Both the position numbers and the translations under genes were made by a program. DNA of 64,000 bases from an uncultured Ilumatobacter sp. (GTDB lineage: Bacteria > Actinomycetota > Acidimicrobiia > Acidimicrobiales > Ilumatobacteraceae), in the NCBI GenBank assembly GCA_905480335.1, contig CAJQPY010000021.1, positions 62,001-126,000 on the forward strand, given 5' to 3'. Below the pieces are notes generated by a model. The model did not search any database. It had not been told where the DNA came from and was given only the letters and a program-made list of their open reading frames with translations. The stretch's first letter is position 1; each line of letters begins with the position of its first letter. Below are positions 1-64,000 of this stretch, one piece after another.

Positions 1-76
1 GGGCCTCGGCGGCCGCCACGGTCTTCGACCGCTCGAGCAGTTCGGGTCTTTGGTCCGTTACCAGCCCATCTCGCAT
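1..76 (-). CDS. 5' end of an unidentified minus-strand gene (partial)
   Basis: An ATG on the minus strand at 76 opens a frame that stays open to the window edge for 25 codons, beginning MRDGLVTDQRPELLERSKTV. The residue mix (charged, Ala/Glu rich) is typical of a real amino terminus, and the gene would be divergent from the CoA-transferase at 129. The fragment is too short to assign to a family. It could also be a chance open frame in GC-rich DNA. Confidence 0.35.
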   Translation of the reverse strand, partial: MRDGLVTDQRPELLERSKTVAAAEA

Positions 77-128
77 ACTGATAGCTGCGGGCTCAAGGGA
101 TGGGTCCGGGAACAAAGGGGAACACGCC

Positions 129-1424
129 GTGCGCAAACTCTCGCCGTCCGAGGCAGCTGGAATCATCACACCGGTCGACTCGCTCTCGGTGCCACTCGGA
201 CCAGGAGTACCCGGTGAGTTCCTCCATGCCCTCGACAGCCGCGACGACTTCGAGGACTTCCAGGTCAATGGGGCGCTACTCCCCGATCTGTTTGGAGTTT
301 TCACCAAACCGGGTGTGTCGTACCGGTCCGGCTTTTTCGGACCGGCTGAACGATTTCTGCTCAACGCTGGCGTCGATGTCCAGTTCGTACCGTCCGATTT
401 TCGGGGCTTCATCAGCATGCTCCAGATGTTGAACACTCGTGTGGTTGCAACGATGGCATCACCACCCGATGCCGACGGCTGGATGAGCCTCTCACTGCAC
501 GCAGGTGCGCACGTTGCCGAATTGCGCCGAGCCGCCGCCGACCCCGACCGAATCTGTCTACTCGAGACGAGCGAGCGATTCCCGCGGACACTTGGCATTG
601 AGCCCCAGTACCGTCATGCGATGCACGTCGACGACGTCGACATCGTCGTCGAGGGTGACTACACGCCGATCAACCTCGCCGATGCACCCACCACGGACGT
701 CGAATTGGCGATCGCCGGGTTCGCACTGCCGTTCATCCCCGACGGCGCAACGCTGCAAACCGGCATCGGAGGGATCCCGAATACCATTGCGACCGCCCTC
801 GCGGACGGGCCCGGCTCGGGCTACGGAGTGCACTCAGAGATGTTCACGAGTGGACTGATGCGCCTGTCGCAGGCCGGCAAGGTCACTAACAAACACAAGG
901 GCGTCTATGACGGCTACTCGGTCACAACTTTCGCCGCCGGAGTCCCAGAGCTTTACGAGTGGCTTGACGGTAACGAGGAGGTCCGCTTTCTCCCAGTAGA
1001 AATCATCAACTCGCCCGAAATCATCAGCGCCAACGACAATATGGTCACGATCAACGGCGCGATGGCAGTCGACCTGTCGGGCCAGATCGTTGCCGACACC
1101 ATCGGCGGCACTCAGTTCTCAGGCATTGGAGGACACGAGGATTTCGTTGCCGGCGCAGCAATCGAACTCAGCGACCGATCGCTGGTTTGTCTGCCGTCGT
1201 CCACGTCGGTTGACGGCGAATTCGTCTCGCGGATCACACCCAAACTGCCGACTGGATCCGTAGTTACCACACCTCGCCACATGGTCGACGTGGTGATCAC
1301 CGAGCATGGTGTCGCCGAGCTCCGCGGTCTGACGGTACGCGAACGTGCGCGCTCTCTCGCCTCAATCGGCCACCCTGAAGTGCGCGACGAACTGCTTGCG
1401 GTGGCCGAGGTCTGGCCGGGCTGA
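129..1424 (+). CDS. Acetyl-CoA hydrolase / 4-hydroxybutyrate-type CoA-transferase family protein
   Basis: 431 aa, the usual length of single-chain family I CoA-transferases (acetyl-CoA:4-hydroxybutyrate CoA-transferase, acetyl-CoA hydrolase). These move CoA between acyl-CoA and a carboxylate in the cytoplasm through a glutamyl-CoA thioester. The glycine loop GIGGIPNTI lies near residue 217. HSEMFTSG follows, with Glu237 as the likely catalytic glutamate, and GIGGHEDFVAGA is near 340. The GTG start has a strong ribosome site (AAAGGGG at 114-120, 8 nt upstream). The gene stands alone, divergent from the fragment at 1-76 and upstream of a small protein and an ABC exporter. The family is clear. 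The natural acyl donor and acceptor cannot be read from the sequence. Confidence 0.9.
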   Translation: MRKLSPSEAAGIITPVDSLSVPLGPGVPGEFLHALDSRDDFEDFQVNGALLPDLFGVFTKPGVSYRSGFFGPAERFLLNAGVDVQFVPSDFRGFISMLQMLNTRVVATMASPPDADGWMSLSLHAGAHVAELRRAAADPDRICLLETSERFPRTLGIEPQYRHAMHVDDVDIVVEGDYTPINLADAPTTDVELAIAGFALPFIPDGATLQTGIGGIPNTIATALADGPGSGYGVHSEMFTSGLMRLSQAGKVTNKHKGVYDGYSVTTFAAGVPELYEWLDGNEEVRFLPVEIINSPEIISANDNMVTINGAMAVDLSGQIVADTIGGTQFSGIGGHEDFVAGAAIELSDRSLVCLPSSTSVDGEFVSRITPKLPTGSVVTTPRHMVDVVITEHGVAELRGLTVRERARSLASIGHPEVRDELLAVAEVWPG

Positions 1425-1544
1425 CCCACCCTCCAACGAGTCGCCGGACTCCGAATCTGGGTGATGCCCGCCAACGATCCACAATGGTGCATCGAGATCG
1501 GCATTCTCGCGAGCAGCAATGTCTTCAAGAAAATGGAAGTCCCC

Positions 1545-1739
1545 ATGTCATCGCTCATTGAGCTAGGAACCAGCTCCACGATCACACGTGGACAAGCGGC
1601 CGCGCAGCTCCAAAGGTTAGCGGCCCACCCCAAACGTCATGGAGACGTCGAATTTAGACGTGATGGCCGACACTACGTGCTCGCGGTCGAGCTCCGACTC
1701 GGTGCTGACGGCAACAAACTTGAGAGGGAGATCAGCTAG
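1545..1739 (+). CDS. Small amphi-Trp-like domain protein
   Basis: A 64-residue protein starting MSSLIELGTSSTITRGQAAA. The pattern is a helix with a basic Arg-Gly start, then QLQRLAAHPKRHGDVEFRRD, and then an alternating acidic/hydrophobic strand pair (YVLAVELRLGADGNKLEREI). It resembles the short amphi-Trp domain proteins of actinobacteria and halophiles, although the usual terminal Lys-Trp is replaced by Ile-Ser. The function of that family is not established. The ATG at 1545 is preceded by GGAAG. A longer in-frame start at 1461 adds an unconvincing leader. The stop lies 25 nt before the chosen start of the first ABC exporter gene, so the two are probably co-transcribed. Assignment by eye only. 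Confidence 0.45.
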   Translation: MSSLIELGTSSTITRGQAAAQLQRLAAHPKRHGDVEFRRDGRHYVLAVELRLGADGNKLEREIS

Positions 1740-1764
1740 TGAGGACGGCCGAGGCGATCTCTGC

Positions 1765-3501
1765 GTGAGCCTTATTCGCCTGATCCGTTCGCACCTGGGT
1801 CCATACCGACGGCTGCTCGTCGTCGTGCTGGCCCTGCAGGCGATCCAGACTGCAGCGGCACTCACGTTGCCGACGCTAAACGCCGAAATTATCGACAACG
1901 GCGTTCTCAAGGGCGACAACGGTTACATCTGGCGCACGGGCGCGATAATGCTCGGGTTCAGCCTCGTCCAGATCGTGTTTGCCGTCGCTGCCGTCCGCTA
2001 TGGAGCGCGTGCCGCGATGAGCTTCGGACGCGACATTCGGCGCGACATCTTCAGGCAGGTCAACAGCTACTCCGAGCGCGAAGTTGGCCACTTCGGCGCA
2101 CCGTCGTTGATCACCCGCATCACCAACGACGTCCAGCAGGTTCAGATGCTGGTTGTGCTTGCCTGCACGATGATGATCGCGGCACCGATCACGATGCTCT
2201 TCGGCATCGTCTTCGCGGTTCGCGAGGACGCAGGCCTATCGGTGATCATGCTCGTTGCGATCCCCTCCCTGATTGCGGTGCTCGCCGTGATCATCACGCG
2301 GATGGTGCCAACGTTTCAGAAAATGCAGATGCGCGTCGATCGCGTCAACGGCGTCCTGCGCGACCAGATCACCGGGATCCGGGTGGTGCGAGCATTTGTG
2401 CGCGAACCGGTTGAGGCAGAGCGGTTCGCCGTCGCGAACGACGAACTCACGCAGACATCACTGCGGGCCGGGCGCCTCATGGCTCTGATGTTCCCCACCG
2501 TCACGCTGTTCATCAGCTTCTCCAGCGTCGCCGTTCTCTGGCTCGGCGCCTCACGCATCGGGTCGGGCGACATGGAACTCGGATCGGTCGTCGCCTACCT
2601 GAGCTATCTCGTGCAGGTCCTGGTCGCAGTTGTCATGTTGACATTTATGGTGTCGATGATCCCCCGCGCCGCCGTTGCGGCCGAACGAATCGTTGAAGTC
2701 CTCGAGACGGACGCGTCAGTCGCCCCACCCATCGACCCGATCACAGCCGTCAACGAGCACGGAACGGTCGATTTCGAATGCGTCGGGTTCACCTATCCCG
2801 GTGCCGCCCACGCAGTGCTGTCTGATATCTCGTTCACGGTGCGTCCGGGTCGCATTACGGCCGTCATCGGAAGTACCGGATCGGGAAAGTCGACTCTAGT
2901 CGACCTCGTCCCGCGGCTCTTCGATGCCAGCGCCGGAATCGTGTCAGTCAACGGCGTCGATGTCCGCCGCCTCGACCCCGACCTGTTATGGGGGTCGATC
3001 GGCTACGTCCCGCAGAAGCCATACCTATTTTCGGGGACCGTGGCATCTAACCTTCGCTTCGGTCGTCCCGACGCTACCGACGACGAGCTGTGGAAAGCCC
3101 TCGAGGTTGCTCAGGCAGCAGGGTTCGTCCAGTCGATGCCCGAGGGTCTCAGGAGCCCGATCACGCAGGGAGGCACCAACGTGTCGGGTGGTCAGCGTCA
3201 GCGTCTTTCGATCGCACGAGCACTCGTGCTGCAGCCCAATCTGTACATCTTCGACGACTCGTTCTCGGCGCTCGACCTGGCCACCGACGCCCGCCTGCGA
3301 TTGGCCCTGCAACCCCACGTCCGGGACGCCGGAGTGCTGATCGTCGCGCAGCGCGTGTCGACCATCGCCGATGCCGACCAGATCATCGTCCTCGAACACG
3401 GACGCATCGTGGGGCGCGGCCGCCACATCGCGCTCCTCGAGACATGCCCGACCTACGCCGAGATCGTCGATTCTCAGTTCGAACGTGAGCCGAGCGCATG
3501 A
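1765..3501 (+). CDS. Heterodimeric ABC exporter subunit A (degenerate-site half)
   Basis: About 578 aa, a full half-transporter: an N-terminal six-helix type IV (ABC exporter) membrane domain (residues ~10-310) and a nucleotide-binding domain with Walker A GSTGSGKST near 369 and an intact signature VSGGQRQRLS near 473. Walker B reads YIFDDS, so Asp replaces the catalytic Glu, and the switch histidine is Gln in VAQRVSTI. These are the marks of the non-catalytic site in heterodimeric exporters such as LmrCD or TM287/288. GTG at 1765 is chosen because upstream codons in the frame overlap the preceding small gene and look non-coding. Its stop overlaps the next gene by 4 bp (ATGA), so the two halves are translationally coupled. 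The substrate is unknown; drugs or lipids are typical. Confidence 0.9.
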   Translation: MSLIRLIRSHLGPYRRLLVVVLALQAIQTAAALTLPTLNAEIIDNGVLKGDNGYIWRTGAIMLGFSLVQIVFAVAAVRYGARAAMSFGRDIRRDIFRQVNSYSEREVGHFGAPSLITRITNDVQQVQMLVVLACTMMIAAPITMLFGIVFAVREDAGLSVIMLVAIPSLIAVLAVIITRMVPTFQKMQMRVDRVNGVLRDQITGIRVVRAFVREPVEAERFAVANDELTQTSLRAGRLMALMFPTVTLFISFSSVAVLWLGASRIGSGDMELGSVVAYLSYLVQVLVAVVMLTFMVSMIPRAAVAAERIVEVLETDASVAPPIDPITAVNEHGTVDFECVGFTYPGAAHAVLSDISFTVRPGRITAVIGSTGSGKSTLVDLVPRLFDASAGIVSVNGVDVRRLDPDLLWGSIGYVPQKPYLFSGTVASNLRFGRPDATDDELWKALEVAQAAGFVQSMPEGLRSPITQGGTNVSGGQRQRLSIARALVLQPNLYIFDDSFSALDLATDARLRLALQPHVRDAGVLIVAQRVSTIADADQIIVLEHGRIVGRGRHIALLETCPTYAEIVDSQFEREPSA

Positions 3502-5396
3502 GCGACAACACGACACCCGCCAGCATGCCGGACAGCAGTTCTGACGACGAGCGCGACATCCTCACGACAACAGGCGCCGAGGCCCGACGTAGCAGTTTCG
3601 GCCCCAGTGGCGCTGCCGGGATGCCGGCCGAGAAGAGCTCGAACTTCCGTGTCACCGTGCGACGGCTAGGTGAAATTCTTGGCGCCGAGAAGTTGCGGCT
3701 CGGCATCATCGCGGTGCTGACTGTCGTAAGCGTCAGCCTCATCGTGGTCGGGCCCCGCCTGCTCGGAAACGCAACCGACATCATCGTCGAAGGCATCACT
3801 GGCGACGGAGCCATCGACTTCGACGAACTTCGCAATCTCCTACTGTTCCTCGGTTGTTTGTACCTCGTTTCGTTCGCGCTTGCGTACGGCCAGGCCTACA
3901 TGCTCGCAGGTGTGGTGCAGCGTTCGATGTTCGCGCTCCGCGAGTCAGTCGAGTCCAAGCTGAACCGGCTTCCGTTGGCCTACATCGACCGTCAATCGCG
4001 TGGCGATCTGCTCAGTCGCGTTACCAACGACATCGACAACCTCGCACAGAGCCTCCAGCAAACGGTGAGCCAGATCCTCACCTCGCTCCTCACGCTTGTC
4101 GGTGTCGCAGTGATGATGTTCCTTATCTCGCCGCTCCTGGCTCTGATCGCGTTCGTCACGGTTCCGGCTTCAATCACGCTCATCAAGGCAATCGGCGGGC
4201 GAGCAGGCCCACGCTTCGTCGAGCAATGGCGCCACACCGGCGCCGTGAACGGGCAGGCGGAGGAGGTGTTCACCGGCCACGCGATCGTCAAGAGCTTCGG
4301 CCGCCATCGTGATGTCGAGCGACGATTCGCCGAGGACAACGACAAGTTGTTCGAAGCCAGCTTTGCCGCTCAGTTCATGTCGAGTTTGATCCAGCCGGCG
4401 ATGACCTTTGTGGGCAACATTCAGTACGTCTTGATCGCCGTCGTCGGCGGGCTTCGTATCTCGGCCGGGGCCATCAGTATCGGCGACATGCAAGCGATGA
4501 TTCAGTACGCCCGCTCGTTCTCAGAACCGCTCACCCGCATGGCGTCGATGGCAACGACGTTCCAGTCCGGCATCGCCTCGCTCGAGCGGGTTCTCGAGCT
4601 CCTCGATGCCGCCGAGCAGAGCGCCGAGCAAGCACCTACCGACGACCCACCCCCAGTGATTGGCCGCGTCCTATTCGATGACGTCCACTTCTCCTACGTG
4701 CCCGACCAACCACTCATTGAGGGCCTCGACCTCGCCGTCGAGCCCGGACAAACGATCGCCATCGTCGGTCCAACCGGAGCCGGCAAGACCACACTCGTCA
4801 ACCTGATCATGCGGTTCTACGATTTGGATTCCGGCACGATCAGTCTCGACGGGCGTGACATCTCGTCGTTCCCGCGTGACGAGTTGCGCTCAAAAGTCGG
4901 CATGGTCCTGCAGGACACGTGGTTGTTCGGTGGAACGATTCGCGAGAACCTCGCCTACGGCAACCCCGATGCAAGCGAAGACGAAATTCTCGATGCTGCG
5001 CGGGTCACCTACGTCGACCGGTTCGTCGATTCGCTCCCTGACGGCTACGACACGATGATCAACGAGGAGGGCGACAACATCAGTGTTGGCGAGAAACAGT
5101 TGCTCACGATCGCGCGAGCGTTCCTCGCCAATCCGTCGATTTTAATTCTTGATGAAGCGACCAGCTCGGTCGACACCCGCACCGAAGTTTTGATCCAAGA
5201 GGCGATGAACGCGCTCCGACAGGACCGTACGAGTTTCGTCATCGCGCACCGCTTGTCGACTATTCGCGGCGCGGATGTCATATTGGTGATGGAAAACGGC
5301 CATATCGTCGAGCAGGGCAGCCATGCCGAGCTGTTGTCGCGGCATGGCGCGTACTCCCGTCTGCACGATGCACAGTTCGCCGGCCAGACCACTTGA
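3498..5396 (+). CDS. Heterodimeric ABC exporter subunit B (catalytic-site half)
   Basis: 632 aa with a ~45-residue Ser/Asp-rich N-terminal extension, a six-helix membrane domain and a C-terminal ATPase. Walker A GPTGAGKTT is near residue 424, Walker B ILILDEATSSVD has the catalytic Glu, and the switch His is present in VIAHRLSTI. The signature is degenerate (ISVGEKQ instead of LSGGQ). Subunit A has the opposite pattern, so the pair should form one competent ATP site (B Walker motifs with A signature) and one degenerate site (A Walker motifs with B signature). ATGA overlap with subunit A. Likely an inner-membrane multidrug or lipid exporter; substrate not predictable. Confidence 0.92.
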   Translation: MSDNTTPASMPDSSSDDERDILTTTGAEARRSSFGPSGAAGMPAEKSSNFRVTVRRLGEILGAEKLRLGIIAVLTVVSVSLIVVGPRLLGNATDIIVEGITGDGAIDFDELRNLLLFLGCLYLVSFALAYGQAYMLAGVVQRSMFALRESVESKLNRLPLAYIDRQSRGDLLSRVTNDIDNLAQSLQQTVSQILTSLLTLVGVAVMMFLISPLLALIAFVTVPASITLIKAIGGRAGPRFVEQWRHTGAVNGQAEEVFTGHAIVKSFGRHRDVERRFAEDNDKLFEASFAAQFMSSLIQPAMTFVGNIQYVLIAVVGGLRISAGAISIGDMQAMIQYARSFSEPLTRMASMATTFQSGIASLERVLELLDAAEQSAEQAPTDDPPPVIGRVLFDDVHFSYVPDQPLIEGLDLAVEPGQTIAIVGPTGAGKTTLVNLIMRFYDLDSGTISLDGRDISSFPRDELRSKVGMVLQDTWLFGGTIRENLAYGNPDASEDEILDAARVTYVDRFVDSLPDGYDTMINEEGDNISVGEKQLLTIARAFLANPSILILDEATSSVDTRTEVLIQEAMNALRQDRTSFVIAHRLSTIRGADVILVMENGHIVEQGSHAELLSRHGAYSRLHDAQFAGQTT

Positions 5397-5572
5397 GCGC
5401 CGTATTCGTCCGAATGCTCGGATGGACCGGCAACACACCCATCGAGATGCTGGTCGTCGGAGGTGTCACCCCGTCCACCTGGCTTTCGAGCGGTGCGCTC
5501 GTCGCCGGCGTGGCTGACGCAAGCGGTCGCAGCCGCAAGGAGACGGCCCGAGCTGGTCCAGCCATGGCGGCG

Positions 5573-7678
5573 TCAGATGGTCTCGACAGGGAAGCAGTTG
5601 CCGGACGTGATTGAGGCAATGCTGTGGTCAGACTGAGCAACGAGTACGCAAAGTCGCGTCGGAATCTCGCCACCGAAGTCTCCCGTGGTCCCGGTGAACC
5701 CGTCTGGATCGTCCCACACGATCCATAGGCCACCGCCGACGGACTCTCCGGCACCCTGAATCCCCGCTTCCTCTGGGCTGGTTGAGTCAGAGAAGAAGTG
5801 CAGATGGAAGTCACCTGATTCATTGAATTCTCGGGCGCCGCTCTCAGAATCGAACGTTGCAGCGATCGCCGTTCCGTCGAAGGTCGCCGAGGTAATGCAT
5901 GCCCAGCGCTGAAGGGACCGAATCGCCTCGGTGCAGAGTTCGTCCTCCAGCCGACGTGTCATCTGATCAGCAACCTCGGTGACACCTGGGACTGCGGTTA
6001 CCCCGTTGATTGCGGCGGTGACCTGCTCATCCGTCGCCTCGCCAGTCAACGTCACTAAGCCAGCAGCGACAGCGGCAGTCGCCTGCGGAGCAGCCCCAGC
6101 CACTATCGGCCGGACCAAAGCCTCTATGGCGTCGTCATCAAGTGGAGCCGCCGTAGTCTCGGGTACGACCGCTTCAGCAATGGTGACGTCGGGTGCCACG
6201 GTTGTCGCAGGAAGGACGGACGCCTCGGGAACAACGGTTGTCTCGACGATCTCGTCGTCTCCGCCGCCGCCGAGAACAAGGAAGCCGACCACCGCCACGG
6301 CGACCGCCGCAATCACCCCTCCACCTATTAGGAGACTGCGATTGGGGCCTCCGCCCTGTTCGGTTGCCGGGTCGACAGGCGCGGACGGGGGTGGGGGTGC
6401 AGCCGTTGCGGCGGCACCAGCTGTTGCGGCGACAGCGGTCGACATCGGCTGGGTCTGCTCAGCGGTTGGTGTCGCCGTTTCCGTCAGCTCGCTGTCTTCT
6501 GGGCCGGCAGCTGACGCAACGGCGGCAGCAACTCCAGCGGCGGCCGCAACTCCGCCTACGAGCGGCAGCCCACCGGCATTGTTGGTGTGCCGGCCGGCGA
6601 ATACTGCGGCGCCAAGCGCGATCGAGTGTTTGGGGTCGGCGTCGACCGCAACCGGTCGACCCAATTCCGAGGACACCATCTGGCTGATGACGGGAATCCG
6701 ACTTGAGCCGCCAACCAGCAAAACCTTTGCTACGTCATCAGGGGTGACTCCAGCGGATTCGAGTGCGCGGTCTATAGCGGCGATCGAGTCGGCGAGCGAC
6801 GGGCGGATTGAGTTTTCAAACTCGGCACGGGTGATTCTAACGTCGGTCTGGATCCCCGGGAGTAAGACTGGGATCGTGGCGTCGGTGTCGGACGACAACG
6901 CGACTTTGGCATTCACGCAGTCATCACGCAGCCGGGCGACACCGCTGACGACAAGCGGATCCTCTGGGTCAAGTTCTTGGAGTTTGCCATCGAGTGACCG
7001 GTCGACATGAGCAAACACGGCAGCGTCAAAATCGATGCCTCCCATGCGTTCGATGCCCTCGGGACGCCCGATGATCTCGAAACCTTCTTCGGCCTTACGT
7101 AATATTGCTGCGTCGAAGGTGCCACCGCCGAGGTCGTAGACAGCGACGACCTGATCGGGTTCGACGCGTTCTGTCGAGGCGTAGTGGATTGCCGCTGCCT
7201 CCGGTTCGGTCAACAGATCTACGCTCTCGGGGCTGAGCCCGGCGAGGCGAATTGCCTGCTGGAGAAGGTCAATCTTGTAGGGGCCCCAGTTCGCAGGGTG
7301 GGTGACCGCAACACGGTCTGGCGAGTCACCCTCCCGCTCAATCACGGCTGCGATCGTGGCCGTGAGCAATCGCGCCGTGAGCTGCTCGGCTGAGTAGGGG
7401 GCGCCGCCCACGATGATGGGAGTGGTATCGCCGAGGCGGCGCTTAAACTCCCGGGCGACCCGCTCAGGCTCGGTCAAGGCCCGCCGCACCGCAGCATCTC
7501 CGGTGAGTTCGGTGCCGTCATCACGCAATAGAACTACTGAGGGAATCGCCGAGCTCTGGTTACCCAGCGAGAAGATGGTCGCCCTACCGTCCCGGTAAAT
7601 CGCTGCTGCGGTGAAGGTGGTCCCAAGATCGATGCCTACCTGATAGCCCACGTTGCTGTCTCCCATGACTGTCGACAT
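5573..7678 (-). CDS. Membrane-anchored Hsp70-like ATPase with BON domain
   Basis: 701 aa. Residues ~10-365 are an Hsp70/actin-fold ATPase: phosphate-1 motif GIDLGTTFTAA (15-25), phosphate-2 motif VYDLGGGTFDA (180-190) and adenosine motif LVGGSSRIP (321-329). There is no DnaK substrate-binding domain. An Ala/Pro-rich linker (370-445) is followed by one membrane helix (448-470) with glycines after it, an Ala/Thr/Val spacer, a BON domain (~514-573) and a ~120-residue C-terminal domain with four cysteines. The expected topology is a cytoplasmic ATPase with BON and C-terminal parts outside the membrane. BON domains bind phospholipid or periplasmic partners in known proteins. It lies next to dynamin-like genes and may act with them in envelope maintenance (inference). 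Starting at 7666 (second ATG) is possible. Confidence 0.85.
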   Translation of the reverse strand: MSTVMGDSNVGYQVGIDLGTTFTAAAIYRDGRATIFSLGNQSSAIPSVVLLRDDGTELTGDAAVRRALTEPERVAREFKRRLGDTTPIIVGGAPYSAEQLTARLLTATIAAVIEREGDSPDRVAVTHPANWGPYKIDLLQQAIRLAGLSPESVDLLTEPEAAAIHYASTERVEPDQVVAVYDLGGGTFDAAILRKAEEGFEIIGRPEGIERMGGIDFDAAVFAHVDRSLDGKLQELDPEDPLVVSGVARLRDDCVNAKVALSSDTDATIPVLLPGIQTDVRITRAEFENSIRPSLADSIAAIDRALESAGVTPDDVAKVLLVGGSSRIPVISQMVSSELGRPVAVDADPKHSIALGAAVFAGRHTNNAGGLPLVGGVAAAAGVAAAVASAAGPEDSELTETATPTAEQTQPMSTAVAATAGAAATAAPPPPSAPVDPATEQGGGPNRSLLIGGGVIAAVAVAVVGFLVLGGGGDDEIVETTVVPEASVLPATTVAPDVTIAEAVVPETTAAPLDDDAIEALVRPIVAGAAPQATAAVAAGLVTLTGEATDEQVTAAINGVTAVPGVTEVADQMTRRLEDELCTEAIRSLQRWACITSATFDGTAIAATFDSESGAREFNESGDFHLHFFSDSTSPEEAGIQGAGESVGGGLWIVWDDPDGFTGTTGDFGGEIPTRLCVLVAQSDHSIASITSGNCFPVETI

Positions 7679-7785
7679 TCATGTCGTTCTTTTACAATGT
7701 TACGGCGCGTCCGCTCATGAACGCGCAGTGCGCCAATTGTTGACGGCGTATTGACAATCCAAGCGCGGTAGCTCCTCTAGCGAAA

Positions 7786-7799
7786 CGGGGATATCCCCG
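7786..7799. promoter_or_regulatory. Perfect 14-bp palindrome in divergent promoter region
   Basis: CGGGGATATCCCCG reads the same on both strands. It lies between the divergent starts of the Hsp70-like gene (7678, minus) and the acidic protein gene (7836, plus), 37 bp before the latter and 30 bp after a TTGACA hexamer at 7751-7756. The half-site GGGGAT recurs three times in front of the iniB-like gene. A dimeric regulator shared by both promoters is a reasonable guess. Confidence 0.4.
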
Positions 7800-7835
7800 A
7801 TCCCTTGGTCACCCGCCCCGGGTACGTTCGGCGAT

Positions 7836-8441
7836 ATGAGGTTGCGACGACTGGTTGATGAACTCGTTGGCACCGGCGCTTTAAACACGTCCGACACGGC
7901 ACCCGACGCAACTAAGAATCGGGATGCGCTGGACGAGGCGGGACACCTTGGGCTCGATCCTGAGCTGTTCGGCGAGGCGCTCGTCCATTACGCCGACACG
8001 GCCGCTATCGAGATCGCAGACGCGCTGGCACCGATCGTGACCGACGCGAGCGTGGTGCCATTTGATCGGGAGCTTGACCCGGTTGAGATGACCTCCGATA
8101 CGGCGAGCGTCGACATCGACCCTGAGGAATTTGACGAGGCCGACCGCGCCGATGAGGACCAGGCCAACGAGATAAATGCTTCCCAACCTCCTGAGCCGCT
8201 GCTCGAACCCGACGAAGCAGATGGCAGACGCGAGGGATTCGGTGCCGGTGCTGGGGCCGTGACCGAGGACGCCACTGACGAGAGTGGCGATTACATCGGC
8301 CCGGCACTCGACGCGCCGGACGAACAGGCATTCGATACTCCAGCCGTCGATGATTCAACGTGGGCTGTCAATGAGGTTCCCCTCGCTCTGAGCGAAATCG
8401 ATCCGGAGCCCGACGACGACGCATTTGATCTCGATATCTGA
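7836..8441 (+). CDS. Hypothetical highly acidic protein
   Basis: 201 aa, not recognised. The first ~70 residues are mixed and probably helical (MRLRRLVDELVGTGALN). The rest is dominated by Asp, Glu, Ala and Pro and ends DDDAFDLDI, suggesting a largely disordered, strongly acidic, soluble protein. There is no signal peptide or membrane segment. It is divergent from the Hsp70-BON gene and convergent with the IniC-like dynamin, embedded in that cluster, so a role as a partner or adaptor of these ATPases/GTPases is possible (inference only). Codon use is like that of its neighbours, supporting a real gene. Confidence 0.65.
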   Translation: MRLRRLVDELVGTGALNTSDTAPDATKNRDALDEAGHLGLDPELFGEALVHYADTAAIEIADALAPIVTDASVVPFDRELDPVEMTSDTASVDIDPEEFDEADRADEDQANEINASQPPEPLLEPDEADGRREGFGAGAGAVTEDATDESGDYIGPALDAPDEQAFDTPAVDDSTWAVNEVPLALSEIDPEPDDDAFDLDI

Positions 8442-8460
8442 GCCGAGGAGCAGGCTTCAG
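8438..8460. terminator. Short bidirectional stem-loop between convergent genes
   Basis: CTGAGCC at 8438-8444 can pair with GGC-T-TCAG at 8453-8460 (one bulged T), with the stop codons of both convergent genes inside the arms. There is no U-tract. Weak alone, but the same arrangement recurs at two other convergent junctions in the window. Confidence 0.3.
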
Positions 8461-9926
8461 CTCGCACCCGCCAAGATTCCTTCGAGAGAGCGGATCGCAA
8501 CTCGGGTTGCGGTCGCCATGTCGTGGGCGGTCAGCGGGTTCTCGGCCAATCGTTGCCACCGAGCAAGTTCATCCAACGCTGTCGAGCGTATCGAATCTGA
8601 CGTTGCCGATGTTTCGAGCCCAAGCCGCACTGCGGGTGCTGAGCCGCTCGAGCCGAGGATTCTTTCGAGCTCTGCGAGCTTGGGTGCCGGCCCGACGACC
8701 CATCCGCTCCGAATTGCAGCCAATGTGACCATCTCGTTGAATGGGTGGGCGCCGGCCATCACTCTTTCAAGCTCCGCTAGCACCCGTTCGGCTCCTGAGG
8801 TCGCCGGTGCTGCTAGACACAATCGCTCGACCGCAAGCAACGCCGACCGAGCCTTAAGGACATCGGCGCGGCTGACAAAAAGAGTTTCGAGAACCTGCCG
8901 GAGCTCGGTCAGCCCAGACAGATCCACCAAACGGTCGGCCAGCATCTGCGATGAGCTGACCTCGCCGTCTCGGATCATCGTTGAGGCAACGCGGACTCCG
9001 AACAACCCGAAGCGACCAAGGAGAGCCTCGCGTTCAATGGAGGTCAGAGGGGTCTCGGGCGGGGCGTCGATGAACCGGTCAGCCGAAAGCAGAACTCCGT
9101 CGAGGTCAACACTGGCGGAAAGCGCCGCGAGTTGGCGATACTCCCGCTCGCTCATGGTCTTCCCGGTCTCGGCGATGAGCCCAGCAACTGGGACGATCAT
9201 CTGCACAAGACGACGAAGGCGAGGATCGTCGCCCAGTCGCCGCGCCACGCGCCCGGCCGACACCATCGAATCGTGGCTGCCGGCTCCAATTTCGTCGGCA
9301 CGCGAGAGCACGGCGACTGCATTGACAGGATTCGGGGTCGATACCGCATCGTCATGAAAGGCTTCGAGCAGCCGAAGGTCAGATGCGTGGATGTGTTTCA
9401 TCAAGTACAGCACTGCGTCAGCTGGGGTATCTGCGTCATCGGGGTCGAGAAACTCGAAGGCGCGAGTGGCAACGCCGTCGGTCAGCGAGTCAACGCCGGG
9501 CGTGTCGATAAGCGTGAGGATCCGCAGGCCCTCTGACGGCCAGGTCACCTCAAGCCGGTCGACATCGTTGGCGTTGCGGCTTCCAAGATCGATCTCGATC
9601 GCTCCTTCGTCACGTCGAAACCGCACCTGCTGGGGGTCCGAGCCGTCGGCAGGGTGCAGCATCACTTGATAGCTATGACCGTCGCGGTACCAGGTGACGA
9701 CCTTTGTGCACTCCCCGGTATCAGTGGGCGCCAAGAGCTCTCCGACAAGCGCGTTAAGCAGCGTGGACTTTCCCGCCTTGACCTTGCCCGCTATTGCAAC
9801 GCGTAACGGTTCGTCGAGCCGCGCACGGATTGCGTTGAGATCGGCCACGGCGTCCGGGTCATCGAACTCGCGGCAAGCGAGGTCTAACAGCTCGTTGGTC
9901 TGGGCCATAAGGGCCGGGGCGCTCAT
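8457..9926 (-). CDS. Dynamin-like GTPase, IniC-like
   Basis: 489 aa, close to the size of mycobacterial IniC (~490). The GTPase domain has P-loop GKVKAGKST (47-55), a switch-I threonine region TDTGECTKVV (68-77), G3 DTPG in LIDTPGVDS and a G4-like SRAD in LSRADE. The helical remainder matches a dynamin stalk, with no clear membrane paddle. Its start overlaps the upstream IniA-like gene by 4 bp (ATGA at 9923-9926), so both GTPases should be made together. Bacterial dynamin pairs usually form hetero-complexes on membranes; in mycobacteria IniA and IniC are induced by cell-wall-acting drugs. Orthology is inferred from size, order and domain content. Confidence 0.85.
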   Translation of the reverse strand: MSAPALMAQTNELLDLACREFDDPDAVADLNAIRARLDEPLRVAIAGKVKAGKSTLLNALVGELLAPTDTGECTKVVTWYRDGHSYQVMLHPADGSDPQQVRFRRDEGAIEIDLGSRNANDVDRLEVTWPSEGLRILTLIDTPGVDSLTDGVATRAFEFLDPDDADTPADAVLYLMKHIHASDLRLLEAFHDDAVSTPNPVNAVAVLSRADEIGAGSHDSMVSAGRVARRLGDDPRLRRLVQMIVPVAGLIAETGKTMSEREYRQLAALSASVDLDGVLLSADRFIDAPPETPLTSIEREALLGRFGLFGVRVASTMIRDGEVSSSQMLADRLVDLSGLTELRQVLETLFVSRADVLKARSALLAVERLCLAAPATSGAERVLAELERVMAGAHPFNEMVTLAAIRSGWVVGPAPKLAELERILGSSGSAPAVRLGLETSATSDSIRSTALDELARWQRLAENPLTAHDMATATRVAIRSLEGILAGAS

Positions 9927-11830
9927 CGCTCATCACTTCCGTTCGAGCCAATCACGAGCCTGTCAGCGCGTGTTCGCAGGGTCCGAAGACGCTCCAGTTC
10001 GGCCTCAATATCGCGCAACCGAGTTCCTCTATCTCGTTCGTCAGTTTGGGCCGCCTGCTTGGCTGCGTTGAGAGCATCCGATGTCGAGCGATGCAGCTCC
10101 TCTGCTCGGGTGCTGTAGTGGTCGCGCAGCTGACGCTGACTTCGGCGGAGATTGTCTCGGGCGTCTTTCGTCACCTGGAACGAAACTTCGTCGGTGTACT
10201 TCCGGATCTGGGTTTTCGCTTGTTGACGGCGCTGGGTGAGCTGGCGAGCCTTTTCATCTTTGAGTCCTTTGCGACCCATCGCAAGCCCGATTCCGACTGC
10301 GAGAGCGCCGATACCGGGCACTGCGAGCATCCCTCCCAGCATCGTAAACATTAAGATGCCGCTATAGGAGCCCTTTAGTACTGTCATCCCCTGCATCAGG
10401 GTCGAGCTGCGGTCAAAGTTGGCCGACGCCCCGGCGCCAACCCGATTGAGGACAGCTCCAGCGTCGCCAAGGTCCAGTCTCTCAAGGACCCCGCCTCCTG
10501 CGATGCGGAAATGTTCGCTGACCTCAGCGCTGAGTTCCGCAGAGCGGTCAGTCAGCAGCCGATAGTTGGCAACGACCTCGTGTGACATGCGATTCGCAAG
10601 CCATGGTTCAAATTCGCTCCATGTTTGGGCAGGGTCACTGTTGTCGATTGCTTCATCACTTTCAGCGAGCACGGTGCGAACCCGCTCGCGGAAGTCATGT
10701 TCGACGTCGGCTGTAAGGTCTGCGACTCCATCGTTGAGAGTGACACTCCACTTTGCAGACTGGCTTTTTAATTGCTGTGACCGTTCGGTCGCCTCTGCCA
10801 ACTGATTCATCAAATCTGCGCGTGCTTCAGGGTCGTTGATCGCCCTCAGTTCGGCCTCAAAGTGGCCGATCAGTTGGTCACAAACCGCCAGAAGCTCCGC
10901 CCGAGCATGGGACTGTTCGCGCTCTGCGGCACCACCAACGACTTCGTTGCGCAGATGACTGACGAGTTGAGGGAACCCAGAGTCGGTGTTGAGTTGTTTG
11001 TCGTTTCGCTTCAACGCCTCTATACGCAGCGAGGAAGAGGTCGGTACTACCGGCAAGTTGTAACCGATGGCTCTTAGGTGTCCTTCATTAAGTTCAAGCA
11101 CTTTTCGCCAGGCGGGGTAGAAGTCAATTTTCGTGAGTACGCAGGTGACGTGCGGGCACATGTCAAGGGCCTGCTTGAGGAAGGCCATCTCGGTTCTCGT
11201 GTACTCCTGCGACGCGTCGGACAGGAAGACAGCTGCGTCTGCAACCGATAGGGCACCAAGCGCTGCAGTTGCGTGGGCTGAACCGAGGCCACCGACTCCA
11301 GGGGTGTCAACAATAACCAACCCGGCCTCAAGGAGGCGGCGGTCGAGTTCGATGTCGACACTACGAACGTCGAGTTCAGGGTGAACGGCCTTCCGCTGCT
11401 CTGTAGCGTGTGCGGAGATATCAGCGAACTCGATCTCCCTCCGCTCAACCGCAGGTAGTGCGTCAGTCGTCTCGAAGGCATCGGACAATGCGACCAAAGA
11501 GAATGCTCGACGTTCTGGACCGTGCCGCACAGTGGTGGGCACTGCGGTGGCGATGTCGTCGTCTACCGGACAGACCTGCGAGTTAAGGAGTCCGTTGACG
11601 AAAGAGCTCTTTCCTTGTTTGAACTCGCCGATCACAACGACATTTACGTCGGGCTCGACGAGTCGGTCATGCGCCGTTTGGAGGCGCCCAGCGAGATCGG
11701 CCCGTCCGTAGGCCGTCGCCGCACGGACGCCGCTGGCAAGCGCCTCAGCTGCTGCAGCGGTGCGCGGGTCGGATGATGCGACGTCGTCGACCTTGATCGA
11801 GGGGGGGGTGTGTTCTGGAGATGACGTCAT
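9923..11830 (-). CDS. Dynamin-like GTPase, IniA-like
   Basis: 635 aa (mycobacterial IniA is ~640). P-loop GEFKQGKSS at residues 68-76, G3 in IVDTPGVGG, G4 in LTKIDF. A hydrophobic stretch near residues 500-530 (ILMFTMLGGMLAVPGIGALA), followed by a basic helix, fits the membrane-inserting paddle known from bacterial dynamin-like proteins. Flanking regions are long amphipathic helices. The ATG at 11830 (MTSSPEHTPP) is preferred over an in-frame start at 11890 that falls inside the intercistronic hairpin region. It is second in the iniB-iniA-iniC-like order and overlaps iniC-like by 4 bp. Likely a membrane-remodelling or stress-response GTPase at the cytoplasmic face. Confidence 0.87.
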   Translation of the reverse strand: MTSSPEHTPPSIKVDDVASSDPRTAAAAEALASGVRAATAYGRADLAGRLQTAHDRLVEPDVNVVVIGEFKQGKSSFVNGLLNSQVCPVDDDIATAVPTTVRHGPERRAFSLVALSDAFETTDALPAVERREIEFADISAHATEQRKAVHPELDVRSVDIELDRRLLEAGLVIVDTPGVGGLGSAHATAALGALSVADAAVFLSDASQEYTRTEMAFLKQALDMCPHVTCVLTKIDFYPAWRKVLELNEGHLRAIGYNLPVVPTSSSLRIEALKRNDKQLNTDSGFPQLVSHLRNEVVGGAAEREQSHARAELLAVCDQLIGHFEAELRAINDPEARADLMNQLAEATERSQQLKSQSAKWSVTLNDGVADLTADVEHDFRERVRTVLAESDEAIDNSDPAQTWSEFEPWLANRMSHEVVANYRLLTDRSAELSAEVSEHFRIAGGGVLERLDLGDAGAVLNRVGAGASANFDRSSTLMQGMTVLKGSYSGILMFTMLGGMLAVPGIGALAVGIGLAMGRKGLKDEKARQLTQRRQQAKTQIRKYTDEVSFQVTKDARDNLRRSQRQLRDHYSTRAEELHRSTSDALNAAKQAAQTDERDRGTRLRDIEAELERLRTLRTRADRLVIGSNGSDER

Positions 11831-11875
11831 GTCGTAGGAGATGGTGGCGCAGCTTGGCGGTCCAGCGACGCGAAC

Positions 11876-11904
11876 GGATCCCGGGAGCATTGTTCCCGGG
11901 ATCC
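11876..11904 (-). terminator. Strong intercistronic hairpin between iniB-like and iniA-like genes
   Basis: GGATCCCGGGA (11876-11886) and TCCCGGGATCC (11894-11904) are perfect 11-bp arms around a 7-nt loop, 16 bp after the iniB-like stop. No U-tract follows in the direction of transcription, so partial termination or mRNA 3'-end protection is more likely than a complete terminator. It could uncouple iniB-like from iniA/iniC-like expression. Confidence 0.55.
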
Positions 11905-11920
11905 ATCTGCGTCAGTGGTG

Positions 11921-13054
11921 TCAGTCGAGCATCATGTCGTCTTCGGAGATGTCGGTAGTTGGTTCTGAGCTGTACGTCTCCTCATTGTCCGAGCCGTACG
12001 TCTCTTCACTGTCTGAGCTGTACGTCTCTTCACTGTCTGAGCTGTACGTCTCCTCACTGTCTGAGCTGTACGTCTCCTCACTGTCTGAGCCGTACGTCTC
12101 CTCACTGACTGAGCTGTACGTCTCCTCAGGCTCTGTCGCGTTACCGTTGCCGTAGTCATCGGCCGACGGAGGCTCACTCTTCTCCCCGCCGCCGTAGCCT
12201 TCATAAGGCGGACGATCATCCATCGACTCGTCCCCATACTCCTTCACCGGCGGACGATCATCATCTTCCGGGGAGTCCGGATATGGGCGGGTGTTGCCGT
12301 CACGGTCACAGCCGGTCGGGTCGTAACCCTGACGGTCATAACCCTGATCGTCGCACCCCCACTGGTCGTAGCCCTCGGAGTCGTACTCGGGAAGATCGTC
12401 GCAGGGGATCCACTCGGGCATGCAGTGGCCGCCCGTGTCAGTGGGGCAAACGTGCGATGGGTCCTCCCGCGGATACGGATCGACGTAACGTCGTTCTTCA
12501 CAGAGCGTCTCAGCGATTTCTGGGGTGTCGCCGTGGCAGACCACAACGCAGTTGCTGACGGTGTACTCCACACACTCCTCAGTCATGGGCCCCGTGGGCT
12601 CGTAGTCCCCCGGGTAGTAGGTCTGAGGAGCCAGTTCTTCAGGCTGTACGCACTTGCCGCCATAGTCGCCGTCGACCATTCGAGGCGGTGCGACCTGCTC
12701 CGGGCCGACCAGGCACGGCTCGCTGACGGTCGACTGATCATCATAGTTGTTGACCAAGTCGGTGTAATCACAGCGCTCGGGATAGCCGTCGTCGTTGAGG
12801 GTGAGCCGTTCTGATGGCACGCGCAGAGTCTGCGCTGGTTGGTACATGGAGTTCACGATCGCCTCGGTGGCGTCAGGATTGATGCCGGCGCTCTGACAGG
12901 CGTCGGTAACGGCTTGCCTCATGTCGACTGCACTGAGATCGACGTCGCCGAGTTCGCGTTGGGTGGCCTGCGTCGGATCGTTGGCGTAATTCTGGGCGGC
13001 TTGGGGGTCAGAGAAAATCTGGGTCAACCAGCTAACAATTGTCTGAGTGCTCAT
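11921..13054 (-). CDS. IniB-like N-terminal domain protein with Cys-rich middle and 8-residue repeats
   Basis: 377 aa. Residues 1-~75 (start MSTQTIVSWLTQIFSDPQAA) form a compact helical domain like the N-terminal domain of mycobacterial IniB. The middle (~90-235) is rich in Tyr, Asp, Pro and Cys, with short GYDQ/GCDR-type units. The C-terminus carries seven near-perfect copies of the octapeptide EETYSSDS before the acidic end DDMMLD. There is no signal peptide or membrane helix, and the function is unknown even for IniB. ATG 13054 has a good ribosome site (GAAGG about 9 nt upstream); an upstream in-frame start would remove that logic. First gene of the iniB-iniA-iniC-like operon. Confidence 0.78.
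   Translation of the reverse strand: MSTQTIVSWLTQIFSDPQAAQNYANDPTQATQRELGDVDLSAVDMRQAVTDACQSAGINPDATEAIVNSMYQPAQTLRVPSERLTLNDDGYPERCDYTDLVNNYDDQSTVSEPCLVGPEQVAPPRMVDGDYGGKCVQPEELAPQTYYPGDYEPTGPMTEECVEYTVSNCVVVCHGDTPEIAETLCEERRYVDPYPREDPSHVCPTDTGGHCMPEWIPCDDLPEYDSEGYDQWGCDDQGYDRQGYDPTGCDRDGNTRPYPDSPEDDDRPPVKEYGDESMDDRPPYEGYGGGEKSEPPSADDYGNGNATEPEETYSSVSEETYGSDSEETYSSDSEETYSSDSEETYSSDSEETYGSDNEETYSSEPTTDISEDDMMLD
11967..12134. repeat. Seven 24-bp tandem repeats
   Basis: Seven consecutive 24-bp units, consensus GAGCTGTACGTCTCCTCACT plus GTCT, with few substitutions. On the minus strand each encodes one octapeptide of the EETYSSDS type at the C-terminus of the IniB-like protein. The period is a multiple of three, so copy-number changes by slippage would keep the frame. 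Confidence 0.95.
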
Positions 13055-13126
13055 TGGAATTTTCCTTCTTTCACAATGGTGATCTTTGATTGGTGGTTCC
13101 GAGCCTTGTGGGTCTCGTTGTTCGGC

Positions 13127-13210
13127 TGTTCGAACAATCCCCACTCTGACAGCGAGCTAACGGCACGCCATTGGTGAAATCCCCCTATTCCCCGAGTTGC
13201 ATTGGGGGAT
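13127..13210 (-). promoter_or_regulatory. Probable iniB-like operon control region with repeated GGGGAT half-sites
   Basis: The 278-bp gap between the regulator gene and the iniB-like gene holds a perfect TGTTCGAACA palindrome (13127-13136, with a further TGTTCG at 13119-13124), ATCCCC at 13137-13142, and an inverted pair ATCCCCC (13179-13185) / GGGGGAT (13204-13210) flanked by TTGG and CCAA. Half-sites at 13137 and 13179 are 42 bp apart, about four helical turns. No convincing -35/-10 pair could be fixed. The nearest candidate regulator is the LuxR-type protein next door. Confidence 0.4.
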
Positions 13211-13332
13211 CCAAATAAACGTGCTGTGACCCGGTCTGCTTCTCGAGTATTGCGCTGCTTCGACACGGCAGTCAATGCGAGATGTTTGAGGGGACAGGCG
13301 GCCGCCCTATACCGATGAGCGCAGCAGCGCCC

Positions 13333-15609
13333 TTAGCTACTCAGCAACTCGCGGACCGTGGCCAGCAGTTCGGCTCGCGATGTCACGCCTAGGCGTTGCC
13401 GAATTCGGGCAACATGATGCTCAACCGTCTTCGGCGAGATGTACAAGACTGCGCCGATCTCTTTGTAGGTGTGACCTTCAACGACCAGACGGGATACCTC
13501 GGCCTCACGTTCAGATAACCCGGCCGCGACGAGGCGATCGGACGACTCGACTGGCTCGGAAACGAGGCCGCGGGCAAGTTCGAGCAGCTCACGGGCGCGC
13601 TGCGGGTCGTCGTCGTCAAGCGCGGCTTGGCCAAGCAGCCGCGAGGCGTCCCAGTCGTCGCCGACCGCAGCGAGCGCGTCGGCGGCCTCGCTGACCAATT
13701 CAAACGAGGCCGACTGGCTGCCAGAGCGTGCCGCAGCCACTTCCGCCCAGGCAGAACCTGCGATTCGGCGGGCCGCCGACCGTTTATCAGGCACAGTCGC
13801 ATTGCCCGCTGTGGCATCCAAGCTGGCGACTAAATCCCAACGCTCTGCGGCGATGTCAAGCTGTAAACGACCCCACCCGGCAATCATCGAAGCCGGCCCG
13901 GCGGACGGGAGGCCGTCGAAGCCCTTAACCAGTCTGCTGAACAGCCGGCTGGCGGGATCCTGCTCGCCAATGCGCGTCCCGGTCACGGCAAGATCGACGA
14001 TTTGATCAGCAAGTAGCCATGTCTCAAGACCGCGCTCGACCAGTGGCCGCGCTGTCGTCCAAGCATCTCGTAGCCGGGCCGTGTCACCCGATCGTTGGGC
14101 GACCGTGGCATTAAGCGACGCAACGAGGAGTGCATCACGTCCAGTCTCAGCAGGCGTCAAGTGCTCACTTCGCCTCGTCAGATCCAGCGCTCCAGAGAAG
14201 TCGCCAAGCCGCACCGCAGCGTGCGCTGCTACTAGGCGATGTGTGCGGCGTTCGCCTGGGCCACCGAGGTCTGCGGCGATCGCAGCGGTCATCACGTCTG
14301 CGGCTAGCGATGGCTCTCCTGTCTGAAGAAGAAGCAGGCCGACGACCGACGACACAGTGATGCCGGCGAGTGTTCCGTCGCCAGCTCGGAGTGCATCGTC
14401 ATGCGCACGAAGCGCGTCGCGGACCGCACGGTCACGATCCCCCTCAAGAAACGCAACGAGGGAACGCTCGAGTTCGCGCCACCGGGCTGCTGCGGGGTCG
14501 GCGACTGGCGAGTCGTCCGCAACAGCGGGCTGGCCTGCGACCGTAAGAACCAGTCCAGTCAGCGCTGCGCCCAATTCACCATCGAGACGGCGCTGGGTTG
14601 CCCGATCAAGACGAAGATGACGGAGGTCATCGGCGAATGCCACCGCCGCCGCAGCAGGCGCGCTCAAGTCGGGGAGCTCGGCGATTGCTGACGACGCAGA
14701 CGAAAGACCCAAGCGAAGCGCTGCTGCCGCGCGTTCGGTCTGCGAGGATGACGTAGCAGACCAATGCAGCAGTGCCAGATCGTCGAGGCCGAGATTGACC
14801 GCATCAGGGCCGTTAGCCAGGACGAGGTCAGCGAGACGGCGTCGATCGGCTGCGGTGGTGTCGCTATTGATGACCGACGCCGCAAGCGGAACCAGCAACC
14901 CATCAGCGACCAGACCACCGGCTTTCAGTTCATGGGCTAACGAACCCGTTTCACTCGACTGGCTTTCAACCACCGAAATCGCCGACGACACAGCGATACC
15001 GGCTGCAGCAAGACGAAGCGCATCAAGCGCCCGACCAGAGTGCCGTCCGACCCGGCGCAGCACGGCATCCGCAAGCGTCGGTTCCAACTCGTTGAGGTCG
15101 CCGACCCAACCCGATCTGATCGACGCCGCAACGAGTCCCGCGTTACCTCCAGTTTGACGGAGCAGCACCTCAGCAGGAGCTGCAATTAATGCGTCGTCGA
15201 GAAGCGCTCCAACACTGTCCGCGTCGAGAGGTGTAAGGATCTTGTGTTCGGCAGCGTCAGCCCCTTGCGTTCCTTGGAGGAGTCGGTCGACAAGCCGACC
15301 GAGCAACTGTGAGCGTGGCCACGACGCGACCGCTAGGCCAACCGGTCGGTGCTCGGCAACTGCGACAAGCGCTGCGATTGCGTCATCGGGAAGCAGTTCA
15401 GCGTCATCAACCGCTAGCCCTACATCGCCGTCAGCTTCTGCGTGCCAGTGATCAATCTCTGCAGCGTTTACCGCTGCGATAGCCGCATTGATCTCGCGAG
15501 GTCGACAACGGCGGGCAAGTTCGACATCGTCAATCCATTGAATTAGAGCTGTCGATCGTCCGCTCCCTGCGACACCTTGAACAACGAAGGAGGCGACACG
15601 GACGACCAC
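13333..15609 (-). CDS. Large ATPase LuxR-family transcriptional regulator (IniR-like position)
   Basis: About 758 aa. An N-terminal AAA/STAND-type nucleotide-binding site (GVAGSGRST) sits very near the start, followed by a Walker-B-like VDDAELLPDD and long alpha-helical, TPR-like repeats. The C-terminal LuxR HTH spans ~65 residues (GLSEREAEVSRLVVEGHTYK, then KTVEHHVARI). This is the MalT/LAL architecture: ATP- and ligand-gated, DNA-binding by the C-terminus. GTG 15609 is taken; a TTG at 15672 in frame is possible. It lies directly upstream of the iniB-like operon on the same strand. In M. tuberculosis a large P-loop regulator gene (Rv0339c) also borders iniBAC, so a control role is plausible (inference). 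Confidence 0.8.
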   Translation of the reverse strand: MVVRVASFVVQGVAGSGRSTALIQWIDDVELARRCRPREINAAIAAVNAAEIDHWHAEADGDVGLAVDDAELLPDDAIAALVAVAEHRPVGLAVASWPRSQLLGRLVDRLLQGTQGADAAEHKILTPLDADSVGALLDDALIAAPAEVLLRQTGGNAGLVAASIRSGWVGDLNELEPTLADAVLRRVGRHSGRALDALRLAAAGIAVSSAISVVESQSSETGSLAHELKAGGLVADGLLVPLAASVINSDTTAADRRRLADLVLANGPDAVNLGLDDLALLHWSATSSSQTERAAAALRLGLSSASSAIAELPDLSAPAAAAVAFADDLRHLRLDRATQRRLDGELGAALTGLVLTVAGQPAVADDSPVADPAAARWRELERSLVAFLEGDRDRAVRDALRAHDDALRAGDGTLAGITVSSVVGLLLLQTGEPSLAADVMTAAIAADLGGPGERRTHRLVAAHAAVRLGDFSGALDLTRRSEHLTPAETGRDALLVASLNATVAQRSGDTARLRDAWTTARPLVERGLETWLLADQIVDLAVTGTRIGEQDPASRLFSRLVKGFDGLPSAGPASMIAGWGRLQLDIAAERWDLVASLDATAGNATVPDKRSAARRIAGSAWAEVAAARSGSQSASFELVSEAADALAAVGDDWDASRLLGQAALDDDDPQRARELLELARGLVSEPVESSDRLVAAGLSEREAEVSRLVVEGHTYKEIGAVLYISPKTVEHHVARIRQRLGVTSRAELLATVRELLSS

Positions 15610-15680
15610 GTCCGCACCGTAACGCGCGCGACCTAGCCGAGTCCCGGCCCCAACCGTTCGGAGCCACTGCAAAATCGGTT

Positions 15681-15779
15681 CGGCGTCTCATACCGGCCGT
15701 AAAGAACACCGTGGGCGGGGCACTCGCCCACCTCGGCGCGCGTGATGTCGACATCCTGCTGACCACCGAGCAGAGTGTG
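15681..15779 (+). pseudogene. Possible C-terminal remnant of a CO/xanthine dehydrogenase large subunit
   Basis: Frame 15681 reads IPAVKNTVGGALAHLGARDV and then DILLTTEQSV. This resembles the C-terminal end of CoxL/XdhB molybdenum hydroxylases (pattern PAVxNAVxDALxxLGVxxIxxPLTPExV). No upstream part of such a gene is present because the regulator gene on the other strand begins here. The stretch also contains a 7-bp stem-loop (GTGGGCG 15711-15717 / CGCCCAC 15725-15731). It may be a decayed fragment or a coincidence in the leader of the aldehyde dehydrogenase gene. Confidence 0.3.
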
Positions 15780-15858
15780 GGCGTCTTCGGTGGGAGCCGC
15801 AATTCAGCTGACACATATGGTGAGCTTCATTCCACGACGACAGAACGAGGACGAGCCC

Positions 15859-17289
15859 ATGCAGATACACAGTGATCTTTACGTCGGTGGCGAGTGGACA
15901 GCAGCCACCGGGTCCAACGTGATCGAGGTCGTAAACCCGGCCACTGAGCAGGTCATCGCAACCGTTCCTGCCGCATCGACCAGTGATGCCGACCGAGCTG
16001 TCGGTGCTGCCCGCGCCGCATTTCCGGCGTGGTCGCAACTGTCGGTCGAGGAGCGAGTCAACTACGTCGAGCGCATCGCAGACGCCCTGGCCGAGCGCTC
16101 CGAGGAAATCGCCGCCCTGATCTCGTCTGAGCAAGGCATGCCAATGACGAACGCCCGACGCGTGCAGGCCGGGCTCCCAATAATGGTGATGAAGAGCTTT
16201 GTGGAAATAGGCCGCGAGTTCGCCAACATCGAACCCGAACACATAGGGCACTCACTGGTGTTTGAGGAACCGATCGGTGTGTGCACGTTCATCACCCCGT
16301 GGAACTATCCGCTACACCAGACAATCGGCAAGGTGGCGCCTGCACTCGTCGCCGGATGCACGATGATCCTCAAGCCGAGTTCAGAAACGCCGCTAAACGC
16401 GTTCTTGCTCACGGACATCATCGATAGTGTCGGCCTGCCCGCCGGCGTGTTCAACCTCGTGACCGGTGCGGGTCGTACAGTCGGTGAAGCCCTATGCGTG
16501 CACCCAGAAGTCGACATGATCTCTATCACCGGCTCAACCGAAGCCGGCGCTCGAATTGCTGAACTGGGTGCTCCGACGGTCAAGCGCATCTGTCAGGAGC
16601 TGGGCGGAAAATCAGCGAACGTAATCCTCAATGGAGCTGACCTCGGCAAAGCGGTTCCTGCCGGCATCACCGGGATGATGCTCAACTGTGGCCAAACGTG
16701 CACCGCCCTCACCCGCATGATCGTGCCGCGCAATCAGCAGGACGAAGTCGTCAACTTGGCGATCAACGCTCTCGACTCGCTCTCAATGGGCGACCCGACG
16801 AACGACGAACACTTCCTCGGGCCACTCGTATCGGCATCGCAGAAGTCCACGGTGCAGGACTACATCCGCACCGGCATCAACGAGGGGGCTCGGCTCGTGG
16901 CCGGAGGCCCAGACGACCCTGAGGGGTACCCCGCCGGCTTCTACGTCCAACCAACTATCTTCGCCGACGTCAAGAACTCGATGGTGATCGCTCAAGAAGA
17001 GATATTCGGACCCGTGCTGTGCATCATTCCCGTCGACAGCGACGACGAGGCCATCGCCGTTGCGAACGATTCACCGTTCGGGCTCTCCGGTGCTGTGTGG
17101 GCCGAAACCAACGAGCGTGCGATCGATGCGGCGCGCAAACTGCAGACCGGTCAAGTGATGGTCAACGGCGGCCGATTTAACCCGCTGGCGCCGTTCGGTG
17201 GCTACAAGACCTCTGGGAACGGCCGCGAGCTTGGCCGAGCCGGGCTTGACGAATTCCTCGAGACGAAAGCGATCCAGTTGCCAGTCTGA
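15859..17289 (+). CDS. NAD(P)-dependent aldehyde dehydrogenase
   Basis: 476 aa, a typical ALDH superfamily chain. It oxidises an aldehyde to the acid in the cytoplasm. PWNYP lies in the nucleotide fold near residue 150. The catalytic Glu247 is in CQELGGKSAN and the nucleophile Cys281 in NCGQTCTA; the C-terminal dimerisation motif GGYKTSGNGRELG is intact. ATG 15859 is chosen for its Shine-Dalgarno (GAGG 8 nt upstream) and because the protein starts MQIHSDLYVGGEW as family members do; an in-frame start at 15775 adds an unlikely leader. It precedes a P450 gene by 230 bp. Closest to broad-substrate betaine-aldehyde or alicyclic/terpenoid ALDHs; exact substrate unknown. Confidence 0.92.
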   Translation: MQIHSDLYVGGEWTAATGSNVIEVVNPATEQVIATVPAASTSDADRAVGAARAAFPAWSQLSVEERVNYVERIADALAERSEEIAALISSEQGMPMTNARRVQAGLPIMVMKSFVEIGREFANIEPEHIGHSLVFEEPIGVCTFITPWNYPLHQTIGKVAPALVAGCTMILKPSSETPLNAFLLTDIIDSVGLPAGVFNLVTGAGRTVGEALCVHPEVDMISITGSTEAGARIAELGAPTVKRICQELGGKSANVILNGADLGKAVPAGITGMMLNCGQTCTALTRMIVPRNQQDEVVNLAINALDSLSMGDPTNDEHFLGPLVSASQKSTVQDYIRTGINEGARLVAGGPDDPEGYPAGFYVQPTIFADVKNSMVIAQEEIFGPVLCIIPVDSDDEAIAVANDSPFGLSGAVWAETNERAIDAARKLQTGQVMVNGGRFNPLAPFGGYKTSGNGRELGRAGLDEFLETKAIQLPV

Positions 17290-17519
17290 CACGAAAGCGC
17301 GACTCGTCATCAGGACTGCGTCGACAAAAAGAGTGCCTTGCCGGGCAACGAATGTCCTCAACGTCGGAACGATGCGAAGGCACATCGTGGGCGTCCAGCG
17401 TTGACGAGGGCGTTGGTGAACACATGGCTTCGCTACTCACCGCAACCCAAGCGTTCGGCTCGGCCCGAAGCATGTCGTCCGATCGATGCGGCGAATTTCG
17501 ATTTCGCTACCGTTGAGTT

Positions 17520-18830
17520 ATGGATCAGCCCGCAGGATCAGCTGACAGCAAGGGACCGGAACTTGGCCCCGATGAGATGTTGCCGGGTATCGGCTGGCCG
17601 GCCGACGATGACATCTTTACGAACAACTTTCGTTTCGGTGACCTCGCAGATTGGAACCGGGCCGCAGTGGCCATCCACGAAGAGCGCGACGGTTTCTACC
17701 GCATCGACCGGAAGGGGTTTCCACCGGTGTTGGCGATTCTCGATCACGCAGCCGTGCTTGAGATCGAACGCCAACCAGACCTATTTACCAATGGTCCAGC
17801 GCCGGTGCTGACAACCCAAGCGGCACTCGACACGCCGCCGCTCGTCGAGCTCAAAACACTGATCCACATGGACGGCGACGAGCACGCCGCCTACCGCAAG
17901 CTCGGCCTCCCACAGTTCAAGCCGGCAAGCTTGTCGCGACTTGAGGGGCGTCTCGATGAGCTCAGCGAACGAGCGTTGACAACGATGCGCAACGCAGACG
18001 GTGAGATCGACTTCTCGAACGAAGTCGCACTCCCCTACCCACTTCACGTCATCTTGGAGATCCTTGGCCTACCCGAGGCGGACTACCCACGCATGATGAC
18101 ACTGACCCAACAGCTCTTCGGTGGTGAAGATCCCGACCTTCAACGCGAGGAGCTAACGCCTGAGGCGATCGCTGCCGTGCTGATGGACTTCTTCACATAC
18201 TTCAACGACATAACGACCGACCGACGCAAGCAGCCAACCGATGACCTCGCCTCACTGATTGCAAATGGCACCATCGGCGTCGATCCACTGGGCGACCTCG
18301 AAACAATGGGGTACTACGTGATCGTTGCGACGGCGGGCCACGACACCACGTCAAGTGCGATGGCCGGCGGATTCCGGGCGCTGATCGAACACCCTGACCA
18401 ACTCCGCCTTTTGCAGGAGCGTCCGGAACTGATGAACAACGCAATCGAGGAGATGCTCCGGTGGACGGCGCCGGTTCGCCACTTCATGCGCACGACGACA
18501 GCCGACACCGACGTCAACGGTCACCGACTTGCGGCGGGTGACCTGGTGTACCTCTCCTACAAGGGAGCGAACCTGGACCCGAAGGTGTTCGCCGATCCGC
18601 TGCGGTTCGATATCGAACGGCCGAACGCCGACCGCCAGATCTCGTTCGGGTTCGGTAAGCACTTCTGCATGGGGGCACAACTCGCACGAATGGAGCTCCG
18701 CTCACTATTCAGCCGCATTGTGCCGATGCTTGAATCGGTCGAAATGGCCGGGACCCCGACCACATCACAAACCACGTTCGTCGGTGGGCACAAGTCTCTG
18801 CCGATTCGCTACAGTCTGCGAGACAACTAA
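17520..18830 (+). CDS. Cytochrome P450
   Basis: 436 aa, soluble bacterial class I P450. The oxygen-activation helix has AGHDTTS, the K-helix Glu-x-x-Arg is in EEMLRW, and the heme-binding loop is FGFGKHFCMGAQLARM with Cys383 as thiolate ligand. It hydroxylates a hydrophobic substrate using electrons from a ferredoxin and reductase, neither of which is encoded nearby. The overall look (IHMDGDEHAAYRKLGLPQFK, SYKGANLDPKVF) is of actinobacterial P450s acting on steroids, terpenes or alkanes; the precise CYP family needs a search. It lies in a run of oxidoreductase genes, fitting a catabolic role. The 230 bp upstream hold no recognisable gene. Confidence 0.93.
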   Translation: MDQPAGSADSKGPELGPDEMLPGIGWPADDDIFTNNFRFGDLADWNRAAVAIHEERDGFYRIDRKGFPPVLAILDHAAVLEIERQPDLFTNGPAPVLTTQAALDTPPLVELKTLIHMDGDEHAAYRKLGLPQFKPASLSRLEGRLDELSERALTTMRNADGEIDFSNEVALPYPLHVILEILGLPEADYPRMMTLTQQLFGGEDPDLQREELTPEAIAAVLMDFFTYFNDITTDRRKQPTDDLASLIANGTIGVDPLGDLETMGYYVIVATAGHDTTSSAMAGGFRALIEHPDQLRLLQERPELMNNAIEEMLRWTAPVRHFMRTTTADTDVNGHRLAAGDLVYLSYKGANLDPKVFADPLRFDIERPNADRQISFGFGKHFCMGAQLARMELRSLFSRIVPMLESVEMAGTPTTSQTTFVGGHKSLPIRYSLRDN

Positions 18831-19136
18831 AGGCATGAGCGGTGCAGCGCTCACCGGCCGCTCGGCGGCGAGGGTCTGTCACGTTGCGCTCTGCGCCGAC
18901 AACATTTGGCGTGACGCTCAGTTCACCGTTGCAGACCGCCACGTGGCCGCCGTCCATCGCAGTTCCCAAACTTATGCAAGATGCGAAACTACGTGGTCGC
19001 TGTCGTCGACACGTTCTGCAAGCTATTGCAGCCGAAGTCGAGCAATGCTCCGTCATCAGGTGCGCACCGTTGACCCCGACCGCATCGGGACAACTCATGT
19101 CATCGCAGGCACAACAATCCGCCTCGTCGGCGGGCC
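18831..19136. other. Non-coding gap, nothing recognised
   Basis: The 359-bp space between the P450 and the SDR gene contains open frames only as upstream extensions of the SDR gene or as antisense shadows. None has a convincing start or recognisable protein. The only signal found is the promoter-like pair at its 3' end. Confidence 0.5.
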
Positions 19137-19165
19137 TTGCACTCCACCGATATTCGGACTGTAAA
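19137..19165 (+). promoter_or_regulatory. Candidate sigma-70-type promoter for SDR-Rieske operon
   Basis: TTGCAC (19137-19142), a 17-bp spacer and TGTAAA (19160-19165), followed by an A-rich run and the ribosome site AAGGAGA before the ATG at 19190. The match to consensus is 4/6 in each hexamer, so this is tentative. Confidence 0.35.
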
Positions 19166-19189
19166 AAAACACGGCAAGGAGACCAAATC

Positions 19190-19951
19190 ATGGACATCCT
19201 GGGACTGAGGGCCATTCTGATCGGCGGAGCCTCCGGCTTCGCACTTGCAACCGCTGAACGAATCGTCGCAGGCGGCGGATCCGTCGCCATTCTCGACCGC
19301 GAACGTTCAGCTGGCGCAGAGGTGGCCGCCAGACTCGGCGGCACATGGCATCCCACCGATGTCCTCGACTTCGATGGCATCGCAGTGGTGGTCGACGAGG
19401 CCGTCGAAGCACTCGGCGGGCTTGACGTCGCCGTGAACACGGCCGGCGGCGGCAAGGCTGGTCGAACGATTGGACGCAATGGACCATTCAATCTTGACGA
19501 TTTTCGCGCCGTTATCGACCTGAATCTGGTCGGAACGTTCAACACCAACCGGCTCTGCGCTGCACACATGGCCTATAGCGAACCCAATGCCGACGACGAG
19601 CGCGGCGTGCTCATCAACACTGCGTCGATCGCGGCATTCGAGGGGCAGATCGGCCAAGTCGCCTACAGCGCTGCCAAGGCCGGGATCGCCGGGATGACCT
19701 TGACTATGGCGCGCGATCTCGGCACGCTCGGTATCCGGGTCAACACGATCGCCCCGAGCCTGTTCGCTACAGGGCTGACAGCCGGAGTTACCGACGAGAT
19801 GGCAACGAATCTCACCAAAGACGCTGCGTTCCCCCGCCGACTCGGGCGCCCCGACGAGTACGCGAAACTCGCTTTGGCAATGATCGAAAACCCGATGATC
19901 AACGGTGACACGATCCGACTGGACGCTGGCACTCGTTTCGCCCCGAGGTGA
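19190..19951 (+). CDS. SDR dehydrogenase, 3-hydroxyacyl-CoA dehydrogenase type II-like
   Basis: 253 aa. Rossmann start MDILGLRAILIGGASGFALA with the nucleotide loop GGASGFA, Asp after strand 2 (AILDRE) favouring NAD, NTAGG, and catalytic Ser/Tyr/Lys in INTASIAAFEGQ and YSAAK. The sequence is close in style to HSD10/3-hydroxyacyl-CoA dehydrogenase type II, which oxidises 3-hydroxyacyl-CoAs or hydroxysteroids. The start is fixed by a strong AAGGAGA box 8-9 nt before the ATG. The stop overlaps the next (Rieske) gene as GTGA, so the two are probably coupled and act on the same substrate class. Confidence 0.88.
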   Translation: MDILGLRAILIGGASGFALATAERIVAGGGSVAILDRERSAGAEVAARLGGTWHPTDVLDFDGIAVVVDEAVEALGGLDVAVNTAGGGKAGRTIGRNGPFNLDDFRAVIDLNLVGTFNTNRLCAAHMAYSEPNADDERGVLINTASIAAFEGQIGQVAYSAAKAGIAGMTLTMARDLGTLGIRVNTIAPSLFATGLTAGVTDEMATNLTKDAAFPRRLGRPDEYAKLALAMIENPMINGDTIRLDAGTRFAPR

Positions 19952-21180
19952 GCCTGATACGCGAGACTGATTTCATGCACCACAAGGAGCAGGTTCGCCT
20001 GATGAAGCAGTTGATCGAGCGGCTCGACTCGGGAAGCAATGTCGACGCAGGTGGCCTGTTTATTCAGCCGACCTCGACGTATACCAATCGAGAGCGTGCA
20101 CGTCGCGAGCGCGACGAGTTCTTCCTCGGGCTCCCGCAGTGCGTCGGCATGTCCGGCGACCTGGCAGAGCCCGGCGCGTTCCTGACCAGTAACGATGTCG
20201 GTGTCCCGATCCTCGCAACGCGCGGTGCCGACGGCAGCTTCCACGCATTTATCAACTCCTGTCGACATCGTGGGGCAATCGTCGAGACCGAGCCCCGCGG
20301 CACGAAGCGCCGATTCACCTGCCCCTTCCATGCGTGGATCTACGACACGGGCGGCGCTCTCGTTGGCATTCCGAAGTTAGAGCACTTCGGTAACATCGAC
20401 ACCGAATGCCACGGTCTTAAGCAACTCCCTGCCGAGGAACGACACGGTCTGCTGTTCGTCCACCCGAATCCCAACGGCGCGCTCGATCTCGACGACCTAC
20501 TCGGCGCGTGGTTCAATGACGAGTTCCCGACTTGGGACTTCGCCGCGATGGTCCCTATCAACCGCGACACGTACGACACGGCGTGCAATTGGAAACTGGC
20601 GATGGACACGTTCGGTGAGACGTATCACTTCTCGTCGCTGCACAAGGACACGTTGTTCAACACCTTCCACGGCAACGTTCAGTGCTACGACGATGATGCT
20701 GATGTCGGCGGCCACAGCCACCGGATGATCCTGTGCCGACGCGAGATTGACCAGATGCGCCACCTCCCCGAGGACGAGTGGGACATTACCGTTGCCGGGC
20801 TTCCGGTGTACTGGATCTTCCCGAACGTAATCCTGATGCCGTTCCGCGCCGGGGTTTTCCTTGTACGCGCCTATCCGGACCGCAACGACCCGGGCCGCCA
20901 TGTCAGTCGGATCGACTTCTACATGAAGCCCGAACTACAGAACGCGACCGGCCCCGAGGCGCTCGAAATCCAGGAATTCATCCAAACCATCGCGCAGGGC
21001 TTCGCCGAGATCATCCGCGACGAGGACTACGTGATGGGCGAGTCACAGCAAACAGCGGCGAACAGCGGCGCACTCGACCACATCATCTTCGGCCGCAACG
21101 AACCGGCGCTGCACCACTATCACGCAACGTACGCAAGAAAGCTCAGCCTTGGTGTCGAGCCGTTGCTCGACACCGTGTGA
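19948..21180 (+). CDS. Rieske non-heme iron oxygenase alpha subunit
   Basis: 410 aa. Rieske 2Fe-2S ligands Cys105/His107 (CRHRG) and Cys125/His128 (CPFHAW), then a catalytic domain with the mononuclear-iron pattern in NWKLAMDTFGETYHFSSLHK, giving two His plus an acidic ligand further on (RDEDYVMGESQ region). It hydroxylates an aromatic or alicyclic ring, or demethylates, using electrons from a separate reductase. No beta subunit, ferredoxin or reductase gene adjoins it. The GTG start overlaps the preceding SDR stop by 4 bp; ATG at 19975 is an alternative. Similar genes lie at 48.2 and 50.4 kb. Confidence 0.9.
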   Translation: MSLIRETDFMHHKEQVRLMKQLIERLDSGSNVDAGGLFIQPTSTYTNRERARRERDEFFLGLPQCVGMSGDLAEPGAFLTSNDVGVPILATRGADGSFHAFINSCRHRGAIVETEPRGTKRRFTCPFHAWIYDTGGALVGIPKLEHFGNIDTECHGLKQLPAEERHGLLFVHPNPNGALDLDDLLGAWFNDEFPTWDFAAMVPINRDTYDTACNWKLAMDTFGETYHFSSLHKDTLFNTFHGNVQCYDDDADVGGHSHRMILCRREIDQMRHLPEDEWDITVAGLPVYWIFPNVILMPFRAGVFLVRAYPDRNDPGRHVSRIDFYMKPELQNATGPEALEIQEFIQTIAQGFAEIIRDEDYVMGESQQTAANSGALDHIIFGRNEPALHHYHATYARKLSLGVEPLLDTV

Positions 21181-21186
21181 GTCCGG

Positions 21187-21936
21187 TCATTCGGTGAGCG
21201 GGACGGGTGGCGTAGCCTCACTGGCGCCGTTCCAGATGTCTGCGTCCGATGCACCCATGATTGCCTCGTACATACCGGTCGGATAGGACATCTGCGGCTT
21301 CGACGGATCGGTCGAAGGTTGCGCAACCGGCTGCTCACCGCTCTCGATCGGATCGGGATGCTTAAGCCGTTCGACCTCATCACCAGAGATCCCACACAGG
21401 GCCTGCACGTCGGGATCAATCCACTGGTTCTCATCGATGTCGGAACCGCAGCAGACCTCGAGGTTCAATCCTTCCGGGCCGGCAAAGTAGATCGACTTGA
21501 TCATGCCGTGATCGATGGGACCCATCACCTGGATTCCGTGCGAGCGGATCCGGTCGCGCATCGCCAACACCTCATCCAGAGTGTCGACGTGCATTGCGAT
21601 GTGCTGAGTCGCTCCACCCGTCACTGGGGCACCCGGGTTTGCTGCATGTGTGACTCCGTACTCGATGTCGCTCGGGTTATCGGGATGCTGCACGAATGCG
21701 ATGTAGGAGTCACCCGACAGCTCAACGAACCCGTGGAATGTGTTGTCAACGCCGTGCATCCAGTACAACGCCTTCGTCGGACACCCCAACACGTCGGCCC
21801 AGTAGGTCAGCTGAGCCTTCATGTCGGTGGTCGAGATCGCCAGGTGGTTCACGCCGCGCGGACGAAGATCCGGTCGGATCGGGCCCTCGATCGTCGGTGC
21901 GGCCGAGATGGCGGAACGCGCTTCATTGATGGACAT
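21187..21936 (-). CDS. VOC-family extradiol dioxygenase-like protein
   Basis: 249 aa. Two beta-alpha-beta-beta-beta modules of the vicinal oxygen chelate fold. Likely metal ligands are His31 (VNHLAIST), His in QHIAMHVDTL and Glu in LNLEVCCGSD, the 2-His-1-Glu set of type I extradiol dioxygenases and glyoxalases. It may cleave a catechol-type ring or act as an isomerase/lyase. The C-terminal ~60 residues are polar and Pro-rich, possibly disordered. ATG 21936 is preferred because GAGG precedes it; an in-frame GTG at 21966 would add ten residues. Convergent with the Rieske gene, whose product could supply a catechol (inference). Confidence 0.82.
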   Translation of the reverse strand: MSINEARSAISAAPTIEGPIRPDLRPRGVNHLAISTTDMKAQLTYWADVLGCPTKALYWMHGVDNTFHGFVELSGDSYIAFVQHPDNPSDIEYGVTHAANPGAPVTGGATQHIAMHVDTLDEVLAMRDRIRSHGIQVMGPIDHGMIKSIYFAGPEGLNLEVCCGSDIDENQWIDPDVQALCGISGDEVERLKHPDPIESGEQPVAQPSTDPSKPQMSYPTGMYEAIMGASDADIWNGASEATPPVPLTE

Positions 21937-22151
21937 TTCGAGAACCTCGGTGGTGATCGGCTCCACAACGATGCCACGCCGGCGACTAGGACGACGTAGC
22001 GGGGCTTTTTGGAGAACACCGGCCCTGCACTACTCACTCAATAACGGGCTGCCCGGGGGTCACGCGAAGACCCGCTGATCGCCTCAACTGCATCGATATC
22101 TGGCTGCAACCCGATAGGGAAGGTGAACGATGGACGCGGGATGATGCTCAC

Positions 22152-22556
22152 ATGACAACCGAACTACGCAATTCCGACAAGTTGCCAACGCCCGCCGGCT
22201 ACTCCCATGCATCGATCGCTCCGGCGGGTCGCATTGTGCACCTCGCCGGCCAGATCGGGACCGATTCCGCCGGAAACCACCCGGACGGACTGGCCGCCCA
22301 GACCGAACAGGCGATGCTCAACATGGTCGATGCGCTGACAGGTGCATCCAATGCGACCGTCGAGGATCTTGCGAAGATCACCATGTATGTCGTCGGGTGG
22401 CGAGAGTCGATGGCCGCCGCATTGTTTGAGGGCATCGGACAGGCGGCAGCGACGAACCCCGTGCCCCTCGTTCCGATCACGCTGATCGGCGTGCAGTCGT
22501 TATTTCTCGACGATTCACTGATCGAGATAGAGGCAGTCGCAGTCATCGCTGACTAA
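22152..22556 (+). CDS. RidA/YjgF-family protein
   Basis: 134 aa, full family length, with LAGQIGTD near residue 37, KITMYVVGWRE and a C-terminal IEIEAVAVIAD strand. Classical RidA proteins hydrolyse 2-aminoacrylate-type imines. They need an Arg a few residues before the penultimate strand; here that position appears to be Ile (VPITLIGVQSL), so this is probably one of the Rid subgroups without imine deaminase activity. Such paralogues often accompany catabolic operons as hydrolases or enamine/imine handlers. It stands alone, with a structured non-coding region downstream. Confidence 0.88.
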   Translation: MTTELRNSDKLPTPAGYSHASIAPAGRIVHLAGQIGTDSAGNHPDGLAAQTEQAMLNMVDALTGASNATVEDLAKITMYVVGWRESMAAALFEGIGQAAATNPVPLVPITLIGVQSLFLDDSLIEIEAVAVIAD

Positions 22557-22590
22557 TCCACTCGTCGTCACGATCGCTCCGGTGGTCTAA

Positions 22591-22661
22591 GGCTGGTCAC
22601 ATGGATCCACGTCGAAGATGAACTCGGAAAACCCGAGTTGACCCATTGGGCATGACCAGCC
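22591..22661. ncRNA. Nested stem-loop after ridA (candidate structured RNA or terminator)
   Basis: GGCTGGTCA (22591-22599) pairs perfectly with TGACCAGCC (22653-22661). ATGG (22601-22604) can pair with CCAT (22643-22646). Inside sits a 7-bp hairpin AACTCGG (22621-22627) / CCGAGTT (22633-22639) with loop AAAAC. The element begins 35 nt after the ridA stop. There is no U-tract, so simple intrinsic termination is uncertain. Confidence 0.4.
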
Positions 22662-22840
22662 ACCTTTCTCGCAGGCATCAGCGGACAAGGCGGGGACGTG
22701 GCGGAACGATCCGTGAGTGATGCGATAAAGGTCATCTTCGGCACCCGTCCAAGCCGGCAAAGTCAAATAATCCTCGCGAAGCTCAACGTTGCGGCGTTGC
22801 GGCGATGGTGCTCTTCAGGGTTTCCCCATTTTGCCGAATA

Positions 22841-22867
22841 CCTTGAGGCCGATTTGGGGCCTCAAGG
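22841..22867. repeat. Perfect 10-bp hairpin
   Basis: CCTTGAGGCC (22841-22850), loop GATTTGG, GGCCTCAAGG (22858-22867). It lies in a gene-free stretch and is not followed by a U-tract on either strand. Confidence 0.5.
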
Positions 22868-22931
22868 CCTGGCTCATCATGCCGGGACTAACAGGCCTAC
22901 CCGCGTCGGAATCTGTGGGTTCCAATGGAAA

Positions 22932-22959
22932 GCTCCGCTCCCTGCGCAACGAGCGGAGC
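22932..22959. repeat. Perfect 9-bp hairpin
   Basis: GCTCCGCTC (22932-22940), 10-nt loop, GAGCGGAGC (22951-22959), 126 bp before the deazaflavin-type reductase gene. It could be a leader structure of that gene or part of the structured region. Confidence 0.45.
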
Positions 22960-23085
22960 GATGATTGTTCGTCGGACGATGTACCTTGGCGGTTTGGTAA
23001 ATGAGGAGAAGATAGCGCTCGGACTTCGCGCCAAGCCGCCCGAAACACGCAGAATCGAAAGTGCCGCACTGACGGAAAGGTGCCT

Positions 23086-23514
23086 ATGCCCTCAGCTCTC
23101 GTCCTCAAGACAATGAATGCCGTGCACCGCACGATCATGATCGCGTCCCGTGGTCGGATCGGTTGGACCGCCGGCAAGATGCCGGTGCTCGAACTCACCA
23201 CAACCGGACGCAAGAGCGGCAAACTGCGCTCAACAATGCTCACCTCACCGTGGCAAGACGGAGAATCCATAGCAATCATCGCGTCCGCTGGCGGCAATGA
23301 TGCCCATCCCGCCTGGTACCTCAACCTTGAGGCCGACCCGTCGGTGAGCGTCCGAACCGAGGATCGCGAACGGCCAATGACCGCGCGAACGGTCACGGGT
23401 GACGAACGCTTGCGTCTCTGGACCGAGATCTCGGAGGTGCACACGAATTACGCCGGCTACCAGAAGAAGACTGACCGGGAGATTCCCGTGATACTGCTCG
23501 AGCCAACGGATTGA
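23086..23514 (+). CDS. Nitroreductase/deazaflavin (F420)-dependent oxidoreductase, Ddn family
   Basis: 142 aa. Split-barrel fold of the mycobacterial Ddn/FDOR-B type: VLELTTTGRKSGKLRSTMLT is the family hallmark (cofactor phosphate site). It is followed by the strand IAIIASAGGNDAHPAWYLNL and the arginine-containing helix with VTGDERLRLWTEI. Members bind F420 (some bind heme or fatty acids) and reduce quinones, nitro compounds or enones at the membrane. ATG 23086 follows GGAAAGG closely; a GTG two codons upstream is possible. Presence of F420 enzymes (see also the LLM gene at 26.7 kb) supports an actinobacterial host. Confidence 0.88.
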   Translation: MPSALVLKTMNAVHRTIMIASRGRIGWTAGKMPVLELTTTGRKSGKLRSTMLTSPWQDGESIAIIASAGGNDAHPAWYLNLEADPSVSVRTEDRERPMTARTVTGDERLRLWTEISEVHTNYAGYQKKTDREIPVILLEPTD

Positions 23515-23520
23515 GCGCCA

Positions 23521-24525
23521 TCAGCGCATTGTCGAAACCAGCAGCTTGCCGGTGTTCCCGCCCTCGAACATGAATTGCAGCGCCTCTGGGTACCGATCAA
23601 TGCCCTCCAGCACGGTCTCGGGCAGCACGATCGAACCGTCCGCAACCCATTCCGCCAATTCTTCGGTGGCGGGGCGGAAGCTCTGAGGGAAGTGGAAGTA
23701 CGCAAATCCCTCCATGCAAGACTGACGCTCCGCTAGGCGGAGGTACATCGACGGCCCGGTGACGTTGTCCATGTCGTCGTACTGCGATAGGGCGCCGCAG
23801 ATCACAACACGAGCGCGCATCGCAAGGTTGTCGAGCACGGCATCAAGGATCGGTCCACCGACATTGTCGTAGAAGACGGTGACACCATCGGGGCAGAGTT
23901 CGCGGAGCTTGGCGTTGACGTCGTCGTTTTTGTAGTCGATCGCCGCGTCGAAGCCGAGGGTTTCGACGAGATGTGTGGTCTTGTGGGCTCCACCGGCGAT
24001 GCCTATGACCCGAGCACCATCACGCTTGGCGATCTGCCCAGCGATCGAGCCGACTGCGCCGGCGGCCGCCGACACCACGAAGTCGTCGCCAGGTCCAGGC
24101 TTGGCGACCTCGCGAACGCCGATCCACGCCGTGACTCCGGTCGATCCTCCGAGTACGCCGAGGTGCAAGCTTAGGGGGCCAAGCGTGTCGTCGACCCGCC
24201 TAATTTCGCTTGCAGGCAGAGTCGAAACCGTCTGCGCCCCAAGCCCACCGATCACGGCCTGCCCTACCTCCCAGTCATCGGCCGTCGATTCGATGATCCG
24301 GCCGACCCCGCCGGCCCGGATCGTCTCGCCGATCCCAACCTGCATGTGGAATCCCTCGCCGCGAAGCATTGTGCGAGTGCCGGCGTCAACCGAAATGAAT
24401 TCGACAGCGACTCGCACCTCGCCGGGTTCGAGCGGGCAGAGTTCGACGTCGCCAACTTCGAAGCAATCAGGCGTCGCCTGACCGGTCGGACGGCGAATGA
24501 GAGCGACTCGACGGGTGGTGGTCAT
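23521..24525 (-). CDS. NADP-dependent MDR-family oxidoreductase (leukotriene B4 dehydrogenase/curcumin reductase-like)
   Basis: 334 aa. Zinc-free medium-chain reductase: an N-terminal GroES-like part (starting MTTTRRVALIRRPTGQATPD), then a Rossmann domain with VSAAAGAVGSIAGQIAKRDG, matching AASGAVGs of the PTGR/curcumin reductase group, and FYDNVGGPILDAVL. These reduce alpha,beta-unsaturated ketones or aldehydes with NADPH. The start at 24525 is taken from the conserved N-terminus; further upstream codons look non-coding. It probably acts on enones made during ring degradation (inference). The 165 bp before it contain no gene. Confidence 0.88.
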   Translation of the reverse strand: MTTTRRVALIRRPTGQATPDCFEVGDVELCPLEPGEVRVAVEFISVDAGTRTMLRGEGFHMQVGIGETIRAGGVGRIIESTADDWEVGQAVIGGLGAQTVSTLPASEIRRVDDTLGPLSLHLGVLGGSTGVTAWIGVREVAKPGPGDDFVVSAAAGAVGSIAGQIAKRDGARVIGIAGGAHKTTHLVETLGFDAAIDYKNDDVNAKLRELCPDGVTVFYDNVGGPILDAVLDNLAMRARVVICGALSQYDDMDNVTGPSMYLRLAERQSCMEGFAYFHFPQSFRPATEELAEWVADGSIVLPETVLEGIDRYPEALQFMFEGGNTGKLLVSTMR

Positions 24526-24690
24526 CGAGCGATCGTCGCGCGCGACCTCTCCGCAGGACGATCCGAAGCACCGCCGCGCCGCTCGATCGATCACACGCTG
24601 CGAGAATTCTCGTTCCTGAGCACGAAGTCACGGCGACAGCCGTTCCGCGACGGTGCGGCGACTACTCGCCGGACTCCCGGTGATCCGTGA

Positions 24691-25767
24691 TCAGGTCCTC
24701 AACGGAGCAGGTACGCCGATCGGCCAGTCCTCGACGACCTGATCAAGGAACTCGCTCATGCCGACGCCGACTCTGCCGTCGCACTCGTAGCGGGTCATCG
24801 CCTCGGTGATCCGGGTGTGGAGTTGCTCGCCCTCCGGCGTTGCGCGACGGTTACGGAGTGGAATCATCGACAACACCTCGCCGGTGATTTCGTACTCGCG
24901 ATCGGCGGTCTTCGCCCATGCGCGCATCGTCGTCTGCTCGCCTTTCTCGTCCCATTCAACGTCGACGCTGCAGTCGAGGACTTTGTGGTACTCGTTGCCC
25001 ACGAGCACCATGCCGCTCGCCGACGGGGAGCGGCCTTCGCCACGATCAATTACCGAAAGCATCATCGCGAAGTCGGCGCTGAACACCATTGGGAGCCAGC
25101 GGTACCACGTGAGTGCCTGCCAGTAACGCGGACCCCACGACTTGTCCCGTAGGCCGAGCCCGTCGATCTCCATGACCGTCCCGGCACGGTCACTGCTGTC
25201 GGCTCCGACTGTAATCGTGCCGGTCACCGAACAATGCTGTTCGTAATGCGCCTTGGCGAAGCTCTTGCCGGGCTCCACTTCGATCTCGCGACCGTCGGCG
25301 TACTGCGGCTTGCCCCCATACATGGGTGACACTGCGCGGTAATCGAGCGACACCGTGCACTCGACCATCGGGTTGTTCCGGAACGCGATCCGCGGGTCAG
25401 CCATCTGGCTGGGGTCGTCAAGCAGACAAACGCGGCCTGTGTACTCGACCGTCAGGTGCTCGAACGGCTCGACCACTGAGATCGTCAATCCGCCAGCGCT
25501 CATCACGTCGTTGTTGTCAATCTTCGGACGATCGTAGATGAAACCAACGCGTCCATCGGGGAGATAGAGACAGACGGTCATCTCGGCATACCCCTCGTTG
25601 ACCCGGTTGCCGAGCCGGAACCATCCGCCTCCCTGCAGTCCGAGGTCGAACGCGTTGAGATACATCGACTCGTTGTAGTTTTCGGCCTCGTCGGGAGCGT
25701 GGGTGTACTCGTCCTCGGGTTCGAGCACGACCACGATCTCGTCGGAGTCGGCCTGTGGCTCAGTCAT
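24691..25767 (-). CDS. AttH/CrtC-like lipocalin-domain hypothetical protein
   Basis: 358 aa, soluble, rich in beta strands and tryptophan. FDLGLQGGGWFRLGNRVNEG and GLGLRDKSWGPRYWQALTWY resemble the double-lipocalin AttH/hydroxyneurosporene-synthase-like proteins found in catabolic clusters of actinobacteria. The RDKSWGPR motif is a common signature of that group. Enzymatic function is not settled; hydration or isomerisation of hydrophobic substrates has been suggested for relatives. Its start overlaps the stop of the FAH-family gene upstream by 8 bp, so the two are co-transcribed. Confidence 0.7.
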   Translation of the reverse strand: MTEPQADSDEIVVVLEPEDEYTHAPDEAENYNESMYLNAFDLGLQGGGWFRLGNRVNEGYAEMTVCLYLPDGRVGFIYDRPKIDNNDVMSAGGLTISVVEPFEHLTVEYTGRVCLLDDPSQMADPRIAFRNNPMVECTVSLDYRAVSPMYGGKPQYADGREIEVEPGKSFAKAHYEQHCSVTGTITVGADSSDRAGTVMEIDGLGLRDKSWGPRYWQALTWYRWLPMVFSADFAMMLSVIDRGEGRSPSASGMVLVGNEYHKVLDCSVDVEWDEKGEQTTMRAWAKTADREYEITGEVLSMIPLRNRRATPEGEQLHTRITEAMTRYECDGRVGVGMSEFLDQVVEDWPIGVPAPLRT

Positions 25768-26674
25768 CGGTGGTACTCGCTTTCCAGGCTGGTCTCCAGC
25801 CTGCGGGGATTGTCGCAGCGTACGGATGGTCAGGCAGTCGTCGACACCGGTTTGTGATCGTGCCGATGCCGTCGATCGTCGTGGTAATTACGTCACCATC
25901 GCCGAGAAACAGCCCCTGCGCAACGCCGACACCTCCAGGGGTACCAGTGAAGATCAAGTCACCGGCAGAAAGCGTCGCGACGTGGGAGAGGTACGACACC
26001 AGTGTCGGAATGTCGAAGATCAGGTCGGCTGTGGTCCCGTCCTGGCGGAGTTCTCCGTTGATGCGAGTCGTGATGTGCAGCGCAGACGGGTCGTCGAGTT
26101 CGTCGGGCGAGACAACGACCGGACCGATCGGGCCAAAGGTGTCGAACGACTTGCCGAGGCTGAACTGCGGTGGTGTCGCGGCCATCTGGACGGCGCGGTC
26201 GGATACGTCCTGGCCGACGCACAACCCGGCAACGTGGTCCCACCCATGCTCAGCCGAGATGTCGCGTCCGCCCGGCCCGATCACCACGACCAACTCGCCC
26301 TCATAGTCGCAGTAGTCGCTGCGGAGCTGAATCTCGGCGTTCGGCGCGGCGATGCTCGACCGGAACTTGGTGAAGATCAGCGGCAGATCGGGGGCGTCCA
26401 TCCCGCCTTCGGACGCATGATTCGCGTAATTAAGCCCGACTCCGAAGACCTGCGCCGGGTTCGGAATCGGCGGACCGAGGATCGTCTCGTCGAGCGCGCT
26501 CGACGGTACCGCAGGGGTGAGCGAACGATGCAGCTCGGATAGGTCCGACGGCGCCGACAGGAGTTGACCGGCCTCGCTCCCCAGCCGGCCATCCGTCGTG
26601 GACTCGATGTCGACGGAGCGGTCGCCCAGAACCAGCGCCGCACGACCGGCGACGTTTGCGAGTCGAAAACTCAT
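25760..26674 (-). CDS. Fumarylacetoacetate hydrolase (FAH) family protein
   Basis: 304 aa. FAH fold with FGVGLNYANHASEG near residue 82, the metal-binding acidic residues in YEGELVVVIG and GQDVSDRAVQ, and the C-terminal DLIFTGTPGGVG. Family members cleave C-C bonds of 1,3-diketo acids, hydrate 2-hydroxypentadienoates or decarboxylate oxaloacetate-type compounds, all late steps in aromatic ring degradation. Two adjacent ATGs exist (26677, 26674). Divergent from the LLM gene, and followed by the AttH-like gene with 8-bp overlap. A role downstream of ring cleavage is likely. Confidence 0.9.
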   Translation of the reverse strand: MSFRLANVAGRAALVLGDRSVDIESTTDGRLGSEAGQLLSAPSDLSELHRSLTPAVPSSALDETILGPPIPNPAQVFGVGLNYANHASEGGMDAPDLPLIFTKFRSSIAAPNAEIQLRSDYCDYEGELVVVIGPGGRDISAEHGWDHVAGLCVGQDVSDRAVQMAATPPQFSLGKSFDTFGPIGPVVVSPDELDDPSALHITTRINGELRQDGTTADLIFDIPTLVSYLSHVATLSAGDLIFTGTPGGVGVAQGLFLGDGDVITTTIDGIGTITNRCRRLPDHPYAATIPAGWRPAWKASTTDD

Positions 26675-26747
26675 CACATCATCATCGTCGGCGACTCAGC
26701 CACGGCTCGCACCGAAGCCAGGCCCGGCGACGAGGCGGTGTACGGTC

Positions 26748-27785
26748 GTGCACGTGGCTGCGCATCCCGAACTCGGTTTCTACACACTCGCTGGAGCACC
26801 CGAATCGCCCCGAGAGCTGATCGGCGAGATCCGCGAGGCAGAGGCGATGGGGCTCGGGGCGGCGTTCATCTCCGAGCGCTTCAACATCAAGGAGGCCGCC
26901 ACGCTGAGCGGCGCAGCGGCCGCAGTGTCCGACGAGATCCGGATCATCACGGGTGCCACAAACCACAACACCCGCCATCCGATGGTCACGGCGTCGTATG
27001 CCACCACGATGCACTATCTCTCGGGTGGCAGGTTCACCCTCGGAATCGGGCGGGGGATCCCACCGATGCAGGACGCCTACGGCATCGACCGGGTCACCAC
27101 GGCGCAGATGGAGGACTTCGCACAGCTGATGCGACGGCTCTGGCACGGCGAGACGATCATCGGTCACGACGGTCCGGCAGGCTCGTGGCCGGTCCTGCGA
27201 CTCGACCCCGACTTCGATGCGGACATCCCGCTCGGCCTCGTCGCATTCGGGCCGAACTCGCTCGAACTTGGTGGCCGACTCTTCGACGATGTAATCCTCC
27301 ACACGTTCTTCACCGATGAAACGGTCGAGCGCTGCGTGACGACCGTGAAGACCGCTGCCGAACAGGCGGGGCGCGATCCCGACGACGTCCGCGTGTGGTC
27401 GTGCTTCGCCACGATCGGCGACCACATCGACGAGCCGCTGCAACTGAAGAAGAGCGTCGGTCGTCTTGCGACGTACCTCCAGGCGTACGGCGATCTGATG
27501 GTCGACACCAACCGATGGGACGCAGCGGTGCTCGACGCGTTCCGAGCCGACGAGATGGTCACCGCGTTTCGCGGCGCGATCGACGACAAAGCCACGACGG
27601 CTGAGCTCGAACACATCGCCACGCTCCTCCCTGACGAGTGGTTGGCCGCGGCGGCGACCGGGACCGCCGACGAGTGCGCAGCCGCCGTACGGCACCAACT
27701 CGCGCTGGGTGCCGACGCCGTCATCCTCCACGGCGCCACGCCGACTCAGCTCCGACCGGTCATCGACGCCTACGCGAACACCTGA
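26748..27785 (+). CDS. LLM-class F420-dependent oxidoreductase
   Basis: About 345 aa, a luciferase-like TIM barrel: LGFYTLAGAPESPRELIGEI at the N-terminus, ATNHNTRHPMVTASYATTMH and GRFTLGIGRGI. These match the actinobacterial LLM subgroup annotated as F420-dependent (TIGR03857 style) rather than FMN monooxygenases. It reduces or oxidises an alcohol, ketone or imine with F420. Start is uncertain between the GTG codons at 26748 and 26754; further upstream sequence overlaps the divergent FAH gene. Neighbouring ADH and SDR genes on the same strand (84 bp and more downstream) suggest a shared pathway. Confidence 0.87.
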   Translation: MHVAAHPELGFYTLAGAPESPRELIGEIREAEAMGLGAAFISERFNIKEAATLSGAAAAVSDEIRIITGATNHNTRHPMVTASYATTMHYLSGGRFTLGIGRGIPPMQDAYGIDRVTTAQMEDFAQLMRRLWHGETIIGHDGPAGSWPVLRLDPDFDADIPLGLVAFGPNSLELGGRLFDDVILHTFFTDETVERCVTTVKTAAEQAGRDPDDVRVWSCFATIGDHIDEPLQLKKSVGRLATYLQAYGDLMVDTNRWDAAVLDAFRADEMVTAFRGAIDDKATTAELEHIATLLPDEWLAAAATGTADECAAAVRHQLALGADAVILHGATPTQLRPVIDAYANT

Positions 27786-27868
27786 CCGGACGCGGTATCG
27801 CTCGGCTCACGCACCGATTGGGCGGCGCGTCTATCGTGGTCCAAAGTCGCGACGAGCAAGGGGGCATC

Positions 27869-28963
27869 ATGAAGGTGCAGGCAGCAGTCATGCGGACCGG
27901 GAACGGACCGTTCACGATCGAGGAACTGGAGCTCGAGGCGCCACGCAGCGACGAAGTGCTCGTCCGGATGGTGGCCACGGGAATGTGCCATACCGACCTG
28001 TTGTCGCGAGAGCTCCCACCCGAATTCTTCGGCGGTCCGCAGGTGTACGGCCACGAGGGCTGCGGGGTGGTCCAGGCAGTCGGCGCCGGCGTTACCGATC
28101 TCGCCGAGGGCGACCATGTCGTCCTGTCGTTCAACCACTGTGGGACATGCCCGGCATGCGACACCGGCAAGCTTCCGTACTGCTACAACCTGACCGAGCA
28201 CAACATGAGCGGCGGACGACCCGACGGCTCAAAGGCGTTCACAGACTCCGGAGGCGAATCCATCGGATCACACTTCTTCGGCCAGTCGTCGTTCGCGAGC
28301 CACTCGGTGGTGGCGCGCACGTCAGTCGTCAAGGTTGACCCGTCCTACGACCTCACCCTCCTCGGTCCACTGGGCTGCGGGATCCAGACCGGCGCCGGCG
28401 CGATCCTCAACACGCTCGACGTGCAACCTGGGTCATCAGTCGTCGTCACGGGAGCCGGAGCACTCGGACTCAGTGCCGTCATGGCCGCCAAGGTTGCCGG
28501 CGCAGAAACGATCATTGCGATCGACCGCCATGCGAACCGACTCGAACTCGCCGAGAAGTACGGGGCAACGGCGACGCTGTCGGGTGACCCGGCCGACCTG
28601 ACCTCCGGGATCCACGAGGCCACCGGCGGCGGCGCCGACTACGCGTTCGACACCACCGGCAATGCTGCGGTGGTGCGCGCCTCCTTCGAAGGGCTCAACA
28701 ACCTCGGTACGATCGGGCTCGCCGGCGTCGGGTTCGGCGACCTCACGTTCGACTTCATCTCGCTGATCGGCGGGCGCACGATCACCGGCGTGATGGAAGG
28801 CGACTCCACCCCGAACGAGTTCATCCCGCGCCTGGCTCAGCTCAATGCCGACGGACGATTCCCATACCACGAGCTGATCACCACCTATCCGATCGACCAG
28901 ATCAACGATGCCGAAGCTGCAAGCGCCGACGGCTCGGTGATCAAGCCGGTCCTCGTGTTCTGA
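27869..28963 (+). CDS. Zinc-dependent alcohol dehydrogenase (aryl/allyl alcohol type)
   Basis: 364 aa medium-chain ADH. Catalytic zinc ligands are Cys40 (GMCHTD), His62 (GHEGCG) and a Cys in LLGPLGCGIQTG. The structural zinc lobe is Cys91/94/97/105 (CGTCPACDTGKLPYC). The nucleotide loop is VVTGAGALGLSAVMAAKVAG with Asp after strand 2 (IAIDRH), favouring NAD. The sequence is like benzyl/aryl-alcohol and related dehydrogenases acting on bulky primary alcohols. The ATG at 27869 has AAGGGGG upstream. Follows the LLM gene by 83 bp and precedes an SDR; all three probably oxidise intermediates of one pathway. Confidence 0.92.
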   Translation: MKVQAAVMRTGNGPFTIEELELEAPRSDEVLVRMVATGMCHTDLLSRELPPEFFGGPQVYGHEGCGVVQAVGAGVTDLAEGDHVVLSFNHCGTCPACDTGKLPYCYNLTEHNMSGGRPDGSKAFTDSGGESIGSHFFGQSSFASHSVVARTSVVKVDPSYDLTLLGPLGCGIQTGAGAILNTLDVQPGSSVVVTGAGALGLSAVMAAKVAGAETIIAIDRHANRLELAEKYGATATLSGDPADLTSGIHEATGGGADYAFDTTGNAAVVRASFEGLNNLGTIGLAGVGFGDLTFDFISLIGGRTITGVMEGDSTPNEFIPRLAQLNADGRFPYHELITTYPIDQINDAEAASADGSVIKPVLVF

Positions 28964-29014
28964 CGCCGCTCACCTCGCATCGATCCGAATAGCGGGGAGG
29001 TGCAATGGTGGCGC

Positions 29015-29782
29015 ATGGATCTTCAACTCTCCGGCAAACGCGCGCTCGTCTCGGCGGGGCACAAAGGCCTCGGTCATGCGATTGCCACCCGACTGCTCGA
29101 GGAGGGCGCCGCAGTCGCGATTTGCTGTCGCCGGCAGGACGAGCTCGATGAAGCCGTCGAGTCACTCGGAGCACTCGGCACCGTTGACGGCCAGATCTGC
29201 GACTTCTCTGATCCCGATGCTGTCCAGGCCTGGGTCGCCACCGCAGGCGAGGCGCTCGGCGGCATCGACATCTGCATCGGCAATGCGAGTGCCAGCGGAC
29301 AGCGCGGCGAAGGTCCGCAGCCGTGGCAGAACAGCTTCGCCGTCGACATCTTGGGAACGGCGATGTTCTACGAGGCTGCCAAACCGTTCCTCGTCGAGTC
29401 CGACGCCGCCGCCATCGTGCAGATCGCCACGATCACCGCAATCGAACACCACGACGTGCCGATCAGCCCCAGCTACGGAGCGAGCAAGGCCGCCACGATC
29501 AACCTGATCGCGCAGCTCGCTCAGCGGTGGGGCCCAGAAGGCATCCGCGCCAACACCGTGTCACCCGGGCCGATCCTCATCGAGAACGGTCGGTGGGACG
29601 ACATCCGCGAGCGACTCCCCGAGCTGTACGAACGTGACCGCCTGATGCACCCCCAGGAGCGGATGGGGACCGGCGACGAGATCGCCGACGTCGTGGCATT
29701 CCTCGCGTCACCGCGCGCCAGTTGGATGAACGGCGCCAACCTCGTGGTCGACGGCGGCTACACCAAACAAGTCGGCTTCTGA
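29015..29782 (+). CDS. SDR-family oxidoreductase
   Basis: 255 aa classical short-chain dehydrogenase. MDLQLSGKRALVSAGHKGLG with an unusual nucleotide loop SAGHKGLG (instead of TGGxxGIG), ICCRRQ after strand 2, which hints at NADP, and catalytic YGASK. The C-terminus ends ASWMNGANLVVDGGYTKQ as in 3-oxoacyl-ACP reductase-like enzymes. A GGGGAGG box lies at 28994-29000; the spacing to ATG 29015 is a little long. The reaction is a ketone/alcohol interconversion; substrate unknown. Last plus-strand gene before the minus-strand sulfatase operon. Confidence 0.88.
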   Translation: MDLQLSGKRALVSAGHKGLGHAIATRLLEEGAAVAICCRRQDELDEAVESLGALGTVDGQICDFSDPDAVQAWVATAGEALGGIDICIGNASASGQRGEGPQPWQNSFAVDILGTAMFYEAAKPFLVESDAAAIVQIATITAIEHHDVPISPSYGASKAATINLIAQLAQRWGPEGIRANTVSPGPILIENGRWDDIRERLPELYERDRLMHPQERMGTGDEIADVVAFLASPRASWMNGANLVVDGGYTKQVGF

Positions 29783-29826
29783 ACGACCGATCGGACACCG
29801 CCGACCCTCGTCGGTCAGCGCGCTGA

Positions 29827-30774
29827 TCAAGGCACTGGTGTGCGTCGGGCTACGTGTACCCAGCGGGTGAAGCCGGCACGTTTCCGGACGGTGCACACCT
29901 CGACCTCGCTGTAGCCAGCAGCGCGTAGCCACAGCGTGATGTCGGCACGTGCGACGTAGACCGCCTCCGGCGCCAGCTCCGCACCCCGCTCGAGGATGGC
30001 GCGAATGGTCGGTTCGTCGGCCTCGATGGCATGGCCGTACGGCAGGTCGGTGACGATCGCGTCCGCGACCTGATGGTGCAGGCGCGAGTCCGCTTGCACC
30101 ACCGTGGCGGCGTAGCCAAAGTGCGCGAGGTTCTCGCGGGTCATCCCGACCATCGCCGGCTTCCAATCCACTCCATGTGCTTCGAGGCCGAGCGCCGCCG
30201 CCTCCAGCACGATCGAGCCCGCGCCGCAGCACGGGTCCAGCACCGACCGTGCCGTCGGGACGAGGTTGACGAGCGCTCGCGCGAACCGTCCGTCGAGCGA
30301 CGACGACGTCGTCCACGGTTTCGAGTCGTGGCGGCGATACGACGCGTCCGTTTCCGCAACCACCTCGCCGAACAGCACACGATCAGCACTCGCAGCAACG
30401 ATGAAGCGGTGGCGCGGCTGTCTGAGATCCGGGCCGAACGGGATCACGTCGGCAAGTGTGGTTGCGACCTCCTGGGTCGACCGACCGACGCGCCCCGAAG
30501 GGTCGTGCAGGTCGATCCGGAAGTCGTCAGCAGGAAATTCCTTCGCGGCCACCGCCGCCACGAGTGCGTCGAACGATCCAGCGCCGGCAATCACGTGCAG
30601 GCCCTTCTGCACATACGCGGAGCGAGCCACGAGGTCGATGGTGTCGCAGTCTGCGATGCCGTCCTCGTCCGCAGTCCCGCCCGTCAGACTCCGACACTCG
30701 GCGGCGATCAGCCCATTGCGGTCGACGCGGGCGCAGACGGCCACCGTCTGGGCAGGTCGAGCAGCAGCCGTCAC
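29827..30774 (-). CDS. Trm11-like SAM-dependent RNA/DNA methyltransferase
   Basis: 315 aa. An N-terminal ~130-residue part of THUMP-like character, then a class I methyltransferase: motif I LDPCCGAGSIVLEAA, motif II VDWKPAM, and catalytic motif IV TDLPYGHAIE, the (D/N)xPYG type used for exocyclic amino methylation of guanine or adenine. This is the pattern of tRNA guanine-N2 methyltransferases (Trm11/TrmG10). It is the last gene of the sulfatase operon, 19 bp after the DUF1330-like gene, an odd place for a tRNA enzyme, so it may simply be read-through from that operon. Confidence 0.8.
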   Translation of the reverse strand: MTAAARPAQTVAVCARVDRNGLIAAECRSLTGGTADEDGIADCDTIDLVARSAYVQKGLHVIAGAGSFDALVAAVAAKEFPADDFRIDLHDPSGRVGRSTQEVATTLADVIPFGPDLRQPRHRFIVAASADRVLFGEVVAETDASYRRHDSKPWTTSSSLDGRFARALVNLVPTARSVLDPCCGAGSIVLEAAALGLEAHGVDWKPAMVGMTRENLAHFGYAATVVQADSRLHHQVADAIVTDLPYGHAIEADEPTIRAILERGAELAPEAVYVARADITLWLRAAGYSEVEVCTVRKRAGFTRWVHVARRTPVP

Positions 30775-30793
30775 CGCCTCAGCATGTCGGGAA

Positions 30794-31627
30794 TCAGGCT
30801 TTGATCGACGCGGTGAGCATGTTCAGTCCTGCGCGGACGATCATCGTGTACGTGTCGGCAATCGCCACCTCACGGTGGTCCTTCTGGGCTTCGAGACGAG
30901 CCGGGTCCGTGACCACCGCCATGAACGCCGCCTTGCTCGGAAACTCGTTGAATCGGACCTGGTGCCAGGCCCGTCCGTCACCGATGATCGTACCCTCCAC
31001 TGCGAACCACCCGTTGATCCGCACACCGTGGCGGAGTGCAACCTTGGCCGCCTCACTCTGGTACTGCTCCATGTGCGTCGGCGTCGCGTTCGCAGCATCG
31101 GCGTCGTGGAAACGCAGGACGTGGACCACCACGACCGGACCGTCCTCCGCCGTCGGTGGATACGGCACGTCGGCCCAGTCGACGGGGGTGAAACCCGCAG
31201 GCGCGTCCGGTTGCGGCATCGGCTGCGTGCCCATCACAATCGTCGACTGCATGCCGGCGTCCTTGTGCTTGTGCGACTCCTGGAAGGTCGGAAGGGACTG
31301 CATCTCGGTGAACGACCTGCGGGTCGGATACTTCACGACGGCGACTCGGTCCCACACCGTCTCGTCACCGAGCAGTTGCTGGTCGACGTCACCGAAGAGG
31401 ACCGGAGCTGCGCCGACCGCGGCGAGCGAGTCGAGCGGCGAATACAGATCATCGGCCTCCTCGCCCGTCACGGTCGACTCGCGACCATCCGCGTAGTCAG
31501 CGACCTCGCGGTACTTCATCAGGTTGACCATCCACACGGGGCCGTCGTCGTCGGCCACTGTGGTGGCCAGCTTCAACCCATAGGCCTGGTCGATGGTTCC
31601 GTAGCGGGGCCCGGTCTGCTCGCTCAC
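30794..31627 (-). CDS. Tandem DUF1330-like ferredoxin-fold protein
   Basis: 277 aa with two similar halves. GPVWMVNLMKYREVADYADG near residue 28 and VVVVHVLRFHDADAANATPT near 160 have the strand pattern of DUF1330/dimeric alpha-beta barrel domains. Each half ends with a Phe-x-Glu or Phe-Asn-Glu motif (RRSFTEMQSLP, FNEFPSKAAFMAV). Biochemical function of the family is poorly known; related folds act as monooxygenases or isomerases. The start overlaps the upstream sulfatase-DJ-1 gene by 4 bp (31624-31627), so it belongs to the operon. Not a recognised named enzyme. Confidence 0.72.
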   Translation of the reverse strand: MSEQTGPRYGTIDQAYGLKLATTVADDDGPVWMVNLMKYREVADYADGRESTVTGEEADDLYSPLDSLAAVGAAPVLFGDVDQQLLGDETVWDRVAVVKYPTRRSFTEMQSLPTFQESHKHKDAGMQSTIVMGTQPMPQPDAPAGFTPVDWADVPYPPTAEDGPVVVVHVLRFHDADAANATPTHMEQYQSEAAKVALRHGVRINGWFAVEGTIIGDGRAWHQVRFNEFPSKAAFMAVVTDPARLEAQKDHREVAIADTYTMIVRAGLNMLTASIKA

Positions 31628-34215
31628 GACGGGCTCGCCCCTGCGTCGGCAGCTGCCGCAACGATCTGCATCATCTCACGGGCCACCATCGGCCCGGCGT
31701 TCTGGTTCTGGCCCGTCACGAGATTTCCGTCGACCACCCAGTGATTGGCGAACGGGTCACGGAACTTCGTCTCGCTCTCGAAGAGTGCGCCCTCGCCGCG
31801 CAGCTCGCGTTCGGGGTGGTGCGGTGTCGCGTCGATGCCGAGTTCCTGCACCTGCTTGTCGGTCACCGCCGAGATCTTGCGGCCGGCGACGAGTGGCGAG
31901 CCATCGGCAGTCTTCGCGTTGAGCAGCCCGAGCGGGCCGTGACACACGCCGCCCATCACCAGACCAGCGGCGTTGGCTTCGGTCATCTTCTCGCCGAGCG
32001 GCTCGGAGAAGCCGAAGTCGAATGCCGCGCCCCAGCCGCCCGCAAGGAACACGACGTCGTAGTCGGACATGTCGAGGTCACCGATCGCCAGCGAGTCGGC
32101 GACCTTGCTGCGCAGTTCATCGTCAGCGAGGAAACGGTCGTCGTCCGACGTGCGAATCACGGGCTTGAGTGACTTCGGGTCGACCGCGACCATGCCGCCG
32201 CTCGGGCTGGCGATGTCAACGTCCATCCCCGCGTCAAGGAATGCGTAGTGCGGCACGGTCATCTCACTGGCGAAGACACCCGTCGGCTTCGCGATGTCGA
32301 GCCACGCGACATTGGTCGCGACGACAAGCGCACGCTTGCCCGCGAGGTCGAAGATGGTCGCATCAGGATCGTCCGGGTGCATGCCGAGCTTCTGGACGAG
32401 CGCGCGAGCAGCGCGGGCGGGTGCGGGTGGTGTCTTCGTCATCGGTCCTGCTGTGGGTTGGCGTGACGCGTAGGGCCACGGGTGGTTACGTTCCGGAACG
32501 ACGCGAGCGCGTTCCGCTTTCAAGGCGTCGCGCATCCGGGCGAACACCTCGGCGACGGCCGAGTCGCGTTCGACGTCGTGCCATCGGTTGAGTGCTTCGA
32601 TCAGATCGTGATCGAGGTCGTAGAGCTCCCACTGATCGGGGAGCGGTTCCGAGCGGTACGTGTCGGGGCCGGGGCCACCGCTGGCCGCGAGGTGGCGCAC
32701 GCCGGGCTCGGTCCACGTTGCCGGATCGTCGAACACCCGGACCAGCTTCCAGAGCGTCCCGTCGATGCGATGCACCAGCCCTTCGAAGTTCGACGCGACG
32801 TGTGCGGGGGTGTTGATCCGCAATGGCAGTGGCGGCTTCACCGTCCGCCGGAGCCGACGGGCGACGCCCGAGGCGCCGCTGTCGCCTTCGAGCATGTTGT
32901 CGTTGGTCATGAGGTACACCGGGCGATCGCGGTCGGCGTTCGCCGGTTCGTCGACGACCGACATGAGGCTGTTTCCGGGCAACGGATGGACCTCGGTGAA
33001 GTCCTTCTCCAGCACGCCGGCTGCGGTCGACTCGTCGATCCCGGCCGCCACGAGCAACGTCGGAACGATGTCGACATGTGATGTCGGGGCCCCCTCGACC
33101 ACCGCTCCGGCCGTCGGTGCAGTACCGACACGGGCGATCGAGAACGGCACGCGAGTCGCCTCGTCGTAGAGGTTGAACCACTTCTGGTGCAGACCACCGT
33201 GGGCGCCGAGGAGGTCACCGTGATCGGAGGTCTTCACGATGAGCGCATCGGAGCCCTCGTCCGTGATGGCGCGTCGCACTCGGTCGAGTGGAGCATCGAC
33301 CTCGGCATGCAACCGGTGGTACAGGTCGCGGTACTCCTGTGCCTTCTTGGAGTACGTGCCGGCGACGGCGCGGACCGGTCCGTAGCCGGAGGGGTACGTG
33401 TCGCGGTATGCGATCTGTGCGGCCGGTTTGGTGGCAAGGTCCTCGTGTTGGGTGGGCGCCTCGGGGACGTGCGGTGGGTCGAGCGGTGACGGCTCGAGCG
33501 GGTTTCGGCGGCGCGCCCACGCCGGGAAGAGCACGATGTCGTGTGGGTTGACGAAGCTCGCGACGAGGAGAAACGGACGGAGTGCTTCAGCGTCGCCGGC
33601 GGCGCGACGTTCGTAGCGATCGGTGAGCCAGGCGACCACCCGGTCCGCGATCAGCGGATCCCGGCGAACACCTGCATCACGGAACTTGCCGCCATGCGGT
33701 TCGGGGCCGATCCAGCCGGAAAAGCCGTACGGGTCCAGCCGATCCGCCTGGCGGTACTGCTCGACGCCGTCGGCGAGGACGTTGCCGTCATCGTCGTTCG
33801 CATCGACCCGGTTGCCTTCGGCATCGTGAAGGTCGGCATGGGAAAGGTGCCACTTGCCGTCGTAGTGGGTGTCGTAGCCGGCGGTGCGGAACCAATGGCC
33901 GAGTGTCGGGACTTCACCTTCGGGGAGCCAACGCATTCGCGAGTCATCGGCCATCTTGCCGAGGCCGTCGGTCTGGGTGACGCCGTGGACCTCGGGATAC
34001 TGACCGGTGAAGATCGTCGGCCGGCTCGGCACGCAGGCGAGCGAGCCCGTGTAGTGCCGGCGGAAGTTGACGGCGTTGTCTTCGAACCACGTGGCGCCGG
34101 TGAGCGCCGTCCGCCGCCACGCGGCCACGTCATCGGACTCGTATGGCGGCGCAGCGCGCTCCTCATCGGTCATGATCACGATCACATCAGGGCGCGTTGC
34201 CTGTTCGCCGCTCAT
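31624..34215 (-). CDS. Sulfatase fused to a DJ-1/PfpI domain
   Basis: 863 aa. Residues 1-~585 are an alkaline-phosphatase-fold sulfatase: metal Asp in VIVIMTDEER, formylglycine motif CVPSRPTIFTGQ with Cys61 converted by a formylglycine-generating enzyme (not in this window), KWHLSH, and KTSDHGDLLGAHGG. Residues ~620-863 are a DJ-1/PfpI domain of the Hsp31/YhbO group with VVFLAGGWGAAFDF and the nucleophile Cys758 in GGVCHGPLG. The join is a Pro/Ala-rich stretch containing Met592 (MTKTPPAPAR), so internal initiation could give a free DJ-1 protein. DJ-1 relatives include glyoxalases and hydratases. Both ends overlap neighbours by ATGA. I know of no characterised sulfatase with this partner. Confidence 0.88.
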   Translation of the reverse strand: MSGEQATRPDVIVIMTDEERAAPPYESDDVAAWRRTALTGATWFEDNAVNFRRHYTGSLACVPSRPTIFTGQYPEVHGVTQTDGLGKMADDSRMRWLPEGEVPTLGHWFRTAGYDTHYDGKWHLSHADLHDAEGNRVDANDDDGNVLADGVEQYRQADRLDPYGFSGWIGPEPHGGKFRDAGVRRDPLIADRVVAWLTDRYERRAAGDAEALRPFLLVASFVNPHDIVLFPAWARRRNPLEPSPLDPPHVPEAPTQHEDLATKPAAQIAYRDTYPSGYGPVRAVAGTYSKKAQEYRDLYHRLHAEVDAPLDRVRRAITDEGSDALIVKTSDHGDLLGAHGGLHQKWFNLYDEATRVPFSIARVGTAPTAGAVVEGAPTSHVDIVPTLLVAAGIDESTAAGVLEKDFTEVHPLPGNSLMSVVDEPANADRDRPVYLMTNDNMLEGDSGASGVARRLRRTVKPPLPLRINTPAHVASNFEGLVHRIDGTLWKLVRVFDDPATWTEPGVRHLAASGGPGPDTYRSEPLPDQWELYDLDHDLIEALNRWHDVERDSAVAEVFARMRDALKAERARVVPERNHPWPYASRQPTAGPMTKTPPAPARAARALVQKLGMHPDDPDATIFDLAGKRALVVATNVAWLDIAKPTGVFASEMTVPHYAFLDAGMDVDIASPSGGMVAVDPKSLKPVIRTSDDDRFLADDELRSKVADSLAIGDLDMSDYDVVFLAGGWGAAFDFGFSEPLGEKMTEANAAGLVMGGVCHGPLGLLNAKTADGSPLVAGRKISAVTDKQVQELGIDATPHHPERELRGEGALFESETKFRDPFANHWVVDGNLVTGQNQNAGPMVAREMMQIVAAAADAGASPS

Positions 34216-34658
34216 GGGTTGGCTCCTTGCTCCAGGTGCTCGGTGAGGCCGGTGATCATCTGCTCCGACGCTGCGGCCAGACGACGGCCGACCGCCTTGG
34301 CGATCACCTGCTGAGGTGGCTTGGGTCCGGTGTCGATGTCAGTGGTGAGCCGGACCATCGTCGAGTCACCGGATGCTCCGATTCTCCACGTGTTCGTGAC
34401 CGACTTGATCACCGGTGGCAGACCGGTGATCCGGTACGACACCGTGACCCCCGGCTCCCAGTGCTCGACTGTCTCGAGAATCGTCGAGCGGTCGGTCTGG
34501 ATGCGACGCACCATGCCGACACCCTCGGTCTGTTCGCTCATCAGGCAGGAGTGATCGACGTTGGGCGCCCATCCACTGATCGCTGCGAAGTCGGCGAGCA
34601 CCGCCCAGACAACATCAAGCGGGGCGGCGATCAGCCCGGTGCGTTCGACAGTCATCAT
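34212..34658 (-). CDS. SRPBCC/polyketide-cyclase-like protein
   Basis: 148 aa START-like (Bet v 1) fold: [20 protein letters not shown] at the N-terminus, the glycine-containing strand RTGLI, central SYRITGLPPVIKSVTNTWRI and a long C-terminal helix ending GLTEHLEQGANP. Such proteins bind hydrophobic ligands in a deep cavity and may act as carriers, cyclases or hydrolases. It overlaps the genes on both sides by 4 bp (34212-34215 and 34655-34658), inside the sulfatase/dehalogenase operon, and so may shuttle or process the operon substrate (inference). Confidence 0.82.
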   Translation of the reverse strand: MMTVERTGLIAAPLDVVWAVLADFAAISGWAPNVDHSCLMSEQTEGVGMVRRIQTDRSTILETVEHWEPGVTVSYRITGLPPVIKSVTNTWRIGASGDSTMVRLTTDIDTGPKPPQQVIAKAVGRRLAAASEQMITGLTEHLEQGANP

Positions 34659-35584
34659 CGGGTGTCAGGCACTGGATGAACGCCGGCGACAGCGGCGATG
34701 ATGATCTGGGCAAGTTGCGGCGCGGCATCTTCCTGAAAGAAGTGGTGAGCATTCTCGACGGTCACGTGCGGCTGGCCCTGGGCTCCCGGCACCACCTTGC
34801 GGAACGGTTTGTCGCCGCCGGCGGTGACAGGGTCGCTGTCGCTGAAGCAGCAGATCAGGGGTTTGTTCCAGCTCGCGAAGACTTCCCACGCTGCCGTGTT
34901 GGCCACGGCTGCCGGATCGTCGGGCGACGTCGGCACAAGCGACGGAAAGATGCGGGCTCCCTCCTTGTAGCTGTCGTCGGGGAACGGTGCGTCGTACGCG
35001 GCGACCTCCCCATCGGTCAGCTCGGTGATCGTGGCGCTGTTGAGGAGGAACCCGATGTCGAACACCTCGGTGGTCTGGCTGAACTTCTGCCAAGCCATGA
35101 ACGCGTCGCTCGGCATCTGGTCGCCGGTCGGGAGTCCGGTGTTGCCGATCACGACCCGAGCGAAGCGGTCGGGGTTCTCGGCAACCAGACGAAGACCGAC
35201 GAGACCGCCCCAGTCCTGCCCGAAGAACGTCGCGTCCTGGAGGTCGAGGTGGTCGATGATCGCCGCCTGCATCCAGGCGACGTGACGAGCGTAGGTGTAG
35301 TCACTCTTCTCGCTCGGCTTATCCGATTTTCCGAAGCCGACCAGGTCGGGGGCGATGACGCGCAATCCCGCTGCGGTGAGTAGCGGGATCATCTTGCGGT
35401 ACAGGTAGCTCCACGACGGCTCACCGTGCATCGCCAGCACGACCGGTCCGTCGGCAGGCCCCTCATCGAGATAGTGGACCCGGAGCGTGCCGCCGTCCTG
35501 GTCATCGATGTCGACGTAGTTCGGCGCGAACGCGTAGTCGGGGAGGTCGACGAAGCGATCGTCTGGCGTGCGAAGTGATTTCAT
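34655..35584 (-). CDS. Haloalkane dehalogenase, HLD-I (DhlA-like)
   Basis: 309 aa, the length of Xanthobacter DhlA (310). Alpha/beta hydrolase with oxyanion region HGEPSW (53-58), nucleophile elbow FGQDWGG with Asp124 and halide-binding Trp125, second halide Trp165 (FMAWQKF), cap-domain [13 protein letters not shown] as in DhlA, acid Asp249 or Asp251 (CFSDSDP) and His281 (HHFFQED). This enzyme class hydrolyses carbon-halogen bonds to alcohol plus halide. The conserved Asp nucleophile and both Trp residues make it more likely a dehalogenase than an epoxide hydrolase. It sits mid-operon, with ATGA overlaps to the SRPBCC and MBL genes. Substrate not predictable. Confidence 0.9.
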
Positions 35585-36465
35585 CGTGACGACTCGTTCT
35601 GCTGGTGAGATGGGATGTCGACGCGATGGAGGTCGTCGCCGAGTTCGATCGTGCCGCCGAAGTGCTCGGCGGCGAGGGCGCGCCAGTCGTCTTCGGTGCC
35701 ACCCTGAGGCATCGGGGGGACGTAGTGCGTGAGGATCAACGTCGACATGCCCGCCTTGGCAGCGGTCTGTGCCGCCTCTTCCGGCGATGAGTGGTAGTCG
35801 AGCGTGTCCTGCAGCCGCTGCATCGGGATGTTCGCGATGATGTCTTTGCGGATGACGGTGTGGACGACCGCGTCGGCGCCGTCACACAGCGCGTCGAGCC
35901 CGTCGCATGGGACGGTGTCACCGGCTGCCACCACCGACGCTCCCTGGAAGTCGAACCGGAAGCCAACGCTGGGTTCGACCGGCTTGTGATCGGTTTGAGC
36001 GCAGGTGATCGCGACGTTGCCGCCCTGCCCGGCGGGCAGTTCGACGACTCCCGAGGTCACCTCGATCACGTTCACCGGTGGTCGGTGGTCGAGGTCCTCG
36101 TGGTGGGCGATGCGATATTCGATGTCGGGCTCAAGCGAGGCGAGGATGTGATCGACGACTTTGCGCGTGCCGACCGGTCCGACGATCGTGAGCGGAGTCT
36201 CCTCGAAGGTCATCACCCAGCGCGTGGTGACCACGTCGTTGAGGTCGGTGATGTGGTCGCTGTGCAAATGGGTGATCAACACCGCGGTCAGATTCGGTGC
36301 GCCGAGCCCGGTTGCCGCGAGGCGCATCAGCACCCCACGGCCGGCGTCGACCAGATAGTGCTCCGCAGCGTCGTCCTCACCGGCAGAGATCAGGGTGGCC
36401 GGACCGGCGCGGTCGGGCGACGGCATCGGCGAGCCGGTACCGAGCAGGGTGACGGCGAGACTCAC
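35581..36465 (-). CDS. RNase Z-like metallo-beta-lactamase-fold hydrolase
   Basis: 294 aa. MBL fold with [16 protein letters not shown] at the start, the zinc motif [10 protein letters not shown], further ligands in AQTDHKP and [10 protein letters not shown], and final His in LILTHYVPP. The GTGSPxPxPxRxGP opening is typical of the RNase Z / arylsulfatase-like subgroup, many of which act on small esters rather than tRNA. Within this operon an alkyl- or aryl-ester (sulfate, phosphate or lactone) hydrolase role is more likely than tRNA processing (inference). ATGA overlaps on both sides (35581-35584, 36462-36465). Confidence 0.85.
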
Positions 36466-38738
36466 TGGCGGCTCATTTCGCTCGCGGCTTCGGCATCGCG
36501 TGATTCGGCGTCCTGGCGGCTGAGCAACTGGATCTCGACCTCGTGTAACGTCCCCCGGAACGGAAACGGCGCGGCGTATCGCTGCGACACCGCCGAGCCG
36601 TGGTCGTAGGCGACACTCGGGCCGACCGACGACATCATCCGCATGAACAGCGCGAGGTCTGCCGAACCGGCAGGGGTGCCGTCGATCACGACCGACATCT
36701 CACCGGCTTTTCCGGCGCGACGCCGCAGCTTGACGACGAGCGTCGCGTCACCGGCAGGGATGTCGACGTCGGACTCGAGGATCGTGTGTTTGTCGAACGC
36801 GTTGTAGTCGACCACGAGCTTGTCGTTCTGGATGAAGATCGACACGCCCGAATTCTCGGTGCCCGTGGCGTAGATGACGCCCTCGTCGCCTGCCGCTCGG
36901 GTGACCCGCGCCGTGAGGTCGAACGACTTGCCACCGATCGCAGCGGACGCCTGGCCGGGCATCGGCGACATCGGTGGTCGATACACGTACCGCATGTCGG
37001 CGGGGTGCGGGGAGTTGTCGCGGAACCGAGCGCCGAACAGTTCGAACATGCGGTCGTCGAGTGGGAGCACACCGTGGCGTTCGGCTTCCTGCCACCACAG
37101 CTCGATCAACGCCGCGAGGCGGTCGGGTTCGGCGGCTGCGAGGTCGTTGCATTCCGACCAGTCATCACTCAAGCGGTAGAGCTCCCACGGCTCGGTGTCG
37201 TAGTCGGCGTCCTTGCTGTGCTTGCACACCGCTTTCCATGCCAAGCCATACACCTCGTGCACCAGGGCCCGGCTGCCGCCCATCTCGAAGTACTGCAGCG
37301 TGTTGGCGGCCGGCGCATCGGCGTCGCCGAACACGGCGGCAAACGAGTGGCCGGTCACCGGGAGCTGTTCGAGACCGTTGTAGGTCTCGGGAGGTGTCAC
37401 CCCGATGAGGTCGTACAGCGTCGGCACGATGTCGGACACGTTGACGAACTGATCACGCAACTCGCCGGCGTTCGCCGCATCGATGGTGCCGGGAGCATGG
37501 ATGATCATCGGCACGTGCACCCCACCCTCGTGGGTGTTCTGCTTGTACCACTTGAACGGCGAGTTCCCGCACTGGGCCCAGCCCCACGGGTAGTTGGTGT
37601 GGCTGTGTGGGCCGCCGATGTCGTCGAGTTGGTCGATCATTGCGTCGCCGTCCTCGAAGATGCCGTTGAAGAACTTCATCTCGTGCATCACACCAAAGGG
37701 GCCGCCCTCCTGCGAGGCGCCGTTGTCGGCGAGGACCACGAAGACGGTGTTGTCGAGTTCGCCCATGGAACGCAGGCCTTCGACCAGTCGACCGATCTGG
37801 TCGTCGGTGTGATCGAGGAACGCAGCGAACGCTTCCTGGAGCCGCGCACCGATCTTCTGCTGGTTCTCGGGAAGGTCGTCCCAGGCGTCGACACCGGGGT
37901 TGCGGGGCGCGAGTTCGGTCCCGGCGGGGATCACGCCGAGTTCGAGCTGACGTTCGTACCAACGTTGGCGAACGACGTCCCAGCCCTCGTCGTACTTGCC
38001 GCGGTACTTCTGCAGGTAGCTCTCGGGCGCCTGGTGCGGGGCGTGTGTCGCACCGAACGGCACGTAGGCGAAGAATGGGCGGTCGGGCCGCACACCCTTG
38101 CTGTCGCTGATCATCTTCATCAGCTGGTCGACCATGTCTTCGCTGACGTGATAGCCGTCGTCCAGGCCACCAGGCGGTTCGATCGGATGGTTGTCGCACA
38201 CCAATTCGGGATGGAACTGGTCGGTCTCACCTTCGAGGAAGCCGTAGAAGCGATCGAAGCCGCGAGCGAGCGGCCACTGATCGTGCGGGCCTGCCGCCGA
38301 ACACTGCTCCATGGGCGCGAGGTGCCATTTGCCCACGCAGTAGGTGGAGTACCCCTCACTCCGCAACACCTCGGCGACGGTGGCCGCGTGGTTGCTGATG
38401 TGACCGAGCTGATTCGGGAATCCGGTCCGGAAGTTCGACACCGCCCGCATTCCCACCGCGTGCTGGGAGCGCCCCGTAAGCAGCGAGGCGCGAGTCGGCG
38501 AGCACAACGGGGTCACGTGGAAGTTGGTGAACTGCAGCCCTCCGGCAGCGAGCGCGTCGACGTTCGGGGTGTCGATGTCGGAGCCGTAGCAACCGAACTG
38601 GGCGAACCCGGTGTCGTCGAGCAGGACCATCACGACGTTGGGTGCTTCGTCGCCGGGATGCGGCGGATCGTCGAACCACGCCTCCGAATCGGCGACCGAG
38701 CGGCCGATCGTTCCCTCGAATCGTGATGCTCTGGTCAT
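36462..38738 (-). CDS. Arylsulfatase (formylglycine type)
   Basis: 758 aa, the long actinobacterial arylsulfatase form. Metal Asp pair in [16 protein letters not shown] (38-52), formylglycine motif [12 protein letters not shown] with Cys79, KWHLAP, and [14 protein letters not shown] with the C-terminal metal residues. The last ~150 residues form a beta-rich lectin/LamG-like domain ([23 protein letters not shown]). It hydrolyses a sulfate ester; substrate size is open. No clear signal peptide is visible, suggesting cytoplasmic action. ATG 38738 overlaps the tetR stop by 4 bp, fixing the start; a few earlier in-frame codons exist. Second gene of the operon. Confidence 0.92.
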
Positions 38739-39373
38739 GTGGTCTGCTCCGTGCGTTGAGGACCCGGAACCCATTGGGCAAGGAGCGCGTCGAGCGCCGT
38801 GATCCAGGTCTTACTGATCTGTCGGGGGGCACGGGCGTGCGCGCCGCTCATGACATCGAACGCATCCGGCGAGGTGGTCGCGTCGATCAGTGCGCAGAGA
38901 TTGGCGGCCTCGGCCGGCGACAGTTGTTCGATCTCGAGTGCGAACCGGAGGCGGGTCTGGTCTGCGAACTGACCGCGCAGCCGAGCCACGCCTTCGAGAA
39001 TCGGCGTGTGGTCGAGTGTTCGGGCCCGGGCAACCCGCAGGAGCCCACCGGCAGCGGCGAGCAAATCGACTCGGGCGCGGACGTGCGCCTGGATCCGTTC
39101 TGCCCGTGACCGGTCGGCGTCGTCGACGACGAAGAGGTGCTCGAACCTCGGCTGGAAGTTCTCGAGTGCCTGGCGCTGAATGTCGGCCAACCCGTCGAAG
39201 TTCCGAAAGATCGACGACACGGAGACGCCTGCCCGCTCGGCGACGTCGTCGACTGTCGGGGGCACCTTGCCATCCTGGACGAGCGAGAACACCGCGTCGA
39301 TCACCGCTGTTCGGCTTCGCTGCCGTCGAGCGTGCCGACCATCGACTGGTCGCTCCGGCGTCATGGCCCTCAT
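38735..39373 (-). CDS. TetR-family transcriptional regulator
   Basis: 212 aa. N-terminal HTH: RQRSRTAVIDAVFSLVQDGK, then TVDDVAERAGVSVSSIFRNF, the usual TetR recognition helix, followed by an all-helical ligand domain. Start at 39373 (MRAMTPERPVDG); a second ATG at 39364 is possible. It is the first gene of the sulfatase operon and should act as a ligand-responsive repressor. A 17-bp palindrome sits 24-40 bp before its start and a matching one lies in the GST/selenoprotein divergent promoter, so it probably controls itself, the operon and that divergon (inference from sequence match). Confidence 0.88.
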   Translation of the reverse strand: MRAMTPERPVDGRHARRQRSRTAVIDAVFSLVQDGKVPPTVDDVAERAGVSVSSIFRNFDGLADIQRQALENFQPRFEHLFVVDDADRSRAERIQAHVRARVDLLAAAGGLLRVARARTLDHTPILEGVARLRGQFADQTRLRFALEIEQLSPAEAANLCALIDATTSPDAFDVMSGAHARAPRQISKTWITALDALLAQWVPGPQRTEQTT

Positions 39374-39396
39374 GCTAGCCCACTTCATGAAACTAT

Positions 39397-39413
39397 TGCG
39401 AGTCAGAGTCGCA
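39397..39413. promoter_or_regulatory. Putative TetR operator 1 (tetR-sulfatase operon)
   Basis: TGCGAGTCAGAGTCGCA is an imperfect 17-bp palindrome (6 of 7 arm positions symmetric around a 3-bp centre). It lies in the tetR promoter region and overlaps the end of the truncated GST gene. It matches operator 2 at 40664 in arm sequence and length; consensus TGCGAGT-N3-ACTCGCA. Confidence 0.6.
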
Positions 39414-39615
39414 TTAAGATTGAGGAGGCTCGGCGAACGCGTTGCCGGTCGAAGCGCTCGACGAACTCTGGCGGCAACACGAAGTCGGGCCTGCGCACCG
39501 CCGACCGAGGCACATCGACCAGATCGCGCGCGACACCACGCTGCGCGAGGGCGAACTGCACCCTCGTCGCGAACGGACAGATCCAGTGGCCGTAGAGCGC
39601 GACGTCGTTGGTCAC
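39403..39615 (-). pseudogene. Truncated glutathione S-transferase (N-terminal thioredoxin domain only)
   Basis: 70 codons from a GTG whose GTGA overlaps the stop of the full-length GST gene. It begins TNDVALYGHWICPFATRVQF, the beta-alpha-beta start of a GST thioredoxin fold with a Cys-Pro motif, and continues to DFVLPPEFVERFDR. It then diverges into RQRVRRASSILMRL and stops. Family members continue with a Pro-loop and a ~120-residue helical domain, both missing. The break lies at the tetR promoter, so a deletion probably joined this remnant to the tetR operon. A functional micro-protein is unlikely. Confidence 0.65.
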
Positions 39616-40646
39616 GACAGCAGTTGTTGACAACCCGTGCCGGCGAGCAGTTCGTCGACCCGCGTGCGGTTCGTGTCGTCGAGCTCGGCGTACTGCTCGC
39701 GCAACCAGCGCAGGCATTTGCCCTGATACTTGAACGGCGCCTGTCGGAACTCGCGTCCGTCGATCTCGCAGACGACCTCCTCGGCTCCCGCGTCGAGTGC
39801 TGCAGCGTTCGCCACCATGAACGGCGCATAGGCCCGTCCCGCCTCGATGAGCAGCGATCGAACGGTTGGAGCCAGCGCGTCTGCTTCGTGCCAGCCGCCG
39901 TCACCCTCGACGGGCCACCAGGACAGGTCATCGACACGTTCGATCCAGTTGATGGCGCGTGGCGCGTGTTCGACACCGATCGCAGTCGGCGTCGGATCCC
40001 ACCACAACATCGGCTTGAGCTGGCCGTACAGCGCGACGTCGCTGCGACCCGGACGGTCTCCGAGGAGAAACGGCTGCTCGGCGAGGTGCGCCTGCAAGAT
40101 GTCGAGGAGACGGAGATACGACCCTTCGATCGCCGGCTGGTTCGTATCGGTCGACCCGACGAGTGCACGACGGCCGACCTGCCGCTCGATGATCATGTCG
40201 TGAGCCTGTTGGAGCAATGCGGCGGGCGCGTGCAGGTTCCTGTCGATGGGGAGCAACCACCCGGACTTCTCGACGTCGGCGTCGTACGCCCACCGGTAGT
40301 GGTACATCATCTTGGTGACCCACTCGTCGGCGAAGTCCTCAAGGAGGAAGTCGATGAACGCGACGGCCGGATCCGTGGGAACCAAGCTGCGCTCGGGGAA
40401 GTCGGCTTCCAGTCGCGTGATCTGCGGGGACGAATCGGTGAGGGTCTCGAGATAGCCACCGTCATCGCCGGGGAAGATCAACACGGGGATGACCGGCACC
40501 GACCCCTGGGGATAGATGTCCCACTGCGAGTCCTTCAGGACCCAGCGAAACGGGATCCGGCGGTACCGCAACACCGCCCGCATCTTCAAGCTGTAGGGCG
40601 ACGAGAACGCACCCCGAATGATGATCGGCTCAACCTGCTGCGACAT
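39612..40646 (-). CDS. Glutathione S-transferase-like protein
   Basis: 344 aa, longer than ordinary GSTs (~220). N-terminal thioredoxin fold: IIIRGAFSSPYSLKMRAVLR, then IPFRWVLK, SVPVIPVLIFPGDDGGYLET (cis-Pro loop) and TDSSPQI. The helical domain carries FLLGDRPGRSDVALYGQL, the family's N-capping box, and a C-terminal extension of ~90 residues. Actinobacteria use mycothiol rather than glutathione in general, so the thiol used is uncertain. Divergent from the GrdB-family selenoprotein gene, with a TetR-type operator between. Followed by a truncated second GST through a GTGA overlap. May handle electrophilic or halogenated compounds (inference). Confidence 0.82.
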   Translation of the reverse strand: MSQQVEPIIIRGAFSSPYSLKMRAVLRYRRIPFRWVLKDSQWDIYPQGSVPVIPVLIFPGDDGGYLETLTDSSPQITRLEADFPERSLVPTDPAVAFIDFLLEDFADEWVTKMMYHYRWAYDADVEKSGWLLPIDRNLHAPAALLQQAHDMIIERQVGRRALVGSTDTNQPAIEGSYLRLLDILQAHLAEQPFLLGDRPGRSDVALYGQLKPMLWWDPTPTAIGVEHAPRAINWIERVDDLSWWPVEGDGGWHEADALAPTVRSLLIEAGRAYAPFMVANAAALDAGAEEVVCEIDGREFRQAPFKYQGKCLRWLREQYAELDDTNRTRVDELLAGTGCQQLLS

Positions 40647-40663
40647 GCTCTATTTTGACATAC

Positions 40664-40680
40664 TGCGAGTCGAACTAGCA
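40664..40680. promoter_or_regulatory. Putative TetR operator 2 (GST/selenoprotein divergon)
   Basis: TGCGAGTCGAACTAGCA, 17-bp imperfect palindrome (6 of 7 arm positions), in the 77-bp divergent promoter between the GST gene and the GrdB-family gene. It shares its left arm and spacing with operator 1. On the minus strand a weak TTGCTA / CAAAAT promoter pair would straddle it and give a nearly leaderless GST transcript. Confidence 0.6.
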
Positions 40681-40723
40681 ATATCTTCCAGATGACCCCT
40701 TCGACAGCGAACGAGACCCCGTG

Positions 40724-41878
40724 ATGTCGGGCGACGCGACCATGCGGCAATTCGGCGCGACAGCACCCGTGCCCGAGTTCGACGATCCGGCGTTCACGCC
40801 GTTTCCTGTGCCCCTCTCGGAGGCGAAGGTCGCGATCGTCACGTCCGCGGCGTTGCACCGGACGCACGACGACCAGTTCAGTGCTGCGGACGTCAGCTAC
40901 CGAACGATCGACCGCGCCGAACGGGATCTGGTGCTCGGACACTGGAGCCCGAACTTCGATCGCACCGGTTTCCAGCTCGACCTGAACGTCGTGTATCCCA
41001 TCGACCGCCTCGAAGAACTCGAAGCCGACGGCACCATCGGCGCCGTCGCGGAGCACCACTACTCCTTCGCAGGGAACCAGCCGGACACGGTGAGCGAACT
41101 GCGCCTCGACACCGGCCCGGCGTGCGCCGCCGCGATGAAGGCCGACGGTGTCCACGCCGTCCTACTCACCCCCGTTTGACCGCTGTGCACGCGTACCGTG
41201 AGTACGCTCGCCCACGTTTTCGAGGCCGCCGGCCTGTCGACCATCGTGCTCGCGTCGATGAAGGAAGTCGCTGAACGCATCGGCCCACCGCGCACGCTGT
41301 ACTGCGAGTTCCCGCTGGGTCGGCCACTCGGCAAGCCGGGCGACGCCGAGTTCCAGACCGACGTGATCCGCCGCGGGCTCGCCCTACTCGACGCCACCGA
41401 GCCGGTTTTCGAAACCCACCCGACGGTCATCGAGTCCGACGAGACACCGATGTCGTGTGCGATCCCGCCGCGCTTCGATCCCGACCTCCCAGCATCGGTC
41501 GACGAGGCCAAGGGCCTCCGCGCGGCCTACGACCGAGCCGTCGCGAAGCGCGGGACGACGTCGGTCGGGCGCACGATCGGCGCCGACGACGTGCCGACCG
41601 CGCTCGACATCTTGCATCGGTGGGCCGGCGGCGCCGACTGGAAGGAACTCCCGGTGCCAGGTGGCAACTTGCTCGGCGTCTGCCACGACGTGCGCACCTA
41701 CTACGAGGAGGCAGGGCTCGAACTCGTCGAGGGCCCCACTCCCGGCGGGCGAGCCGCTGAAGCGTGGTTCTACGAGACGACCGAAGCCGGCAAGACGGTG
41801 ATGGCAGCGCGGGCTGCGCTGAAGGAAGCCGGGGCACCGTTCCCGCTCTGGTTCTACATGGCGCCCGCCCACCGCTGA
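40724..41878 (+). CDS. GrdB-family (glycine/sarcosine/betaine reductase B-like) selenoprotein, UGA read as Sec
   Basis: One continuous frame interrupted only by TGA at 41177-41179; read through, it gives 384 aa. The first part has VAIVTSAALHRTHDDQFSAA, YPIDRLEELEADGTIGAVAE and GVHAVLLTPV. The UGA follows, and the next residues are PLCTRTVSTLAHVFEAAGLS, so the site reads T-P-V-U-P-L-C, a Sec-x-x-C redox motif where GrdB-type proteins carry selenocysteine. Both halves are parts of one family and the second has no ribosome site at its apparent GTG (41198). A GrdB-like protein uses Sec to attack a substrate carbon. No GrdA, GrdC or other Stickland partner is nearby, so the reaction is unknown. 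The alternative is a pseudogene with a stop. Confidence 0.8.
41177..41207 (+). promoter_or_regulatory. In-frame UGA with bacterial SECIS-like hairpin
   Basis: The TGA is followed after 11 nt by GCGTAC-CGTGA-GTACGC (41191-41207): a perfect 6-bp stem with a 5-nt loop carrying GU at its second and third positions, 18 nt past the UGA. Position and a guanine near the loop start agree with known bacterial SECIS elements, which lie immediately downstream of the Sec codon and bind SelB. Confidence 0.65.
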
Positions 41879-41915
41879 CCGCGCCGGATCGGGGTTCCAC
41901 TAGGTTCGTCACCGC

Positions 41916-43523
41916 ATGCAGAAGTGGCGTCCGCTCATCGTCTTGTCACTGGCACAGTTCTTGATGGTGCTGGATCAGGCCGTGATGAACGTCGCGATCA
42001 GCCAACTCGTGGAGGATTTCGACACCACGGTGACGACGATCCAAGGGGTCATCACGCTGTACGCGCTGGTCATGGCGACGCTGATGATCACCGGCGGCAA
42101 GATCGGCGACATCATCGGCCGACGACGCGCGTTCGTCATCGGTCTCGTTATCTACGGTGCCGGCTCTGCGCTGACCGCGGCGTCGTGGAGCGTCCCCTCG
42201 CTGATCTTCGGATGGTCGATTCTCGAGGGCATCGGCGCCGCGTTGGTTCTCCCCGCCCTCGTCGCCCTCCTGGCCGCGAATTATCAGGGCCGTGATCGGA
42301 TCACGGCATTCGGTGTGCTCGGCGGTGTTGCCGGCGTCGGAATCGCAGCGGGCCCGATCGTCGGCGGCTTCTTCACCACGAACCTGTCCTGGCGGTGGGT
42401 CTTCGTCGGCGAGGTGCTCATCGCCTGCATCATCGTGCTCGCCGCCCGCCTGATCGTCGACGCCAAGCTCGCGGGCCGTCGTCCGAACCTCGACATCGTC
42501 GGCTCGGTGCTCTCCGCGATCGGGCTCGGGCTGATCGTGTTCGCGATGCTCCAGGCGAGCAGCTGGGGCTGGCTCGCACCGAAGCAGTCGCCCATCGAAC
42601 CGTTCGGTTTCGCGCTCACCCCGTTCGTGATCCTCGCCGGCGGCATCGTGCTCTGGGTGTTCGTCCGTTGGCAGGGACACCGCGTCCGGGAGGGTCTCGA
42701 CCCGCTCGTTCGACTCGAACTCCTCAAGGTACCGCCGCTGCGCTCGGGGCTCGGCTGCTTCCTCAGTCAGAACCTGATCCTGCTCGGGATCTTCTTCATC
42801 CTTCCGCTGTACCTCCAGATCGTGCTCGGCTTCGACGCACTCGAGACCGGCATCAAGATGCTGCCGATCTCGATCGCGATATTCATCACCTCGTCGAGCG
42901 GACCCCTGCTTGCGGGGAGGTTCGGTCCGAAGCGCGTTGTTCAGACCGGTTTTTCGCTGTTGATCCTCGCCGCGTTCTGGATGCTGCAGGCGATCAAACC
43001 CGAGCTCGACGGGATCGGGTTCGCCGTCACCCTCGCGGTTCTCGGGATCGCGATGGGACTGATCGCCTCGCAGCTTGGCAGCGTGATCCAGTCGTCGGTC
43101 GGCCCGGCCGACCGTGGCGAAGCGGGTGGACTGCAGTACACCGCCCAGCAGCTGGGCTCGGCGATCGGCACCGCCCTGATCGGTGCCGTGGTGATCAGCT
43201 CGTTGGTGGCTGCATTCGTGTCGAACATCTCGGAGCAGCCGAGCATCCCGGCCGAACTCACGGATGCAATCGAAATCGAGGTCGCCGCAGGTGCCAGCTT
43301 CGTTGCGGCCGATGCCGTCGAGGTGTCGCTCATCGACGCCGGGGTCGAAGACGACGACACCGACGCCGTCGTCGCCGAGTACCGCGACGCGCAACTCAAC
43401 GCATTGAAGACCGGGCTGCTGCTCGCCGCCATCCTGTCGGTCGTCTCGCTCGCCTTCACCCGCAACCTGCCGGGGCGCGACGAAGCCGACGCCGCCGCCG
43501 AACGAGAACCCGCTGCGACGTGA
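41916..43523 (+). CDS. MFS multidrug exporter, DHA2 (EmrB/QacA) type
   Basis: 535 aa, about 14 membrane helices. MQKWRPLIVLSLAQFLMVLD with the Asp in helix 1 and the motif DQAVMNVAI is typical of DHA2; motif A is GGKIGDIIGRRRAF and motif C lies in GVLGGVAGVGIAAGPIVGG. A periplasmic or loop segment rich in Glu/Asp lies before the last helix. It should export hydrophobic compounds with proton antiport across the inner membrane. Starts 37 bp after the selenoprotein gene on the same strand, so it may export the product or substrate handled there (inference). Confidence 0.92.
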   Translation: MQKWRPLIVLSLAQFLMVLDQAVMNVAISQLVEDFDTTVTTIQGVITLYALVMATLMITGGKIGDIIGRRRAFVIGLVIYGAGSALTAASWSVPSLIFGWSILEGIGAALVLPALVALLAANYQGRDRITAFGVLGGVAGVGIAAGPIVGGFFTTNLSWRWVFVGEVLIACIIVLAARLIVDAKLAGRRPNLDIVGSVLSAIGLGLIVFAMLQASSWGWLAPKQSPIEPFGFALTPFVILAGGIVLWVFVRWQGHRVREGLDPLVRLELLKVPPLRSGLGCFLSQNLILLGIFFILPLYLQIVLGFDALETGIKMLPISIAIFITSSSGPLLAGRFGPKRVVQTGFSLLILAAFWMLQAIKPELDGIGFAVTLAVLGIAMGLIASQLGSVIQSSVGPADRGEAGGLQYTAQQLGSAIGTALIGAVVISSLVAAFVSNISEQPSIPAELTDAIEIEVAAGASFVAADAVEVSLIDAGVEDDDTDAVVAEYRDAQLNALKTGLLLAAILSVVSLAFTRNLPGRDEADAAAEREPAAT

Positions 43524-43565
43524 TCGACGTGTCGGCATGTCGGCCACCACAGAGGAACACATGAC

Positions 43566-43769
43566 ATGAAAGCCCCACCATTCATCTACCACCGACCCGA
43601 CACGCTCGATGAAGCGCTTGGCCTGCTTGCCGAGCACGACGACGACGCCAAGATCCTGGCCGGCGGGCAAAGCCTGATCCCGCTAATGGGACTCCGGATG
43701 GGACGTCCGGAGCACGTGGTCGACATCGGCCACATCCCCGGCCTCGCCGGCGTCGTCAAGCGAGCGTGA
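43566..43769 (+). pseudogene. Truncated CoxM/XdhB-type FAD-binding subunit
   Basis: 67 codons beginning MKAPPFIYHRPDTLDEALGL. It carries the FAD-binding signature AKILAGGQSLIPLMGLRMGRP and then HVVDIGHIPGLAGV, as at the N-terminus of CO dehydrogenase / xanthine dehydrogenase medium subunits (~280 aa). The rest of the protein is absent: the frame ends KRA-stop inside a GTGA that can start the TauD gene. A normal start codon and apparent translational coupling remain. Likely a deletion fusion in which the leader of a cox-type gene now precedes the dioxygenase. Confidence 0.7.
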
Positions 43770-43774
43770 ACACC

Positions 43775-44632
43775 ATGCCGACACTCGACATCACTCCCAG
43801 CGGACAGGCGTGTGGCGCTACGGTGCACGGTGTCGATCTCCGCGCCATCGACGTCGACACGGTTGCCGCGATCCGTTCGGCATGGCTGACTCACAAGGTG
43901 CTCGCCTTCCCTGGCCAGGACCTGTCCGATGACGACCTGGAGTCGTTCACACTCCGGTTCGGGCCGTTCGGCAACGATCCATTCTTCGCTGCGATCGACG
44001 GGCACCCGCACGTGGCTGCGATCATGCGGACCGCCGACGAAACGTCGTCGCTGTTCGCCGAGAACTGGCACGCCGACTGGAGCTTCCAGGAGTATCCGCC
44101 CGACGGGACTTGCCTATACAGCAAGGTGATCCCCCCGACCGGGGGTGACACGCTCTACGCCGATCAGCAGGCTGCACTCGCTGCGATGCCCGACGACCTC
44201 CGAGGCCGCCTCGAGGGGCGGACGGCGATCCACTCGGCGCGTGGCGGTTACGCGCCCGACGGCACATACGGCGACGACGACACCGCCGAGCGGTCGATGC
44301 GAATCCGCCCGAGCGTCGACGCATACGCAACGCAGACCCACCCGTTCATCCGGACCCACCCCGAAACCGGCGCCGAGACGTTGTATTCGACCATCGGCTA
44401 CATCATCGGCATCAAGGGCATGGCCGACAACGAGGCCCGGCCGCTGATTGGCGAGCTCTATGCCTGGCAGATCCGCGAGGAATTCCGGTACCGCCACCGC
44501 TGGGAGCCCAACATGCTTGTCATGTGGGACAACCGCTGCACCCTGCACCGTGCGACCGGCGGGTACGAGGGCCACGACCGGCTGCTGCACCGCACGACGA
44601 TCGGCTACAACGCCTCCGTCCGCACGACCTGA
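43775..44632 (+). CDS. TauD/TfdA-family Fe(II)/2-oxoglutarate dioxygenase
   Basis: 285 aa. Facial triad His99/Asp101 (NWHADWSF) and His258 (WDNRCTLHRA), with the 2-oxoglutarate Arg in LLHRTTIGYN, all expected for TauD-fold enzymes. Family members hydroxylate taurine, alkylsulfates, phenoxyacetates or other substrates with release of sulfite, aldehyde or phenol. ATG 43775 begins MPTLDITPSG; a GTG three codons earlier overlaps the truncated coxM-like fragment. Given the sulfatase operon nearby, an alkylsulfate or sulfonate substrate is conceivable but not shown. Followed by an SDR-PPOX pair. Confidence 0.9.
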   Translation: MPTLDITPSGQACGATVHGVDLRAIDVDTVAAIRSAWLTHKVLAFPGQDLSDDDLESFTLRFGPFGNDPFFAAIDGHPHVAAIMRTADETSSLFAENWHADWSFQEYPPDGTCLYSKVIPPTGGDTLYADQQAALAAMPDDLRGRLEGRTAIHSARGGYAPDGTYGDDDTAERSMRIRPSVDAYATQTHPFIRTHPETGAETLYSTIGYIIGIKGMADNEARPLIGELYAWQIREEFRYRHRWEPNMLVMWDNRCTLHRATGGYEGHDRLLHRTTIGYNASVRTT

Positions 44633-44677
44633 CGTCCGCTTCGCCACCCTGCGTCATCCCTGGTCAGACTGGTCGAC

Positions 44678-45460
44678 ATGAGCACCCCGCCGCGCACGGC
44701 ACCCGAACTGTTCGACATGACCGGCCACGTCGCCGTGATCACCGGTGGTGGCCGCGGAATCGGCGAAGGCATCGCTAGGGCGTTCGCCGAGTCGGGGGCG
44801 GCCGTCGTGGTCGCCGCCCGCCGGACCAACGAAATTGAGCAGGTTGCGGCCGACATCTGCGGCGCCGGTGGGCGCGCGATCGCTATCACGACCGACGTCA
44901 CCGACGACGATGCGGTCGATGCACTGGCCCGTGCAGCAATCGACGAGTTCGGCTCGCTCACCGTCTGGGTCAACAACGCAGGTGGGTCGCCGATGCGGAT
45001 GCCCCTCAAGGACCTGCCTCGGGAGGAGTGGGACCGCACGATCGCACTCAACCTCACGTCGGTCTACGTCGGCTCGATGACGGCTGCGCGCTACATCGAG
45101 CACGGGTCGATCATCAACATCTCGTCGGGCGCCGGCACCGGGCCGGTCCCGGGAAGCGCCCATTACGGCGCCGCGAAGGCGGCAACCAACTCGCTGACCT
45201 GGACGTTGTCGGCGGAGTTGGCGCCGAACATCCGCGTCAACGGAGTCGCACCGGGCGCGATTCCTACCGAGGTGATGCTCACGGCCGTGGGCAAGACCGA
45301 GGACCAACTCGACCAACTGCTCGACGAGTGGAACATCCCACTCGGACGGCTCGGTACGCCGCAGGACATCGGGGCGGCCTGCGTGTATCTCGCATCGGAT
45401 GCGGCTAGCTGGATGAGCGGCGAAATCCTCCGCGTCGGGGGCGGGGCGAAGCCACGATGA
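44678..45460 (+). CDS. SDR-family oxidoreductase
   Basis: 260 aa. TGGGRGIGEGIARAFAE nucleotide loop, VAARRTNE after strand 2 (NADP-leaning), NNAGG, and catalytic Ser in INISSGAGTGPVPGSA with YGAAK. C-terminus ASWMSGEILRVGGGAKPR is typical. It interconverts alcohol and ketone; closest in style to 3-oxoacyl-ACP reductase or 7-alpha-hydroxysteroid dehydrogenase-like SDRs. The stop overlaps the next gene (PPOX family) as ATGA at 45457-45460, so they form a two-gene unit, 45 bp after the TauD gene. Confidence 0.9.
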   Translation: MSTPPRTAPELFDMTGHVAVITGGGRGIGEGIARAFAESGAAVVVAARRTNEIEQVAADICGAGGRAIAITTDVTDDDAVDALARAAIDEFGSLTVWVNNAGGSPMRMPLKDLPREEWDRTIALNLTSVYVGSMTAARYIEHGSIINISSGAGTGPVPGSAHYGAAKAATNSLTWTLSAELAPNIRVNGVAPGAIPTEVMLTAVGKTEDQLDQLLDEWNIPLGRLGTPQDIGAACVYLASDAASWMSGEILRVGGGAKPR

Positions 45461-45978
45461 GCAGCGACAGCGAGTACACCGACAGCTACGAGGACGTCTC
45501 GAAGTTCACGCTGTCGGGCGACCGGGAGCAGGCGCTGCTCGACAAGCAGACCGAGTGCACGTTTATGTGGACCACCTCGACAGGCGATCCGGTCGGCGTC
45601 GTGATGAACTTCATCCACGCCAACGGTTCGTTCTGGCTGACCTGCACGCGTCGCCGCAAACGAGTGCCGGCCGTCGAGGCGCGCCCGCGCGCCGCGGTGG
45701 CGATCAGCAGCCGCGGCACCGACATCGGCATCAGCCAAGCGGTCACCTACAAGGGCGATGTCGAGGTGCTCGACGACGACGAAACGCTGCAGTGGATGTA
45801 CCGAACGCTCGCCGCGAAGGTACGGCCGGGCGACCCGGTCAAGCAGGAAGCGTTCGCCGCACACCTCGACTCACCGGGTCGGGTCGTGATCAAACTCATC
45901 CCCGATGCGCGCATCGGCTTCGATTCCGAAACGATGTTCGCCAACTCCCCTGCCGGCGCCACGACCACCGAGGTCTGA
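45457..45978 (+). CDS. Pyridoxamine 5'-phosphate oxidase-fold (flavin/F420) protein
   Basis: 173 aa split beta-barrel: QTECTFMWTTSTGDPVGVVM (strand plus cofactor site), FWLTCTRRRKRVPAVEARPR and the C-terminal VVIKLIPDARIGFDSE. It belongs to the broad PPOX/FMN-binding superfamily, whose actinobacterial members often use F420 or FMN to reduce small molecules. The triple-Arg RRRKR may bind cofactor phosphate. Translationally coupled to the SDR before it and convergent with the ThuA gene, sharing a stop-codon stem-loop. Confidence 0.82.
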   Translation: MSSDSEYTDSYEDVSKFTLSGDREQALLDKQTECTFMWTTSTGDPVGVVMNFIHANGSFWLTCTRRRKRVPAVEARPRAAVAISSRGTDIGISQAVTYKGDVEVLDDDETLQWMYRTLAAKVRPGDPVKQEAFAAHLDSPGRVVIKLIPDARIGFDSETMFANSPAGATTTEV

Positions 45979-46000
45979 CCGACTGGGGTGTGCGGGTCAG
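45975..46000. terminator. Bidirectional stem-loop containing both stop codons
   Basis: CTGACC (45975-45980) and GGTCAG (45995-46000) form perfect 6-bp arms. The TGA of the PPOX gene and the TGA of the convergent ThuA gene both lie within the arms. Short and without a U-tract. Confidence 0.35.
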
Positions 46001-46782
46001 CTCGACATCGTCTCGGCGGCCCACCGGATCGCGTTGTGGATGACGCGCCGGTAGGTCGGGTCGGCGTAGGTCTCCGGTCCGTCGCCGAACTGGATGTAGG
46101 CGATTGGCGACGGCCCCTCCTGGCGAGTCCACGCGACGAGATCGCTCCCCGGCGGGTGGCTCCACCCCTCATTCGAGAATCGTGTTCCGCGTACGGCGAG
46201 ATCGGCTGAGTAGAAGCCGTCGTCGGTGAAGCGGTGGCGGCTGCGCATCAGCGGCGTGACGCTCGCCTCGTCGACCGGATACAGGTACACCTCGTCGGTG
46301 ATCTCGAACGATGCCGGCACACCGTCGGTGATCGGATGCGCCGCGTCGAGGACATCCACGGTGTGGGTGACATCGTGGCGGTATCCGGAGTCAGGCAGCT
46401 CGATGCCGTTCCAGCGGGCCGGGGTGTAGTGGAAGCGACCGCCGATGACCTCGCCGTAGCGGTCCCATCCCGGCCACCCGGCAATCGCATGATGGAGGAA
46501 CACCATTCCTTTCCCGTCGGCGAGCAGTCGCTCGAACGCCTCGCCATACCCAGCCGGCGGGTCGGCCCGCACGGCTCCGCTACCCGTTCGGTCGAACACG
46601 ACACCTGGCATGTCGTACATCACGAACACGTCGAACTCGGCGGCACGCCCGGGATCGACGAGTTCGGTCGCCTCGGGATGCTCGACGTGTTCCCACTCGA
46701 CATCGTCGAACGAGTCGAACACGGCGAAGAACGCGTGCGCGTCGAAAGGATGCCCCTTCGTTACCACCGCGACGCGGGTCAT
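45997..46782 (-). CDS. ThuA-like (trehalose-utilisation) domain protein
   Basis: 261 aa. MTRVAVVTKGHPFDAHAFFA opening, then a glutamine-amidotransferase-like fold: GMVFLHHAIAGWPGWDRYGE, FHYTPARWNG and EVYLYPVD, characteristic of ThuA family proteins. In rhizobia ThuA takes part in conversion of 3-keto-disaccharides; wider family members are linked to sugar or glycoside metabolism. Start fixed at 46782, since upstream codons overlap the SDR gene antisense-free but look non-coding. Lies 4 bp after the SDR stop, same strand, forming a unit with SDR and SnoaL genes. Confidence 0.87.
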   Translation of the reverse strand: MTRVAVVTKGHPFDAHAFFAVFDSFDDVEWEHVEHPEATELVDPGRAAEFDVFVMYDMPGVVFDRTGSGAVRADPPAGYGEAFERLLADGKGMVFLHHAIAGWPGWDRYGEVIGGRFHYTPARWNGIELPDSGYRHDVTHTVDVLDAAHPITDGVPASFEITDEVYLYPVDEASVTPLMRSRHRFTDDGFYSADLAVRGTRFSNEGWSHPPGSDLVAWTRQEGPSPIAYIQFGDGPETYADPTYRRVIHNAIRWAAETMSS

Positions 46783-46786
46783 CAGC

Positions 46787-47722
46787 TCACTCGGTCGGCG
46801 GGTCGTAGTGGATGCCCGGAATCCCGGCGGCCATCGCCTCGTACCAGTCAGGGCGGGGCACCACACCGGGATAGCCCTCACCGATGCGCGGGCGGGTGTC
46901 GGCGTTCCACGCTTGGTGGATCGGCGGGATCTGGTAGTAGCCGTTGGCTGCGTTCGTGCCGCCGTCGACGTTGAGGTCGTGGCCGGTGATGTAGCTCGCT
47001 CCGTCGGACGCGAGGAACATCACGGGTGAGACGATCTCATCGAGCTCGCCAATCCGGCGCATCGGTGTCCGCGAGGCAATCCACTTGTCCATACCCATGC
47101 CCTCGATTGCCGGGCGCACCATCTCGGTGACGATGAAGCCGGGCGAGACCGAATTGACCCGGACCCCGCGGTCTGCCCATTCGCAGCCGAGCTGTAGCGT
47201 GACGTTTCGCAGCGCCCCCTTGGCGGCGGTGTAGGCAATGATGTTCAGCTCGTTCGCGCCGTGGCCCATGATCGAGCAGATGTTGACGATCGAACCGCCG
47301 CCCGACTCGAGCATGTGCTTGCCCACGTCACGCAGATACATGAACGCGCCGTTGAGATCGACCGAGAGGATCCAGTTCCACGTCTCCATGTCAAACTGCT
47401 CGGGCGCCACACCTTTCATATCGCTGACGCCTGCGTTGTTGATCAACACGTCGATCTTGCCGTGAGCTTCGACCGCCCTGGCCACGACCCGAGCGACGTC
47501 GGCCTCGACCGACACGTCACCAGGGATCACCGTGACGGTACTGCCCGACTCACGGCACACTGCGGCGACACCTTCGAGGAGCTCGGCCGATCGAGCGGTG
47601 AGGACGAGGTCCGCACCCGCCGCCGCGAAGCTGTGCGCGAACCCTTCGCCGAGGCCCATCGACGCCCCCGTGATCAGCACGGTCTTCTCCGTGAAATCCT
47701 CGGTGATCTGCATGTTGTTCAT
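46787..47722 (-). CDS. SDR-family oxidoreductase with C-terminal extension
   Basis: 311 aa; the core is a classical SDR (TGASMGLGEGFAHSFAAAG, NNAGVSD, Tyr-Lys in YTAAKG), with a ~45-residue tail after the usual DGGT end (NAANGYYQIPPIHQAWNADT), Trp/Pro rich. TARS after strand 2 suggests NADP. Similar tails occur in some gluconate-5-dehydrogenase-like SDRs. Start at 47722 (MNNMQITEDF) overlaps the SnoaL gene by 4 bp. Next to ThuA, it might act on a sugar or glycoside (inference). Confidence 0.87.
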   Translation of the reverse strand: MNNMQITEDFTEKTVLITGASMGLGEGFAHSFAAAGADLVLTARSAELLEGVAAVCRESGSTVTVIPGDVSVEADVARVVARAVEAHGKIDVLINNAGVSDMKGVAPEQFDMETWNWILSVDLNGAFMYLRDVGKHMLESGGGSIVNICSIMGHGANELNIIAYTAAKGALRNVTLQLGCEWADRGVRVNSVSPGFIVTEMVRPAIEGMGMDKWIASRTPMRRIGELDEIVSPVMFLASDGASYITGHDLNVDGGTNAANGYYQIPPIHQAWNADTRPRIGEGYPGVVPRPDWYEAMAAGIPGIHYDPPTE

Positions 47723-48069
47723 CCTTTCATCTCATTCATGTAGTCCTGGTAGTACGTGAGCTTGCCGCCCTGCACCCTGTAGATGCCGACGCCTTCGCGT
47801 CTGCCCTTGTTCGTCGTTGCCTCCCAGCGCGCCCACGCCGTTTCGTCATCGCCCGACAACTCGACGAGCCGGAACGACGCGCCGGCCTTCTTCATCTCAT
47901 CGTTCATCATTTGCATGAAGCCGGCAATCGCCGCGCCGCCGACGAAGGTGCCGAATACCGGATCGACGAGCTGGGCGTGGTCGGCGAACAGTGGGCTCAA
48001 TGCCGCGTAATCACCGTCGTCCTGAATCTCCCAAAACCGTTTGACGGTGTCGTATGCATCTCCTGCCAT
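47719..48069 (-). CDS. SnoaL/NTF2-like protein
   Basis: 116 aa cone-shaped NTF2 fold: VKRFWEIQDDGDYAALSPLF helix pair, the HAQLVDPVFGTFVGG strand with Asp, and the final beta sheet GVGIYRVQGGKLTYYQDYMN. Members are small hydrolases, isomerases or cyclases, or accessory subunits such as the beta subunit of ring-hydroxylating oxygenases. ATG 48069 fixes the usual family length. First gene of the SnoaL-SDR-ThuA unit and divergent from a Rieske oxygenase alpha gene 89 bp away; a functional link is possible. Confidence 0.82.
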   Translation of the reverse strand: MAGDAYDTVKRFWEIQDDGDYAALSPLFADHAQLVDPVFGTFVGGAAIAGFMQMMNDEMKKAGASFRLVELSGDDETAWARWEATTNKGRREGVGIYRVQGGKLTYYQDYMNEMKG

Positions 48070-48158
48070 GGGACGACCGTAGACGCCCCTGTTTGGCGAC
48101 GCCGATGCGGAGTACGTCCGCTGAACAAGCAAGCCCGAAAATCTGCTCAACTAGAGAG

Positions 48159-49379
48159 ATGAGTCGAGAAACGCTGGTCGAACTCACCCGTCGCACGGTG
48201 TCCCATGCCCGAGCTGGAACCGTCCCGCAGGCCGCCGACATTGCGCACGTGCCCGCCTCGAACTACTACGACCCGCAGCGCTGGGAACTGGAGATGGCCC
48301 GCATCTTCCGTCGGACGCCCCTCGTACTCGGGTTCTCTGCCGAGTTCCGCGAACAGAACTCATACAAGGCAATCGAGGTTGCGGGAACGCCTGTGCTGAT
48401 CGTTCGCAGCACTGACGGTGAGCTGCGCGCATTCGTCAACATGTGCAGTCACCGCGGCGCCGTCGTGGTCGAGCCGGGCAGCGGCACATCACGCCGCTTC
48501 ACCTGTCCGTATCATGCGTGGAACTACGACACAGCCGGCAATCTGGTCGGTATTCTCGATAGGGAGACGTTCGGTGAGATCGATGTCGACTGTCATGGCC
48601 TCACGCCTCTGCCGTGCGTCGAGCGCTCGGGCATCGTCTTCGTCAAGCTCGAACCCGGCGGTTCGATGGACATCGACGCCCACCTGTGTGGGTATGACGC
48701 AATGCTCGACCACCTCGGCGTCGCCGATGCGTGGTTCGTCGGTTCGCAAACGGCGGACGGGCCGAACTGGAAGGTGGCCTACGACGGCTATCTCGACTTC
48801 TACCACCTGCCGATCCTGCACAAGAACACATTCGGGCCCGACTACGCCAACACCGCGATCTATGACGCCTGGGGACCCCACCAGCGGGTCACATCACCCG
48901 ACCATCGCATGCTCGCCGTCGGCGAACTCGACGAAACCGACTGGAGCGACCGCCACCTCACGGGCGGCGTGTGGACCATCTTCCCCCACGTCTCGATCGC
49001 CGGGTTCGACGTTCTGCTGGACGGCGTCGAGGGCGGCGGTCGCATGTACATGATTTCGACGCTGTACCCGGGCGCTACCCCCGACACATCCGTCACGTAT
49101 CAGAACTTCCTCGCCACCTTCGAGCCGACCGAGGAGTTCGCTGCGGCTATCGCCGCACAACGCGAGTTCCTCCTCGGCGTCGTGGTCGACGAGGACTACT
49201 TCACGGGCAATCGTATCCAACGTGCACTCAAGACGAATGCGAAGCCGAATGTGATCTTCGGCCGAAATGAAGCAGGCGGGCAACGCTTCCACGGCTGGGT
49301 CGACCAATTAATCGCCGCAGAGGACGACGAGGCGTTCGCCGCGCTCTTCGCGAACGCCGGCACCGAATTCCAGCCCTGA
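48159..49379 (+). CDS. Rieske non-heme iron oxygenase alpha subunit
   Basis: 406 aa. Rieske ligands Cys96/His98 (CSHRG) and Cys116/His119 (CPYHAW). The catalytic iron motif is in NWKVAYDGYLDFYHLPILHK, with an acidic third ligand expected in VDEDYFTGNRIQ. Similar in length and pattern to the alpha gene at 19.9 kb, suggesting paralogues within one genome region. It hydroxylates an aromatic, alicyclic or N-methyl substrate. No reductase partner nearby. ATG 48159 is preceded by AGAGAG. Divergent from the SnoaL-SDR-ThuA unit. Confidence 0.9.
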   Translation: MSRETLVELTRRTVSHARAGTVPQAADIAHVPASNYYDPQRWELEMARIFRRTPLVLGFSAEFREQNSYKAIEVAGTPVLIVRSTDGELRAFVNMCSHRGAVVVEPGSGTSRRFTCPYHAWNYDTAGNLVGILDRETFGEIDVDCHGLTPLPCVERSGIVFVKLEPGGSMDIDAHLCGYDAMLDHLGVADAWFVGSQTADGPNWKVAYDGYLDFYHLPILHKNTFGPDYANTAIYDAWGPHQRVTSPDHRMLAVGELDETDWSDRHLTGGVWTIFPHVSIAGFDVLLDGVEGGGRMYMISTLYPGATPDTSVTYQNFLATFEPTEEFAAAIAAQREFLLGVVVDEDYFTGNRIQRALKTNAKPNVIFGRNEAGGQRFHGWVDQLIAAEDDEAFAALFANAGTEFQP

Positions 49380-49533
49380 CAGCGGCGGAGCGCCCAGCAC
49401 GCCAAGTCATGACCGGACGCATGGTTCCGCCTTGCTTGGACTGGACGCGATCAAGTCCGAGCAAGACGGAATTGCTGATCCCCGGCGTGTCGGCACCGCC
49501 GACACGTGGCACCGATCGGTTCCGAGTGCGACA

Positions 49534-50325
49534 TCACGCCAGGCGTTCGGGTGGGAGGAACTGGCCGGTGTTCGCCGAGATGCCGCCATCTGCATTGATC
49601 ACGGCGCCGGTCACCGCTGCCGCTTCGGTGCTCACGAGGAATCCGAACACGGCCGCCACCTCGTCGGCTGTCGCCCACTGCTGGCGGGCGGTGCGCCGAC
49701 GTAGCGCTTCGTAGGCCGCCGGCATCTCCTGCAGGCGCTCGGTCATCCCCGTAATCGTGGGGCCCGGGCAAACGACGTTGACCCTGATGTCCTCGGCGCC
49801 GAGGTCAAGCGCGGCCGAACGCGCCAGATTGATGACCGCTGCTTTCGACGCGTTGTATGCCCACATGGACGGGTCCCCACGCTGCCCCGACGTCGATGCG
49901 GTGATCGCAATCGCCCCGCCGCCCCGGACGCGCATGGCAGGCGCGGCCGCACGGATCCCACGAGCGACCGCGCGCACGTTGACATCGACCGCTCGGTCGA
50001 AGTCCTCCATCGGGAGCGACTCGATGGACCCGCTCATCGAGATGCCGGCATTGAGTACGACGGCGTCGAGCCCGCCGAACGACTCGACGGCCAAGCTGAC
50101 GAGGGCATCGTTCGCATCGGCCGCGGTGACATCGGCCGCAGCCGGCACGATGTGATCGATGCCACTGCACCACGCCAGGTGCTCGTCGGTCAGATCGGCA
50201 GCCACCACTAACCCGCCCTCGCGCACGAGCAGCTCGGCGACCGATCGCCCGATACCGGAGCCCGCCCCGGTGACGATTGCAACCCGCCCGGCATGGCGTC
50301 CCGACGCTGAAGTTTCGTTCGACAT
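49534..50325 (-). CDS. SDR-family oxidoreductase
   Basis: 263 aa. TGAGSGIGRSVAELLVREG, AADLT after strand 2 (NAD-type Asp), LNAGISMSG, catalytic ITASTSGQRG and YNASK, and C-terminal INADGGISANTGQF. A cis-diol dehydrogenase or alcohol dehydrogenase role next to Rieske genes would be logical because Rieske dioxygenases make cis-diols, but this is inference. Start at 50325 begins MSNETSASGRHAG. It is divergent from the large Rieske gene at 50.4 kb, 108 bp apart, and convergent with the Rieske gene ending at 49379. Confidence 0.88.
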   Translation of the reverse strand: MSNETSASGRHAGRVAIVTGAGSGIGRSVAELLVREGGLVVAADLTDEHLAWCSGIDHIVPAAADVTAADANDALVSLAVESFGGLDAVVLNAGISMSGSIESLPMEDFDRAVDVNVRAVARGIRAAAPAMRVRGGGAIAITASTSGQRGDPSMWAYNASKAAVINLARSAALDLGAEDIRVNVVCPGPTITGMTERLQEMPAAYEALRRRTARQQWATADEVAAVFGFLVSTEAAAVTGAVINADGGISANTGQFLPPERLA

Positions 50326-50433
50326 CAACTCATGATGACGGCGGCGACGCCGACGACACGACCCGGGTGGCGACTTTCCGAATAGACGTTTGCCAACTCG
50401 GTCAGGCCACCCAGCGTGTGAAAACCTGAAGCG

Positions 50434-52032
50434 ATGACCGAGACGATCACCGGAACCAACCGCTCCGCCGGCATCAGCTTCACCGAACTGCTCAATGACG
50501 ACACCGGTCCCGTCGACGACATCCTCCGAGACGAGAGCCGCGTTGGATTGCGGGAGGGAAACACCCGGATCCCAGCGTGGTACTACACCTCGCCGGAGTT
50601 CCACGCGCTCGAAGTCGAAAAGCTCTGGAGCCGGGTATGGCAACTCGCCTGCCTCGAGGACGAGATCCCGAACGTCGGCGACTACCACGTGTACGAAATC
50701 GCCGACATGTCATTCCTGGTTGTGCGCACCGACGACGGGGTCAAGGCGTTCCGCAACGCCTGCCTGCACCGCGGACGCCTCCTCCGAGAGACCAACGGCA
50801 AGGGCGCACGTAACCTGCGCTGCGCGTTCCACGGGTGGGCGTGGAACCTCGACGGGTCGATGAAGGAGATCCCATGCGAGTGGGATTTCCCCAGCGTCCG
50901 TGCGGAGGACTACGCGCTCCCCGAGGCACTCGTCGACACCTGGCAGGGCTTCGTGTTCATCAACCCCGACCGCAGCGCAGCTCCCCTCGCCGACTTCCTC
51001 GGCAACCTCGGCGACCATTTCACCAAGTGCTCGTTCGATCGTCGCTACAAGGCCGCCCACGTCGAGAAGATCATGCGTGTCAACTGGAAGGCCTGCCAGG
51101 AAGCATTCATGGAGAGCTACCACGTGGTGGCGACTCATCCGACGCTGATGGAGGACCTCGGCGACGCCAACTCACGGTACGACACGTACGAAAACTTCTC
51201 ACGCGCAATTTCGCCGCACGCCGTCGAGAGTCCACACCTCACGAACATGACGCACTACGAGCGTCTCGACGACGGCAAACAGTTTGCCCGCTATCGCCAC
51301 CCCATGAACGGCCACATCTACGAGCGCGTTCGGCTCGGACACGTCCGCGTCGTCGACCTCGATGGCCACGAGAGTCACTTCGACGACGAAGCGACATGGA
51401 TTGACGGGCCCATCGTGCAGGCCGATCCACACCTGTGCAAGTGGATCGGCGGTCCGACCCCCGCGCCGCTGCTCGATGTGCCGCTCACGCTCCCCGACCC
51501 GCCCGAAGGTGTCGAGACCCCGGCCCAGATCCGCGCCTGGATCGCAGCCCAGCGGCGGGACGCCGCCCGTGAGAACATGGGCAAGACCATCGATCCCGAT
51601 GCGTTCAGCGACGCCGAGGTACTCGATGCGATGTACTACTCGGTCTTCCCCAACTGGTCACCGTGGGGGGTGTTCAACACGCTCTTCTACCGCTGGCGCC
51701 CGAACGGCAACAATCCTGACGAATGCATCTTCGAAGTGATGACATTCCCTGTCGCCCACGACCCCGACAACAAACCGGCACCGGCCGCCGTGCGCCATCT
51801 CGGTCCTGACGACGACTGGACGCTCGCCACCGAACTCGGAGCCGCTGCCAAGATCTTCCAGCAGGACTCGATCAATCTCCCCCACGTTCAGACCGGGCTC
51901 AAGGCCCAAGAGCAGCAGGAGGTCGTCTTCGCCAACTACAACGAGACGAAGATCCGCCACTTCTGGGAGAACATGTTCCGCTGGCTGGAGATCGGCGAGA
52001 CGGACGTCTCGGTGACGCCGCGCGACCGATGA
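50434..52032 (+). CDS. Large Rieske non-heme iron oxygenase alpha subunit
   Basis: 532 aa, about 120 residues longer than most alpha subunits. Rieske ligands Cys110/His112 (CLHRG) and Cys130/His133 (CAFHGW). Catalytic iron region NWKACQEAFMESYHVVATHP, with His and His five residues apart. The extra length lies between the iron site and C-terminus (MTHYERLDDGKQFARYRHPM, acidic and proline segments). The third, acidic ligand should lie near QQDSINLPHVQTGL. Followed after 10 bp by a VOC gene, so the pair may hydroxylate and then cleave a ring (inference). Confidence 0.9.
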   Translation: MTETITGTNRSAGISFTELLNDDTGPVDDILRDESRVGLREGNTRIPAWYYTSPEFHALEVEKLWSRVWQLACLEDEIPNVGDYHVYEIADMSFLVVRTDDGVKAFRNACLHRGRLLRETNGKGARNLRCAFHGWAWNLDGSMKEIPCEWDFPSVRAEDYALPEALVDTWQGFVFINPDRSAAPLADFLGNLGDHFTKCSFDRRYKAAHVEKIMRVNWKACQEAFMESYHVVATHPTLMEDLGDANSRYDTYENFSRAISPHAVESPHLTNMTHYERLDDGKQFARYRHPMNGHIYERVRLGHVRVVDLDGHESHFDDEATWIDGPIVQADPHLCKWIGGPTPAPLLDVPLTLPDPPEGVETPAQIRAWIAAQRRDAARENMGKTIDPDAFSDAEVLDAMYYSVFPNWSPWGVFNTLFYRWRPNGNNPDECIFEVMTFPVAHDPDNKPAPAAVRHLGPDDDWTLATELGAAAKIFQQDSINLPHVQTGLKAQEQQEVVFANYNETKIRHFWENMFRWLEIGETDVSVTPRDR

Positions 52033-52042
52033 GGGTCCACTG

Positions 52043-52537
52043 ATGTTCGGCGCGCCGGTGCAGGTTGCGTACTCCACCGACGACGTCCACGCCGCGGCGC
52101 TGCGTTGGGCTGCGCGTGGGATTGGACCGTTCTTCGTCATCGAACACATCGCACTCACCGACGTCGAGATCGACTCGAAGCCGTCCACATTCGACCATTC
52201 GTCGGCGTACGGCCAGTGGGGATCGGTCATGGTCGAGTTGGTGCAACAACACGACCCGGGACCCGACCCGGTCGTGGGCACGTCGGGGATCCATCACATC
52301 GCGTCGTTCGTCGACGACTTCGACGCCGCGAGTGCCGAACTCTCAGCCGACGGCTTCCCCCGTCGCCTCGTCGCCACAACGTCGGGCGGTCAGGCCTTCG
52401 CGTTCCACGACGCCCGCGCAACCATGGGTCACCTGCTCGAGATCTACGAACGAACCGATCGCCTCGCCGCCTTCTATGCGATGGTCCGCGACGCGTCCGT
52501 CAACTGGACCGGCGACGACCCCGTCCGAATCCTCTGA
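52043..52537 (+). CDS. VOC-family (glyoxalase-like) protein
   Basis: 164 aa, a single bleomycin-resistance/glyoxalase type domain of two beta-alpha-beta-beta-beta units: VQVAYSTDDVHAAALRWAAR, SVMVELVQQH (Glu), GIHHIASFVDDFDAA (His) and GHLLEIYERTD (Glu). This ligand layout is like methylmalonyl-CoA epimerase or glyoxalase I-type enzymes. Only 10 bp after the large Rieske gene, therefore probably co-translated in one operon. Its stop codon forms part of a strong bidirectional terminator stem with the convergent acyl-CoA dehydrogenase gene. Confidence 0.82.
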   Translation: MFGAPVQVAYSTDDVHAAALRWAARGIGPFFVIEHIALTDVEIDSKPSTFDHSSAYGQWGSVMVELVQQHDPGPDPVVGTSGIHHIASFVDDFDAASAELSADGFPRRLVATTSGGQAFAFHDARATMGHLLEIYERTDRLAAFYAMVRDASVNWTGDDPVRIL

Positions 52538-52576
52538 CCCCGCGCGTCCGCCGACTGGGCGGACACGTGGGGTCAG
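52534..52576. terminator. Strong bidirectional terminator-like palindrome with both stop codons in the stem
   Basis: CTGACCCC (52534-52541) pairs with GGGGTCAG (52569-52576), and GTCCGCC (52546-52552) with GGCGGAC (52558-52564); the 4-nt segments between pair with one mismatch and one wobble. The result is a ~19-bp near-perfect stem with a 5-nt loop. TGA of the VOC gene and TGA of the convergent acyl-CoA dehydrogenase lie in opposite arms. Confidence 0.65.
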
Positions 52577-53853
52577 CGGGGGATGTCCTTCCAGGCGCCG
52601 GTGTCGGCGCGTGGCTCCCGCGGCAGGCCGAGGACGCGTTCGCCGATAATGTTCCGCTGCACCTCGTCGGAGCCACCGGCGATTCGATAGCCGGGCGCGC
52701 CGAGCACGTGCTCGCCCCACTCGAACGTGCCCCACTCGCCCGTGTCGGCGAGCAGTTTCGGGCCGAGGATTGCGGCGACCGTTTCGGTCATCGTCCGCAT
52801 GCCCTCGGTCCACAGCAGCTTCCCGAGCGAGCCTTCGGGCCCGGGCGTGCCGGACTTGGCGAGGTCGGCCGCACGGCGGTTGGTCAACGATTCCACGCGA
52901 CCGCTGATGTACTGCCGCGTCATGAGGTCCCGAATGACCGGATCGTCAAGCACGTCGGCGTACTGCGCAGTCGCGAGAAGTTTGGTCCAGTTGCCGCCCG
53001 AGCTGGAGCCGTCACTTCCGGTCTCGGAGTGATCGCGCTCGAAGCCGAGTGTCGTCATGGCAACCATCCAGCCAGCGCCGACGTCGCCGATCCGAAGATC
53101 GTCGGGGACTCGTGCGTCGGTGAAGAAGACCTCACAGAATGACGACCCGCCGCTCATCTGGTGGATCGGGCGCACCTCGACGCCGGGAATATCCATCGGC
53201 ATCATGAACGCAGTGAGTCCTTTGTGTTTCGCCACGTCGGGGTCGGTGCGCACGATCAGTTCGCCCCACTGGCTGAACTGAGCCCCCGAACTCCAGACCT
53301 TCTGTCCGTTGATCACCCATTCGTCGCCATCGCGCTCGGCTCGACACGCCAGCCCGGCAAGGTCAGATCCGGCACCCGGCTCGCTGAACAACTGGCATGC
53401 GAGAATGTCGGTACGCAGCAGGTCGGCGAGAAACCGGTCTTTCAATCCCTCAGAGCCCATTGCTTCGACCGTCGATGCGATCAGTCCTGCGGTCACCCCG
53501 ATCAATTCGTGTCGACCGGGCGACACGTACTCACGCTCAAGTCGGCCGTAGGCACGCTGGTGTGCCCGGCTGAGCCCGAGCCCGCCAACGGCGGGAGGCC
53601 GGGTGATTGCGTGGTAGCCGCGCTCGGCCTTTTTCTTAAGCCAGTCCGAGATGCCGCCGATGTAGGCCTGCTCCTCCTCGTAGTTCATGTTGTGGAACAC
53701 GGCGACGTCGAATTCACCCTCGCCCCACACGAAATCGCTACCGCGATCGGTGCGCCTCTCGGCATTCTCGTCGAGCCAGACGCGAGCGTCGGCGACAAAC
53801 TCGTCAACGCTGATGTCGGTATCCACTAGTGGTCGTTCCTGGGTATCGGTCAC
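52573..53853 (-). CDS. Acyl-CoA dehydrogenase family protein
   Basis: 426 aa. ACAD fold: LFSEPGAGSDLAGLACRAER (flavin loop), WVINGQKVWSSGAQFSQWGE, and the C-terminal GSDEVQRNIIGERVLGLPRE. The residues around the usual base position suggest an ACAD of the FadE type used for steroid or branched-chain acyl-CoA dehydrogenation, where two different chains often form a heterotetramer; only one is present here. GTG 53853 (MTDTQERPLVD) is chosen; more upstream codons run into the divergent gene. Oxidises a CoA thioester in the cytoplasm, passing electrons to ETF. Confidence 0.9.
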   Translation of the reverse strand: MTDTQERPLVDTDISVDEFVADARVWLDENAERRTDRGSDFVWGEGEFDVAVFHNMNYEEEQAYIGGISDWLKKKAERGYHAITRPPAVGGLGLSRAHQRAYGRLEREYVSPGRHELIGVTAGLIASTVEAMGSEGLKDRFLADLLRTDILACQLFSEPGAGSDLAGLACRAERDGDEWVINGQKVWSSGAQFSQWGELIVRTDPDVAKHKGLTAFMMPMDIPGVEVRPIHQMSGGSSFCEVFFTDARVPDDLRIGDVGAGWMVAMTTLGFERDHSETGSDGSSSGGNWTKLLATAQYADVLDDPVIRDLMTRQYISGRVESLTNRRAADLAKSGTPGPEGSLGKLLWTEGMRTMTETVAAILGPKLLADTGEWGTFEWGEHVLGAPGYRIAGGSDEVQRNIIGERVLGLPREPRADTGAWKDIPR

Positions 53854-53967
53854 CGACGCGACATTACCGAACCCTTTTTTGGAATGTCCCAGCCGGCGAC
53901 CGATCTCATGATCCACCGGCCTCTTTCCCGTATTATGACAGCCCATCCGAATGCGGGACACTGGTCC

Positions 53968-55620
53968 ATGGCTCGATTCGGCAAGCGTTCCGCTCCCACC
54001 GCCACCACCTCCACCGGCCCGATTCGTGGCACGACAACTTCCGACGGCCGAATCGCAGTCTTTCGCGGTGTCCCGTACGCCGCCCCGCCGGTCGGAGACC
54101 TGCGATGGCAGCCCCCTCGATCACACGATCCATGGTCCGACGAACGTGCCTGCACGAAGTTCGGCCCATCCGCCCACCAACGAGCCGCAGGGTTCGAACA
54201 GTTCTTCGAGGTGCTCGTCTCAGGTCTCGGACTCGGCAGGGCGCGACGGCGTGCGCTGACAACAGCGATCAAGCTCGCTCCGACGAGACAAAGCGAGGAC
54301 TGCCTGACCCTCAACATCCGTACGCCACGCCACGCCGCCGATCTTCCGGTGATGGTGTGGATCCACGGAGGCGATCACACCGACGGCAGCGGCGCCGAGC
54401 CGATGTACCAGAGCAACGTGTTACCCGAGCGCGGATGTGTCCTCGTCACCATTAACTACCGCCTCGGACTCTTCGGATTCTTCGCCCATCCTGAACTGTC
54501 AGCAGAGTCTTCGGACGGCGTGTCGGGGAACTACGGGCTGCTCGACCAGATTGCGGCGCTGGAGTGGGTGCGCGACAACATCGCGGCGTTCGGAGGCGAC
54601 TCGGGCAACGTGACGATCTTCGGCGAGTCGGCCGGCGGAGAGGCCGTGCTCAACCTGATGACCGCGCCGAAGGCACGCGGCCTGTTCCACCGGGCGATCG
54701 CGCAGAGCCCGAGCGACAGTGGCCGTTGGCTCAACCTCAACCGCCCGATGCTCGACTTCGAGCCGGCGACGGAGACAGGTCAGGCGTTCGCTGTCCTGGC
54801 AGGCGCTGCATCAATCACCAAGCTCCGCGAGATCGATGCCAAGACGCTGTCAGCTTTGTACACGGACAACCCGCATCTCGGTCGCTCGTTCTATCCGGTG
54901 GTCGACGGAGTCGTCCTTCCCACCGCGCCCATGACCGCATTCAGTCGTGGCGATCAGGCACCGGTGCCCCTGATGATCGGCTACAACGCCGACGAGGGCA
55001 CGCTCCTCGCAGGGTTCATGCACCCTGCCGGAGCTGAGTTCGAGGCGCCGGCAGACGGGAGCGAGGTCCCGCCCGCTGCGATCCGTGCGGCACTCGAGCG
55101 CTCGTATCCGACCACCGAACAAGTGGACCGCCTTCTCACCGCGTACCCCGGCCTCGGTCTTGGGGACCTCGACGCCCGTATCGACCACGCCGGCGACCAC
55201 ATGTTCGGGGTGCACGTCGACCACGCGTCGCGCTGCCACGCCGAGCAGGGTCACTCGGTCTACCGCTACCACTTCCGAGCCGTGCCGGCATCGCCGAAGC
55301 AGACCGCCGGCGCATTCCACGCCGCCGAGGTGCTGTACGTGTTCGACACGACCTTCCCACTCGTTCCGGCTGCGGACGACGCACATCTGTTGGCGCGCGA
55401 AATGGGTGACCGATGGTTTGCGTTCGCCGTGACCGGTGTTCCGAATGCAATTGGTCGAGTGACTTGGCCCAGCTACCGAGTGGACGACGCCCAGCAGATG
55501 ATATTCGACCGTCCGGCTTCGAACGTTGCCTCCTGCTCACCGCAGGACGGGCTCGACCTCATGCGCCAGCGGATCGAGTGGCTGAACGAGCAGAGTCTCA
55601 CGACAGTGAGACCTCGCTGA
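53968..55620 (+). CDS. Type B carboxylesterase
   Basis: About 550 aa alpha/beta hydrolase. Family start FRGVPYAAPPVGDLRW; EDCLTLNIRTP; oxyanion region WIHGGDHTDG, where Asp replaces the common Gly/Phe; nucleophile Ser in FGESAGGEA; acid Glu in NADEGTLL; His in GAFHAAEVLYVF. It hydrolyses esters; substrates in this family range from p-nitrobenzyl esters to terpenoid or steroid esters. No signal peptide is seen from MARFGKRSAP. The start could also be at 53935 or 53884, which add short leaders. Divergent from the acyl-CoA dehydrogenase gene. Confidence 0.9.
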   Translation: MARFGKRSAPTATTSTGPIRGTTTSDGRIAVFRGVPYAAPPVGDLRWQPPRSHDPWSDERACTKFGPSAHQRAAGFEQFFEVLVSGLGLGRARRRALTTAIKLAPTRQSEDCLTLNIRTPRHAADLPVMVWIHGGDHTDGSGAEPMYQSNVLPERGCVLVTINYRLGLFGFFAHPELSAESSDGVSGNYGLLDQIAALEWVRDNIAAFGGDSGNVTIFGESAGGEAVLNLMTAPKARGLFHRAIAQSPSDSGRWLNLNRPMLDFEPATETGQAFAVLAGAASITKLREIDAKTLSALYTDNPHLGRSFYPVVDGVVLPTAPMTAFSRGDQAPVPLMIGYNADEGTLLAGFMHPAGAEFEAPADGSEVPPAAIRAALERSYPTTEQVDRLLTAYPGLGLGDLDARIDHAGDHMFGVHVDHASRCHAEQGHSVYRYHFRAVPASPKQTAGAFHAAEVLYVFDTTFPLVPAADDAHLLAREMGDRWFAFAVTGVPNAIGRVTWPSYRVDDAQQMIFDRPASNVASCSPQDGLDLMRQRIEWLNEQSLTTVRPR

Positions 55621-55684
55621 CACATGTGCGCGTGACCGACAGCACCGAAATTGCGGCGGCAGTGGGAACACGTCCGCACCGCGA

Positions 55685-56578
55685 TCAGGTCGCGATGTCG
55701 ACGTCAAAAATCTCGTTGAATCGGGCGACGTAGTCGGCGTCGTCCTCGATCATGCCGAGTCCGATCCAGTCATCGTCGTCGATGCGGTCGTGCAGCCCGG
55801 CCATCTCGATGCCACCCCAGCTCACCGGATACCGCAGCTGCGGGTTGTCGGTAATGATCGCCCGCTCGATCACACGGCCGACCTCGAACGGGTCGGTCGC
55901 CCCGGCCATTCCGGCAGCGTACATCTGGAACATCCGCCGATAGTGCGTCTCGTACGCGCCGGTCGAGTTCGGCGCGTCGATGTTCTTCGCGAAGATCGCC
56001 GACTTCGTGACCCCCGGTTCGACGATCGCCACCCGAATTCCGAACGGTGCGAGTTCTTGAGCCAGTTCCTCGCTGATCCCTTCGAGCGCCCATTTCGACG
56101 CCACATATGGCGACTGGGCCGGGACGGCGATCCGCCCGACCACGGAGGTGATGTTGATGATCGTCCCACTACCGCGCTCCCGCATCTGAGGGAGTACCGC
56201 CTGCGTGCACCGAGTGACCCCACACAGATTCACGTTCATCACGTCCAGGTACAGCTCGGACGAGCACTCCTCGACCACGGCGTTACCGCCGACACCGGCG
56301 TTGTTGACGAGGTGGTCGACCCGACCAACTCGGGAGAAGATCTCGTCGAATCCGCCGGCAACGGAAGCGTCGTCGGCCACGTCGGCGACGACCAGGTCCA
56401 CCTCCACGCCGGCATCGGCAGCCATCGCGTGCAGCTTGACGGCCTTGTCGAGCGAGCGGACGGTTCCGATGACGTGATGCCCGATCGACGCAAGATGGAT
56501 CGAGGTAGCACGTCCGATCCCGGAGTTCGCGCCGGTGACGACGGTGACGGGTTGACCGGAAGACGGGGCGGGCGACAT
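55685..56578 (-). CDS. SDR-family oxidoreductase
   Basis: 297 aa. TGANSGIGRATSIHLAS, GTVRS after strand 2 (NADP-leaning), NNAGVGG, INITSVVGR, YVASKWALEG and a ~55-residue C-terminal tail rich in Asp (RIDDDDWIGLGMIEDDADYV). The PYVASKWALEGISEELAQEL pattern is common in retinol/steroid dehydrogenase-like SDRs. Start at 56578 (MSPAPSSGQPV); a GTG or ATG ten codons upstream adds nothing conserved. Convergent with the carboxylesterase and upstream of, but separate from, pheA on the same strand. Confidence 0.88.
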   Translation of the reverse strand: MSPAPSSGQPVTVVTGANSGIGRATSIHLASIGHHVIGTVRSLDKAVKLHAMAADAGVEVDLVVADVADDASVAGGFDEIFSRVGRVDHLVNNAGVGGNAVVEECSSELYLDVMNVNLCGVTRCTQAVLPQMRERGSGTIINITSVVGRIAVPAQSPYVASKWALEGISEELAQELAPFGIRVAIVEPGVTKSAIFAKNIDAPNSTGAYETHYRRMFQMYAAGMAGATDPFEVGRVIERAIITDNPQLRYPVSWGGIEMAGLHDRIDDDDWIGLGMIEDDADYVARFNEIFDVDIAT

Positions 56579-56668
56579 GGCCGACAGACTACGGCCGAGG
56601 GCCGGCAACAGTCGGAGCCGGCCCTCGGCCGGATTGGCCAGTCTGGATGGGCTCGCTAGTCCGCTTGG

Positions 56669-57631
56669 TCAGGACGTGATTGACCTGCGGATGTCGGTTA
56701 GCCAGTCATCAGCGTCACGCCATCGGCCACCGACGTGTTCGCGTTCGGTCTCGGCTGCCTCGCCTGCCGCCGGATACGAACCAAGGAACTTCACACCGCC
56801 CTGCTTCGCATGCAGCGAACGCATCGTGTCGGCCAACAGTTCGTCCGCGACGTGCCCATCGGCATACATGATGAAGCAGTAGTGGCCGAGCCCACCGTCC
56901 TTGGTCGGGCGGCTGAAGAGGTTCGACAGGTTAATCCGCCGCGCGGCGAACTCCTGAAGGATCGCGATGAGGCTTCCCGGTTCGTCGGCACGCTGATACA
57001 CGACGAGTGCGGTGCGGTCGTGACCGGTCGGCGCCGGTACCCCCGAGCGAGCGACCATCACGAATCGGGTCTGATTACCAGCGTGGTCAGCAATGTCGGC
57101 CTCCGCGATCTCGAGGCCGTACACCTCGGCGGCGATTCGCGGTGCAAGGGCGGCCAAGTCATCGCGATCGGACTGGCTGACTCGATGAGCGGCGTCAGCG
57201 GTGGAGTTTGCGGCAACCATGTCAGCATCGGGAAGTCGCTCTCGGAGATAGCGGTGACATTGCGCCGTCGCAACGGGTATCGACAGGATCTCGGTCACTG
57301 CGTCGAGTGAACAGCCCGGCTTGACAAGCAGACAGTGCTCGATATCGATCACCGCTTCGTGGATAATGAGCAACTGGTGGTCAAAGGCGAGAGCATCCTG
57401 CGTGAAGTTGACCATGCCCTCGATCGAGTTTTCGATCGGAACGAAACCGGCGTCAACTTCGCCCGCCTCAACGGCATCGAGTACGTCGGGCACTGTCCGG
57501 TACGGCACGTGCTCAGCGCCCCGTGCCGAGTCGACGTCGAGTAGCGCCTGCTGTGTGAACGTGCCGAGCGGACCGAAAAAGGCGACCCGCCGCACGGAAA
57601 CAGAGGTGGCCGGGTCGCCTGCGTCAGTCAT
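56669..57631 (-). CDS. pheA: Prephenate dehydratase
   Basis: 320 aa monofunctional prephenate dehydratase of phenylalanine biosynthesis: prephenate to phenylpyruvate. VAFFGPLGTFTQQA at the N-terminus, FVPIENSIEG, ATAQCHRYL, NSTADAAHRV and the catalytic TRF in NQTRFVMVAR. The C-terminal ACT regulatory domain begins near TALVVYQRADEPGSLIAIL and has LFSRPTKDG (consensus ESRP), implying feedback by phenylalanine. ATG 57631 follows a GTG by one codon. A biosynthetic gene next to the catabolic block marks its right-hand edge. Confidence 0.95.
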   Translation of the reverse strand: MTDAGDPATSVSVRRVAFFGPLGTFTQQALLDVDSARGAEHVPYRTVPDVLDAVEAGEVDAGFVPIENSIEGMVNFTQDALAFDHQLLIIHEAVIDIEHCLLVKPGCSLDAVTEILSIPVATAQCHRYLRERLPDADMVAANSTADAAHRVSQSDRDDLAALAPRIAAEVYGLEIAEADIADHAGNQTRFVMVARSGVPAPTGHDRTALVVYQRADEPGSLIAILQEFAARRINLSNLFSRPTKDGGLGHYCFIMYADGHVADELLADTMRSLHAKQGGVKFLGSYPAAGEAAETEREHVGGRWRDADDWLTDIRRSITS

Positions 57632-57683
57632 CACTCTACGAGGCTACGCAGTTGCGCAGCCCCACGACGCGTCCGGTGTTCGG

Positions 57684-58376
57684 TCAACTAGCGAGTGCAC
57701 CATCAAGGAAGGCCATAATCTCGGCAGCGGTTGCCGACCCGGCTCGCCGCCCAAGCACGTTCCCGTCGGCGTCGAGCACGACCGAGAACGGGAACGACGT
57801 ACCGCCGTAGGCCCTAATGGCAGTGAGCTCCTCGGCGTCAGCCATCATCTGCCACGCCCAGCCTTTGTCCTCAACCCATTCACTCGGGGGATAGTTCTCG
57901 GCGGACGCGTCGACCGCAGTGCTGACACCGATGACATCGAGCCCTTCGGGCAACTCCCCGGCTTCGTCAAGCGCGAGCAGTTCGGGGATCTCGTCGTTGC
58001 AGTGCGGGCACCAATGAGCAAGAAACACAACCAGAGTCGAATTTCCGCTCGCCGCAGGGCCTCCAACCGTAATCGGCGTCCGGTCGAAGCTCTCGCCAGA
58101 GATCAATGGCGCTGTCTTTCCGACAGCTGGGTCCTCAAGCGAACTGTCGAACGGATCGAGTGGTGGTCCCTCGACAGTGACCGGACCGTTCTGCTGTAAC
58201 TCTTGCGCAGGCTCACCGTCGGGTGAGGCTCCGGAACTCGCAGTCTCGGCGGGGGTGCCGCTGGCCGATGTTGAGTCATCACTGCTACCACAGGCGCTGA
58301 CCAGCAGCGTGGCGGCAACCAGCCCAACGAGCACATGGCGGACGGTCGGACGACGGGGGAAGACAATTGAGGTCAC
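57684..58376 (-). CDS. TlpA-like thioredoxin-fold lipoprotein
   Basis: About 230 aa. Basic N-terminus, hydrophobic stretch and lipobox LVSAC with Cys29 as lipidation site, then a Ser/Ala/Glu linker and a TlpA/redoxin domain: TLVVFLAHWCPHCNDEIPEL with the redox pair WCPHC, VIGVSTAVDASAENYPPSEW and SFPFSVVLDADGNVLGRRAG. It acts on the outer face of the membrane as a disulfide reductase or for thiol homeostasis, perhaps for cytochrome maturation. GTG 58376 is chosen because an ATG at 58430 would abut the divergent permease start. Confidence 0.85.
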   Translation of the reverse strand: MTSIVFPRRPTVRHVLVGLVAATLLVSACGSSDDSTSASGTPAETASSGASPDGEPAQELQQNGPVTVEGPPLDPFDSSLEDPAVGKTAPLISGESFDRTPITVGGPAASGNSTLVVFLAHWCPHCNDEIPELLALDEAGELPEGLDVIGVSTAVDASAENYPPSEWVEDKGWAWQMMADAEELTAIRAYGGTSFPFSVVLDADGNVLGRRAGSATAAEIMAFLDGALAS

Positions 58377-58436
58377 CTCTGCAGTCTGCCGTCTCTGCGC
58401 CTTCGACGGGCGGCAGCCGGGTACTGTCACACGGCG

Positions 58437-60176
58437 ATGAGCGAGTACGTGGAGTCCGACACCACGGTGCTTCGCGAGTTGCGCCGGGTCCGGCGCGAGC
58501 GTCGCCTCGGCGACACCGAGTGGTTCGACGTCCTTTACCGCGTCTATCTATTCGCGCTCGTGGGAACGATCGCCGTCGTCGTCGCCTCCGACTCGATCGA
58601 TGGGCTGATTGACGAGCAGATCTCCGCTAACCTCATCTTGGAGCGCGGACCTTCGATCGCAGGTGTCGTAGTGGTTCTCGCCTTCAGCATCGGCCTGCGC
58701 AACGGCTCCGAGGGTGGACCGATCTCAATCGAGTCGGCCGACGTGCGGCACCTTATGCTGGCGCCGAGCAGCCGCACCTGGGTGTTGTTGCGACCGATCA
58801 CCCAACGGCTGCGAGCAGTCGCATTCGGACTCGCACTCGGGCTCGCCGTCCTTGGACAACTCGTCGCCCGCGAGATCGAGGGGTCACGCGCCGCCTGGGC
58901 AGCCAGCGGTGCACTGTTCGGCGTGCTCATCGCTTCGTTCTATGTCGGTGCAGCAGTGGTTGCGCACGCACTGCATCTCCCCCGCGCGGTGGCCTCGTTG
59001 GCGGCAACGCTCTTTGTGGCATGGCAGTCACTCACAGCATGGAAGATCTGGGGGGGCGGAGCCACCGGGTGGGAGCAGATCGGGCCCGGCAATCTTGCCG
59101 GAAGCGTTCTGTTCTGGGGTATTCGACAGCGGACGATCGACCTCATCGCCGTTGCATCGGCGTTCCTATTTGTTGCGTGTGCGCTCGCGTTGGGCGGTCG
59201 ACTGCGGTTGCAGTCGCTCGAACGGCGCGGACAACTCGTATCGCAACTGCGTTTCGCAGCGACGGTCCAGGATATTCGCACCGTCGTTCTCCTTCGTCGA
59301 CAACTCAGCGCAGAGTCGGTCAGGTCGACGCCGTGGTTCGGGCGGCAATCATCGGATCGACGAACGATGAACTCCACCACGCTGTCGCGTCGACATGCGC
59401 GGCCGCGTCCAGTGCCGGGCCCGATCACCGATCGATTCCCGACGTACGTCTGGCGGCGAGGGCTTGCCTCAATCCGCCGGCTGCCACTCAGCAGACTCGT
59501 TCGGATGGTCAGCCTTGCGATAATTGCTGGTATCTCGGCATCGCTCACAGTGACGTCGTCGTGGTTGTTCTTAATCCTGCTCGTCGCTGCCGGCTTTCTA
59601 CTCGGGCTTGAAGCGGTCGAACCGCTCGCCCAGGAGGTCGACCGGCCGGACCTTACCGGTGGGTTTCCGGAGCCGCGCGGCTGGCTGTTTGCCCACCACA
59701 TGGTTGCCCCGGCCGTGCTCCTAGCCGTGGCTGCGATGATCGGCGCGGCGGCAGCAGCGTTGCTCAACCCCCACCATGCAGCCGGAATGTTCGCCCTTGC
59801 AGTCCCCGTTGCGTGGGCGGGAGCGATCGGCGCAGTCGTGACCACGGTCCGCGACGCATGCGACCCGCCCGACCTCGCAAACACGACGCTGACCGGCGCC
59901 GATCGCGATGCCGAACGCCCATTCGCGATGCCCGAGTTCTCCGGCTTCAGCAACGTCGGGACCGGTGCGCTTCCCATCATTCTGAGCGCGATCGCCGCAG
60001 GCCCGGTCGCCGCCATGCGGCTCCAGCCCACCCCCTCGACAGTGGGACGTTCGATCGTCGGTGTGGCACTGTGTCTCGTGGTGATGACGTTATGGGTAGT
60101 TCGACGCGACCGGTGGTCTGCGTCGCTTCGGCAATTCTTCGCAGCCGGTCGCGCCGCAGCGGGGTCCGGCGGATGA
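58437..60176 (+). CDS. ABC-2-like integral membrane permease
   Basis: 579 aa with about 10-12 hydrophobic helices in two groups (residues ~35-260 and ~345-560) around a basic cytoplasmic stretch (ESVRSTPWFGRQSSDRRTMN). N-terminal 30 residues are charged (MSEYVESDTTVLRELRRVRR). There are no enzymatic motifs. The stop overlaps the next gene, an ABC ATPase, by ATGA, so this is the membrane part of an ABC transporter, probably an exporter or drug/lipid permease specific to actinobacteria. Substrate unknown. Confidence 0.8.
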   Translation: MSEYVESDTTVLRELRRVRRERRLGDTEWFDVLYRVYLFALVGTIAVVVASDSIDGLIDEQISANLILERGPSIAGVVVVLAFSIGLRNGSEGGPISIESADVRHLMLAPSSRTWVLLRPITQRLRAVAFGLALGLAVLGQLVAREIEGSRAAWAASGALFGVLIASFYVGAAVVAHALHLPRAVASLAATLFVAWQSLTAWKIWGGGATGWEQIGPGNLAGSVLFWGIRQRTIDLIAVASAFLFVACALALGGRLRLQSLERRGQLVSQLRFAATVQDIRTVVLLRRQLSAESVRSTPWFGRQSSDRRTMNSTTLSRRHARPRPVPGPITDRFPTYVWRRGLASIRRLPLSRLVRMVSLAIIAGISASLTVTSSWLFLILLVAAGFLLGLEAVEPLAQEVDRPDLTGGFPEPRGWLFAHHMVAPAVLLAVAAMIGAAAAALLNPHHAAGMFALAVPVAWAGAIGAVVTTVRDACDPPDLANTTLTGADRDAERPFAMPEFSGFSNVGTGALPIILSAIAAGPVAAMRLQPTPSTVGRSIVGVALCLVVMTLWVVRRDRWSASLRQFFAAGRAAAGSGG

Positions 60177-60916
60177 CCGACGCGATCCAGACCCAGGGCC
60201 TTACGAAGCGCTACGACGGCCACGATGCACTTGCGCCTATCGACCTTGTAATTCCAAACGGCCAGCGCGTATCGCTCATCGGACACAACGGCAGCGGAAA
60301 GACCACATTGATCAAAATGCTGACCGGGCTAGTCGATCCTTCGGCTGGAACCGCCGTCGTCGCTGGTCATGCAGTAGGCAGCGCCGAGGCGCGCGCCGCG
60401 CTTTCGTACCTCTCTGACCAGCCGGTCTTCTACGACGACCTAACGGTGCGAGAACACCTCGAGTACGTCGCCCGGCTGCACCACACTGAGGGGTGGGAGG
60501 CACATGCCGACTGGCTGATCGAGACAGTCGGGCTCTCGGCGCGTGCCGATGATCTTCCAGCGACGTTCAGCCGAGGCCTCAGACAGAAAGCGGCAATTGC
60601 AATTGCATTCGTCCGCCCTTTCGAGCTGATGCTGATCGACGAGCCCTTCGTCGGCCTCGACCTCGCCGGACGGTCGGCACTACTCGACCTCGTCGCATGG
60701 GCCCACGGGGACGGTGCCACACTGGTGGTCGCAACGCACGAACTCGCCAGCGTGACGTCAAGTGACCGACTGATCGCGCTGAGCGACGGACAGGTGCTCT
60801 TCGACGGCCACCCCGCGGACGCCGACCCTGACGCGCTCGCCGATGGACGGTTCGATCGCTCAGCATCAGAAGATGACCAAATCGGCGAGCCAGCCGACGC
60901 CGAGAACGCCATCTGA
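60173..60916 (+). CDS. ABC transporter ATP-binding protein
   Basis: 247 aa CcmA/drug-export type ATPase. Walker A GHNGSGKTT, Q-loop in LSDQPVFYDDLTV, signature TFSRGLRQKAAIAIA (variant of LSGGQ with Arg-Gly-Leu-Arg-Gln), Walker B LMLIDEPFVGLD and switch His in VVATHELASV. The C-terminal 30 residues are acidic. Coupled to the membrane permease by a 4-bp overlap, giving a two-gene transporter. Confidence 0.93.
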   Translation: MTDAIQTQGLTKRYDGHDALAPIDLVIPNGQRVSLIGHNGSGKTTLIKMLTGLVDPSAGTAVVAGHAVGSAEARAALSYLSDQPVFYDDLTVREHLEYVARLHHTEGWEAHADWLIETVGLSARADDLPATFSRGLRQKAAIAIAFVRPFELMLIDEPFVGLDLAGRSALLDLVAWAHGDGATLVVATHELASVTSSDRLIALSDGQVLFDGHPADADPDALADGRFDRSASEDDQIGEPADAENAI

Positions 60917-60969
60917 GTTCTTCCTGCCGCGTCCGCCTCCTACCCCGTCCGGTGGTCTACTCTGCTCTG

Positions 60970-61683
60970 GTGCAAGAGTTCTCATCGGTCACTGCGTCGT
61001 CGTACGACGCCGAATCACTCGCTCCGATGCTGACTGAGAAGGCCCAGGACGGCTGGTCTGTGGTCAGTATCGTGTCAGCGGGTACGAACGTCGTTGCGTA
61101 TCTGACACGTCGCGCGCACGCCGCGCAGACTGTTGCGGAACCTGATACGGACGCCACCGACAGCACCGACGACGGGGGCGATAGTGCAGCCCCCGTGACC
61201 GCTGGCGTCGAAGGTGTGGCAGCGGGAATTGCTGTCGCGAGCGTCACCGATAACCGGTCCATCGGCTCCGACACGATGGCCACATCAGAGATGCCCGATG
61301 CCGCCGCTGCGATGGAGGCCTCCAGCGAGCCCGCTGGGTGGGGTGCGGCACCCGCCGAACCGACCATCCCCGGGGCCAACGATGACGAGAATCCAGGTCT
61401 GGACGCAAACGTCGGACTGGCATCTGGAGGCGCAGCCCTCGCCAGCGACGTTGCGTCCGGCGTGGCCGACATCGCTGACGGTCCAACCACCGATGAGGCA
61501 GCCAGCGCCGCCGACACCGAACCGGGAACTGCCGCGACAACCGACGCCGCCGCGTCCGGCGTACCTGCGGGCTGGTACGCCGACCCATCCGGCCGCTTCG
61601 AACTTCGTTACTGGGACGGCAACGCCTGGACCGAGCACGTCAGTCGCGCTGGCCAGCAGTACACCGACCCACCCGTCGCGTGA
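60970..61683 (+). CDS. Protein with DUF4177-like N-terminus and DUF2510 C-terminus
   Basis: 237 aa. The first ~50 residues (QEFSSVTASSYDAESLAPML, then GWSVVSIVSAGTNVVAYL) look like a small DUF4177-type domain. A long Ala/Asp/Glu/Thr-rich low-complexity linker (~55-190) follows, then a C-terminal DUF2510 motif PAGWYADPSGRFELRYWDGN. DUF2510 is frequent in actinobacterial membrane or envelope proteins, function unknown. No membrane helix is seen. GTG 60970 is the likely start; an earlier in-frame codon at 60952 is possible. It lies 53 bp after the ABC ATPase and may belong to that operon. Confidence 0.75.
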   Translation: MQEFSSVTASSYDAESLAPMLTEKAQDGWSVVSIVSAGTNVVAYLTRRAHAAQTVAEPDTDATDSTDDGGDSAAPVTAGVEGVAAGIAVASVTDNRSIGSDTMATSEMPDAAAAMEASSEPAGWGAAPAEPTIPGANDDENPGLDANVGLASGGAALASDVASGVADIADGPTTDEAASAADTEPGTAATTDAAASGVPAGWYADPSGRFELRYWDGNAWTEHVSRAGQQYTDPPVA

Positions 61684-61795
61684 CCCGACGGCGGACTCCG
61701 CCTCGTTGAACACGGTATCTCGCCCACCGGCTGCTGTTCTTCCTTTTCGGGACGTATTTCGCACCTGGATCGATGGGCGGTCGTAGCCTGACTTG

Positions 61796-63373
61796 ATGGA
61801 TGTGACCTCCATCGGACACGCAGGAATGCTGATCGAAACGGAAGGCGGGTCGATCCTGTGCGATCCGTGGTTTGAGCCAGCATTCTTCGGCTCGTGGTTT
61901 CCCTTTCCACGCAACGATCAGCTCTCCGACGATCTTCTCGACCGTATCGAGCATGCGGACTTCCTTTACATCTCGCATCTGCACGGCGATCACCACGACG
62001 AAGCCTGGCTCACCGGGCACCTACGCCGCGACATCCCGATTCTGCTCCCCGGATTCCCGACTCGCGAACAGCAACGCACGCTCGCCACGCTGGGTTTCAC
62101 CGAGTTCATCCGGACCACCGACACTGTCGAGACTGAAATCGCCCCAGGGTTGAAGATCGCAATCCACATTGAATCCTCGATCACCGACGGACCGGGCGGC
62201 GACTCAGCACTCGTGGTGATCGCCGACGATGCCATCGTTGTGAACCAGAATGACTGTCGAACCACCGACCTCGCCCAACTCCGCTCCCACGGCTCCGTCG
62301 ATCTCCACTGGCTGCAGTACTCCGGAGCCATCTGGTACCCGATGGTCTACGAGATGGAACAAGGGGCAAAGAAACTCGCATGCGATGCCAAGGTCGACGC
62401 TCAATTCGCTCGGGCCATGCGCTATGTCGAGACAATCGGCGCTCGCGCGATCGCTCCGAGCGCAGGTCCGCCATGCTTCCTTGATCCTGATCTGTTCGAC
62501 CTCAACGTGATCGACGGATCCGAGGCGAGCATTTTCCCCGACCAGACCGTATTCCTCGACATGTTGGAGCGCTGCGGCTACCACGGAATCATGAACATCC
62601 CCGGCACAACGATCACTGTCGACGGGACCCTCGGAACAACTCATCCGATACCAGACGTCGACGTTGCCGCCATTTTCAGCGAGAAGCAGGCATACCTCGA
62701 CCGCTATCAGTCCGACTGGATCGGATGGCTCAACAAAATGAAGGCGGAATGGAACCCGCCGTCCACCGACGTGCTCCACACCCTGAAGTCATGGTGGGAG
62801 CCGCTGCTCGAGATGGCACCGACGCTCTGTTCACTGGTCGGTGCCAACGTCGTGCTGCGCGCTTTGGCGCCCGCCGACTGCAGCGCCGAGCAACTCGACA
62901 TCGTCATAGACTTTGCCAGCGGCGAAGTACGCGAACACCGGGATGAGCCTTTCGCGTTCCGCTTCGACATCGATCGTCGACTCGTCGAAACCGTCGTCTC
63001 ACAGCGCGCAGTCGACTGGTCAAACTCGCTGCTCTTGTCTTGCCGATTTGTGGCCTGGCGTGAAGGGGAATTCAACGAGTACGTCTATAACTTCTTGAAG
63101 TCGCTGTCACGGGAACGGATGAAGCGGGCCGAAGCCGAAGCAGTGCGCAGAATGGCGCCGCCCAATGCTGAGGCAATGGCAGCTGAACCGGACATCGAAA
63201 TCGGCGACTACATCGTGCAACGCCGATGCCCCCACCGTGATGCCGACCTCGAGGCATTCGGCGAAATCGATGGCGACGACTTTGTCTGCACGCTGCACGG
63301 CTGGCGATTCGATATCGAATCCGGCATCTGCAAAACCAGCGCAGGCCACCCTCTTCGTATTCGCCGCGCTTGA
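61796..63373 (+). CDS. MBL-fold hydrolase fused to a C-terminal Rieske domain
   Basis: 525 aa. Residues 1-~250 are a metallo-beta-lactamase (UlaG-like) fold with GHAGMLIETEGG and the metal motif SHLHGDHHDE (His61, His63, Asp65, His66). Residues ~250-450 are a helical/mixed region rich in Trp. The last 50 residues form a Rieske 2Fe-2S centre: Cys478/His480 (RRCPHRDADL) and Cys498/His501 (CTLHGWRFD). This combination is known from CMP-Neu5Ac hydroxylase relatives, where the Rieske domain is N-terminal; here the order is reversed. It is likely an oxidoreductase or monooxygenase. ATG 61796 is taken over the TTG one codon upstream. Confidence 0.85.
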   Translation: MDVTSIGHAGMLIETEGGSILCDPWFEPAFFGSWFPFPRNDQLSDDLLDRIEHADFLYISHLHGDHHDEAWLTGHLRRDIPILLPGFPTREQQRTLATLGFTEFIRTTDTVETEIAPGLKIAIHIESSITDGPGGDSALVVIADDAIVVNQNDCRTTDLAQLRSHGSVDLHWLQYSGAIWYPMVYEMEQGAKKLACDAKVDAQFARAMRYVETIGARAIAPSAGPPCFLDPDLFDLNVIDGSEASIFPDQTVFLDMLERCGYHGIMNIPGTTITVDGTLGTTHPIPDVDVAAIFSEKQAYLDRYQSDWIGWLNKMKAEWNPPSTDVLHTLKSWWEPLLEMAPTLCSLVGANVVLRALAPADCSAEQLDIVIDFASGEVREHRDEPFAFRFDIDRRLVETVVSQRAVDWSNSLLLSCRFVAWREGEFNEYVYNFLKSLSRERMKRAEAEAVRRMAPPNAEAMAAEPDIEIGDYIVQRRCPHRDADLEAFGEIDGDDFVCTLHGWRFDIESGICKTSAGHPLRIRRA

Positions 63374-63469
63374 CCCGGCGCCGACAGGCGGGCCGATGCA
63401 TGCGGGGCGTCACGAGAGGTCTCGCCACTTCGAGACGCATCCGTGTTGCGATGCCACTACGTTGGCTAC

Positions 63470-64000
63470 ATGGTAGCTGTCCTTGATCTTGGGATCGACC
63501 TCAACGCGTGGCCGTGGATCTGGATCGGTGTTGCAGTCCTCTTTGCACTGATCGAACTCACGCTGCTCGCTGGGTCCTTCGTGTTGCTCCCCTTCGCGGT
63601 CTCCGCATTCATCGCTGCGCTGGCCGGCTTCTACGACGCCTCCGTCGAGATCCAATGGTCAATTTTCTTCTTCGGCGGTGCTGCGCTGTGGGTTGCGTTT
63701 TGGCGTTATGCGAAACGCTTCGCAGACGACAACGCAATGCGAGCCGGGGTGGGTGCGGACCGCCTGGTCGGTGTCGACGCAATCGTCACTAGTGACATCG
63801 ACCCCAACGACACTGAACGACGTGGCCGAGTCAAGGTGATGGGTGAGGAATGGGGCGCACTCACCTCGAGCGGTCGCCTGCTCCGCGCCGGTTCGAAGGT
63901 ACGGATCTCATCGATGAATGGAACCCGCGTGATGGTTGATGCAATCGTTCTGTCAGCGCCAACCAAACCCCCAGTCGAACCACCACCAGGCTCACCACTC
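63470..64000 (+). CDS. NfeD-like membrane protein (partial, runs off the window)
   Basis: From ATG 63470 the frame is open to the end of the window for 177 codons. It starts MVAVLDLGIDLNAWPWIWIG, followed by two or three membrane helices (GVAVLFALIELTLLAGSFVL; IQWSIFFFGGAALWVAFW), then a soluble OB-fold part (DRLVGVDAIVTSDIDPNDTE, GRVKVMGEEWGALTSSGRLL, ISSMNGTRVMVDAI). This is the NfeD short form, which usually pairs with a stomatin/SPFH protein gene downstream; that gene would lie outside the window. The last visible residues are Pro-rich. Confidence 0.85.
   Translation, partial: MVAVLDLGIDLNAWPWIWIGVAVLFALIELTLLAGSFVLLPFAVSAFIAALAGFYDASVEIQWSIFFFGGAALWVAFWRYAKRFADDNAMRAGVGADRLVGVDAIVTSDIDPNDTERRGRVKVMGEEWGALTSSGRLLRAGSKVRISSMNGTRVMVDAIVLSAPTKPPVEPPPGSPL

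Follow-up and report, generated by a model that had tools for sequence, protein, structure and literature searches.

A predicted PrdB-like selenoprotein with a C-terminal helical extension, encoded across an in-frame UGA in an uncultured Ilumatobacter

Introduction

Are two open reading frames that lie in one frame, parted by a single TGA, a damaged gene, two genes, or one gene whose UGA is translated as selenocysteine (Sec)? And in the last case, what would the product do? The question is raised by positions 40724–41878 of the window, by which we mean the whole 64,000-nucleotide stretch of DNA analyzed here. The initial annotation read this locus as a hidden selenoprotein gene of the GrdB family, a lone copy in an aerobic actinobacterium, with an undescribed Sec-dependent reaction, perhaps on an electrophilic or halogenated compound. 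Selenoproteins are already known in Actinobacteria (available text of PMC1794560), and a 2026 review describes them as rarely retained by aerobic bacteria (available text of PMC13188914).

Results

The reading frame and its UGA

The two ORFs (40721/40724–41179 and 41198–41878) share one frame with the TGA at 41177–41179 between them, just as first annotated. Reading this TGA as a residue turns 40724–41878 of the forward strand into a single protein of 384 residues, with Sec as residue 152. The surrounding motif is LLTPV-U-PLCTRT, in which UPLC represents residues 152–155. The start codon used here is ATG 40724, and GTG 40721 is a further candidate. The parts of the gene are:

40724..41176, forward strand: N-terminal part, residues 1–151, first part of the GrdB/PrdB-like core (PF07355, 43.8 bits on this part alone; cut-off 22)
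41177..41179, forward strand: in-frame UGA, putative Sec codon, residue 152
41180..41425, forward strand: remainder of the core domain, residues 153–234, with Cys155 and an LGRPLG motif
41191..41207, forward strand: predicted SECIS-type hairpin, with covariation among relatives
41426..41878, forward strand: C-terminal helical extension, residues 235–384, followed by the final stop TGA

The TGA is conserved. A contig scan gave 339 relatives, and in the best 80 of them, all long forms like the window protein, the TGA is present in 80 of 80. Most of these 80 records bear the title Acidimicrobiia, Acidimicrobiales or Actinomycetota; five are titled Chloroflexi, Chloroflexota or Dehalococcoidia, and one Acidobacteria. 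Family matches were found in 23 of 60 genomes (own included), where 43 of 45 matches carry one TGA and the Sec column lies outside the other two; among relatives from the genome set, 30 loci were read and 29 of them have TGA at the motif. A phylum sample, in which at most four candidates were scored per genome and paralogues may be missed, gave matches in 73 of 396 genomes; among the 86 matches listed, 79 have at least one TGA, six have no stop and one has a TAG only. Some short-form matches (G111, G169, G138 and G425) contain two in-frame TGAs, the second of which may be Sec or a stop.

Two of the six stop-free matches were read, and they present Cys in the motif: a long form with TPACPMC (L135), which is the one Cys form among 10 long forms of the phylum sample, and a short form with PFCPQC (L148). 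Sec falls on the family column to which the initial annotation had assigned it, with relatives holding Sec there and rarely Cys. A tRNA-Sec over the cut-off was found in five of five genomes tested, out of the six with stop-free matches. Since Cys forms occur in tRNA-Sec-bearing genomes, Sec is therefore not strictly indispensable.

Comparison with five orthologues gave dN of 0.12–0.26 versus dS of 0.71–1.12 on both sides of the UGA; by these rates purifying selection acts on both halves. A tRNA-Sec over the cut-off is also more frequent in genomes that have a family match than in those without (21 of 23 versus 23 of 37; Fisher p 0.016), where two of the 23, G043 and G055, have GrdB-type matches only. 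In G005 and G036, which are 69% and 84% complete, the gene is present with no tRNA-Sec over the cut-off.

The hairpin behind the UGA

The hairpin noted in the initial annotation was recovered, beginning 11 nt after the UGA, with a 6-bp stem and a 5-nt loop, CGUGA (GCGTAC-CGTGA-GTACGC, 41191–41207). Counting both strands, the window has 1,865 TGA triplets, and 8 of them are followed by this exact geometry, GU pairs allowed. An open frame of 100 codons or more flanks 44 of the TGAs on either side, and of these 44 only 41177 has such a hairpin. Taken singly, the sequence folds with an energy that is not exceptional (z = -0.22). Rfam gave no SECIS match, and may hold no model for bacterial SECIS.

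All six pairs are kept in 78 of the 80 long forms (best 80 of 339 relatives). At the fourth pair, 36 have U-A, 43 have C-G and one has no pair; the switch mostly combines a synonymous change in a 5'-side Arg codon with Thr to Val or Ala on the 3' side. For a broader alignment, 58 of 94 distinct segments were hand-chosen for variety, short forms included, identical segments having been dropped beforehand; one of the 94 (L100) is an obvious chance match. In these 58 relatives, 93.7% of the cells are paired versus 70.4% after shuffling, and the covariation score is 0.585 versus 0.185 for shuffles (sd 0.021), with none of 500 shuffles as high. Slid versions score at most 0.152. Two of five covariation measures were no better than shuffles in the same 58 relatives, namely both-side pair changes (72 of 500) and further pair types (371 of 500), and the shuffles are a lenient control because the sequences are related. 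RNAalifold, unaided, predicts the same helix. The SECIS assignment is thus one from conservation and covariation, not from folding energy.

The host and its selenocysteine machinery

The host genome (2.95 Mb in 51 contigs, 94% complete) holds every component that the initial annotation had named as its check. Its tRNA-Sec scores 66.5 bits, above the cut-off, and is also called by ARAGORN. The selA and selB genes (398.8 and 275.4 bits, both over cut-off) are adjacent on contig C6, and selD reaches 365.7 bits, also over its cut-off. The selD gene (L159, G000:C31:56738-57658) has an in-frame UGA of its own, GAG-U-GCK, behind which a GC-rich hairpin seems possible by eye. Matches to haem-copper oxidases fall in three stretches, apparently two genes. 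These oxidases fit a lifestyle that seems aerobic, in line with what had been proposed for this host.

Under the standard code the locus presents two ORFs, which speaks for a stop mutation that left a pseudogene, or for two separate genes. Both readings were dropped as extremely improbable: the UGA is conserved in 80 of 80 long forms (best 80 of 339), the hairpin behind it covaries, purifying selection is seen on either side, and the host has full Sec machinery. By sequence, then, 40724–41878 is a conserved selenoprotein gene and no pseudogene, and UGA 41177 is almost certainly a Sec codon inside one gene despite the two apparent ORFs. Evidence of this comparative kind for Sec incorporation is strong. 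The locus is an example of the standard code splitting a selenoprotein gene into two ORFs.

Relationship to PrdB and GrdB

The assignment to the GrdB family calls for a correction. The window protein passes the cut-off of the Pfam GRDB family, PF07355, which comprises GrdB, GrdF and GrdH, the selenoprotein B of glycine, sarcosine and betaine reductase (40 bits; cut-off 22), but the PrdB model TIGR04483 is nearer, at 139.9 bits compared with 54.7 bits for the GrdB model TIGR01917. Neither reaches its cut-off (300 and 602.2 bits, respectively), and TIGR01918 narrowly misses its own (63.5 versus 65.45 bits). These scores place the protein closer to PrdB, of D-proline reductase, than to GrdB, though under the PrdB cut-off; what it resembles is a subunit of a reductase for amino acids that works anaerobically.

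The likeness to PrdB lies in the core, which is homologous (TIGR04483 aligns over residues 16–224), with the Sec/Cys column and the UxxC motif common to both. Identity to three plasmid-borne PrdB proteins is 32–34%, and the C-terminal extension of about 150 residues is found in the window protein and is absent from these three. The models named PrdB and GrdB likewise lack this helical extension. GrdB shares Sec at the corresponding place, as seen in the GrdB-type protein of G043, but the window protein matches the C-terminal half only of the GrdB models. Moreover, GrdB has a UxxCxxC motif (available text of PMC13188914), while the window protein has UPLCTRT instead.

A tree of 56 hand-picked rows, unrooted and with some long branches (L040, L148), groups 25 long forms in one clade (support 100/98). 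A well supported branch (97/93) sets 52 long and short forms, the window protein among them, apart from one GrdB-type row and the three plasmid-borne PrdB, which come from Bacillota. Two long forms of 65% identity, L070 and L090, are from MAG records titled Bifidobacterium breve and Ferrithrix thermotolerans, titles that may be wrong.

The pyruvoyl partner

The PrdA/GrdE-type pyruvoyl gene (PF09338), whose product is the usual partner of PrdB, gave no match in the window protein's own genome, which is 94% complete. Across the 60 genomes it is absent in 58, own included, and present in G043 and G055; the same search gave no match in 14 control genomes. GrdA (PF04723) had no match in the host genome, nor in any control genome, which leaves that search uninformative. 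We extended the PF09338 search to 58 genomes in which the family occurs (G043, G055 and 56 of the 73 phylum-sample genomes that gave a match; five more of the 73 were covered in the 60-genome search), and 11 were positive. In 10 of these 11 the only family match is a weak one of GrdB type (E 6e-6 to 4e-16), and in nine PF09338 lies on one contig with a GrdB-type match, at most 1 kb away. The other 47 genomes, with best PrdB-like matches at E <= 5e-26, have no PF09338. The exception among the positives is G339, in which PrdB-like matches (best 6.6e-32) and PF09338 are on different contigs. By gene content, PF09338 goes with GrdB-type genes and not with PrdB-like ones in most genomes tested.

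Among annotated PrdB records, two of three (Terrisporobacter and Enterococcus) have prdA in the prdB cluster; the third, a Peptoclostridium stretch, lists no prdA in a gene table that is incomplete. GrdB-type matches adjoining PF09338 genes of GrdE type were seen in Actinomycetota at L130 (G043) and in G353, G379, G148, G156, G159, G179, G219 and G241. The L130 protein is from the window's own order and has the motif TUGTGTRCG.

A second, short PrdB-like gene

The copy in the window is not alone, contrary to the initial annotation. A short UGA-containing PrdB-like paralogue lies at G000:C3:203856-204473 (region L157, G000:C3:202300-206000), its start codon being a candidate only. It is directly downstream of a gene of the proline racemase family (PF05544, 381.2 bits), for which the best model is trans-3-hydroxy-L-proline dehydratase (506.7 bits; cut-off 550). 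A ferredoxin-like gene precedes the short paralogue both here and in G009, and the G009 copy gave Fer4 families on scan.

Could the window protein then be a true subunit of a D-proline-type or other amino-acid reductase, with a pyruvoyl partner that is dispensable or has diverged beyond recognition? PrdB is its closest named family, the short paralogue adjoins the hydroxyproline-dehydratase-like gene with the ferredoxin-like gene ahead of it, and a proline racemase family gene lies within the Enterococcus prd cluster. We nevertheless regard this as unlikely, as TIGR04483 gives 139.9 of the 300 bits, PF09338 is absent in 58 of 60 genomes, and the proline-racemase-family neighbor belongs to the short paralogue, not to the long form. 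A tblastn search of the collected loci, many with short flanks, found a proline-racemase neighbor only at the host's own paralogue and in Enterococcus, and on these loci it was rejected as a general partner. A reductase that acts without a pyruvoyl subunit remains the preferred reading.

Structure and invariant residues

The AlphaFold model of the full-length protein has a pLDDT of 90.7, and that of the core 86.3. It presents an alpha/beta core, with Sec just ahead of a helix at residues 153–168, followed by the helical extension. A structure search of the PDB with both models gave no match at E <= 0.001, and the fold therefore provides no functional clue. Sequence searches of the PDB returned weak unrelated matches only (best E 0.28 and 0.043), and Pfam gave nothing at E up to 10 for residues 235–384 of three members.

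Residues H73, S75, N77, D79, C245, D322, R324 and Y327 are invariant in two alignments (21 of 21 and 51 of 51), the larger comprising the window protein and 50 of the 80 loci (best 80 of 339). Within the extension, none of C245, D322, R324, Y326 and Y327 varies among the 51 aligned long forms. So many fixed positions beyond the motif suggest a pocket for a specific substrate. They weigh against a general antioxidant selenoprotein, reducing thiol-disulfides or peroxides, in which UxxC would be used as in thioredoxin. The UxxC motif itself would suit such a role, and PrdB appears with UxxC in the available texts of PMC2398784 and PMC1088965, the latter placing it among thiol-dependent redox selenoproteins. 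On balance we find the antioxidant role quite improbable, and favor a reductase with a dedicated small substrate.

Genomic neighbors

The neighbors with named features in the window are:

31624-34215, reverse strand: sulfatase with a fused C-terminal DJ-1/PfpI domain, 863 residues
34655-35584, reverse strand: haloalkane dehalogenase (NF002043, 466.8 bits; cut-off 265)
39612..40646, reverse strand: glutathione S-transferase (GST)-like protein, divergent neighbor
41916..43523, forward strand: MFS transporter (EmrB/DHA2-like), downstream neighbor

The dehalogenase gene is about 5 kb from the selenoprotein gene and adjoins a ribonuclease-Z-like hydrolase and sulfatases; the hydrolase and the two sulfatases of the window, like the dehalogenase, lie farther from the selenoprotein gene than the GST-like and transporter genes do. 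We searched for relatives of nine window neighbors near the 80 long forms (best 80 of 339), with flanks of about 6 kb per side on average, and none was near more than nine of the 80. The counts were eight for the GST, five for the dehalogenase, seven and nine for the sulfatases, seven for the ribonuclease-Z-like hydrolase, one each for TauD and the MFS transporter, and zero for the SDR and PPOX genes. The transporter is probably outside the system. The relatives counted at nine of the 80 are those of the sulfatase-DJ-1/PfpI fusion, and the one at L082 has both domains.

This setting bears on the proposal of a halogenated or electrophilic substrate. The window does hold a GST-like protein, an EmrB-like MFS transporter, a haloalkane dehalogenase and two sulfatases, and at least one of the dehalogenase, ribonuclease-Z-like, two sulfatase and GST families is near 21 of the 80 long forms (best 80 of 339). 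However, no searched neighbor passes nine of 80, SDR and PPOX are at none, and the neighbor families may be common in these genomes. With dehalogenase relatives near five and GST relatives near eight of the 80, the proposal is not sustained; no finding points specifically to halogenated compounds, and we rate as rather unlikely an enzyme that uses Sec on xenobiotics, halogenated or otherwise electrophilic. A simple gene caller, run on 81 loci (the 80 and the window) in search of an operon partner, gave no neighbor family at more than 18 of them, and by this clustering no operon is conserved. A cluster of DUF2855 was at 11 of 81 loci, and another, presumably AMP-dependent ligases, at 18 of 81. 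Such recurrence gives no more than a hint at catabolism, and family background rates may be high.

Discussion

Our reading of the locus, to which we give a probability of roughly 60%, is that 40724–41878 encodes one UGA-decoded selenoprotein of 384 residues that would carry out a pyruvoyl-independent Sec/Cys reduction of a small substrate. By analogy, a reductase using its UxxC pair on such a substrate is the most likely function. The ribosome would read UGA 41177 as Sec by means of SelA, SelB, SelD, tRNA-Sec and the short hairpin. The Sec of PrdB and GrdB is thought to attack an electrophilic atom of a small substrate, and the selenolate here may do likewise. Cys155 might then resolve the selenium intermediate, and a cellular thiol or ferredoxin system could re-reduce the Sec/Cys pair. 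Unlike PrdB and GrdB, the protein would work with no pyruvoyl subunit, which makes a plain amino acid in imine-activated form an improbable substrate; the C-terminal extension may supply the binding site. The undescribed Sec-dependent reaction put forward in the initial annotation is still plausible because the pyruvoyl partner is missing, while its halogenated or electrophilic substrate lacks support.

More tentatively, the long forms may represent a separate family of pyruvoyl-independent selenoenzymes, in which PrdB/GrdB chemistry without the partner is fused to a new C-terminal domain, in aerobic Acidimicrobiia, Chloroflexota and other bacteria. The available texts of two ocean surveys describe similar proteins, with 42 Sec-containing PrdB genes in the Sargasso Sea (PMC1088965) and 235 Sec and 110 Cys forms of PrdB in GOS (PMC2398784). 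They place PrdB among the most abundant selenoprotein families, listed as proline reductase. These proteins, likened here by their description only, share UxxC with the window protein, and Sec in bacteria of the surface ocean; the word PrdA is absent from the main text of the GOS paper. Counts of Sec-containing PrdB from ocean metagenomes go back to 2005, so the kind is known and the solitary long form would be a new version of it; a literature search of mainly open-access papers gave no description of a solitary PrdB-like selenoprotein with the extension. If the separate family is real, many of the oceanic PrdB might be members of it, misnamed as proline reductases. And if many of them are solitary, lacking the pyruvoyl partner as in the Actinomycetota genomes tested here, no known reaction can be given to a selenoprotein that is common in surface waters.

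Cultured carriers, one of which we take to be Ilumatobacter coccineus, would make the question of the reaction testable. PrdB-like matches were also seen in 24 plasmid records, including one each of Roseomonas and Haematobacter.
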